Origin: Planctomycetota bacterium
GTDB lineage: Bacteria > Planctomycetota > Phycisphaerae > Sedimentisphaerales > Anaerobacaceae
DNA length: 37,881 nucleotides
NCBI GenBank assembly: GCA_023135865.1
Contig: JAGLSG010000002.1
Coordinates: 1 to 37,881 of the forward strand
Direction: 5' to 3'
In this document: positions 1 through 37,881 of the stretch, piece by piece
Numbering within the stretch: the stretch's first letter is position 1
Layout: each line of letters opens with the position of its first letter
The notes under the pieces: model-generated
What the model was told of the DNA's origin: nothing
The model's input: only the letters and a program-made list of their open reading frames with translations
Database searches by the model: none
Made by a program: the position numbers and the translations under genes

Positions 1-1421
1 TCTATTTTTTCTAAAAGCTTTGCAACGATTACATCGCCATGCTCTCCGCAATTATCCACGATTTGAGTTGCCGGAGCTTTAAGAGCTTTTGCCAAAATAT
101 CAAAACCAATTTTTTCATCACCTTTAACTTTTGCCTTTGCCTTTTCGACTGTAGCTATGGCGTGCAGGAAAATCAGGCCGCCTCCAACTACTACACCTTC
201 CTGGGCTGCAGCTCTCGTTGCGTGAAGGGCATCTTCCAATAAATCTTTTCGCTCTTTCATTTCGGTTTCGGTTGGCGAGCCGGCTTTAATAACTGCAACA
301 CCGCCAGCTAATTTGGCAAGACGTTCCTGGAGTTTTTCTTTATCGTAATTGCTCGTCGATTTTTCGATTTGCGAGCGAATCTGTTCGCAGCGAGCGGCTA
401 TATCTTTTTTCTTTCCAGCTACTTCGATAATGGTTGTGTTTTCTTTTCCAGCTATGATTTTTTTGGCCTGACCGAGTTGCGAAAGCTCAACTGTTTCAAG
501 TTTGATTCCCAAATCTTCTGAAATTACTTTGGCTCCTGTTAGAACGGCAATATCTTCGAGCATTGCCTTTCTGCGGTCGCCAAAACCAGGTGCTTTTACA
601 GCACAAACTTTTAATACGCCCTGCAAACGGTTAATCACAAGAGCTGCCAGCGCATCACCTTCAATATCTTCTGCGATAATCAACAATGGCTTTCCAGTAC
701 CAGCTGTTTTTTCCAGCAGCGGCACGAGATCTCGAACGTTGGAAATTTTCTTTTCGTGCAGCAGAATATAAGCATCTTCAAGAACAGCTTCAAGCGTAAC
801 TGAATCGGTCATAAAATATGGCGAGATGTATCCCTTGTCGAATTGCATACCTTCGACTATAGTCAGCTCGTTTTCCATCGCATTGCCTTCTTCGATTTCG
901 ATTACGCCTTCTTTGCCGACCTTGTCCATAGCGTCGGCGAGAATCTGGCCGACCTGCGGGTCGTTATTTGCGCTTATGGTAGCAACTTTTGCAAGGTCGT
1001 CATGGCCTTTTACAGCGGTGCTTGCTGACTTGATAAATTCCGTAGCAGCGGCAACTGCTTTATTTATGCCGCGTTGAATAGCTGTCGGATTAACGCCAGC
1101 CGTCACATTTTTCAAGCCCTCGGTATAAATTGCTTCAGCGAGAACGGTTGATGTCGTTGTTCCGTCGCCTACTGTATCGGCGGTTTTGCTGGCCACTTCG
1201 TTAACCATTTTTGCGCCCATATTTTTAAATGGCTCGGCCAGTTCGATTTCTTTACTGACCGATACGCCGTCTTTGGTTACTTTCGGTGAGCCCCAGCTTT
1301 TATTTAAGATAACATTTCTGCCTGTAGGTCCGAGTGTTATTTTGACTACTTTTGCCAGTTGACTGAGACCGTCTTTAAGTTCTGCTCTTGCCGCATCACC
1401 AAACATTAATTGCTTTGCCAT
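1..1421 (-). CDS. groEL: Chaperonin GroEL, copy 1 (C-terminus beyond window edge)
   Basis: Large ring subunit of the group I chaperonin, which folds cytosolic proteins with GroES in an ATP-driven cycle. About 473 residues are visible; the reading frame runs off the left edge. The start is ATG at 1421, preceded by an AAAGGGAAA-type ribosome binding site. Visible family motifs are [11 protein letters not shown] near the N-terminus, the ATP-site loop GDGTTTS, the apical-domain segment [14 protein letters not shown], and DALHATRAA with the catalytic Asp followed by VGGG. It is the last gene of the operon, 109 bp after groES, and that spacer carries a palindromic repeat. It differs at many positions from the second groEL at 4108-5811 (for example GDGTTTS against GDGTTTA), so the copies are old paralogues rather than a recent duplication. 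Identity is certain; whether this is the housekeeping copy cannot be told. Confidence 0.97.
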
Positions 1422-1469
1422 ATTTCATTTCCCTTTTTAATTACCTTTTTTTTCATTACCGCTCCATTA

Positions 1470-1495
1470 CCCATCTTCGCTAAAGCTACGATGGG
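1470..1495. repeat. 26-nt palindromic repeat, copy 1
   Basis: Short imperfect palindrome in the groES-groEL spacer. The stem is CCCATC/GATGGG around the core TTCGCTAAAGCTAC, followed by CAGG. A second copy at 15392-15417 has the same core and the same length but a different, still complementary, stem. Confidence 0.7.
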
Positions 1496-1530
1496 CAGGC
1501 TGTCGCGGCTCTGAATTCTGTATTCTCTTT

Positions 1531-1821
1531 TTATTTTTCAACGATTCCCAGTACATCTTTTTCTGAAAGGATTACGTATTTTTCTCTATCGATTTCGATT
1601 TCGTTTCCCATATACTTTGCATAAATAACTTCATCGCCTTTTTTCAAATCCATTTTGATTCTTTTGCCGTCGTCTTGCAGTTTACCCGGGCCGACAGCTA
1701 TGATTTTTCCTGCCTGTGGTTTTTCTTTTGCATTATCCGGCAGAATTATTCCGCCAGCTGTTTTTTCTTTTGCCTTTAATTGTTGAATTACAACTCTATC
1801 GTCCAATGGTTTCAGTTTCAT
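1531..1821 (-). CDS. groES: Co-chaperonin GroES
   Basis: Lid subunit of the GroEL-GroES folding machine; forms a heptameric cap over the GroEL cavity. The 96 residues match the family's usual length. Seen are the N-terminal MKLKPLDDRVVI, the mobile loop KTAGGIILPDNAKEKPQAG, and the VGPG and GDEVIYAKY segments. An upstream in-frame TTG at 1827 would add two residues, but the GAGGAG ribosome binding site sits six bases before the ATG at 1821, so ATG is the likely start. The ribosome binding site falls just after the stop codon of the GH31 gene (15-nt gap), so the two are very probably co-transcribed and may be translationally coupled. groEL copy 1 follows 109 bp downstream. Confidence 0.97.
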   Translation of the reverse strand: MKLKPLDDRVVIQQLKAKEKTAGGIILPDNAKEKPQAGKIIAVGPGKLQDDGKRIKMDLKKGDEVIYAKYMGNEIEIDREKYVILSEKDVLGIVEK

Positions 1822-1836
1822 AGCCAACTCCTCTGC

Positions 1837-4056
1837 TTAGATAGCAATTTTATTTTTGGTTTTAATTTCGACCTGTAGTAAGCCAGTCGAATCTATTACG
1901 ATTTGTTTTGTTTCATCGCCTTCGGTTGTTATTACGCCGTTAGCTGTTATAAGTTTTACAATAGTTTTTCTTTTTGCTCGCTGCATTTTTCCCTGCTTAC
2001 TTAGTATCTCGACAATTACTTTCTCGCCGATTTTTCTTGCCGCATATTTTGTCAGCAGATACCGGCCTTTGCGATAGCCGAAGCCATCGCCTGCATCTTC
2101 ATATAATGTTCCCTCTGCCAGACCGTTTTCGTCAAGGCAAACGAGAAGTGTAAGCGGGTCGAGCGAATCTTCGGTTGTATTTTGCACAACTTTTCCGAGC
2201 GGAATAATTGCTCCGGAGCGAATTTTCAAAACCGGCTGATTTGCATCCTTTGCCGGATTTTCGCCGACGAGTGAAATTTCTCGCCAAACGCCGGTTAATT
2301 CAGGAACAGTTTCTTTTGAACTTTCCTTTAATTGTGGTTCGACCAGTAAATCACCGCCGAGCAAAAAAGCACTATCTTCGCTTCGCAATTTCAAATTGGT
2401 TGGCTCAGCAAAAAATAATGGCCGCATTACGGGCAAACCCGTAACAGATGCTTCGTAAAATAATGTGTAGAGATACGGCAAAAGTCGATAGCGTCTTTCA
2501 AGTGCTGCTCGGCAGCTCCGCTCAACATTTTCGCCAAAGCTCCACGGCTCTTTGTCCATATTGCCTTTACAGGTGTGGCCGCGTGCAAACGGAAGCAACG
2601 CTCCAACGCCCATCCATCGAGCGAATAATTTACCGTCGCCATCTTCGCAGAATCCGCCAATGTCCGGGCCGCTGAACGGCTGGCCGGACAGGCCAAGATT
2701 CAAAGCCATAGAAACCGAATCTTCCAAATGATTCCAATCGGAAGTATTATCTCCCGTCCACGTGGCTGCGTAACGATGGCCGCCGATGAAATTGGCACGT
2801 GTTAAAACGAATGGCCGTTTGTCGGGATTGGCTGTTAGAATTCCTTCACGTGTTGCGCGAACCATCAGCATACCGTAAACATTGTGATATTGTGCGTGCG
2901 TGCCTTGCGGCAATTTTCCGCCGCCTCTATGAACATTATCCAGCGGCATTGTGCCTGTTGCTGATTTGAAAACAGCCGGCTCATCCATATCATTCCAAAC
3001 GCCGTCAATTCCTGTAGCCATAAAATCTTTGTAAAGACCAGCCCACCATTTTCGAGTTTCCGGTCGCGTGAAATCCGGGAACGCACAATCGCCCGGCCAA
3101 ACCTTGCCATTATATTCTTTGCCGTCAGCGGTTTTTACCCAATGGTCGCCGGAGCAGCCCTGGTCATAAACGAAGTAACCCTTTTCAGCTTTTACGCCCG
3201 GGTCAATCATCCATATTGATTTGAATCCCATTTTATGAAGAGCGTCATTTAGTTCAGCCGGATTTGGAAAACCTTTTTTGTCAAAGGTGAAAATTCTAAA
3301 GCCGTCCATATAATCGATGTCCATCCAGATTACATCGCAGGGGATATTTCTGCTGCGAAAGCCGTTGGCGATTTCCATTACGCGGCTTGCCGGATAATAC
3401 GACCAGCGGCACTGATGGTAGCCGAGCGACCATCTCGGCGGAAGCGGCATTTTGCCAATCAAGTTGGCCAAAGCCGTTAAAACTTCCTGCGGCGAATTGC
3501 GGTTGATAATAATTACCGGAAAATTTTCAGCGGAACTAAATTCTATTCCGTTTACAAGATTCACCCAGCATTTATAAGTGGTGTCAGCGAGAACGCCAAA
3601 AGCAGTTCCATCTTTGCGGACAGCCAATACCCACGGATGAGATTGATACAGTGAATCGTTCAACCGATTGTAGCCGAAGCAGTCCTTGTTCCAGCAGGCG
3701 ATTGCTTTGCCATTTCTAAGAAGTGAACCAGCTACTTCGCCTGTTCCGTACAGACTTGTTCCATCTTCTATTTTGATTTTTGCCGAGTAGCGGCCAAGTC
3801 CATCTTTGCCGAAAGAGGGCATCGGTCTAAAAGATTTGTCCACTGAACCGATTACGACCGGCTCATTTTCCAGCGCCATTGAAAGCGGCAATTGATTCGG
3901 CTCAATTCCGGGTGCATAAAAACGAGCAATACCATCTGCGAGCAGCTGCGATTTGCCAGCCAGCTTGGAGCAACTTCCGCTGACAATTACGAGCAGCAGA
4001 ACAGACGCTGTCGTAATTTTTGCCAACACATTCAATTGTCTTTTGGTATCTGCCAT
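1837..4056 (-). CDS. GH31 family alpha-glucosidase/alpha-xylosidase-like lipoprotein
   Basis: Retaining alpha-glycosidase of family GH31 that hydrolyses terminal alpha-linked glucose or xylose. The 739 residues begin with a basic stretch, a hydrophobic segment (about residues 14-25) and Cys29 in VSGSC, which suggests an exported lipoprotein; the lipobox is weak. Family motifs are the N-terminal beta-sandwich up to about residue 200, DVIWMDIDYMDG (about 241-252), the nucleophile Asp356 in GVWNDMDEP, and the acid/base Asp436 in TWTGDNTSDW. A C-terminal beta domain follows. No good ribosome binding site precedes ATG 4056. The gene lies between groEL copy 2 (51-bp gap) and groES (15-nt gap) on the same strand, an odd place for a glycosidase. 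Substrate cannot be decided from sequence alone. Confidence 0.9.
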   Translation of the reverse strand: MADTKRQLNVLAKITTASVLLLVIVSGSCSKLAGKSQLLADGIARFYAPGIEPNQLPLSMALENEPVVIGSVDKSFRPMPSFGKDGLGRYSAKIKIEDGTSLYGTGEVAGSLLRNGKAIACWNKDCFGYNRLNDSLYQSHPWVLAVRKDGTAFGVLADTTYKCWVNLVNGIEFSSAENFPVIIINRNSPQEVLTALANLIGKMPLPPRWSLGYHQCRWSYYPASRVMEIANGFRSRNIPCDVIWMDIDYMDGFRIFTFDKKGFPNPAELNDALHKMGFKSIWMIDPGVKAEKGYFVYDQGCSGDHWVKTADGKEYNGKVWPGDCAFPDFTRPETRKWWAGLYKDFMATGIDGVWNDMDEPAVFKSATGTMPLDNVHRGGGKLPQGTHAQYHNVYGMLMVRATREGILTANPDKRPFVLTRANFIGGHRYAATWTGDNTSDWNHLEDSVSMALNLGLSGQPFSGPDIGGFCEDGDGKLFARWMGVGALLPFARGHTCKGNMDKEPWSFGENVERSCRAALERRYRLLPYLYTLFYEASVTGLPVMRPLFFAEPTNLKLRSEDSAFLLGGDLLVEPQLKESSKETVPELTGVWREISLVGENPAKDANQPVLKIRSGAIIPLGKVVQNTTEDSLDPLTLLVCLDENGLAEGTLYEDAGDGFGYRKGRYLLTKYAARKIGEKVIVEILSKQGKMQRAKRKTIVKLITANGVITTEGDETKQIVIDSTGLLQVEIKTKNKIAI

Positions 4057-4107
4057 TTCAAAAAATAATTTTTAATTCTAATTTTTTAATTCTGAATTCT
4101 AAATTTA

Positions 4108-5811
4108 TTACATCATTCCGCCCATGCCTGGCATTCCGCCCATTCCCATACCGCCCATACCTGGCATACCGCCCATGCCACCGCCCATGCCTCCCATTCC
4201 ACCGGCTCCAGCCGGCATATCCGGCTCATCTTTCGGCTGGTCGGTGATAAGGCAATCAGCTGTCAAAAGCATTCCGGCTATACTGACCGCTGATTCCATT
4301 GCGATTCTGGTAACTTTTACCGGGTCGATAATTCCAGCTGCGAGCAGGTCTTCGTATTTGTCTGTATTGGCGTTGTAGCCAAAGCCGTCTTTTGACTCGA
4401 TTACATTATTTACTACAACGTTTGCGATTTGGCCGGCATTGTCAGCGATGTGGTAGCAGGGTTTTGTAAGTGCTTTTTCAACTATTTGGGCTCCGGTTTT
4501 TTCATCGCCTTTTAATTTCAATTGTTTAACTGCTTCAATGCAGCGAATCAGAGCCACTCCGCCGCCTGCTACTATTCCCTCTTCGATTGCCGCTCTTGTG
4601 GCGTGAAGTGCGTCTTCGATTCTTGCTTTTTTCTCTTTCATTTCAGCTTCGCTTGCAGCGCCGATATTTATTTGAGCTACGCCGCCGGTCAACTTGGCCA
4701 ATCTTTCCTGAAGTTTTTCTATGTCGTAATCGCTGGTTGCTGTTTCGATTTCAGCTCTGATTTGACTGATTCTGCCGCTAATATCCTGCTGGCTTCCGGC
4801 TCCTTCGACGATGATAGTATTGTCATTATCGATGGTAACTTTTTTTGCCTGGCCGAATTGCTTTATGCTAACGCTTTCCAGTTCGATTCCCAAATCTTTG
4901 AAGATTGCTTCGGCTCCGGTCAGAGCTGCAATATCAGCGAGCATCGCTTTTCGCCTGTCGCCATAGCCGGGTGCTTTTACCGCTGCAACATTTAATACGC
5001 CTTTTAATTTATTAACTACGAGCATTGCGAGTGCTTCGCTTTCAACGTCTTCAGCGATAATTAAAAGCGGCCTTTTACTTTTTGCGATTTTTTCCAACAG
5101 TGGAACCAGCTTTGTCACATTGCTGATTTTGTCTTCATAGACGAGAATGTACGGCTTTTCCAGCTCGCATACCATATTATCTGCATCAGTTATGAAATGC
5201 GGCGAAAGGTATCCGCGGTCGAACTGCATACCTTCGACAAAATCGACTGTAGTATCGAGCGATTTGCCCTCTTCGACTGTGATTACGCCGTCTTTGCCGA
5301 CCCGCTGAAAAGATTTAGCCATAATTTTTCCGATTTCCATATCGTTATTAGCTGATACAGCTGCGATGTTGATTATGTCTTTATCTTTTGTAATATCGAT
5401 TGGATTGGCGAGTTTGGCGAGCTTGTCTGTAACGACTTTTGCAGCTTTTTGCATACCGCGATTCAATGACATTGCATCAGCTCCGGCTGCGAGATTTCGG
5501 CAGGCCTCTTTGAACATTGCTTCTGTCAAAACGGTTGCTGTTGTTGTTCCATCGCCGGCTATTTTTGAGGTTTTGCTCGCCGCTTCTTTAACGAGTGTTG
5601 CGCCGAGATTTTCAGCTTTATCTATGAGTTCGATTTCTTCAGCAACGGTTACGCCGTCTTTTGTTACGGTCGGGCCGCCCCAGCCCTTATCGATGATTGC
5701 GTTTCGACCGCGTGGACCGAGTGTCGATTTAACTGCCGCAGCCAGTTTTTCAACGCCGGTGAGTAACTTAGCTCTTGCGTCAGATTCAAATGCCATGTCC
5801 TTAATTGCCAT
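4108..5811 (-). CDS. groEL: Chaperonin GroEL, copy 2 (complete, Gly/Met-rich tail)
   Basis: Complete 567-residue GroEL. The strong ribosome binding site GGAGAAGG supports ATG 5811; a second Met five codons in would give the more usual family start but is less well placed. Motifs: [13 protein letters not shown], the ATP-binding loop [11 protein letters not shown], the apical segment [14 protein letters not shown], and DALHATRAA with IVAGGG in the equatorial domain. The C-terminal tail is a long GGM-type repeat of about 30 residues, longer than the E. coli tail, which points into the folding cavity. This is the first gene of the chaperonin operon and is followed after 51 bp by the GH31 gene rather than by groES. 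The promoter candidates are at 5869-5898; no CIRCE element was found, so HrcA control is not indicated. Confidence 0.97.
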
Positions 5812-5868
5812 AATTGCCTTCTCCTTCGTTTGATATTGCTATTTACGACTTTGTTTATTTTCGCCTAA

Positions 5869-5898
5869 TTTATACCAGATGTGCAAAGCTAATGCCAG
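5869..5898 (-). promoter_or_regulatory. Promoter region of the chaperonin operon (sigma-70-like and sigma-54-like matches overlap)
   Basis: Read on the minus strand, TGGCAT (5892-5897) and TATAAA (5869-5874) are separated by 17 bp, a reasonable sigma-70 promoter. The same stretch, 5882-5898, reads CTGGCATTAGCTTTGCA, with GG and GC ten bases apart and two mismatches to the sigma-54 -24/-12 consensus. Either reading gives a leader of about 50-65 nt before groEL at 5811. The rest of the 338-bp spacer 5822-6159 holds only the terminator at 6082-6122. Confidence 0.5.
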
Positions 5899-6081
5899 TT
5901 TTTGAGATTAAAACGATTTTTTTGGCTTATTTATATGTAAATGCTTATTTTTGCGATGTTTAGGTGTCTTATGGACTGCAAAAACTAATGATTTGCTGAT
6001 GATTTGTAATTGTTAGATTTGCCAGTTTTGGCAGGAAAGCAAAGCCGACTTAGCCAAACTGACAGTTTTGGTGTGGAAAAC

Positions 6082-6122
6082 AAAAAAAAGGCGGGAAAAT
6101 TCGACAAATTTTCCCGCCTTTT
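6082..6122 (-). terminator. Rho-independent terminator of the DUF1015-aminotransferase operon
   Basis: Stem AAAAGGCGGGAAAATT pairs with its complement across a short loop (6086-6122). On the minus strand a run of eight T follows (6082-6089). It lies 38 bp past the stop of the aminotransferase gene. The A/T-flanked stem may also act weakly in the other direction. Confidence 0.9.
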
Positions 6123-6159
6123 GATAGTTTACTATGAACAATGAACACACAACTATGAA

Positions 6160-7248
6160 CTAACTGATTTCTTCAGCTATCCAGCCGGTCAGCTCTGTAA
6201 CATCTTCGAGCGTAATATCGCCCATATGAGCGATTCGGAATGCCTCTTCTTTCAGCTTACCATAGCCGTTTCCGAAAATGGTATTATGCTTTTCCTGGAC
6301 GGCTTTAATCGTTTCAGCCACGTTAATACCTTTTGTGTTCTTAATGGTTGTGAGCGTATTTGTTGCGTATTTTTCCTCGCAGAACAGGCCAAAGTTTTCT
6401 TTCGCCCAATTTCTGACGAAATCAGCCATTGTTTTATGACGTTTCCACACGTTCTCCATACCTTCTTTAACGAGTTTTCTGCACTGATAATTCAGAGCCA
6501 TTATGTGCGGAATATTTGGCGTAACAAGCGTCTGATTTTTCGCAGCGGCTTTTGCCCAGAGCTGGAAGTCGAAATAATAACCTCTATTTGCTACGCTTTT
6601 GCTTTTTTCCAAAGCTCGGTCGCTAACCAAAGCTATTGCCAGTCCCGGCGGAATTCCAAATGCCTTTTGCACCGAAGCCAAAGCGATATCCCAGCCAAGC
6701 TCATCGAAATGCACCGGCAGGCCGACCATAGCACTGACCGCATCAACGAGAACCAAAACGTCAGGATATTTTTCCTTCATCATTTTACTGATTTCGTAAA
6801 CCGGATTCATTAAGCCGGTACTGGTTTCACTGTAAACGATTGTTATTGCTGCGTAATTTCCGTTTGCGAGTTTTTCATCGAGCAATTCAGCTGTTGTTGG
6901 TTTGCCCCAATCGACTTTTAATCGCTCAACTTTTCTGCCGCAGCTCTCTATTACGTCAGCCCATTTATCACTGAAAGCTCCGCAGCAGGCGGCGAGAACG
7001 GTTTCGTCTTCTTTTACGCAGTTGCGAATAGCGGCTTCCCATAAACCGGAAGCGGAGGAGGTGGAGAGGAAAACATTTTGGCTTGTAAAAAACATTTCTT
7101 TTAACATTTCTACGGTTTCGCCGTGCAGCTGAGCGTACTCTTTGCCGCGATGACCGAGCGTTGGCAGTGCCAATTGTGCCAGAACATCTTCATCGACCTT
7201 AATTGGGCCGGGAATGAAGAGTCGTGGCGGTTTTTTCCAATCTACCAT
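6160..7248 (-). CDS. Class V aminotransferase (alanine-glyoxylate / serine-pyruvate aminotransferase type)
   Basis: PLP-dependent aminotransferase of fold type I, class V, 362 residues. The N-terminal FIPGPIKV and LGHRGKEY segments are typical of this group. Asp169 in LVDAVSAMVG should contact the PLP pyridine nitrogen, and Lys195 in SVQKAFGIPPGLA should form the Schiff base. It resembles the archaeal/clostridial enzymes annotated as serine-pyruvate, alanine-glyoxylate or phosphoserine aminotransferase. It lies 54 bp downstream of the DUF1015 gene on the same strand and ends at the strong terminator 6082-6122, so the two form an operon. By family context a role in serine (or glycine) metabolism is the best inference. 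The substrate is not fixed by the sequence. Confidence 0.88.
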   Translation of the reverse strand: MVDWKKPPRLFIPGPIKVDEDVLAQLALPTLGHRGKEYAQLHGETVEMLKEMFFTSQNVFLSTSSASGLWEAAIRNCVKEDETVLAACCGAFSDKWADVIESCGRKVERLKVDWGKPTTAELLDEKLANGNYAAITIVYSETSTGLMNPVYEISKMMKEKYPDVLVLVDAVSAMVGLPVHFDELGWDIALASVQKAFGIPPGLAIALVSDRALEKSKSVANRGYYFDFQLWAKAAAKNQTLVTPNIPHIMALNYQCRKLVKEGMENVWKRHKTMADFVRNWAKENFGLFCEEKYATNTLTTIKNTKGINVAETIKAVQEKHNTIFGNGYGKLKEEAFRIAHMGDITLEDVTELTGWIAEEIS

Positions 7249-7302
7249 TTCCTCTACTCACTTTCTTTTTGAAAAAAAGTTAAAATTACTAATTATTAAA
7301 CA

Positions 7303-8646
7303 TTACAATTTATTTATTGTAAGACCGGTGTACATTTTCGGATAGAAAAATGTCGATTTTTGCGGCATCTTTTCGCCGCTTTGGGTAACTGATTTTATTT
7401 CTCTGGTCGTTGGCGAATTCATAAAAAATGCAACCTGCATTTGGCCGTTGTCAATTTTTTCAATCGATTCGGCAATTCCGCTTCCGGTATCTTTTACATA
7501 TTCTATATTTCCACCAGCAGCTACTTTTGCCTCGTCGAGGCCTAAGTGCTTTTCAATGAGCAACTTATGCAGTACGGAAACGTCGAGAGCTTTCCAGTTA
7601 TCGCTCCTGCCGGTGGCGGCAGAGTCCATTGCTTCTTTTTTCTCCAGACTCGCTGCGTAAAAAGCACCATTGCTGCCATAGATTCCAAATACGTTCGTCG
7701 CTGTTTTTTGTTCGCTCTTCATTTGTTCGAGCATCTTTTCTTTTGCAGCTGATTTTTCCTGCGGATTTTCAAAACGGTATTCTGTAATCTTGAAATTCTC
7801 TTTCAAATTTGTGAGAAATTTTTCAAAATCAAAGTCGTCCATATTGCCCGCCAAACGATGAGTGGCCAGAACGACAAGTCCTGCATTATTTGTATTGACC
7901 ATTGCTACCATCTGATAATCAGCTGCCGGATTTTTGCTTTCTTTGCGATAATTCAAGGCAGTTTCGTAGCGGTGATGGCCGTCAGCAATTATGCAGTTTT
8001 TGTCTAAGAGCATTTTTTCGATTTGCTCGATTTCATTTTTATCGTTGATTGCAAATAATCTATGCCGAACATTTTGCTCATCTGCAAAATCGATAAGCGC
8101 TTCCTGCGTAGCTGCTTTTTCAATAATTTTATCTGCGATTTGCTGCTGGTCTTCGTAGAGCATAAAAATCAAGCCGAATTGCGCCTCGGTTGCTCTTGTT
8201 AGATTCAGTCGGTCGATTTTTGGCTTGTCGAGCGTTTGTTCGTGAGCGCTGATTTCGCCCGTGGTGAGCTTTGCCGAACCGCCTGATTTTGAGGTGAATT
8301 CTTCGAGCTTGAGCAAGCTGATAAATCCGCTGCGACAGATTGCTTCGCCAGCCACTTTGAAATCCTGAACGTAGGCGTAAATTGCATCAGCTGAATCTTT
8401 TTTTAATGCTCCGCATTCGAGCCAGCTGTTAAAATGGCCAGCTGCACGTGTGTATTGATTATTGGTTTCATTGTCGGAATTGGATTTTTTGCCGTTTATA
8501 ATTCTCACTATATTATATTCGCTTTTTTCATAAAGCTGCTGACGCAATTTGTCATCAATAACGTCATACGGCGGAGCGATGCAATCGCCAACACTGGCCA
8601 CTTTGGTTTTGTCGAACCTGACTGCTCTAAACGGCTTAATTTCCAT
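7303..8646 (-). CDS. DUF1015 family protein
   Basis: 447-residue cytosolic protein recognised as DUF1015 by the N-terminal IKPFRAVRFD, IAPPYDVI (about residues 23-30) and the highly conserved IADGHHRYETA (about 220-230). Family function is not established. The DGHHR motif recalls ParB-like/SerK-type serine kinases, where similar residues act in nucleotide hydrolysis or phosphotransfer; that link is inference. DUF1015 genes are often found with serine-biosynthesis genes (serA/serC-type), and here the next gene is a class V aminotransferase, which fits. A clear promoter (8701-8729) precedes it with a leader of about 48 nt, and AAGG lies seven bases before ATG 8646. No signal peptide or membrane segment is seen. 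Confidence 0.85.
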   Translation of the reverse strand: MEIKPFRAVRFDKTKVASVGDCIAPPYDVIDDKLRQQLYEKSEYNIVRIINGKKSNSDNETNNQYTRAAGHFNSWLECGALKKDSADAIYAYVQDFKVAGEAICRSGFISLLKLEEFTSKSGGSAKLTTGEISAHEQTLDKPKIDRLNLTRATEAQFGLIFMLYEDQQQIADKIIEKAATQEALIDFADEQNVRHRLFAINDKNEIEQIEKMLLDKNCIIADGHHRYETALNYRKESKNPAADYQMVAMVNTNNAGLVVLATHRLAGNMDDFDFEKFLTNLKENFKITEYRFENPQEKSAAKEKMLEQMKSEQKTATNVFGIYGSNGAFYAASLEKKEAMDSAATGRSDNWKALDVSVLHKLLIEKHLGLDEAKVAAGGNIEYVKDTGSGIAESIEKIDNGQMQVAFFMNSPTTREIKSVTQSGEKMPQKSTFFYPKMYTGLTINKL

Positions 8647-8700
8647 AATTTTACCTTGTGCCTCTTAAAAAAAATTAAAAATAAACTGTGGAAACAGAGA

Positions 8701-8729
8701 ATGATACTTCCAAACGCACGATACGTCAA
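8701..8729 (-). promoter_or_regulatory. Sigma-70-type promoter for DUF1015-aminotransferase operon
   Basis: On the minus strand TTGACG (8724-8729) and TATCAT (8701-8706) are separated by exactly 17 bp. It sits just after the nfnB stop, so this operon starts immediately behind the upstream one; no terminator was seen between them. Confidence 0.7.
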
Positions 8730-8743
8730 ACATTTCAAAAATG

Positions 8744-10249
8744 TTAATTATCGCCGGAGCGTTCGGAAAGTTTTTCAGCGAAATACTTATTTATTGCAGC
8801 TGCAGCTCCTCTGCCCTGACCCATAGCGAGAATTACCGTAGCTGAGCCGAGTACAATATCACCACCTGCCCAAACGCCATCGATTGACGTTTTGCAGTTT
8901 TCATCTACGATGATATTTCCCCATTTATTGAATTTCAGATTCGGCGTGGTTTGGCCGATGAGCGGATTTGCACCATTGCCGATAGCTATAATCACCGCAT
9001 CCAGGTCGATTGTAAATTCTGAATTTTCTATTGCGACCGGTCTGCGTCTGCCGGATTCGTCCGGCTCGCCAAGCTCGTATTTAATACATTCAACTGCTTT
9101 TACGCAGCTGTTTTCATCGCCGATAATTTTTTGCGGGCTTTGCAGCGTATGAAATTCGACGCCTTCTTCTTTTGCGTGATGCACTTCTTCGACTCTGGCC
9201 GGCATTTCTTTTTCAGTTCTTCTGTAGAGCAGATAAACTTTTTCAGCTCCGAGTCGCAAAGCCATTCTGCTGCAATCCATTGCCACATTTCCGCCGCCAA
9301 CTACCGCTATTTTTTTCGAGCGAATAATCGGAGTATCCGAGCCGTTGCCGAATTTGTAGGCCTTCATAAGATTGGCTCTCGTTAGATATTCATTTGCACT
9401 GTAAACACCGACCAGCGATTCGCCTTCGATTCCCATAAATTTCGGCAGGCCGGCTCCAACGCCAATATATACTGCATCGAAACCATCTTCGCTCATTAAC
9501 TGCTCGATGGTTCTCGTTTTGCCGACGATAAAATTGCGAACGATTTTTACGCCCATTTTTTCAAGAACATCGATTTCTTTTTGGACGATTTTTTTCGGCA
9601 GCCGAAATTCAGGGATTCCATAAACCATAACTCCGCCGGTTTTGTGGAAGGCCTCGAACATTGTAACATCGTGTCCGGCTCTCGCCGTGTCAGCTGCTGC
9701 GACAATTGAGCCGGGCCCTGAACCGATTACTGCTACTTTTATTTTGGTTTTTGCAGCAATTTTTGGAACATCTTTTTCATTTTGTTTGTCGCCCCAGTCA
9801 GCTGCGAATCTTTCCAATCTGCCGATTGAAACGGCTTTATTTACGTCTTTGAACTTCAAGCCGACCGTGCATTTTTCCTGACATTGTACTTCCTGCGGAC
9901 AGACTCTTCCGCAGACCGCCGGCAGAAGTGAATTTTCTTTAATAATGCCAAGTGCTTTTGCGAATTCGCCATCTGCAATAGCTGTTATAAAATCTTTTAT
10001 ATTTATTCTGACCGGGCAGCCGTTTACGCAAGGCGCTGTTTTGCAGCCGAGGCAGCGCATCGCTTCGAGCCGTGCCTGCGTTTCGCTGTAGCCGGTTGTA
10101 ACTTCTTCGACGTTATTTTTTCTTTCCATTGCATCCTGCTGCGGCATCTGCTGGCAGGGTATGGCGAATCTATCCGATGGTTTTAATCGGCCTTGCTTTT
10201 GCTTTTCAAGCAATTCATCGAGAAGTTGTTGTCTTTCTTTTTCAATCAT
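8744..10249 (-). CDS. nfnB: NfnB / GltD-like Fe-S flavoprotein (NADPH:ferredoxin oxidoreductase large subunit)
   Basis: 501-residue flavoprotein of the glutamate synthase small-subunit family. Eight cysteines near the N-terminus (66, 69, 74, 78 and 113, 117, 123, 127) form two [4Fe-4S] sites. An FAD-binding GSGPG turn lies near 176-180 and an NADP-binding VVGGGNVAMD with RRTEKEMPAR follows. The C-terminal segment has the second FAD contact (WAGGDIVLGSATVI). GltD-like proteins also occur in glutamate synthase, but no large GltB is nearby. Instead the next gene upstream in transcription is an NfnA-like subunit, which makes the electron-bifurcating Nfn complex (NADH + 2 reduced ferredoxin + 2 NADP to NAD + 2 NADPH, reversible) the best reading. 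The 134-bp spacer to nfnA is filled by a 105-bp palindromic repeat. Confidence 0.88.
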   Translation of the reverse strand: MIEKERQQLLDELLEKQKQGRLKPSDRFAIPCQQMPQQDAMERKNNVEEVTTGYSETQARLEAMRCLGCKTAPCVNGCPVRINIKDFITAIADGEFAKALGIIKENSLLPAVCGRVCPQEVQCQEKCTVGLKFKDVNKAVSIGRLERFAADWGDKQNEKDVPKIAAKTKIKVAVIGSGPGSIVAAADTARAGHDVTMFEAFHKTGGVMVYGIPEFRLPKKIVQKEIDVLEKMGVKIVRNFIVGKTRTIEQLMSEDGFDAVYIGVGAGLPKFMGIEGESLVGVYSANEYLTRANLMKAYKFGNGSDTPIIRSKKIAVVGGGNVAMDCSRMALRLGAEKVYLLYRRTEKEMPARVEEVHHAKEEGVEFHTLQSPQKIIGDENSCVKAVECIKYELGEPDESGRRRPVAIENSEFTIDLDAVIIAIGNGANPLIGQTTPNLKFNKWGNIIVDENCKTSIDGVWAGGDIVLGSATVILAMGQGRGAAAAINKYFAEKLSERSGDN

Positions 10250-10268
10250 AAATTCGTATTTCGTATCT

Positions 10269-10373
10269 TGTCATTGCGAGGCCTGTCTTGTAGGCCGCGG
10301 CAATCTTGATTTTGAACTTTGAGATTGCTTCGCTTTGTCCTTCGACAAGCTCAGGACTTTGCTCGCAATGACA
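10269..10373. repeat. 105-bp composite palindromic repeat, copy 1
   Basis: Lies between nfnA and nfnB. It begins TGTCATTGCGAG and ends CTCGCAATGACA. Inside are a small hairpin GGCCT...AGGCC and an inserted palindrome TCCTTCGACAAGCTCAGGA. A second copy at 14205-14309 differs at five positions by hand alignment. Confidence 0.9.
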
Positions 10374-10383
10374 TTTTGTGATT

Positions 10384-11256
10384 TTACTTTTTACGCTCTG
10401 TTTTTTTATCTAATCCTATTTTACATTTATGTTCTTTATATTGTTCAAGTGCTTTTTGTTCGTGATTTTTATAAGCGTTTAATCTTTTGAGCATTAAATC
10501 GAAGTTGACTTTATGGCCATCAAATTCCGGCCCGTCAACGCAGACGAATTTTGTTTCTCCGCCGATTTCAACTCGGCATCCGCCGCACATTCCCGTGCCG
10601 TCAATCATAATTGTATTGAGCGAAACATCCGTCGGTACATCAAATTGCTTTGTTACTTCGCAGCAGAATTTCATCATTACAGCCGGCCCGATTACAAATA
10701 CTTTGTCCGGCTTTTGCTTTCGCTGACAAATTTCTTTTAAGGGTTCGGTTACGAGTGCCTTTCGGCCGAGCGAGCCATCATCGGTAGTTACGATTAGTTC
10801 ATCGGAAATTGCGGCAAATTCACTTTCGAGAATTAACAGCTCTTTGTTTCTTGCTCCCAAAATGCTGATGATTTTATTTCCTTGTTTCTTAAGAGCCGTT
10901 GCGATTGGCAGCAGTGGCGCGCATCCGATTCCGCCGCCGACACAAACCACTAGTCCGAAATTTTCGAGATGAGTTGGTTTGCCGAGAGGGCCGGCTATGT
11001 TTTCTATTGTTTCGCCGACTTTCAAATCAGCGAGTTCTGTGGTGGTTTTGCCGAGCCGCTGCCAGATTAGCCGAATTGTGCCTTTTTCGGCGTTGGAAGC
11101 TGCAATTGTCAGCGGAATCCGCTCGCTGTATTCACTGTTTATAGCGAGAATTATAAACTGGCCGGGCTTTGCAGCTGAAGCAATCAGTTCAGCGGACACG
11201 TCAATAGCAAAAACGTTTTCAGAAAGCTGCTCTTTATGTATAATTTTATGCGACAT
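10384..11256 (-). CDS. nfnA: NfnA / sulfide dehydrogenase-like FAD/NAD-binding subunit
   Basis: 290-residue ferredoxin-NADP reductase family protein. It has an FAD site RIPLTIA (about 46-52), an NAD-binding VCVGGGIGCAPLLPIA (about 104-119), and a [2Fe-2S] site with ligands Asp219, Cys224, Cys227 and Cys239. The Asp-Cys3 ligand spacing matches NfnA of the bifurcating Nfn complex. PyrK-like dihydroorotate dehydrogenase subunits are the alternative but lie with pyrD. An upstream ATG at 11307 would add 17 residues, but it overlaps the -10 box of the promoter at 11298-11326; the internal start MSHKIIHKEQ matches the family, so 11256 is preferred. It is the first gene of the nfnA-nfnB operon and diverges from trxB. 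Confidence 0.88.
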   Translation of the reverse strand: MSHKIIHKEQLSENVFAIDVSAELIASAAKPGQFIILAINSEYSERIPLTIAASNAEKGTIRLIWQRLGKTTTELADLKVGETIENIAGPLGKPTHLENFGLVVCVGGGIGCAPLLPIATALKKQGNKIISILGARNKELLILESEFAAISDELIVTTDDGSLGRKALVTEPLKEICQRKQKPDKVFVIGPAVMMKFCCEVTKQFDVPTDVSLNTIMIDGTGMCGGCRVEIGGETKFVCVDGPEFDGHKVNFDLMLKRLNAYKNHEQKALEQYKEHKCKIGLDKKTERKK

Positions 11257-11297
11257 TTTTTTTACTCGTCCAAAAATAAAATTTCTCTCAAACCCTG

Positions 11298-11326
11298 ATT
11301 CTGCCATTTTAACCAGCTCGTGTCAA
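11298..11326 (-). promoter_or_regulatory. Promoter of nfnA-nfnB
   Basis: Minus strand TTGACA (11321-11326), 17 bp, CAGAAT (11298-11303). The predicted start lies near 11290, giving a leader of about 35 nt to the ATG at 11256. This supports the shorter NfnA start. Confidence 0.6.
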
Positions 11327-11426
11327 GTGAGCCGTTGGCCGGCAAAAATCAGCTTGGCAGTTTTGAAAAATTATGGTATCTCAATAAAAGTAAGAAACGG
11401 TATTCAAAGCGAAAAAAGACGGCAAG

Positions 11427-11455
11427 TTGACGACAGTTTTGCCGAATTTTATGTT
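11427..11455 (+). promoter_or_regulatory. Candidate promoter of trxB
   Basis: TTGACG (11427-11432), 17 bp, TATGTT (11450-11455) on the plus strand, about 90 nt before trxB. A weaker alternative is TTGGCA/TATCTC about 80 bp upstream. The remainder of the divergent spacer 11327-11552 shows no other structure. Confidence 0.45.
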
Positions 11456-11552
11456 TTTATTTGCTTTGATTATCTTGTTTATCACTATTTTTAATATCTA
11501 ATCGTGTATTTATTCGTTGTTTTTTTGTTTTTATTTTAGGTTTTAATTCAAA

Positions 11553-12545
11553 ATGAAAATTTATGACTGTATTATAATCGGAGCCGGCCCGGCTGGTCTG
11601 GCGGCGGCTCTTTACGCATCACGCGACAGATTCAAAACGCTGGTTCTCGAAAAATTTTATCCCGGCGGACAAATCAATAACACAAACCGAATAGAAAATT
11701 ATCCCGGAATAAAACAAATTGATGGCCCGGCTCTGATTGAGCAGTTGAAGGGGCAGGCAGAAAGTTTCGGAGCAGAAATAAAAAGCACCGCCGAAGTTAC
11801 AAAGCTGGAAAAACTTTCCAATGGAAATATCGAAATTTCCTGCGGCGATGAAAAATACGTTTCAAGAGCAGTCATTCTCGCACCCGGAAGCGATTACAAA
11901 AAATTGGGCGTGCCCGGTGAAGAAAAATTCAGAAATTCCGGAACGGGCGTTAGCTATTGCGGAACCTGTGATGCTCCTTTTTACAGGGGAAAAGAAGTTG
12001 TAGCTGTAGGCGGCGGAAATACAGCTATTGAAGAAACACTGCATTTGGCAAAATTTGCAGAGAAAGTAACACTCGTCCATCGCCGAGATGAATTTCGAGC
12101 CACAAAAACACTCGCCGAAGAACTGCTCGCAAAAGTGAATGAGCCGAATTCAAATTTGCTCGTAAGATACGACTCAGTCGTAACGGCAATCGAAGGCGAA
12201 GATAAGGTTCAAGCGGCAAAAATAAAAAATGTGAAAACCGGCGAAGAAGAAAACTACCCTTGTGATGGCGTATTTATTTTTATTGGAATGGTTCCCAATA
12301 CCGCATTTTTGAATGGCTTTGTCGATTTGACCGAGAGCGGCTTTATAAAATGTGATAGTGCGTATCTTAGAACGAAAATTCCCGGCGTATTTACAGCTGG
12401 TGATTGCCGAGCCGGTGCTGCAATGCAGCTTGCAACGGCGACCGCTGATGGCGTTTTGACAGCTATGCTCCTGAAGCAGTATTTCAGAGATGCAAATTGG
12501 TGGAGTCAAATGCCGGACGATTCAACCCAGGCAAGTGGATGGTAG
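11553..12545 (+). CDS. trxB: Thioredoxin-disulfide reductase TrxB
   Basis: 330-residue NADPH:thioredoxin reductase, low-molecular-weight type. It has an FAD-binding GAGPAGLAAALYASR (about 10-24), the redox-active CGTC (Cys136 and Cys139), an NADPH-binding VGGGNTAIEE (about 152-161) with HRRDEFRA, and the C-terminal FAD contact VFTAGDCRAGAAMQLATATADG. It transfers electrons from NADPH to thioredoxin, encoded convergently at 12699-13025. The ribosome binding site before ATG 11553 is poor (AGG about 14 bases upstream). It diverges from nfnA-nfnB, whose product can supply NADPH. The last residues (about 15) extend past the usual end of the family. Confidence 0.96.
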   Translation: MKIYDCIIIGAGPAGLAAALYASRDRFKTLVLEKFYPGGQINNTNRIENYPGIKQIDGPALIEQLKGQAESFGAEIKSTAEVTKLEKLSNGNIEISCGDEKYVSRAVILAPGSDYKKLGVPGEEKFRNSGTGVSYCGTCDAPFYRGKEVVAVGGGNTAIEETLHLAKFAEKVTLVHRRDEFRATKTLAEELLAKVNEPNSNLLVRYDSVVTAIEGEDKVQAAKIKNVKTGEEENYPCDGVFIFIGMVPNTAFLNGFVDLTESGFIKCDSAYLRTKIPGVFTAGDCRAGAAMQLATATADGVLTAMLLKQYFRDANWWSQMPDDSTQASGW

Positions 12546-12556
12546 GAAACATCAGC

Positions 12557-12695
12557 AAAGCTAAAAACTTAAAGTGTAAAACTCAAAACCAAAATTCAAA
12601 GCTTAAAATTTTTGACTGCAACTTAAACCGGACATTGGCAGCTTTGAGTTTTAAGCTATGGTTTTTAGTTTTAAACTTTTAGCTTTAAACTTTGT
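12557..12695. repeat. AT-rich imperfect inverted repeat, copy 1 (possible bidirectional terminator)
   Basis: Fills the 153-bp gap between the convergent trxB and trxA. The left arm is built of AAAGCTAAAA and GTAAAACTCAAAACC-type units and the right arm of their complements (TTGAGTTTTAAGCTATGG, TTTTAGCTTTAAACTTT). Its right arm is nearly the same as that at about 19753-19801. Position and T-rich arms suit a two-way terminator. Confidence 0.7.
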
Positions 12696-12698
12696 TCT

Positions 12699-13025
12699 TT
12701 ACAGCAGTTCATCAATCGCAGCGGACATATCTTTTTTACTGGCAAGCCCGACCCATTTCTTTTCCACCTGACCGTTTTTGAAAAGGATGATTGTTGGGAT
12801 TGCGTTGATGCCGAATTCCATAGCACTATCACGTGCCTCATCCGTATCGAGTTTGCAGATTCTGGCTTTGCCATCATAATCAGCTGCGATTTCCTCAAGG
12901 ATTGGAGCCATCATTTTACACGGGCCGCACCACGGTGCCCAGAAATCAACGAGAACCGGCACCTCACTACTGTGAACCATCTCATCGAATGTAGTATCGT
13001 TTAACTCGATTACGTTTTCAGCCAT
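12699..13025 (-). CDS. trxA: Thioredoxin TrxA
   Basis: 108-residue thioredoxin with the active site WCGPC (Cys33 and Cys36) in FWAPWCGPCK, the cis-Pro segment INAIPTIILF, and the GxA-type C-terminal loop. It reduces protein disulfides and is itself reduced by TrxB, encoded convergently 153 bp away. AGGGGAA precedes the ATG at 13025. A strong promoter lies at 13070-13098 with a leader of about 40 nt, so the gene is probably a single-gene unit. Nothing unusual is seen. Confidence 0.98.
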   Translation of the reverse strand: MAENVIELNDTTFDEMVHSSEVPVLVDFWAPWCGPCKMMAPILEEIAADYDGKARICKLDTDEARDSAMEFGINAIPTIILFKNGQVEKKWVGLASKKDMSAAIDELL

Positions 13026-13069
13026 TTCCCCTGCCTTTCCTTATAACAAATGCCAAATATACGGCGGTG

Positions 13070-13098
13070 ATTCTATCAGCCGAGCTGGAATTAGTCAA
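13070..13098 (-). promoter_or_regulatory. Promoter of trxA
   Basis: Minus strand TTGACT (13093-13098), exactly 17 bp, TAGAAT (13070-13075). Located 45 bp upstream of the trxA start codon. Confidence 0.75.
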
Positions 13099-13100
13099 CT

Positions 13101-13165
13101 GTAAATTAGTTGCTGGTTGCTTGTTAATTGAGGCCGCCGAAGGCGACACTAACAACTAACAACAG
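13101..13165. repeat. Imperfect palindromic repeat with CGCCGAAGGCG core
   Basis: Arms of GTTGCTGGTTGCTTGTTA-type sequence on the left and AACAACTAACAACAG on the right surround the perfect small hairpin CGCC-GAA-GGCG (about 13134-13144). Lies between trxA and scpA. No second copy was found in the window, so repeat status is inferred from form. Confidence 0.4.
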
Positions 13166-13173
13166 TCCCTTAT

Positions 13174-14139
13174 TTACAATTCGCTTAATTGCGATTTTTG
13201 TGTTGGGATTTTTGTGCCTGCTTTTTTCGCTGGAATTTCTACGATTGCAATTGGCGGTGTTTTTTGCTGCGATTGAGTTTGTTTTTGGTCTTGCGAAATT
13301 TCCTGAGTGATTTCTTCTGTTATTTCCTGCGGTTTTTCAGCTTGCGGAATCTTAGATTCTGATTCCTCCTCCTGCAAAGCGAGCATTGCATCACGAACCG
13401 CTTTTTCAGCCGGCACATCTGTCAGCGGTCTAATGTAGAGCTGTTTTGATGATTGCATATTTTCAATTGTTGCCAGTTTTTCACGAACCAGTTCCAGCAG
13501 TGCAAGGAACAAGCCAACCATAACAAGCCGATTATTCCTGCCGATGAAAATTTGCTCAAAATTCAAATTGCCTTCCGTTTGCAGCCGGTGCAGAATTTCA
13601 ATCTGGTACAAATCGATTGGCGTATCGTCTTCGATGTGTGCCAAATCAAGCATCGCTCCGGTGGCTTTGCAAATTGCATCAAACGCTTCAAGTAAATCCC
13701 AGACGTTTACCTGCTCAATGTCGATTTCCGGCGGAGCATCTGGTTTTAGTCGGTCGATTATTACGCTCGGCCGCGGGAACCGCTGAACCTGCTCGGCGGC
13801 TGCGGCACTTAAAACGCCAGCTGTATCTTTGAACTTTTTGTATTCCAATAATTGGCGAATCAATTCGCTGCGTGGGTCGCTCAAATCTTCTTCGGCCTCT
13901 TCCAGCTCGGCTTTCGGCAAGAGCATAGCTGATTTTATTTGTATAAGCGTTGCAGCCATTACGAGAAAATCGCCTGCCAAATCAATGTCCAGCCGTTTCA
14001 GCATCTCAACATAATTTATGTACTGCTCGGTAATTTTAACGAGTGGAATATCGTAAATGTCCACCTCGTCTTTGCGAACAAGGTAGAGCAACAGGTCAAG
14101 CGGCCCGGCAAAAATATCAAGTTTTACACGATAATCCAT
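13174..14139 (-). CDS. scpA: Segregation and condensation protein A (ScpA)
   Basis: 321-residue kleisin of the bacterial SMC-ScpAB condensin. The N-terminal FAGPLDLLLYLVRKDEVDIYDIPL is the family signature, and the winged-helix C-terminal part (about residues 175-245) is recognisable. The last 60 or so residues are a Gln/Glu/Lys-rich extension absent from typical ScpA (about 250 residues); it is probably disordered. It is transcribed after trpS with a 210-bp spacer that holds a composite palindromic repeat. trpS-scpA neighbourhoods occur in several phyla. No scpB is present in the window; it may lie elsewhere. Confidence 0.93.
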   Translation of the reverse strand: MDYRVKLDIFAGPLDLLLYLVRKDEVDIYDIPLVKITEQYINYVEMLKRLDIDLAGDFLVMAATLIQIKSAMLLPKAELEEAEEDLSDPRSELIRQLLEYKKFKDTAGVLSAAAAEQVQRFPRPSVIIDRLKPDAPPEIDIEQVNVWDLLEAFDAICKATGAMLDLAHIEDDTPIDLYQIEILHRLQTEGNLNFEQIFIGRNNRLVMVGLFLALLELVREKLATIENMQSSKQLYIRPLTDVPAEKAVRDAMLALQEEESESKIPQAEKPQEITEEITQEISQDQKQTQSQQKTPPIAIVEIPAKKAGTKIPTQKSQLSEL

Positions 14140-14164
14140 AAATTCGTATCTCGTATTGCGCCTG

Positions 14165-14185
14165 CCCTGAGCGCAGTCGAACGGG
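14165..14185. repeat. Short CCCTGAG...CGGG palindrome
   Basis: A 21-nt palindromic unit beginning CCCTGAGCGCAGTCGAA, related to the TCCTTCGACAAGCTCAGGA unit. It is preceded by ATTCGTATCTCGTATTGCG-type sequence that recurs in the insert in dxs. Confidence 0.5.
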
Positions 14186-14204
14186 TGAAGCGTATATCGT
14201 TATT

Positions 14205-14309
14205 TGTCATTGCGAGGCCTGTTTTTCAGGCCGCGGCAATCTTGATTTTGGGCTTTGAGATTGCTTCGCTTTGTCCTTCGACAAGCTCAGGACTTTGCTC
14301 GCAATGACA
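14205..14309. repeat. 105-bp composite palindromic repeat, copy 2
   Basis: Same length as copy 1 at 10269-10373, with five differences. Three fall in the small hairpin, where the stem is kept or improved (GGCCTG/CAGGCC). It lies in the trpS-scpA spacer, so it is transcribed with the operon like copy 1. Confidence 0.9.
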
Positions 14310-14349
14310 TTCTGCGATTCCACAGTTTTAATTTTTTAGCTTTAAATTT

Positions 14350-15315
14350 TTATTTTCTAAGTCCTACAACTTCTCTTACTTGGGCGAGTTTTTTATTTGC
14401 AACAGCTGCTGCACGCTCTGCTCCTTTTGCCAAAAGTTTTTCTACATAATCGATATTATTTTCCAGCTCAGCTCGTTTTTCTCTGAACGGCTCGAAGTAT
14501 TCAACTATTAGTTCGGCGAGCCGCTTTTTGACATCGCCGTAACCGGTTCCGCCTTTTTCATATTTGTTTTTCCACTCGGCAAGTTCATCTTCTTTGGCTA
14601 CGAGTTTCAGCAGAGCGAAAACGTTGCATTTTTCCGCATCTTTTGGCTCGGCAACCGGCGTGGAATCCGTAACGATTCTCATAATTTTTTTGCGAACGCT
14701 TTTTTCCGATTCGAATATGCCGATTGTATTATTGTAGCTCTTGCTCATTTTTCTGCCGTCAACTCCCGGCACAACAGCTACCTGTTTTATTATGTGCTCT
14801 TTTGGCATTGTGAAAATTTCGCCGTAAGTATTATTGAATCGCTCGGCAATATCTCTCGTAACTTCTATGTGCTGCTTCTGGTCGGCTCCGACCGGCACGA
14901 GGTCAGCGTTGTAAATCAAAATATCAGCTGCCTGCAAAACCGGATACGCAAACAGGCCGTGATTCGGACTGATTCCCTGAGCGACCTTATCTTTGAAGCT
15001 GACGCATCTTTGCAAAAGCCCCATCGGCGTAATGCACGAAAGCAGCCAGGCAAGCTCGGTAACTTCGGGAACATCCGATTGCCGCCAGAAGACGGTCTTT
15101 TCTGTATCGAGGCCGAGAGCGATATAATCCATAGCTACTTCGATTGTACGGCGAGCCAAATCAGCTGGAGCCGGATTGCTCGTTAAGGCGTGATAGTCGG
15201 CGATGAAATAGAAGCTGTCGTGCTCGGCTTGCAGAGCTATGTGTTGACGGATAGCTCCGAAGAAGTTGCCTATATGTAGCTGGCCGCTTGGCTGTATGCC
15301 GGATAGAACTCTCAA
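14350..15315 (-). CDS. trpS: Tryptophan-tRNA ligase TrpS
   Basis: Class I aminoacyl-tRNA synthetase charging tRNA-Trp with tryptophan. The 321 residues match the usual bacterial length. Signature motifs are HIGN (residues 14-17, in PSGQLHIGNFFGAI) and KMSKS (189-193, in GRKMSKSYNN). The start codon appears to be TTG at 15315: it encodes the expected N-terminus MRVLSGIQPSG, no in-frame ATG occurs before the upstream stop, and GGGAG lies about seven bases before it. It is followed on the same strand by scpA. No T-box or other tryptophan-sensing leader was recognised upstream. Confidence 0.97.
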   Translation of the reverse strand: MRVLSGIQPSGQLHIGNFFGAIRQHIALQAEHDSFYFIADYHALTSNPAPADLARRTIEVAMDYIALGLDTEKTVFWRQSDVPEVTELAWLLSCITPMGLLQRCVSFKDKVAQGISPNHGLFAYPVLQAADILIYNADLVPVGADQKQHIEVTRDIAERFNNTYGEIFTMPKEHIIKQVAVVPGVDGRKMSKSYNNTIGIFESEKSVRKKIMRIVTDSTPVAEPKDAEKCNVFALLKLVAKEDELAEWKNKYEKGGTGYGDVKKRLAELIVEYFEPFREKRAELENNIDYVEKLLAKGAERAAAVANKKLAQVREVVGLRK

Positions 15316-15350
15316 AATAAACTCCCACTCAAAAGCGAAATTCTAAATGA

Positions 15351-15520
15351 AGTTTGAAACTTAAAACTAAAAGCTAAAAACCACAGCTTAATCCGTCTTC
15401 GCTAAAGCTACTACGGACAGGAATCCAAAACCGCCAACATCTGTTTTGCCGAGCGGCAGCTGAAAATTTTAAGCTTTGAACTTTGGTTTTGAGCTTTAAA
15501 CTTTAAATTTTTAGTTTTTT
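15351..15520. repeat. AT-rich imperfect inverted repeat, copy 2
   Basis: Arms built of AACTTAAAACTAAAAGCT units (left) and TTTGAGCTTTAAACTTTAAA units (right), like the elements at 12557-12695 and 19661-19801. The centre differs and here contains the 26-nt palindrome at 15392-15417. It lies between trpS and the toxin gene. Confidence 0.65.
15392..15417. repeat. 26-nt palindromic repeat, copy 2
   Basis: Stem TCCGT/ACGGA around the same core as 1470-1495 (TCTTCGCTAAAGCTAC), again followed by CAGG. The stem differs from copy 1 but remains paired. Confidence 0.7.
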
Positions 15521-15584
15521 TAGTGTATTGTTTAACAGCTGAAAAGTCAACGAAAAATTGCGATTCGTGTTTAGCTGGCAGCGA

Positions 15585-15869
15585 TTAGAATACTTCGGAT
15601 GGATGTCCCATTCTTGCCAGCAGCAATTCATCACCGGCTTCGCTGATTTTATAAACCAGAATCCAATCTTTCTGCATATACAAAGTTTTATATTCGCTCA
15701 TCCAGCCGGAATTGGGATAAATCTTGTAATCGTTTTCAAGATTTTCGTTATGGGATAATCTGGTGAGAACATCCTTTAGTATTGATAAATCTTTCTGCTC
15801 TTTACGAGCTGATTCCAGGTCTTTTTTGAACTGGGTAGAACGTGTTATTGTTAAATCATTACGAGCCAT
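15585..15869 (-). CDS. YafQ family type II toxin (mRNA interferase-like)
   Basis: 94-residue RelE-fold protein of the YafQ group: a start of ITRSTQFKKDLESARKEQKDL, then KDWILVYKI and a C-terminal GHPSEVF. YafQ cleaves mRNA in the ribosome and is neutralised by DinJ, and a DinJ-like antitoxin is encoded 76 bp upstream. Residues matching the catalytic Asp, Trp and last His are present (Asp68, Trp69, His89). The two other expected histidines are Tyr51 and Tyr64 here, so activity is uncertain. GGGGCGG precedes ATG 15869. The order antitoxin-then-toxin is the usual one. Confidence 0.85.
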   Translation of the reverse strand: MARNDLTITRSTQFKKDLESARKEQKDLSILKDVLTRLSHNENLENDYKIYPNSGWMSEYKTLYMQKDWILVYKISEAGDELLLARMGHPSEVF

Positions 15870-15945
15870 TTACCGCCCCATCTGCGCCCTTTATCAGTAT
15901 CAAAAAATACAGCTTTAGTGCGGTTTTTTGATGTTCTGAAATGGG

Positions 15946-16194
15946 TTATAAATCCTTTAAAAGTTCATCGACACTATCGAAGCTCGTGCCTTTTCCGGAA
16001 TCCAATTCCCTTATAGCTCGCAAAGTAACCTTATTAGGAACTTTCAGCTCAAAAGGTATTCCTCTTTGATAGATAACCTGCTTAAAGAACAAGGTTATTG
16101 CTTCCGACATATTTAAGCCCAAAGAGTTTAGTACGCTTCTTGCTGCCTTTTTTGTATCGCTATCAATTTTTGCATTTATTGTTACAACACTCAT
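15946..16194 (-). CDS. RelB/DinJ family antitoxin
   Basis: 82-residue antitoxin. The N-terminal half VTINAKIDSDTKKAARSVLNSLGL and MSEAITLFFKQV form the ribbon-helix-helix DNA-binding fold of the RelB/DinJ family, and RGIPFELKVPN is the typical junction to the toxin-binding tail. An upstream ATG at 16248 would add 18 residues but overlaps the promoter; AAGGGG seven bases before 16194 and family alignment favour the shorter start. It probably represses its own promoter by binding the inverted repeat at 16206-16222. Confidence 0.88.
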   Translation of the reverse strand: MSVVTINAKIDSDTKKAARSVLNSLGLNMSEAITLFFKQVIYQRGIPFELKVPNKVTLRAIRELDSGKGTSFDSVDELLKDL

Positions 16195-16205
16195 TTTTAA
16201 GCCCC

Positions 16206-16222
16206 TTATAAGTACGTTATAA
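16206..16222. promoter_or_regulatory. Candidate operator for the antitoxin
   Basis: Perfect inverted repeat TTATAA-N5-TTATAA in the leader, between the promoter and the antitoxin start. Its size suits a ribbon-helix-helix dimer pair. Binding is inferred. Confidence 0.5.
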
Positions 16223-16239
16223 CTACACTGTCTACACAC

Positions 16240-16268
16240 AATATACACACATTGTTCGGTAAAGTCAA
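16240..16268 (-). promoter_or_regulatory. Promoter of the toxin-antitoxin operon
   Basis: Minus strand TTGACT (16263-16268), exactly 17 bp, TATATT (16240-16245), about 46 bp before the antitoxin start. The stretch 16269-16397 has no recognisable element. Confidence 0.75.
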
Positions 16269-16397
16269 GGCATTTCTTTAGTAAAAAACGTTTTTGGATG
16301 ATTTTATGGCGTTTTAGCGGCCAATAACTTAGATATTTGCTTGTAAAAGAGCTTTTTTATACTTTTTCGCTGTTTTTTCACACTTTCGCACTTTTTT

Positions 16398-16483
16398 GTC
16401 ATTGCGAGCGAAGCGAAGCAATCTCAACCTTTCACACCTTTCACGCCTTATTTTTCACATTTTATCCTGAGCTTGTCGAAGGA
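16398..16483. repeat. Un-nested forms of the composite palindromic repeat
   Basis: 16398-16425 starts GTCATTGCGAGCGAAGCG and ends GCAATCTC; it is the complement of the right half of the 105-bp repeat but without the inner unit. 16465-16483 is that inner unit alone, TCCTGAGCTTGTCGAAGGA. Both lie in the 455-bp gene-free stretch before dxs. Confidence 0.8.
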
Positions 16484-16534
16484 TTTCACAGTTTTTTTTA
16501 GCTTGAAATTTTATTTGGCCGTTTTTTTTATTGC

Positions 16535-16685
16535 GTCCATCTATAAATAGAGCAACTTGCGCGTTTGATGCGAAAAAAGACCTTTTTAGCGTTCGCACTT
16601 TTGGCGTAAGTTGATATAATCAAACGGTTAAAATTTTTTTTCATTTTTGCCATTTTGTGTTTTGAGGTGCACAGCTTTTGATTGA
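16535..16685 (+). repeat. 151-bp element, copy A (opposite orientation to copy B)
   Basis: Aligned as reverse complement, without gaps, to 23388-23538: 112 of 151 bases agree by hand count. The outer 50 and 44 bases are about 90% alike and the middle is not. It fills the region just upstream of dxs. Strand is given arbitrarily as the one reading toward dxs. No open reading frame or terminal inverted repeat was recognised. Confidence 0.85.
16592..16620 (+). promoter_or_regulatory. Promoter of dxs
   Basis: TTCGCA (16592-16597), 17 bp, TATAAT (16615-16620), giving a leader of about 75 nt. It lies in the variable middle of the 151-bp element, and copy B lacks these boxes. Confidence 0.6.
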
Positions 16686-16703
16686 AATTTTGATGGGAAA
16701 TAA

Positions 16704-18674
16704 ATGCTTGAAAAAATAAATAGTCCTGATGACCTAAAAACGCTCTCTGTAGCTGAGTTAGAAGAGCTTGCAGAAGAAATCCGACAGTTTATGCTGGTCT
16801 CCGTAGGCAAAACAGGCGGACATCTCGCCAGCAGTCTCGGCGTGCTCGAACTTACGCTGGCTCTGCACAGCGTATTCGACTTCAAAAAAGATAAACTGCT
16901 CTGGGATGTCGGCCATCAGTGCTATGTGCATAAAATACTGACAGGAAGAAAAGAGCTGTTTGCAAAACTGCGGCAGCGTGGCGGAGTCAGCGGCTTTCCA
17001 AATCCAGATGAAAGCGATTACGACCAGTTCGCCGTCGGACACGCAGGAACTTCAATCGCAACAGCTATCGGAATGGCGCTGGGAGAAGAATTGAGAATTG
17101 AGAATCCTTCGGCTGGGCTCAGGACAGGTGTAGAATTGAGAAATAAAGACAACCAACCCAATACGCAATACACATCACGCAATACGAATAAAATTGTGGC
17201 TATCGTCGGCGATGCGAGCATTGTAAACGGTGTCTCGTTTGAAGCACTCAACAATCTCGGCTTGGTAAAAAGACAGCTGCTCATCGTGCTGAACGATAAT
17301 TCAATGGCTATCGACCAGACGGTGGGGGCATTGGCGAAATACTTTTCAAAGATTCGGCTGAGCCAGACCTACGAAGATATGCGAAATACCTGTAATAATA
17401 TACTCGAACATCTGCCGGTTATTGGAAAGGGCGTTGAGGGAATTATCGAGCGGATTAAAAAGACTATACGAATGACTCTGCCGGCCAGCCAAATGTTTGA
17501 GAGTTTGAATATACCGTATTTTGGCCCGGTGGATGGACACGATATAGATTCGCTAAAGCAGCTGTTTGAGGAAATCGGCCAGCTGAATCGGCCGGCAATT
17601 CTGCACGTCTATACGAAAAAAGGTAAGGGATTTTCGCCGGCTGAACAAGACGGAAGAAGATTTCATTCGACAGGCCCGTTTGAGATAAACGGCGACAGTG
17701 TAAAATCAGATGCAGTTAAAACACAGAAAAGTTTTACAGAAGTTTTCGGCGACCACCTTGTTGAATTGGCTGAAAAAAATGAAAAAATCGTGGCAATCTC
17801 GTCAGCAATGTGTGACGGGACAGGGCTGGAAAAATTCAGAGAAAAATTCCCAAAAAGATTCTTCGATGTCGGAATCGCTGAAAGTGCCGCTGTTGATATT
17901 GCAGCGGGAATGGCGAAAGTCGGATTAAAGCCGGTGGTCTGTATTTATTCAACGTTTTTGCAGAGAAGTTTCGACCAGCTCTTTCAGGAAGTTTCATTGC
18001 AGAACCTGCCAGTCGTTTTCTGTATCGACAGAGCCGGCCTGGTCGGTTCCGATGGGCCGACACATCACGGAATGATGGATATTGGTTTTCTGCGAATGCT
18101 GCCAAACGTTACTTTGATTGCTCCGGCAAGCGAAAAAGAAATGCAGCTCGCATTGGAATTCGCATTTGAGCAAAACAGCTGCGTGTGTATTCGCTATCCA
18201 AAAGACAGCGTGCCAAATGGCGATTTCGATAAAAACAGCGGCTTATTAAAACCGTTTGAAATGGGAAAAAGCGTTACGGTAAAAAGCAGTCCCGATTCAA
18301 AAGTGGCTGTTGTCAGTTATGGCTGTATGCTGGCCGAAGCTATGAAAGCTGCGGAAATACTCGAAAAAGAAAATATCCAAATCGACGTAATCAACGCGAG
18401 ATTTGCAGCGCCGATTGATGAAAAAATTATTGAACTTTTGGCCGCCGGCAAGCATATAATAACTGTCGAAGACCATCGAATTTCAGCTGGTTTTGGCTCG
18501 GCGGTTCTCGAAGCGGCGGCGGAAAAAATGGAATTCGGCCGAAAAACCGGCAAAATCACTGTTCTCGCAGCGCCAAAGAGGTTTATAAAGCACGATTTAA
18601 GGAAAGCTCAACTGGATACCATCGGCGTAAATGCCGATAAAATAGTAGAAACAGTAAAAAGTATGAAAGTGTGA
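16704..18674 (+). CDS. dxs: 1-deoxy-D-xylulose-5-phosphate synthase
   Basis: Thiamine-diphosphate enzyme that condenses pyruvate and glyceraldehyde 3-phosphate, the first step of the MEP isoprenoid pathway. The 656 residues show the N-terminal KTGGHLASSLGVLELTLALH and WDVGHQCYVHK, the TPP motif beginning GDASIVNG and ending LNDNSM (GDA instead of the usual GDG), FGPVDGHD, the pyrimidine-domain segment FDVGIAESAAVDIAAGMA, and DRAGLVGSDGPTHHG. Residues about 129-162, between GMALGEE and KIVAIVGD, are a stretch some 25-30 residues longer than usual that is encoded by intergenic-type repeat sequence (17088-17189). The insert keeps the frame. GGGAAA lies before ATG 16704. It probably heads a dxs-nadK transcript. 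Confidence 0.96.
   Translation: MLEKINSPDDLKTLSVAELEELAEEIRQFMLVSVGKTGGHLASSLGVLELTLALHSVFDFKKDKLLWDVGHQCYVHKILTGRKELFAKLRQRGGVSGFPNPDESDYDQFAVGHAGTSIATAIGMALGEELRIENPSAGLRTGVELRNKDNQPNTQYTSRNTNKIVAIVGDASIVNGVSFEALNNLGLVKRQLLIVLNDNSMAIDQTVGALAKYFSKIRLSQTYEDMRNTCNNILEHLPVIGKGVEGIIERIKKTIRMTLPASQMFESLNIPYFGPVDGHDIDSLKQLFEEIGQLNRPAILHVYTKKGKGFSPAEQDGRRFHSTGPFEINGDSVKSDAVKTQKSFTEVFGDHLVELAEKNEKIVAISSAMCDGTGLEKFREKFPKRFFDVGIAESAAVDIAAGMAKVGLKPVVCIYSTFLQRSFDQLFQEVSLQNLPVVFCIDRAGLVGSDGPTHHGMMDIGFLRMLPNVTLIAPASEKEMQLALEFAFEQNSCVCIRYPKDSVPNGDFDKNSGLLKPFEMGKSVTVKSSPDSKVAVVSYGCMLAEAMKAAEILEKENIQIDVINARFAAPIDEKIIELLAAGKHIITVEDHRISAGFGSAVLEAAAEKMEFGRKTGKITVLAAPKRFIKHDLRKAQLDTIGVNADKIVETVKSMKV
17088..17189 (+). 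repeat. Repeat-derived in-frame insert within dxs
   Basis: About 102 bp (34 codons; edges approximate). It consists of GAATTGAG units (as at 25141-25226), TCCTTCGGCTGGGCTCAGGA (17106-17125, related to the inner unit of the composite repeat), and ATACGCAATAC/ACGCAATACGAAT units (complement of the sequence near 14149). It encodes a polar, low-complexity stretch. Confidence 0.7.
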
Positions 18675-18680
18675 AAGGGT

Positions 18681-18716
18681 GAGATTGCCACGGCCCAAAA
18701 GCGGCCTCGCAATGAC
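18681..18716. repeat. Partial composite palindromic repeat (left half)
   Basis: GAGATTGCCACGGCC...GGCCTCGCAATGAC, matching the complement of the left half of the 105-bp repeat, with a GGCC stem kept. It lies in the dxs-nadK spacer. Confidence 0.75.
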
Positions 18717-18773
18717 AAAAAAAATCAGTGAAATCCGTGTAATCTGCGATTAAATAAAACAAAAGTGTGAAAA

Positions 18774-19649
18774 ATGCGAAAAGTGAAAAAGCCAAGATTG
18801 ATTGTGTTCGGCGATGAAAATAAGCAGGGAGTTGAAGATGAAATTGCCAGCTTCAGCAGGTTCGCAAAAAATAAAGCTGAAATAGTTAGAATCAAGCAAA
18901 TCCATAAATGCCAAAGTGGCGGCGTTGTGGACAAAAGCGATTTTGCAGTGGTCTTCGGCGGTGATGGAAGCATACTTTCCGTTGCGAGATGGCTGGCTGG
19001 AAAAAATGTGCCTATAATCGGAGTCAATCTCGGAAAGCTCGGCTTTCTCGCTGAGTTCAGTATCAATGAACTAAAAGAAGATTTCGATAATATAATGGCG
19101 AAAGTCGAGCCGGCTGAAAAGCGAATGATGCTTAAATGCAGCGTGGTGAAAAAAGGCAAAGAAAAATTCAGCTCAACAGCAATCAACGATGTTTTCATTA
19201 CAGCGGGTGAGCCGTTTAGAACTATCGAGCTAAAAATAATGCTCGACGCACAGCCGCTGACCGATTGCGTAAGCGATGGTATAATAATATCTACGCCGAC
19301 CGGTTCAACTGCTTACAACCTTTCTGCTGGTGGCCCGATTCTTGAGGGTAAAATTAAAGCTGTAGTTGTTACGCCGATTTGTCCGCATTCATTGAGTTTT
19401 CGGCCGATAGTGATAAGCGACAGCTGCAAAGTGGAAATTGTGCCGGTGAGCGTCAATGAGGGAACGACGCTTTCGATTGATGGCCAGATTTCCTGCAAAC
19501 TCCAGCTTGGTGATGTTGTCAAAATCGAAAAAGCAAAACACAGCTTTCTAATCGTGAACAGTCCGAAAAGGAGCCAATGGGATACGCTTTCGACAAAATT
19601 AAAGTGGGCTGAAAAGCCAGGATATAATATTGAAAATCCTAAATCCTAA
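18774..19649 (+). CDS. nadK: NAD kinase
   Basis: Phosphorylates NAD to NADP in the cytosol. 291 residues with the family motifs GGDGS (62-66), IIGVNLGKLGFLAEF, the NE/D-type segment NDVFITAGEPFRTIELKI and TPTGSTAYNLSAGGPI. The C-terminal VNEGTTLSIDGQ is also typical. It lies 99 bp after dxs on the same strand with a repeat in the spacer and no promoter recognised there, so co-transcription is likely. The ribosome binding site before ATG 18774 is poor. NADP made here is used by the nfn/trxB island, but that is a general link only. Confidence 0.96.
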   Translation: MRKVKKPRLIVFGDENKQGVEDEIASFSRFAKNKAEIVRIKQIHKCQSGGVVDKSDFAVVFGGDGSILSVARWLAGKNVPIIGVNLGKLGFLAEFSINELKEDFDNIMAKVEPAEKRMMLKCSVVKKGKEKFSSTAINDVFITAGEPFRTIELKIMLDAQPLTDCVSDGIIISTPTGSTAYNLSAGGPILEGKIKAVVVTPICPHSLSFRPIVISDSCKVEIVPVSVNEGTTLSIDGQISCKLQLGDVVKIEKAKHSFLIVNSPKRSQWDTLSTKLKWAEKPGYNIENPKS

Positions 19650-19660
19650 ATCTGAAGTAG

Positions 19661-19801
19661 AAAAGTTTAAAATTTAAAGTGCAAAGTGTAAAATCATAAT
19701 TTAAAATTTAAAGTTGAAGACAAAAGAAGTCGCGAATTATCCTTTTTTAGTTTTGAGTTTTAAACTATGGTTTTTAGCTTTTAGCTTTAAACTTTTAGTT
19801 T
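19661..19801. repeat. AT-rich imperfect inverted repeat, copy 3
   Basis: Left arm AAAAGTTTAAAATTTAAAGT and right arm TTGAGTTTTAAACTATGG followed by TTTTAGCTTTAAACTTTTAG; the right arm is nearly the same as that of copy 1. It lies between nadK and the TPR gene. Confidence 0.7.
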
Positions 19802-19819
19802 TTCTGTACGAGGTTTAAT

Positions 19820-21325
19820 ATGGAATCGAAAAAATTTAGTATTACAATTATTACTATTTTTTGCATATTGACTTTTGGATTTGCCCAAAACAGCTTTGCG
19901 TTGGATGATTCGGTGGGTTCTGGTACAATGCCTGTCAGCAGCTCAAAAAGCGGACTTATCAAAAGCCAAAATCCAATAGATAGTACAATAAACGATGTAA
20001 TCACGGGCAATGTGGCCGGCGGAAAACATTTTCGCGGAATTGTGCCTTATAAGTCAACTTCAGATTTTGCAGCAAAGACCTCCGCCTCTTCGCTCGATTC
20101 ATTTATGAGGTATTCAACTGCCACAGGAAGTAGTGCAGCATACACAGGGAAATATCAGCCGTATCATTCGCCTGCAACTACCGTAACAAAGGCGATGCCT
20201 GCAACGCAGTCGCAATTCGTGAAGCCGTCTGGAAATCAATACGTATTTTCCGCTCAACCAAAATATCAGCCGCCAATTCGAGCGTATCAAACTCGGCCAA
20301 TGACAATCGATACGAAAGAGCTGGAAAAACTGCTTTTTAGTGAAATTAAAAAATATTCAAAAAGCACTTTGGTTGAAACCAAAAAACAAAATCAGATGAG
20401 CGAAGATGAGGACGGCCAGCAGGAAAAAGAAAGCCAGAATGAATGGCAATTTGAAGAAGCCAAAGAAGATGCCGATGACAGCGAGCAAGTCGCACAGGCC
20501 AAACAAGACAGAGAAAATGATGACACAATAAATGAAATCCTTTCGGAAAACGACAATTCTTTGCCGCTGTATGCAAAAGAGCAGCTTGATGAAATGATGC
20601 TGCAAAAAGCAATAGAAAAGTCATCTGAGCAGCAGCGAAATCAGGGACAATATCCAAGCGTTTATGAACAAATGAAAGCGCGGATGGAGAAATATAACGA
20701 GAAGCCGACCGCTCTTGAAACGCTAAGAGAAAATGCAAAAGATAGCGACGGCCTTAAGCGTCGAAAACGCAAGCCAAAAGAAGATGACCAGAATGTCAAA
20801 GATGAATCCGATGAGGTCAAAATTAAATACAGCAGTTTTGCGCTGGAAGCCGATGATAAATTCAATCAGAGCATTAAGCTCGCAGAAAATTACGTAAAGC
20901 AGGGCAGGTATTACCGGGCAGCAGATGCTTATTCGCTGGCATTGGCTTATAAATCGGATGACCCGCTTGCTTATGCCGGCAAAAGCCACGCATTATTTGC
21001 AGCCGGCGAATATGCAAGCAGTGCCCTGTTCTTGTCAAGGGCTATTGAGATATTCCCGGAATACGCCGAACTTGAAATAGACCTTTCAGCTATGCTCGGC
21101 GACAGGGACCGGCTCGAAAGCAGGGTCGTTGATGTTGAGCAGTGTGTCCAGAAAAATGATGCAGCTGAATTGCAGTTTTTGCTCAGCTATGTTTATTTTC
21201 AGGCCGACAGACCTGAAAGGGCCAAGCAGGTAATAAACGCCGCTTATGACCAAATGCCGGAATCGGCAGCTGTAAAAGCACTTAAGGAAGCCATTGAAGC
21301 CAAAGTTGAAAGTGTTAGTTTCTGA
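19820..21325 (+). CDS. Secreted TPR-containing protein of unknown function
   Basis: 501 residues. An N-terminal signal peptide is clear: basic start, hydrophobic residues 8-22, likely cleavage after NSFA (residue 27). Residues about 40-160 are Ser/Thr/Pro/Gln-rich. Residues about 165-340 are highly charged (Glu/Lys/Asp/Gln) and probably disordered or coiled. Residues about 350-500 contain two or three TPR-like helical pairs (AENYVKQGRYYRAADAYSLA; the following repeat GEYASSALFLSRAIEIFPEY; then QADRPERAKQVINAAYDQMP). TPR domains usually hold partner proteins, here probably in the periplasm. GAGG lies before ATG 19820. The helicase gene follows after 14 bp. No specific family is recognised. Confidence 0.85.
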   Translation: MESKKFSITIITIFCILTFGFAQNSFALDDSVGSGTMPVSSSKSGLIKSQNPIDSTINDVITGNVAGGKHFRGIVPYKSTSDFAAKTSASSLDSFMRYSTATGSSAAYTGKYQPYHSPATTVTKAMPATQSQFVKPSGNQYVFSAQPKYQPPIRAYQTRPMTIDTKELEKLLFSEIKKYSKSTLVETKKQNQMSEDEDGQQEKESQNEWQFEEAKEDADDSEQVAQAKQDRENDDTINEILSENDNSLPLYAKEQLDEMMLQKAIEKSSEQQRNQGQYPSVYEQMKARMEKYNEKPTALETLRENAKDSDGLKRRKRKPKEDDQNVKDESDEVKIKYSSFALEADDKFNQSIKLAENYVKQGRYYRAADAYSLALAYKSDDPLAYAGKSHALFAAGEYASSALFLSRAIEIFPEYAELEIDLSAMLGDRDRLESRVVDVEQCVQKNDAAELQFLLSYVYFQADRPERAKQVINAAYDQMPESAAVKALKEAIEAKVESVSF

Positions 21326-21339
21326 GCGGCTGATAAAAA

Positions 21340-23355
21340 ATGACTGAAATTAACGAACGCTCAGATATGCAGGAAATTTTCGGCAAAGGCGGAATCGTCT
21401 CAAAACTAATGCCAAATTTCGACTACCGGCCACAGCAGCAGGAAATGGCTGAAGCTGTCAACAAAGCACTGCGAACAAAAAAACATCTCGTAGTCGAAGC
21501 TGGAACCGGAGTTGGAAAAAGTTTTGCCTATCTTCTGCCGGCTATAGTTCAGGCGTGTCTGCAGGAAAAAAAAGTAATCATCAGCACTTTTACCATCACA
21601 TTGCAGGAACAGTTAATCAATAAAGATATTCCGCTGCTCGCAAAAGTTATTCCGTTTGAATTTACCGCTGTGCTTGCAAAGGGCAGAGCAAATTATCTTT
21701 GCAAAAGGCGGCTGAATTTTGCGCTGCGAAAAAAGAGCGAATTGTTCGAAGGAATTTTTGGCAGTGATGGTTATGGCAGCGGCGGCAAAAGTGATAATTC
21801 GCAGCTCGAAAAGATAGACGATTGGGCAGAAAAAACCAAAAACGGCTCGCTTAGCGATTTACCATTTAAGCCGGCTGGCAAAATATGGGATGCAGTAAAA
21901 AGCGAAAATGGAAACTGCCAAAATAAAAAATGCCCTGCTTTTCGCGAATGCTTTTATTGGCGGGCAAGACGAAAAATCGAAAAAGCAGATGTTATTATCG
22001 CAAATCACGCACTGCTATTCAGCGACCTTGCACTAAAACAGCAAAAAGCATCAGTTCTGCCGGATTACAAATATGCCATAATCGACGAGGCACATAATAT
22101 CGAAAATGTGGCAGCAGAGCGTTTTGGGACGAGCATAAGCAATTATAAAATCACGCTTCTGCTGGCTCGGCTCTACAACAAAAGAACGGGCAAGGGTTTA
22201 TTGGCCTTCAAAACAGCTGAAAAAGCAATCGAAATAATCGAAAAGCTGAATAAAGAATCAAAAATCTTCTTCAAAAATGTGCAAAAATGGTACGAAAATA
22301 ATGAAAAAGAAACGCTCGGCAGATGCTGTAAAAATTTCGTTGATGATAATTTGTCCGGTTATTTCAAGCTGCTTGAATTGGAACTGACAAAATTGGCTGG
22401 AAAAACAGAAGACGATGACCAGCGGTTGGAAATTACAGGGTTCGCACGCCAAAGCGCAGAAGTATCAAAAGATTTACACGATTTCCTTATTCAAAAAAAA
22501 CCGGATTGCATTTACTGGCTCGAAATGACAAGGGCTGCAAAAAAAACAATCTGGCTAAAAAGTGCCTCGGTTGATTCCGGCGAAGATATTAGAAGATGCC
22601 TTTTCAGTAAACAGGATTCAGTGATATTAACAAGTGCTACGCTTAGTAGCGGCGGCGGAAATGACAGAGGAAGTTTTGATTTTTTCACCAGCAGAATCGG
22701 CCTTGATGATTTTGATGCAATCAAACTCGGCTCGCCTTTCGATTATCAGAAACAGGTTAAAATTTATATCGAAAAGGATTTGCCGAATCCAAATGAAAAA
22801 GACTTTGTCGCAGCAGCGAGCGAAGCAATAAAAAAATATGTACTCAAAACAAACGGCAGAGCTTTTGTGCTTTTTACGAGCTACGCAATGCTCAAAAAAG
22901 CAGCTGGCGAACTTGCCGGATGGTTTGATGATAATAACCTCGCTTTACTGCAGCAGGGCTTAGGAGTCGATAGAACCACTCTGCTGGACACATTCAAAAG
23001 TGCTGATAATTGCGTACTGTTTGGAACTGACAGCTTTTGGCAGGGCGTGGATGTGCCGGGAAAAGCATTGGGAAATGTGATTATAGTTAGGTTGCCATTT
23101 GATGTACCAGATAAACCGCTGCTCGCCGGGAAACTCGAAAAAATAAAAGAAAAAGGCGGAAACGCATTTAAGGATTATCAATTGCCATCTGCTGTTATCA
23201 AATTCAAGCAGGGCTTTGGCCGACTCGTCAGGAGCAAAACCGACAAAGGCATTGTCGCAATTCTTGACAATCGAATTGTCAATAAAAACTACGGCTCAAA
23301 ATTCCTCAGCGCAATACCAAAATGCGAAATAGAAGTCGTAAATAGACAACAGTAA
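21340..23355 (+). CDS. dinG: DinG/XPD-like ATP-dependent DNA helicase
   Basis: 671-residue superfamily 2 helicase of the Fe-S XPD/DinG group, which unwinds DNA 5' to 3' in repair and in resolving R-loops. Walker A is EAGTGVGKS (53-61), Walker B the DEAH box in IIDEAHNIE (249-252), and four Cys (121, 193, 198, 204) form the [4Fe-4S] site. C-terminal motifs include SATLSS, FVLFTSYAML, FWQGVDVPG and QGFGRLVRS. No exonuclease domain is fused, unlike the long Gram-positive DinG. It follows the TPR gene by 14 bp and is the last ordinary gene before the phage-type cluster. The exact DinG or YoaA assignment is not certain. Confidence 0.9.
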   Translation: MTEINERSDMQEIFGKGGIVSKLMPNFDYRPQQQEMAEAVNKALRTKKHLVVEAGTGVGKSFAYLLPAIVQACLQEKKVIISTFTITLQEQLINKDIPLLAKVIPFEFTAVLAKGRANYLCKRRLNFALRKKSELFEGIFGSDGYGSGGKSDNSQLEKIDDWAEKTKNGSLSDLPFKPAGKIWDAVKSENGNCQNKKCPAFRECFYWRARRKIEKADVIIANHALLFSDLALKQQKASVLPDYKYAIIDEAHNIENVAAERFGTSISNYKITLLLARLYNKRTGKGLLAFKTAEKAIEIIEKLNKESKIFFKNVQKWYENNEKETLGRCCKNFVDDNLSGYFKLLELELTKLAGKTEDDDQRLEITGFARQSAEVSKDLHDFLIQKKPDCIYWLEMTRAAKKTIWLKSASVDSGEDIRRCLFSKQDSVILTSATLSSGGGNDRGSFDFFTSRIGLDDFDAIKLGSPFDYQKQVKIYIEKDLPNPNEKDFVAAASEAIKKYVLKTNGRAFVLFTSYAMLKKAAGELAGWFDDNNLALLQQGLGVDRTTLLDTFKSADNCVLFGTDSFWQGVDVPGKALGNVIIVRLPFDVPDKPLLAGKLEKIKEKGGNAFKDYQLPSAVIKFKQGFGRLVRSKTDKGIVAILDNRIVNKNYGSKFLSAIPKCEIEVVNRQQ

Positions 23356-23387
23356 AATCCGCATAATTACCCCAGCTTAATATAGTG

Positions 23388-23538
23388 TCAATCAAAAGTG
23401 GTGCGCCTCAAAACATAAAATGCCAAAAATGAAAAAATTTTTTACCGCTTTAGCTTAAACAACTTATCAAAAATCACCATTAAAAAAATTCAGCTTTTTT
23501 CGCATCAAACGCGCAAGTTGCTCCAATTATAGAGGGAC
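23388..23538 (-). repeat. 151-bp element, copy B
   Basis: Inverted partner of 16535-16685, of the same length. Conserved ends: TCAATCAAAAG...AATGAAAAAA at the left, and TTTTTTCGCATCAAACGCGC with GGGAC at the right. It lies between the helicase gene and the portal gene. The rest of the spacer 23539-23642 carries only an AGGAAAG ribosome binding site for the portal gene. Confidence 0.85.
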
Positions 23539-23642
23539 AAGTTTATTTTGCCAGCGACTTGGGGGCAGTAAAAAAAGTAATCAGTAAATAGAAATTTTTT
23601 GAATCTCAAAAAAACAAAACCTGAAAAAAAAGGAAAGACTCT

Positions 23643-25139
23643 ATGGGATTTGACCTGACTATATTTCAAGACCAGCAGTTGCAAAGCGATTATATCCAAT
23701 GGCTCGTTGATGAACATTCGGAAGATATTAATAAACACTTTGCGAAATTGTGGGAGTACTACAGTAATCATATGTACGAAAAAAATGTAGCTGGACGCTG
23801 CTACGTGCAAGCGCAGGAATGCGGATTGCCGCCGAGAATAACAGCGATGCAGTACTCACCAAATGCAGGAATCCTCGCATCAAAAGCGGTGCAGGATGTG
23901 CAGAGAAAAGAAATTGTAATCGAAAATGACATCGCCTGGCGAGTTAACGCCGCTGTGGATTTTTTGTTCTCAAAGCCAATAAGTTTTGTCTCAAAATCGC
24001 CGGACAGCCAAAAACGTGCAGAAATAGAAAAAATACTAAAGGCACTGTTTGCGGCTAACGGCGGAGTCAGATTCTTCCAGGATATGGCGGTACTCGGAAG
24101 TGTGTACGGATTTGTCGATTGCCTGATACGGCCGTTGGCGAAAATCAAGGAACACATCATTTCCTCCTCCTCCACCAATTCCAAAACCACCATCGAAAAC
24201 GTGTTGCAATTGGTAAAGTCCATCTCTCTCGAACTTATCGAAGCACCAAGAGCACTGCCTGTTCTCGAAGAAGGCGATTACAAAAAAATCAAATGTTATG
24301 TTCAGCATTTTAACATAAGCAAAAATGCACTTAATCACAAAAACTCATTTCTCGCCGGCATTTTTTCGAGGGGTTCATCGGCAGCGACGCGCCAGATTGC
24401 AGCTATAACAGAAATCGCATCAGCTTCGGCCTGGCAAAGATACGAAAATAATCAGCTCGTCGCAGAGGGACTTTCGCCGTGGGGATTTTTGCCGGTTGTG
24501 CATATTCAAAATGTTGCTCAGCCGTATTACTACGAGGGAATCAGCGATGTTGAGCCGCTAATCCCTTTGCAGGACGAGCTAAATACGCGGCTTAGCGACA
24601 GAGCCAGCAGAATCACTTTTCAATCGTTCAAAATGTATCTCGGAAAAGGAATTGAGGGCTTTGAAGACAGGCCGGTTTCGCCGGGCAGGATGTGGTGCAC
24701 TGATAATCTGGATGCTTCAATTGAGGAATTCGGCGGCGATTCACATATGCCCAGCGAAGATGCACATATTGCTGAAATAAGAGAGGCAATGGACAAGGCC
24801 AGCCAGGTAACTCCGGTTGTGGCCGGCGTTTTGAAAAACAAAATCGGAAATCTGTCGAGCGCCGTCGCTCTTAAAATGACGCTGATGGGAATGCTCTCAA
24901 AAACTGAAAGAAAAAGATTCACCTACGGCGAAGGGCTTAAAAACATCTGCAATATGGTGCTGAGCATTCTCGATACAGCTGGAATTTATCAGACGCAGGA
25001 AAGCGATAGGAATGTGGAAATTATTTTTCCAAGCCCATTGCCGGAAAATACGCTCGAAAAATTGCAGGAAGCAGAAATCAAAAAGAAACTTGGCGTACCA
25101 GCCGAGCAAATACTAAGAGAACTGGGATACGAAAATTAA
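23643..25139 (+). CDS. Phage portal protein (SPP1 gp6-like)
   Basis: 498 residues, the usual portal size. Portal proteins form the dodecameric ring at one capsid vertex through which DNA is packaged. Family-like features: an N-terminal helical part, VNAAVDFLFSKPISFVSKS (about residues 100-118), the central VVHIQNVAQPYYYEGISDVEPLIPLQDELN (quoted only as landmark, about 280-310), and late NLSSAVALKMTLMGML and ERKRFTYGEGL. AGGAAAG lies before ATG 23643. It is the first gene of the cluster; a terminase gene, which normally precedes the portal, is not present. The assignment rests on remembered family features, not on a search. Confidence 0.82.
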   Translation: MGFDLTIFQDQQLQSDYIQWLVDEHSEDINKHFAKLWEYYSNHMYEKNVAGRCYVQAQECGLPPRITAMQYSPNAGILASKAVQDVQRKEIVIENDIAWRVNAAVDFLFSKPISFVSKSPDSQKRAEIEKILKALFAANGGVRFFQDMAVLGSVYGFVDCLIRPLAKIKEHIISSSSTNSKTTIENVLQLVKSISLELIEAPRALPVLEEGDYKKIKCYVQHFNISKNALNHKNSFLAGIFSRGSSAATRQIAAITEIASASAWQRYENNQLVAEGLSPWGFLPVVHIQNVAQPYYYEGISDVEPLIPLQDELNTRLSDRASRITFQSFKMYLGKGIEGFEDRPVSPGRMWCTDNLDASIEEFGGDSHMPSEDAHIAEIREAMDKASQVTPVVAGVLKNKIGNLSSAVALKMTLMGMLSKTERKRFTYGEGLKNICNMVLSILDTAGIYQTQESDRNVEIIFPSPLPENTLEKLQEAEIKKKLGVPAEQILRELGYEN

Positions 25140-25140
25140 G

Positions 25141-25226
25141 AATTAAAAATTTAGAATTTAGAATGTAGAATTTATGAGATGGAATTTAGCAAGAATATTT
25201 CTCAATTCTTAATTCTCAATTCTACA
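25141..25226. repeat. AATTCTTAATT-type inverted repeat
   Basis: Left arm GAATTAAGAATTAAAAATTT, right arm CTCAATTCTTAATTCTCAA, between the portal and scaffold-like genes. Related units occur at 4061-4105 (before the GH31 gene) and in the dxs insert. Confidence 0.55.
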
Positions 25227-25236
25227 GGGGGTTTTT

Positions 25237-25761
25237 ATGAGTCAGATTGACCACGATGATGAAATGTTGTCAGAGACAACGCAAACGCAGCAGGAAAATG
25301 ACAGCTCAAAATTTGTACCGGTAGCTGAATCAATCCGCTACAGAAAAAGGGCGCAGAGCGCTGAGAAAAAAAACGAAACACTCGCCGAGGAATTACAAAA
25401 AGCAAAATCACAATTGCAGGAAATAGCCGCCCAGCTCAGTGAAAATCAGTTGGAACAAAAACTAACCGGAAAACTGATTGCTGCCGGAACTGTTGACCTG
25501 GAAACAGCTGTGCTAATTGCAAAAAATAAAATCCAAAGCGAAAACGATGTGGATGATTGTGTTGAGCAGCTAAAGAAAGAAAAAAAATATCTGTTCGCAA
25601 ACACGAGTAATAATTTTACATCCACAGAAAAAACAGCAGCAGCTAAAGACCGACTGCAGTCAACTCAAAGCGTGCTGGAAAGAACCGCAAAAAAAGCAGC
25701 GGCAACCGGCGATAGAGCTGACCTGCAGCAATATCTAAAACTAAGAAGAAATTTTATGTAG
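25237..25761 (+). CDS. Putative head scaffolding protein
   Basis: 174 residues, acidic and rich in Glu, Gln, Lys and Ala. A long coiled coil is likely around residues 35-75 (EKKNETLAEELQKAKSQLQE). A short conserved-looking segment KLIAAGTVDLETAVLIAKN follows, and the C-terminus is basic (QQYLKLRRNFM). Position between portal and capsid genes, coiled-coil content and basic C-terminus fit a scaffold that shapes the procapsid and is then removed. The ribosome binding site is GGGGG. No protease is encoded nearby to remove it. Function is inferred from position and form. Confidence 0.6.
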   Translation: MSQIDHDDEMLSETTQTQQENDSSKFVPVAESIRYRKRAQSAEKKNETLAEELQKAKSQLQEIAAQLSENQLEQKLTGKLIAAGTVDLETAVLIAKNKIQSENDVDDCVEQLKKEKKYLFANTSNNFTSTEKTAAAKDRLQSTQSVLERTAKKAAATGDRADLQQYLKLRRNFM

Positions 25762-25797
25762 CGCAAAATATTCGGCGCTTAAAGAAGGAGAAAGCAA

Positions 25798-26952
25798 ATG
25801 TCTTTTACAGGAAAAGCAACATATTCAGCGGGAACAACTCTGCCGGAAATAGCAGAAGATGTATCCGATATCGTGGCGATAGTTTCGCCTTATGAAACGC
25901 CATTATTGGATGCACTCGGCAATCCGCTAAGAGAAGCGACAAGTACGCATCACGAATGGCTCGAAGATACACTTCTGCCAAATAAAGATGCTGTCAACGA
26001 TAACGCTTTTACAGACCCGGCAGCTGATACCGATTTTGTGGTCGATAACGGCAGCCGATTCCAGGTCGGCGACCAGATTCAAATCGCCGGTTCAAGAGAA
26101 CTGATGCTCGTAACGGCAATCAGCACAAATACGCTGACTGTTGTACGCGGCTACGGCTCGACAACGCCGGAAAATCTCGCTGACAATCAAATTATTAACA
26201 TCCTCGGAAATGCAGCTCTCGAAGGAGCTGACCGGCCAACCGCAAGATTTACAAACCGAACGAGATGCAGCAACTACACCCAGATATTTACAGCGGCTGT
26301 GGAAGTCAGCGGAACCGATATGGCCTCAAGTCAGCTCGGTATGATTGAAGAGCTGGACTACCAGAAACAGGAACGCATCAGAGAGCTGATTCGCGATTTG
26401 GAAAACACGGTAATCAATGGCGGCCAGGCCGCAGCTGACCCGCAGGGAAGTGGCAGCGTTCGCAGGTCAATGAAAGGCATTGTCGGCCATCTCGCTACAA
26501 ATGATTTTGCCACAGGCGACAGCGGTTTTCCAGCCGGAGCTGACCTCGATGAAGCAAAAATAAATTATGCTCTAAGGCAAATCTGGGAAAACAGCAGCGG
26601 AAATGTTGACCTGATTGTTGTTGGCGGATTCCAGAAAAGAAAAATAAACGCTTTCTGTTCAGACAGCAGAACCTACGCAGCTGGCGATACTACGTTCAGC
26701 GATATGGTCAGCGTTTATGAAAGCGATTTCGGCGTGTGCAGAATCGTTACCTCAAGATGGGTTCCGCAGGATGCAGCGTTAATGCTGGATTCTTCGAGAA
26801 TTAATGTGCTGCCGTTGGCTGGCAGAAGTTTCCACTTCAAGCCATTGGCCAGCAGCGGTGATTACGAATGCGGACAGGTAATCGGTGAATATACACTCGA
26901 ACTTAAAAACGAGGCAGCCGGCGGAATGATTCGCGGGCTTAGCGTAAGCTGA
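25798..26952 (+). CDS. Major capsid protein (DUF5309 / SU10-like)
   Basis: 384 residues. The N-terminal segment DVSDIVAIVSPYETPLLDALG followed by THHEWLEDTL is typical of the DUF5309 (SU10-like) group of HK97-fold capsid proteins. The middle has a small beta-rich insert (VDNGSRFQVGDQIQIAGSRE, about 80-100), and the spine-helix region lies at about 170-200 (QKQERIRELIRDLENTVING). GVCRIVTSRWVPQDAALMLD near residue 320 is another family-like stretch. The ribosome binding site AAGGAG is the best in the cluster, as expected for the most abundant protein. A strong hairpin follows at 26963-27012. Confidence 0.82.
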   Translation: MSFTGKATYSAGTTLPEIAEDVSDIVAIVSPYETPLLDALGNPLREATSTHHEWLEDTLLPNKDAVNDNAFTDPAADTDFVVDNGSRFQVGDQIQIAGSRELMLVTAISTNTLTVVRGYGSTTPENLADNQIINILGNAALEGADRPTARFTNRTRCSNYTQIFTAAVEVSGTDMASSQLGMIEELDYQKQERIRELIRDLENTVINGGQAAADPQGSGSVRRSMKGIVGHLATNDFATGDSGFPAGADLDEAKINYALRQIWENSSGNVDLIVVGGFQKRKINAFCSDSRTYAAGDTTFSDMVSVYESDFGVCRIVTSRWVPQDAALMLDSSRINVLPLAGRSFHFKPLASSGDYECGQVIGEYTLELKNEAAGGMIRGLSVS

Positions 26953-26962
26953 TAAATTAAAG

Positions 26963-27012
26963 AGCGGTTAGCGTTTGGCGAACGGATTTTCCCATTCGCC
27001 AGACGCTCCGCT
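26963..27012 (+). terminator. Strong hairpin after the capsid gene (attenuator or mRNA stabiliser)
   Basis: Stem AGCGG..AGCGTTTGGCGAA pairs with TTCGCCAGACGCT..CCGCT around a 12-nt loop. No T-run follows, so it is not a classic terminator; partial termination or protection of the capsid mRNA from 3' decay is more likely. Confidence 0.6.
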
Positions 27013-27041
27013 AAACACCGCAAAAAAGGGGGCAATAAAAA

Positions 27042-27698
27042 ATGCTTAGCTTTTCAAACGATGCTGATGTTCTAAAATATGAGCCGATTCTTTTTGGCCG
27101 ATTATATCCGTCATCACAAGTGCTGCTTACAGGAACCGAAGCTGAACTAACGGGAACAACTTTTGTCGCAAGCGATGCAGATTTTACAGCCGCAAAAATC
27201 GCAGCTGGAAATGTTGTCTATCTGCAATCAGTTGACGGTAAGCTCGATATGGCGGTGGAAGTAGTTTCAGTGGATTCGGCTACGCAGCTGACTGTTTCAG
27301 TGCTTAGAGCGAGCAGCGACTGCGAGCCGATAGCTCCGCCGCCGGCAACGGATGTAACTTATAGAATAAGCACTTTTGCTCCGCAGGCAAACGAGGTTGC
27401 ATTTCAACTCACCGAGCATTTCTCAATTCAGCCGGGAAATCCAACTTCTGAATATGGAGCTGAAAATATTATCGATACGGATGTACTGCGGCAAACGTCA
27501 ACCTTTGCAACAATATCAACCGCCTACGCAATGGTTGCAAGTAAAGATGCAGATGAAATCTTCTGGAAGAAAAGTTTGTACTACCAAAAACTTTTTGAAA
27601 AGGCACGAAAAAGATGCCGTGTTAGTATCGATGCCGGCAGTGACGGCGTATCGGATATTACTATGATGGGCTCGTCAGTTAGAATGCTGCGAGATTAA
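27042..27698 (+). CDS. Putative head-tail connector / head-closure protein
   Basis: 218 residues. The N-terminal two thirds look beta-rich with a LTGTEAELTGTTFVASDADF stretch, and the C-terminal part is helical and basic (FWKKSLYYQKLFEKARKRCR, about 175-195). Position directly after the capsid gene suggests a head completion or connector protein. No specific family is recognised. The ribosome binding site is AGGGGGC before ATG 27042. The upstream spacer contains the hairpin at 26963-27012. Confidence 0.55.
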   Translation: MLSFSNDADVLKYEPILFGRLYPSSQVLLTGTEAELTGTTFVASDADFTAAKIAAGNVVYLQSVDGKLDMAVEVVSVDSATQLTVSVLRASSDCEPIAPPPATDVTYRISTFAPQANEVAFQLTEHFSIQPGNPTSEYGAENIIDTDVLRQTSTFATISTAYAMVASKDADEIFWKKSLYYQKLFEKARKRCRVSIDAGSDGVSDITMMGSSVRMLRD

Positions 27699-27717
27699 AA
27701 TAAAGCGAGAAAATAAA

Positions 27718-28092
27718 ATGAGTATCACATTAGATGGCCAAAACCTGTTCGACTCCGAGCAATTCGAAATCCAAATCGAAAGCTCCAGTCGCGATTCAAT
27801 GGAAAAAACAATCTGCGGACTTGATGGCGTGCTTAGCATTGATAAAGGAAAACGCACCAGGAAAATTAAGCAGACAGGAACCATCAGAGCTAAAAGCCAG
27901 CTGAAAATGAATGCGAAAATAAACGCAATAGAAAATCTTATCGACGGCAATTCGCATACGCTGATAGATGACAGGGCGAGAGAATTTGAAAACCTCCGAA
28001 TCGATGCGTTCAAAATAAGCGATGAAAGAGAAAGCGGCAACGGCATCTGCTGCGATTACCAGATTATTTATACACAGTTAGCGGTTGATTGA
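27718..28092 (+). CDS. Phage-type structural protein of unknown function
   Basis: 124 residues, start ATG 27718, 19 bp after the preceding gene. It contains SSSRDSMEKTICGLDGVLSIDKG and a mostly beta prediction, as in small tail-associated proteins. No signal peptide or membrane segment. Function is not recognised; co-location is the only evidence for a structural role. Confidence 0.55.
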   Translation: MSITLDGQNLFDSEQFEIQIESSSRDSMEKTICGLDGVLSIDKGKRTRKIKQTGTIRAKSQLKMNAKINAIENLIDGNSHTLIDDRAREFENLRIDAFKISDERESGNGICCDYQIIYTQLAVD

Positions 28093-28093
28093 A

Positions 28094-28870
28094 ATGACAA
28101 TAACGAGCGAAAAAATTGAAAAAGTGCGAGCGTTTGAAGTGCCGAATGGCGTTTTTGGCGATGGCCAAATCGTCTCTGCTGCGAAAATAGCATTTGTTAA
28201 ATGGCAATCCGGCTGGAGCGATAAATTTTATCAGGTTTATGTAAATGGTAAATACGCCGGAGCAACGAGCGACAATGAGCAAAGACATATGCTTGTGCAA
28301 ATTCCGGATTCGCCGCAAACAGCTGTTAAAATTGAAGTTTTTGCAGTCGAAGCTCAAAAAGCAAATGTCGATTTCAGCGATGAGGTCGGTTCAGTCGAGC
28401 CGGATAAATCAAGGGTTTGCATACAGCTGCTGCGAAGTCAGGTTTTACCGCTTGATTCGTTTGCTGAAATATACAGCGACAACGGCAGCGGCGAAATCGA
28501 TTACGAAAATCCGATAAATAATACGCCAATAAAAATATGGCCGAGCTGGCAGAGTAAAGCTGGCTTTGCAATGAGCAAATTTGGTTTGAGTGATTTCGGC
28601 TATGATTCATCGGCGGCAATTGGATTTGGAAAGGGCTTTTTTGGCTACGGACAATTCGGTATTGATGCTGACTATATTGAATGGCTAAGCGAGCAGTTGC
28701 CGGCTGGAACATATAAATTCGGCGTAAAAATCATAAGCAAAAACGGCAATAAAAGCAGCAGTGTAGAAACCGGACAAATCACCATAATACCAGCGGCAAA
28801 ACCAGCTGAACATTTGGCGGTTGTCAGCTTCGATAAACAAAACAATAAACTGATATTTAATGTCTCATAA
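28094..28870 (+). CDS. Phage-type protein with Fn3-like domain
   Basis: About 258 residues. ATG 28094 lies just after the stop of the preceding gene (TGA at 28090-28092); a TTG at 28085 is an alternative start. It has beta-rich segments with an Fn3-like end (LPAGTYKFGVKIISKNGNKS, about 200-220). A run IYSDNGSGEIDYENPI is shared with the protein at 30674-31369, so the two are paralogues. Gly- and Phe-rich repeats (GLSDFGYDSSAAIGFGKGFFGYGQFG region) occur in the middle. A surface or tail-tip role is plausible. Confidence 0.55.
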   Translation: MTITSEKIEKVRAFEVPNGVFGDGQIVSAAKIAFVKWQSGWSDKFYQVYVNGKYAGATSDNEQRHMLVQIPDSPQTAVKIEVFAVEAQKANVDFSDEVGSVEPDKSRVCIQLLRSQVLPLDSFAEIYSDNGSGEIDYENPINNTPIKIWPSWQSKAGFAMSKFGLSDFGYDSSAAIGFGKGFFGYGQFGIDADYIEWLSEQLPAGTYKFGVKIISKNGNKSSSVETGQITIIPAAKPAEHLAVVSFDKQNNKLIFNVS

Positions 28871-28905
28871 AAAATTAAAATAAGCCCAAAGGGCAGGAGA
28901 AAATT

Positions 28906-29694
28906 ATGGCTGAAGTATATCCATCTGATAATGAATTGTTGAATATTCAATATGACAGCGAAACCGGAATCGAATATATCCCGACCGGTCAGGCACCGTA
29001 TTATCTGCAGTTTAGAAAAATGCTCTATCGAATGATACTGGCGGCAAAAAGAGCAAACGAGTTGAGAGTTTACGATGAAGGCGGTTTGGATGTCGGCGTA
29101 AAAGACGGAAAATTCTTCAATGGAACCGAGCTTGTTACCGTCAGTGCAACATCGGCAAATACGCTCGCTGATGATAAAGCCAGTATTTATATTTATCTCG
29201 ATGCCGCCGGAAATCTTGTAACGGATGAATATAGCAGCTTCCCGGATATGGCAACAACGCCGCACATTCGGCTGGCAATTGTTGCAACTTCAAACGGCAA
29301 TATAGATTTGCTCACCGATTGCCGCAGCGGACATAATTTTGTGATTCCTTTTTCAGCAGGCGGCATTAAAAAAACAATCGAAGCTCACACAGCTGACGAT
29401 ACGCTGACGCAATCTGAATCCGGCTCGGTGCATACCAATCTTGCCGCAACAGCAGTGGTAACTATTATGCTGCCGGCAGCTGCCTCTGCTGGAACAACTT
29501 TTACTTTTGCGGTGCAATCAGCTTATGAGCTGCGCATTGACCCCGGCGCAGCGGCCATCAGAGATGACAGCGGCCAAACGGCTGACAAATACAAATACGC
29601 CGGCGCAATCGGCGCCTGCCTCGGCGTAGTAGCTGACGAAAACGGCGACTGGGCTGTCGTGGTGAAAAACGGCACCTGGACTGAAGAGGCCTGA
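28906..29694 (+). CDS. Phage-type structural protein, possibly tail fibre or decoration
   Basis: 262 residues, strong ribosome binding site (CAGGAG). The N-terminal part has an aromatic helix-like stretch (APYYLQFRKMLYRMILAAK). The rest is rich in Thr, Ala, Ser and Gly, with a C-terminal domain resembling fibre modules (SAGTTFTFAVQSAYELRIDP, then QTADKYKYAGAIGACLGVV). No family recognised. Position in the structural cluster supports a virion or particle role. Confidence 0.55.
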   Translation: MAEVYPSDNELLNIQYDSETGIEYIPTGQAPYYLQFRKMLYRMILAAKRANELRVYDEGGLDVGVKDGKFFNGTELVTVSATSANTLADDKASIYIYLDAAGNLVTDEYSSFPDMATTPHIRLAIVATSNGNIDLLTDCRSGHNFVIPFSAGGIKKTIEAHTADDTLTQSESGSVHTNLAATAVVTIMLPAAASAGTTFTFAVQSAYELRIDPGAAAIRDDSGQTADKYKYAGAIGACLGVVADENGDWAVVVKNGTWTEEA

Positions 29695-29733
29695 TGAGCA
29701 ATATAAAAAAACATAAAATTCAGCAGGGGAAAA

Positions 29734-30183
29734 ATGGCAGCTAACTTAATACAAAACGGAAATTTTACAAATTCACTTTACCCGTGGACTGCGGAGACAG
29801 GCTGGACTTGGAGCCAAAATGGCGGGGGTTCAGCTCAACAGTATAAGTATCAAAACACTAAACTCTATCAGAACTTCAATACAGAAACAGGAGCTTCATA
29901 TAAGGTTACTTTCAACGTTCTCTATATGCCGGTCAGCACTGTAAATGTTGGCTTCAAGAATGCAAATGGCGATATGGTAGGTGTGGCTTCGTTTCAGGGG
30001 AGTGGTTGGAAAACGTTTGATTTTGAAGCAGAGATTGTTGCAAACCAAATAGCTTTTTGGTTGACATCAAGTGGACAAGTTTTGGCCATTATTGATACTG
30101 TTTCAGTTGTTCAGATTGCGGCTCATCCGTTGATTGGTAATTCACTTACTTCAAACAAGTTAATTCAAAAAGGGTTGGTATAA
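29734..30183 (+). CDS. Carbohydrate-binding-module-like protein
   Basis: 149 residues. It begins NLIQNGNFTNSLYPWTAETGW and continues with KLYQNFNTETGASYKVTFNV and a WKTFDFEAEIVANQIAFWLT segment, which is the pattern of CBM4/9-like galactose-binding folds. A beta-sandwich that binds sugars would suit host or substrate attachment. No signal peptide is seen, as expected for a particle component. Its TAA overlaps the next ATG. Strong ribosome binding site AGGGG. Confidence 0.6.
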   Translation: MAANLIQNGNFTNSLYPWTAETGWTWSQNGGGSAQQYKYQNTKLYQNFNTETGASYKVTFNVLYMPVSTVNVGFKNANGDMVGVASFQGSGWKTFDFEAEIVANQIAFWLTSSGQVLAIIDTVSVVQIAAHPLIGNSLTSNKLIQKGLV

Positions 30184-30674
30184 TGGGAACATATCTCGGC
30201 GATTACAAAAAAGATTCCACAATTTATTTCTGCTGGGACACAAACGATAAAAGCGGAGCAAGCATCACTCGTGCGACCAACGGCGCTATAAAAATTTACA
30301 AAGCTGACGGCACAGCTGAATCGACAGCAGGAATAACCGATACTGAAGATTTCGATGGTATAAGCGGTGTTCATAATTGCAAAATCGATTTGAGCAGCAA
30401 TGCGTTTTACTCAACCGGCAATGATTACAGCGTTGTTCTTTCCGGGGCGGTGATTGATGGCGAAACAGTCAATGCGGTGCTTGCGACTTTTTCAATACAA
30501 AACAGGTTTGCTGCAAGCGAGCTTTTTGAAAAGGCAGCTAAACTGCTCGTCAATAAAGCGGTTCAAAACAAATTGACCGGAGCCGTTGATTATTATGATG
30601 ATGACGGCGAGACGATTCTGCTGACTCACACGCCAGCCGACCAGGAATCAATTATTACGAGAAATCCGAGCTGA
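30183..30674 (+). CDS. Phage-type protein of unknown function
   Basis: 163 residues, ATG overlapping the preceding stop (TAATG). The first ~110 residues look like an Ig-like or small beta domain (DYKKDSTIYFCWDTNDKSGA; then SNAFYSTGNDYSVVLSGAVIDG). Similar small beta proteins occur among phage tail genes. The stop overlaps the next start (TGATG), so translation is probably coupled. Function not recognised. Confidence 0.55.
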   Translation: MGTYLGDYKKDSTIYFCWDTNDKSGASITRATNGAIKIYKADGTAESTAGITDTEDFDGISGVHNCKIDLSSNAFYSTGNDYSVVLSGAVIDGETVNAVLATFSIQNRFAASELFEKAAKLLVNKAVQNKLTGAVDYYDDDGETILLTHTPADQESIITRNPS

Positions 30675-31369
30675 TGCAAATGAAAAAAAAATGGCTAAAA
30701 GAAGCGTTGTTTGCGGGGATGACAGCTAACGCATTTAAGCTCGGCACGGTTTTGACGCTCGGCTGGTTCTGGCAGAGAGTAAACGGCTGCTGCATTTTGT
30801 ATCGCGGCGAAAGTATCGAAGAAATAAATTTCGACGAAATACTTTCCGTAGCTGAATTGCTTGCGAATCAAATATCGCCACCAGGTTACATTGAGCATCA
30901 GAATAATAGTACCAATTATTATCTTGTTCGCAAGGCCAACGGCTGCGGTCAGCTCGAGCAAACGCTTTACTGTGCGGCGAAAATTGAGATGGATGCCAGT
31001 GGCGATTTGGCAAAACCAAAGCCAAATGATATTTTCAAAATAAAAGCTGAGCAGAGAAACAGTAGCACGGTAAAACTGACTTGGTTCTACAATCCAATCC
31101 AGCAGCAATCACCGCCGGCTTGTTTCAATATTTATTGTGACAACGGCTGCGGCCAAATCGATTACGAAAATCCAATCGCTGTAATTAATTACGCAGGCAG
31201 AAAATTCTATAGCTATCAAACTCAATCGCTTTTGGATGGAGCATATTTGTTTGCAATAAGAACGCAAAATTTGGACGGCGTGGAAAACCAGGCGTTTGGC
31301 AAGGTAAAAATTCAAATCAATAGCAGTGAACCGGATTCAATTGATATTTTGAATGCTGAAGCGGTTTGA
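30674..31369 (+). CDS. Phage-type protein with Fn3-like domain (paralogue of 28094-28870)
   Basis: 231 residues; ATG overlaps the preceding stop. Two possible starts, ATG 30674 or the ATG two codons later. The first ~35 residues are basic then hydrophobic (KKKWLKEALFAG...LTLGWFW), which could be an amphipathic or membrane-associating segment. The C-terminal half is Fn3-like and contains FNIYCDNGCGQIDYENPI, closely matching the protein at 28094-28870, including a DNA run ATCGATTACGAAAATCC. Several Cys pairs (GCG, NGCG) are unusual for a cytosolic protein. Confidence 0.55.
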   Translation: MQMKKKWLKEALFAGMTANAFKLGTVLTLGWFWQRVNGCCILYRGESIEEINFDEILSVAELLANQISPPGYIEHQNNSTNYYLVRKANGCGQLEQTLYCAAKIEMDASGDLAKPKPNDIFKIKAEQRNSSTVKLTWFYNPIQQQSPPACFNIYCDNGCGQIDYENPIAVINYAGRKFYSYQTQSLLDGAYLFAIRTQNLDGVENQAFGKVKIQINSSEPDSIDILNAEAV

Positions 31370-31419
31370 GAAACAAACAAATTAATAAAATTAAATGAAA
31401 AATAAATCAGAGATTTAAT

Positions 31420-33246
31420 ATGTCTAATAGAATTGATTTTTTTCAGTCGCAGCAAACCGGGCTGGCTTTGCCGGCAGCGAATGTGTCGATTTTGGTAGAT
31501 GGCTTGCTATGCGATTGTTTGGAATTGCTGGAAATTACAAGAGATGCTCAGCCGAATTTCAGCAGTGCAAAATTTTGCGTAAATCATTCGGCCTGCACAA
31601 ATCCAGATTCGGTTGCTGCTGAAGATATTGAAACTACAATCGCAATAGGCAAAAACATAACTGTCAGCTGGCAATATAATAATCTTTTCCCATCTGCGGC
31701 AGCTGATAGTTTTCCAGTTTTTACCGGCGAGATAGACAGTATCGAAACATCAATTTCAGATGACGGCGAAATAATCGAAGTTCTAACAAAAGATTTTAGT
31801 GCAAACCTAAAACGCATTACGATTTACGGCCGGCGGGTGGCAGCTGAAAATGACTCGACGATATTTTTGGCGGGCGTTGATACGATTTTCAATGAAGACG
31901 GCCGGCCAAACGCAGCGAGCGAATCGGCGCAAAATAATGGCAGCGATTACACAGTTTTTGCAGCTGGTGCTTCGCAGGCAAAGTTTTTCAGTTGTGCAGA
32001 AATTATTAATTATTTGCTTTGCGAGTATCTTTCGGGTGGCCAATTGCAAACGCCGTCAATTGAACAGCTTTATGAAATTACGGAAAATCAGCAGGTTAGA
32101 GATTTTGATGTTACTGGCTTGAATCTTTTGTCAGCTTTGCAAAAATGTTGCGAAAAAGCCGGCTTGAAATTTGCATTTGTTCCGCGTCTTGCTAAAACCG
32201 GCTGCCGAGAGGCAATTGTATTTTATAAAAATTCAGGCGGCAGGCAAGTCGAACTGAATTGTCAGTTAGTTGGTGAGCAGTTGAATGTTTCCAAAACAAA
32301 TATCGCTAAACTTAAAAGCAAAAAAAACTTTTATCCTGTAACGCACAAATATATCGGTCAGGGCGACTTCAAAGTTTACGAAGCAACTTTTGATTTGGTA
32401 AAGGCCTGGGATTCGGCTGACGAGGATACGAATTATGACAAGTTTTCACCATCTACTAATGCTGATTTTTATAAAGTAAAAGATGTTTACCGAAAATGGT
32501 GTTTGAATGAGCAAGGCGATTACAATTCTGTTCCGTACAATCAGGGCGATGCGTTTGATTTTTCAGCGATTTTTCAGAGTGATAATTTTGCTCATTGCCG
32601 CCGTCGATTCTGGCCGGCTCTAACGGCTGACAAATACGGAAATTCGCTCGGCTATTTTTTGCAGGTGTCGTTTGATAATGGCGAAAATTGGTGGCAATAT
32701 CTAAATGCGTTCAATAATCTGCTCGACGAATGCGGGATATGGTTCAGCAGCGACCAGCTCGATGTGCGAAGCTGGGTGGCGGCTCTAAAAGGAGTTTTGA
32801 AAGTTAGAATAACCGCTGCGGTAATCAGTGATGAAAGATTGAATGCTTCATCTGCCACAGGAGCTGTTAATTCCGCTGCGCCGGTAATCGAAGAAGTTAT
32901 TACGCTGCCAAGGCAATTCAAATATCGCAGCGTTTCGGCAAAGAGCATATTTTATAATTCGTTAGATGATTCGCTCGGAGCAGCTGACGTGGTTGACGAC
33001 TCGGAATCGCTGTATGAATTGGTTCGCAGGAAATCCGAGGCAGGTGCCGAAATTATTGAGCGTTTTGAAATTAGCACGCCGCTTGCAGCTTTCGATTACA
33101 ACGTTGGCGATAAAATCACAACCAGTCCCGATAGCAGAGATTTGCTCGGCATTAAAAATGATAATCGAAGCTCGCTGTTTATAGAAAAAGTAAAAATGGA
33201 TTTCCGAAAGCAATGCACGGATTTGACAATTGTCAAAAGAGGATAA
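31420..33246 (+). CDS. Large phage-type structural protein, possibly baseplate or tail hub
   Basis: 608 residues, the largest protein of the cluster. The N-terminal part (ANVSILVDGLLCDCLELLEI, then VFTGEIDSIETSISDDGEIIEVLTKDFSANLKRITIYG) resembles the beta-barrel domain of phage hub or gpD-like proteins. The middle includes QQVRDFDVTGLNLLSALQKCCEKAGLKF, which is common in hub proteins. The C-terminal half has the PVSYNVGDK-like turn FDYNVGDKITTSPDSRD and may be the fold that anchors spikes. It lies near the end of the structural genes. Assignment by resemblance only. Confidence 0.6.
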   Translation: MSNRIDFFQSQQTGLALPAANVSILVDGLLCDCLELLEITRDAQPNFSSAKFCVNHSACTNPDSVAAEDIETTIAIGKNITVSWQYNNLFPSAAADSFPVFTGEIDSIETSISDDGEIIEVLTKDFSANLKRITIYGRRVAAENDSTIFLAGVDTIFNEDGRPNAASESAQNNGSDYTVFAAGASQAKFFSCAEIINYLLCEYLSGGQLQTPSIEQLYEITENQQVRDFDVTGLNLLSALQKCCEKAGLKFAFVPRLAKTGCREAIVFYKNSGGRQVELNCQLVGEQLNVSKTNIAKLKSKKNFYPVTHKYIGQGDFKVYEATFDLVKAWDSADEDTNYDKFSPSTNADFYKVKDVYRKWCLNEQGDYNSVPYNQGDAFDFSAIFQSDNFAHCRRRFWPALTADKYGNSLGYFLQVSFDNGENWWQYLNAFNNLLDECGIWFSSDQLDVRSWVAALKGVLKVRITAAVISDERLNASSATGAVNSAAPVIEEVITLPRQFKYRSVSAKSIFYNSLDDSLGAADVVDDSESLYELVRRKSEAGAEIIERFEISTPLAAFDYNVGDKITTSPDSRDLLGIKNDNRSSLFIEKVKMDFRKQCTDLTIVKRG

Positions 33247-33251
33247 GTTTT

Positions 33252-33587
33252 ATGAGCGACAGCGAAAATATTTTGAATTCCCAGCAGGAACTAAATCGGC
33301 TTTCTCGCAAGGGGCTGCAGGAAACAACGGAAAAAGCAATCGTTACAATGCCCGGCGACAGGAGCAATGCTTTTGCTATCGTTGTGAACAGCTGCGCAAA
33401 TTACAATGTCTATAATGTGCAGATGGTTGAAGTCGGCCCGGCTGGAACGCTGCCTGTGGAAATATGCCAGGAAGTCGAAGCGGTGAATCTTGCTGAACCA
33501 TTTTTGCAGCAGGGACAACTGCCAAGTTGGACATATTCGGTGATGTTCAGGGCGGGTGAAAAAAACGTTTTTTATGCAAAGGTGTAA
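33252..33587 (+). CDS. Phage-type protein of unknown function
   Basis: 111 residues from ATG 33252, which has AGAGGA eight bases upstream; a longer frame from 33213 overlaps the preceding gene and is not favoured. It is acidic with a likely helical N-terminus and a C-terminal beta segment (PSWTYSVMFRAGEKNVFYAKV). No signal peptide. The gap to the preceding gene is 5 bp and to the next 2 bp. Function not recognised. Confidence 0.55.
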   Translation: MSDSENILNSQQELNRLSRKGLQETTEKAIVTMPGDRSNAFAIVVNSCANYNVYNVQMVEVGPAGTLPVEICQEVEAVNLAEPFLQQGQLPSWTYSVMFRAGEKNVFYAKV

Positions 33588-33589
33588 AA

Positions 33590-33844
33590 GTGAATAAAGA
33601 GAACATTAAAAACTGGCAGTTCAATCGGCAAATCAATCTTTCCGTTTTGGTTCAGCTGACTTTTTTAGCTTCGCTGATTGTCGGCAGCTGGGTGAATTTG
33701 CAGCGTCAACTGGATTTACTTCAGAAAGACGTGAGTATTCTTTTGCAGTGCCAGAAAAATTTTGAACAGAAACTCGAATCACTCTCGGCAAAAACCATCG
33801 CACACGAATACCGTTTGAGGGCGGTGGAAAATAGTCAAAGATGA
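33590..33844 (+). CDS. Small single-pass membrane protein with coiled coil (holin- or spanin-like)
   Basis: 84 residues, start GTG 33590, AAAGG eight bases upstream. One hydrophobic segment (about residues 16-33, LSVLVQLTFLASLIVGSWV) follows a basic N-terminus and is followed by a heptad-like coiled coil to the C-terminus. Such proteins occur in phage lysis modules and as anchor subunits. It is followed 45 bp later by a lipoprotein gene, as in i-spanin/o-spanin pairs. No endolysin was seen nearby. The lysis role is inferred. Confidence 0.5.
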   Translation: MNKENIKNWQFNRQINLSVLVQLTFLASLIVGSWVNLQRQLDLLQKDVSILLQCQKNFEQKLESLSAKTIAHEYRLRAVENSQR

Positions 33845-33889
33845 AATCAGAATAAGTAATGAAAAAATAAATGAATTGGGGGTTACAAA

Positions 33890-34477
33890 ATGAGAAAAAT
33901 TTTATTAGGCACATTTTTAGCATTGATACTTTTAGTTTTTTGCAGCGGCTGCGGCAATTTACGTTTTGCGCCGAATCAAACACAAAAACAAAATGCCTGG
34001 CTGCACAACCGAACGACAATGATGGCTTCTCAAATCGCTCAATCTGAAAACACATCCGAACAATTAAAGGCCTTATCGCAATTGAGTGAATCGCAGAGCA
34101 GAGCTTTTACTTCGTATTTCGGCTTGCCGAGCGAATTTCCAAGAGCCGAAACAGTGGCCGATTTACTGTCCGAGCATAATTGGCAATTGGCAAATTTGGC
34201 TACAGTTGAATCTGCCAAAAGGCCGGACGGCTGGCAGCTCGCAGACAATGCTCTCGAATTGGCAATTGGCATAGCTGCTCTCTTGGGCGGTGTTTACGGA
34301 ACAAAAGTAGCCGGTTTTTTGCAGTTGGCCAAGACAAAATCAAAAGCCCTTGAGGAAATTGTAAAAGGTAACGAACTTTTTAAGCAGGAAAATCCTGAAT
34401 CTGCACCCGCCTTCAAAGCTGCTCAGAAAAATCAATCCTCAAAAACTCGTCAAATCGTAGAACAAACCAGGGCGTAA
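33890..34477 (+). CDS. Phage-region lipoprotein
   Basis: 195 residues. Signal peptide with a basic start and hydrophobic residues 4-19, then FCSGC as the lipobox, so it should be lipid-anchored on the outer side of the cytoplasmic membrane or at the outer membrane. A second hydrophobic stretch lies at about residues 122-145 (LELAIGIAALLGGVYGTKVAGF). The C-terminal part is charged. The last gene of the cluster; the next gene is on the opposite strand, 96 bp on. With the preceding membrane protein it may form an envelope-spanning pair. No family recognised; the pairing is inferred. Confidence 0.6.
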   Translation: MRKILLGTFLALILLVFCSGCGNLRFAPNQTQKQNAWLHNRTTMMASQIAQSENTSEQLKALSQLSESQSRAFTSYFGLPSEFPRAETVADLLSEHNWQLANLATVESAKRPDGWQLADNALELAIGIAALLGGVYGTKVAGFLQLAKTKSKALEEIVKGNELFKQENPESAPAFKAAQKNQSSKTRQIVEQTRA

Positions 34478-34573
34478 CAGGGTACTATTGCGAATTGCCA
34501 CCTTGTGTTTTTTTCTGCCTGCCGCTCAAAAGCAATTATTAGAGCTATCCTTAAGTGTTGTGCCGTCTGAATC

Positions 34574-37500
34574 TTAAAATGGATCATCAATTTCCAAAAG
34601 AAGTTCCCACACAGCCCGCGGCCTTTGGTACTGTTCCGGCCCCGATGGCCGTGCTTTCATGGTAGGTACCCGCCAGCTTTCAGGTGTGTTAAACCAGAAT
34701 GCTGTCCGTGGATTTTCATACGTGTTAAAATAAACGCCGTAAGCAGTCTGTAATGCCTCTTTTTTTAGTCCGGCATTATGCATCAAAGCTGCAAGAAAAT
34801 ACGTTGAACCTGTCCAGACTTCGTCCGATTGCAAGGTTCCAATCAAAGTTCCATCTTCCTTAATAGCATTTATTGCTCCAATATCTCCGATACCGTCTCC
34901 TGTATAATCCTTCATTGGCTTCACACACCTTTCAAATGTTTGAAGCAAATGGGCTTTCATTTTTTCCCTTGGTAAAATATCAGCTAACCCGTATTTACCA
35001 CAATATAACTGCCCATTTAATCCATCACTCATGATAGCGGTCGGGAATTTGCCTTTGGTATCCATCTTATAATACCCTTTGCCTGGCATCCACAGTTGGA
35101 CATCAAGATTTTTCCTGGCATTTTCCAGCCACTCTCTCACCTCCGGCAAAATCGGATCTTTTTTAACTATTGCCATCTGCTCAAAACATTCAAGCGAGCC
35201 AACCCAAAGCCCGCTGCATAAAAGACTTGTCCCATATAATCCCCACGCATCATATGTATTGTCTGACCCGCTATTATCAGGCAGATAATCTTTATTCTTA
35301 TCTGTTGATTTCATAAAACTATATACAGTTTTGCAGGCAGGCCATACATAGTCCAAAAAATCCCTGTCTTTATAAAGATAATAATAACGCCAGCATTGCT
35401 GTACGAATTTCGGTGATAAATCCTTCCAGTACACAAGGTCAGGAATATCCTGGCGATACACATCAAATTTAAAATAAGGGTCGCATTTTTTCGGGTCTCC
35501 AACATCATGAGGAACAAGTCCTTTCGGAACGGGTTTCTCGAATTGAAAATACAGAGTCCCGTCAGCAAAACATCTCAGAGTATCACGTTCTATTTCAGGC
35601 CAGAACTTCGCAAAAACGATAGAAGAATAGTGTCTTACATCAAGTGTATTTGCGGAAGTATACACAGGACTTTCCATAACATAATGCTTATGGTCATCTT
35701 CGTGAAGCCCCATAAATTCACGGTCATGACCGCTCTTCAAACCAGCTTCATAAAAACATCCGCCAATCTGGTTATAATATAATTCATTGAAAGCAGCACA
35801 TTTTAGCCAATCCGGGTATTTTTTATTATTAATAACCGGACGCATCCAGTCATCGATTTTCTCTTCCCACTTTCCGTAATTATTCAATGCCTCTCTGGCA
35901 ATAGCTGCGCCATTATTTGTGCCGCGGCCAAAATACTGTGTATATTTTTTCCACCATTCAGTTCCGGAATTAAATTTCACTACCGGAAAATCCCAAGCTA
36001 TAACAAAAGGAACAATACGTTTTTCTCCCGGTTTAAGCTTGAAATTCACCGCTATTGCGGCAGCTTTATGAGAACCATCAAGATTTCCGTTATTCAAAAC
36101 ACCGTTGTTTTTAAACTGCTCCCAGATATCCGCGCCATTCCCATCGCCGTCCCAGCTCGTTGTATATGAAACAGTTCCCCCGCTTAATTCTTTAGAAGCA
36201 ATACACAACTCGCCAATACCTTTTTTAGACCTCATAACCACGCCGGTTATATCCTTTTGCCTGGTAGGAGAATTCTTAAATTGGCTTTCCTTGATATTTT
36301 CCCCAACGTAAACTCCGGGAAATGTAAGCATTACCCCAATCTCGATATTTTCATCTGTGGAGTTATAAAACTTAAACTGCCATACTCCCACGGGATATGA
36401 TGTTTCCTTATAGTTATGCGGTATAATAGGGCTGAAAAATTTCTGGCTGATATCTGTTTCAAAACAATTATATGAAACCCATCCCTTGGGCTGCAATCCA
36501 TAATAAATGCCGTCTCCAGTTCTGATTTTAGCCCATGCTTTTTTGAGATTTTGGCCGGTCGCAAGACATTTTACTTCAGGTTTTTTATTTCCTGTTTTTT
36601 CAAATATATGGAACGCAGCTTCAGGAAGCCATATGTCTTTATAGAGCGTACTATCAAATGTCTGAAAAGGGCCGAAAGAACCGCTTATTGTGTACATAAA
36701 TGAACCTGCGCCAAAGCCGCCTAAAGCGATACCCCTGTCAGGGCTGCTGCTGATACATTTGTCAGGAATGTCTCCGAGGTAACGCTTCCAGGCGCATTGG
36801 GGGACATTAAAGAAGTTCCTGTCTGGCAAAGAAACAGGTACACCATGGATTTTTTCAGAACCCGAACTCTTGTTGCCGACAAAATCAACAGCTTTGACGT
36901 AATAATAATATTCAATGCCGCTGGTGACGGTTTCATCTTTGTATTTTGACTCTTTTACAGGCTTGGAATTTAATTTGACAAATTCTGTATCTTTCTTGGA
37001 AGAGCGGTAAATATCATAAGAATGGAAATCAGTTTCCCCATTGTCCTTCCAGTTCAGGAAAACCATTTTATCGGTAAATACTCCTGACAAACCGGTTGGA
37101 ACTGAAGGGATTAACCCATCATCCAACTTTTCAATTTCTATTTTAAGTTCAAAAATTGAGTATCCCCAGTCGGCGGCACGTTCAATGCCATACATTTTGA
37201 CGTACCGTGCTTTCTGTTTGCCGACATAAATAATATCAGTATCCCCATCTCCATTTTCTTCTGTATATACAGTTTTCCAGTTTTTCAAATCATCTGAAAT
37301 CTGTATTTCGTAAACACGGGCATAAGCTGCTTCCCAGAGTATGTTCATTGAATCAAACATTTTCGGGCAGCCAAGGTCAAAACATATCCATTGCGGGTCG
37401 GATTGTTCGGATGCCCAGCGTGTATGGATATTATCATCAACAGCATTTTCGCCCCTAAGTTCCGGCCTGTTATTTTCAACGGAAGAAACAGTAACTTTTT

Positions 37501-37591
37501 CAATTTTTAGCTCTTTGCAAAAAGCATCTGAAGAAAAAAGAGAAACCGCTGTAAATACGACTATCAAAACGGATAAAATTTTCCTGAGCAT
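34574..37591 (-). CDS. Secreted GH116 glycosidase with F5/8C (discoidin) and Fn3 domains
   Basis: 1005 residues from ATG 37591; a longer frame from 37651 would hide the signal peptide, which is clear here (MLRKILSVLIVVFTAVSLF). Domain order: F5/8C-type binding domain (about 30-155), Fn3 domain (about 162-250), then GH116 N-terminal domain and catalytic (alpha/alpha)6 barrel (about 260-1000). By comparison with TxGH116 and GBA2 the nucleophile should be Glu603 (FNELYY) and the acid/base Asp781 (NTYDAWG). Family GH116 contains beta-glucosidases, beta-xylosidases and glucosylceramidases. The two added domains suggest attachment to insoluble glycan. Monocistronic, convergent with the phage cluster. 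Substrate unknown. Confidence 0.88.
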   Translation of the reverse strand: MLRKILSVLIVVFTAVSLFSSDAFCKELKIEKVTVSSVENNRPELRGENAVDDNIHTRWASEQSDPQWICFDLGCPKMFDSMNILWEAAYARVYEIQISDDLKNWKTVYTEENGDGDTDIIYVGKQKARYVKMYGIERAADWGYSIFELKIEIEKLDDGLIPSVPTGLSGVFTDKMVFLNWKDNGETDFHSYDIYRSSKKDTEFVKLNSKPVKESKYKDETVTSGIEYYYYVKAVDFVGNKSSGSEKIHGVPVSLPDRNFFNVPQCAWKRYLGDIPDKCISSSPDRGIALGGFGAGSFMYTISGSFGPFQTFDSTLYKDIWLPEAAFHIFEKTGNKKPEVKCLATGQNLKKAWAKIRTGDGIYYGLQPKGWVSYNCFETDISQKFFSPIIPHNYKETSYPVGVWQFKFYNSTDENIEIGVMLTFPGVYVGENIKESQFKNSPTRQKDITGVVMRSKKGIGELCIASKELSGGTVSYTTSWDGDGNGADIWEQFKNNGVLNNGNLDGSHKAAAIAVNFKLKPGEKRIVPFVIAWDFPVVKFNSGTEWWKKYTQYFGRGTNNGAAIAREALNNYGKWEEKIDDWMRPVINNKKYPDWLKCAAFNELYYNQIGGCFYEAGLKSGHDREFMGLHEDDHKHYVMESPVYTSANTLDVRHYSSIVFAKFWPEIERDTLRCFADGTLYFQFEKPVPKGLVPHDVGDPKKCDPYFKFDVYRQDIPDLVYWKDLSPKFVQQCWRYYYLYKDRDFLDYVWPACKTVYSFMKSTDKNKDYLPDNSGSDNTYDAWGLYGTSLLCSGLWVGSLECFEQMAIVKKDPILPEVREWLENARKNLDVQLWMPGKGYYKMDTKGKFPTAIMSDGLNGQLYCGKYGLADILPREKMKAHLLQTFERCVKPMKDYTGDGIGDIGAINAIKEDGTLIGTLQSDEVWTGSTYFLAALMHNAGLKKEALQTAYGVYFNTYENPRTAFWFNTPESWRVPTMKARPSGPEQYQRPRAVWELLLEIDDPF

Positions 37592-37665
37592 CCTTGACCT
37601 TCGATTATAAATGTGTAGCAATTTTTCTATCAAATCAACTTTCCACTGCAAAATTATTACTTGTT

Positions 37666-37692
37666 TTTATATCATAAACGAGATATTGTCAA
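37666..37692 (-). promoter_or_regulatory. Weak candidate promoter of the GH116 gene
   Basis: Minus strand TTGACA (37687-37692) and TATAAA (37666-37671) with a short spacing of 15 bp. A second candidate, TTGATA with TATAAT 18 bp on, lies closer to the start codon but would leave too short a leader. Confidence 0.35.
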
Positions 37693-37814
37693 GTGTTGTG
37701 GATTCAGAGTAATGTCGGGATAATTGGCAAATCAAGTATCTATCATTCGTTCAGCACATCAGTTTTTATAAAAAAAGCAGCCATAATTACAAACTGGCTG
37801 AAATTAGAAACCAT

Positions 37815-37843
37815 TTGCTAATTTCGACAAAATAAATTATCAT
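37815..37843 (+). promoter_or_regulatory. Promoter of tRNA-Leu
   Basis: TTGCTA (37815-37820), 17 bp, TATCAT (37838-37843), about 16 bp before the tRNA. Confidence 0.55.
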
Positions 37844-37859
37844 TTGAAACTGATTTGTA

Positions 37860-37881
37860 GGCCGAGTGGCGGAATGGCAGA
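37860..37881 (+). tRNA. tRNA-Leu, 5' end only
   Basis: The window ends inside the gene. The start GGCCGAG (acceptor stem) with TG and the D-arm GCGGAATGGCAGA is the typical tRNA-Leu beginning. The anticodon is not in the window. tRNA genes are common integration sites, and the phage-type cluster ends 3.4 kb away, but no attachment repeat was seen in the window. Confidence 0.8.

Follow-up and report, generated by a model that had tools for sequence, protein, structure and literature searches.

The gene for 1-deoxy-D-xylulose-5-phosphate synthase (dxs) of this planctomycete carries, inside its reading frame, an insert that resembles the repeats of the surrounding spacers, and this insert is real. 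In our reading, to which we give a probability of about 0.86, intergenic repeats have invaded a permissive helix-to-strand loop in a frame-compatible and tolerated manner, and the peptide that they encode has not been selected for. The reading is carried by the identity of the repeats, the size of their unit, its in-frame position, the recurrence of the phenomenon across genera and the variety of frames and orientations. The window (the whole stretch of DNA analysed, 37,881 nucleotides) is part of a 1.69-Mb draft genome in 129 contigs which is 94% complete. Its DXS matches TIGR00204 over the full length (E 8e-198) and retains the catalytic and TPP residues, and its named relatives come from Phycisphaerae/Sedimentisphaerales assemblies. 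Outside the loop, the dN/dS of dxs relative to the sister species is 0.10, which indicates that the gene is under purifying selection there.

The initial annotation proposed that about 34 codons of dxs are made of units otherwise seen only in the spacers of the window, and that they lengthen the protein by about 25–30 residues. The 34 codons are indeed found at 17088-17189, where the dxs frame runs through GAATTGAGAATTGAGAA, TCCTTCGGCTGGGCTCAGGACAGG, TGTAGAATTGAGAAATAAAGACAA and CCAACCCAATACGCAATACACATCACGCAATACGAAT: GAATTGA heptamers are followed by a palindrome, by more heptamers of the same kind and then by heptamers of the (ACGCAAT) type, all of them in frame (Table 1). The loop between GMA and GDAS has 43 residues. 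Among 66 loci of other phyla, 61 have 16–17 residues there (the other five could not be measured), and the excess of 26–27 residues agrees with the proposed value. The DXS of the sister species (G048), which is 90% identical, has a loop of 21 aa. An RNA element in this region was rejected, as the Rfam scan gave nothing credible, its single match (E 0.27) being far below the gathering score.

Table 1. Coordinates of dxs, of the components of its expanded loop and of related repeats in the window.
Feature	Position	Strand	Remark
dxs, 1-deoxy-D-xylulose-5-phosphate synthase, 656 aa	16704..18674	+	complete frame
Expanded loop, residues 126-168 (GMA to GDAS), 43 aa; family 14-65	17079..17207	+	
Heptamer tract 1, GAATTGA-GAATTGA-GAA	17088..17104	+	from the sequence; inside the 58-nt composite match
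24-bp palindromic core TCCTTCGGCTGGGCTCAGGACAGG, 8 codons	17105..17128	+	1 mismatch to genome consensus
Post-core heptamer tract TGTAGAATTGAGAAATA	17129..17145	+	belongs to the composite unit
Heptamer tract 2, degenerate (ACGCAAT)n, peptide NTQYTSRNTN	17154..17189	+	type common to G063 and G048
Start of TPP-binding motif (GDAS)	17208..17219	+	directly after the post-loop strand
Palindrome core copy, spacer	10341..10355	+	
Palindrome core copy, spacer	14166..14181	-	3 mismatches to the 24-mer
Palindrome core copy, spacer	14277..14291	+	
Palindrome core copy, spacer upstream of dxs	16466..16480	-	
Tandem GAATTGAG-type heptamers, spacer	25199..25222	-	

The 24-bp core, TCCTTCGACNNNGCTCAGGACAGG, has 52 copies in the genome when up to 3 mismatches are allowed, most of which are outside long ORFs, and 23 exact copies of the palindrome pattern TCCTTCGNNNNNGCTCAGGA are present; the reversed controls give 0 in both cases. 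Across 23 core copies, conservation is 0.87–0.96 through CAGG (positions 20–23, which are outside the search pattern and yet conserved), then drops to 0.57 one base further on; ahead of the first base it is 0.48. The unit is therefore 24 bp long. Its fold is weak (about -3 to -4 kcal/mol), and inspection of the six reading frames reveals a stop in one of them only. In the window, TTCGN{2,6}GCTCAGG is present 5 times versus 0.09 expected, with one copy in dxs and the other four in spacers, and GAATTGAG 8 times versus 1.8 expected (three times within dxs). The notion that such units are otherwise confined to spacers is correct in the window for the palindrome and the tandem heptamers, but not for the bare 8-mer GAATTGAG, which is also present inside the ORFs at 3901, 24649 and 27422, and at the scale of the genome it fails for the palindrome as well, which lies inside four genes. 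A whole-genome search shows that the first 58 nt of the dxs insert match G000:C57:5427-5484 (G000 being the source genome) with 88% identity (E 7.6e-15). Further composite copies on contigs C64, C57, C96 and C91 match the insert at 85–87%, and the palindrome of the composite copies is likewise embedded in GAATTGAG heptamers.

The candidate routes for the copying of the core are a Y1/RAYT-type transposase, template switching and recombination. The first is central to an alternative according to which the units are REP elements that owe their mobility to a RAYT (TnpA_REP) transposase and hit genes by chance. REPs of the GTAG/CGTC superfamilies are palindromes of 20–40 bp, mostly intergenic, which have also been described inside genes (PMC3733652). 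The core is likewise a palindrome of this size with many copies in spacers, and five PF01797 genes of the RAYT type are encoded in the genome. However, the conserved 24 positions of the core contain neither a GTAG nor a CGTC tag, its 24 bp are a multiple of three, no association with the PF01797 genes was found (a survey of their five loci gave no core copy at up to 3 mismatches), and the alternative leaves the heptamer arrays unexplained. A REPtron, with the core beside Y1 transposases, was likewise looked for and not found in this survey of the five PF01797 (Y1-type) genes. We regard mobilisation by RAYT as unlikely, but it concerns only the dispersal of the palindrome and is compatible with the invasion of a permissive loop.

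Comparison of the loop sequences shows that the insert is two-layered, with an older heptamer layer that is alike in kind across the family and a young palindrome that is specific at the species level. The nearest comparable loop, from another genus (G063), has 35 aa and no palindrome. It can be aligned with that of G000 over 105 nt without any gap, with 73% identity, once exactly the 24-nt palindrome is omitted; when all possible 24-nt removals are compared, the best gap-free fit is obtained at the position of the palindrome, tied with the neighbouring base. The palindrome is also missing from the sister species G048, which of the heptamers retains only CAACGCAATACGAATAA. The absence of the core from both G048 and G063, together with the gap-free fit, thus points to a young palindrome and older heptamers. 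The initial annotation had asked whether the insert is lineage-specific: this is the case of the palindrome, but the heptamer layer is widespread in the family. In genus g12, one genome (G025) has its own palindrome, CCCTTCGACAAGCTCAGGG, in a loop which is 8 aa (24 nt) longer than that of its sister G024.

The family was sampled as 20-kb stretches around dxs from 74 genomes; all the genomes used are probably metagenome assemblies, and most are drafts. Across the family, the site is an expandable loop at a common position, with lengths from 14 to 65 aa and sequences that are unrelated between genera. Roughly half of the family has short loops of 14–18 aa (about 16). An ordinary conserved family loop was rejected, given these unrelated sequences, and the observation that had been named as the one to contradict an invasion, the same insert conserved in distant DXS proteins, was not made: only the position is shared.

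A period of 7 is detected in the DNA of 21 of the 33 long loops (at least 24 aa), with p≤0.02 in each, when the best period-7 stretch of 21 nt is compared with windows of the same length from the same gene. The control lags of 4, 5, 6, 8–13 and 15 are detected in 0–3 long loops each, whereas the counts for lags 14 and 21 increase together with that for lag 7. Nine of the 33 have period 7 at p>0.05, so that some expansions may not have been made by repeats, or may have decayed. The heptamer word differs between genera (e.g., CGAGATA in G019, GTCCATC in G020, CCGCAAT in G079, CAAAATT in G060 and ACGCTAT in G013). The loop of G013 matches two places of its own genome at 92–93% over 53–54 nt, and the best match is a spacer copy (93% over 54 nt, in the one case tested genome-wide). 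On a dxs tree built without the loop, the loop label changes at least nine times, gains and losses being mixed.

The loop lengths cluster at 21, 28, 35 and 42 aa. Of 36 genus-length classes, 16 have a length divisible by 7, compared to 5.1 expected, with a p value of about 1e-5 (9e-5 after class correction) for a pattern that was spotted post hoc; other moduli give nothing. We take these lengths as a lead, which matches the prediction of expansion by steps of 21 bp, that is, three heptamers. DXS has another expandable loop close to its C-terminus, which carries heptamers SQNAIRNTQYAIRVLGAP in G060 (L189 9053-9094), and the dxs of G015 (L190) has further inserts at reference residues 317 and 336.

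Variation of this kind across the family, from 14 to 65 aa, could also characterise an ordinary hypervariable protein loop, whose likeness to spacers would result from local slippage and base composition, with no dispersal between loci; slippage alone would yield a period of 7. However, slippage cannot make a 24-bp core whose arms are the same as in 51 other places, and it cannot account for the matches of 58 nt (G000) and 54 nt (G013) between the loop and unlinked spacers of the respective genome. Moreover, a gap-free fit to another genus is restored by omitting the core. This explanation is very improbable, and the unlinked matches already refute most of it.

The initial annotation had also recommended that the proteome be scanned for translations of the repeat. 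The survey covered about 0.33 Mb of the own genome and about 1.2 Mb of relatives, in addition to genome-wide pattern searches; the core was searched in all of the own genome and the heptamers in about a fifth of it. Among the best 30 core copies of the source genome, four are within ORFs of at least 150 aa, and all four are in frame in conserved genes: dxs, glmM (PVLSNVEG, antisense), thpR (HVLSKVEG, antisense) and recG (DPSTPLRAG, sense). The core insert is absent from the ThpR of 10 relatives. In the glmM of the sister species, two sense copies stand in tandem, 38 nt from each other and in two frames, and occupy the same loop as the single antisense copy of the source genome. The peptides derived from the core differ according to frame and orientation (NPSAGLRTG, PVLSNVEG, DPSTPLRAG, PFDSAQGR).

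Regarding the heptamers, a sample of 1.49 Mb, 88% of which is coding, contains 44 lag-7 tracts inside ORFs and 63 outside, versus 0–12 in total for other lags; inside ORFs, the control lags 4, 5, 8, 10, 11 and 13 give 0–2 tracts each. Strict heptamer tracts are found in dxs in 8 of 72 genomes versus 18 of 875 other ORFs (p 4e-4), a ratio that is rough because the sample is centred on dxs and the ORF calling was simple. Heptamer tracts are also present in rsmB, in two genera and at the same place before LLDVPC, and in dnaA, lnt and genes of TPR proteins in several genera. In the own genome, in-frame heptamers SSSLVARRSSLK are found in an S55-peptidase-like protein (L217:6132-7991, weak Pfam match), and others in a GGDEF protein (L199:8166-9260, SQYAIRNTQ).

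The persistence of the loop in many genera, and the recurrence of in-gene copies in the same loops of sister species (dxs, glmM), might be taken to mean that the inserted peptide is functional and that the repeats were recruited as a regulatory or interaction loop of DXS. We give this idea little credit, if anything slightly less than hypervariability, since the peptides are wholly different between genera, the same core is read in varied frames and orientations, and about half of the family has loops of the short class. An assembly or binning artefact, conceivable in a draft of 129 contigs, can be dismissed almost entirely: the dxs copy is 12% diverged from its spacer relatives, the frame is open in a gene under purifying selection, and the same class of insert is present in independent assemblies of other genera.

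In the AlphaFold model of the protein (mean pLDDT 81), which matches solved DXS structures, the insert is a low-confidence loop between helix 117–133 and strand 164–168, which leads into GDAS; the pLDDT is below 50 at residues 142–146, 151–153 and 155–158. According to sequence alignment, E. coli DXS has only four residues (140–143) across the same gap. In alpha/beta folds, helix-to-strand loops lie on the side of the protein opposite the active site. The DXS loop, which connects the end of the helix to the strand ahead of the TPP motif, would also be on that side. Inspection of the sequences indicates that the inserts of GlmM, ThpR and RsmB likewise precede a strand.

We propose that intergenic repeat DNA has entered a surface loop that is permissive to it, and that the frame was left intact. 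Since 24 bp correspond to 8 codons and the core is free of stops in five of six frames, insertion of the whole unit keeps a gene open almost anywhere. In an array of 7-bp units, each of the three frames is visited within 21 bp. A unit that lacks stops is therefore open whichever frame is used, and the frame of the gene is preserved only if the array changes by three units at a time (21 bp, 7 aa). This one loop has been filled independently in many genera, and the words differ among them. Selection would let inserts live there because the loop would be located away from the active site, which would explain the repeated hits. A loop seeded in this way could be remodelled further by slippage and by recombination with other copies in the genome. 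Selection probably acts as a filter only, since it is the frame that is conserved and not the peptide.

The initial annotation likened the insert, in principle, to the Rickettsia palindromic elements (RPE), which were reportedly described by Ogata in 2000. To our knowledge, in-frame "selfish" repeats in conserved genes are mainly those of Rickettsia and Wolbachia, usually with a single insertion per case. RPE are palindromes of 105–146 bp with long stems, which are fused in frame in 19 genes and have little effect on the enzyme that was tested (PMC2229807). The dxs element works like RPE and Wolbachia WPE, in that spacer repeats are found in frame in conserved genes (here dxs, glmM, thpR and recG), in several frames, and are apparently tolerated. 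Yet size, stem and taxon all exclude it from the RPE: its unit measures 24 bp and forms a weak hairpin, it is embedded in heptamer arrays, and it is found in Planctomycetota, where one loop is re-used across genera, whereas RPE are confined to Rickettsia. The in-frame fusions of enterobacterial RU/MITE (PMC2759123, PMC2229807) are also small mobile repeats read within proteins, but these are units of 103–168 bp with terminal repeats. With these qualifications, the initial interpretation is supported.

The heptamers recall the STRR of cyanobacteria, whose described host range is heterocystous cyanobacteria, and copies of which are said to have been found by Vioque in 1997 inside the RNase P RNA gene. 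The heptamer repeats of Beggiatoaceae, cyanobacteria and Bacteroidetes are spacer repeats, and the TAACTGA repeats of Beggiatoaceae carry stops when they are translated (PMC4679880). The arrays described here are similarly degenerate 7-bp tandem repeats, dispersed and enriched in spacers, but the host belongs to Planctomycetota and not to cyanobacteria, and, unlike arrays that lie in spacers or RNA genes, these are stop-free and translated in conserved proteins, often in the same loop. A literature search in which few subscription journals were covered returned no report of the core, either by DNA word or by its peptides, nor of heptamer repeats of such kind in planctomycetes.

A broader proposal has odds only a little better than even: in planctomycetes of the Sedimentisphaerales type, the 24-bp palindrome and stop-free heptamers may be dispersed genome-wide, by a process that is still active, into spacers and into helix-to-strand loops of housekeeping enzymes, so that these loops would evolve by import of spacer repeats, dxs being a recurrent target in more than 20 genera. 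The filling of one loop of an essential enzyme many times by different repeats leaves footprints that can be counted (period 7, length steps of seven residues, 24-bp units), from which one could measure how frequently genes take up spacer repeats, identify the loops that tolerate them and see whether any of them ever turns out to be useful. It also illustrates a concrete route from non-coding DNA to protein sequence in bacteria, and calls for caution, as the variation in DXS length in this group would be made by repeats.

Other repeats were observed in the spacers of the window. The segments 16530-16690 and 23388-23538 form an inverted pair, 79% identical over 151 nt, whose members are the sole two copies in the genome and which flanks a 6.7-kb block with dxs and the following genes. 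A direct spacer repeat of 138 nt (10255-10392 and 14191-14328, 89%) contains in each copy a TTCGACAAGCTCAGG palindrome and a word of the GCGAAGCAATCTC type. The spacers 12557-12694, 15456-15519 and 19658-19804 are full of heptamers of the (TTTAAAC)/(GTTTAAA) type, in both orientations. Outside the class, a genome of the same phylum (G092) contains 27 copies of CCTTCGACNNNGCTCAGG versus 0–2 in most other sampled planctomycete genomes, which suggests that the distribution of the core is patchy.
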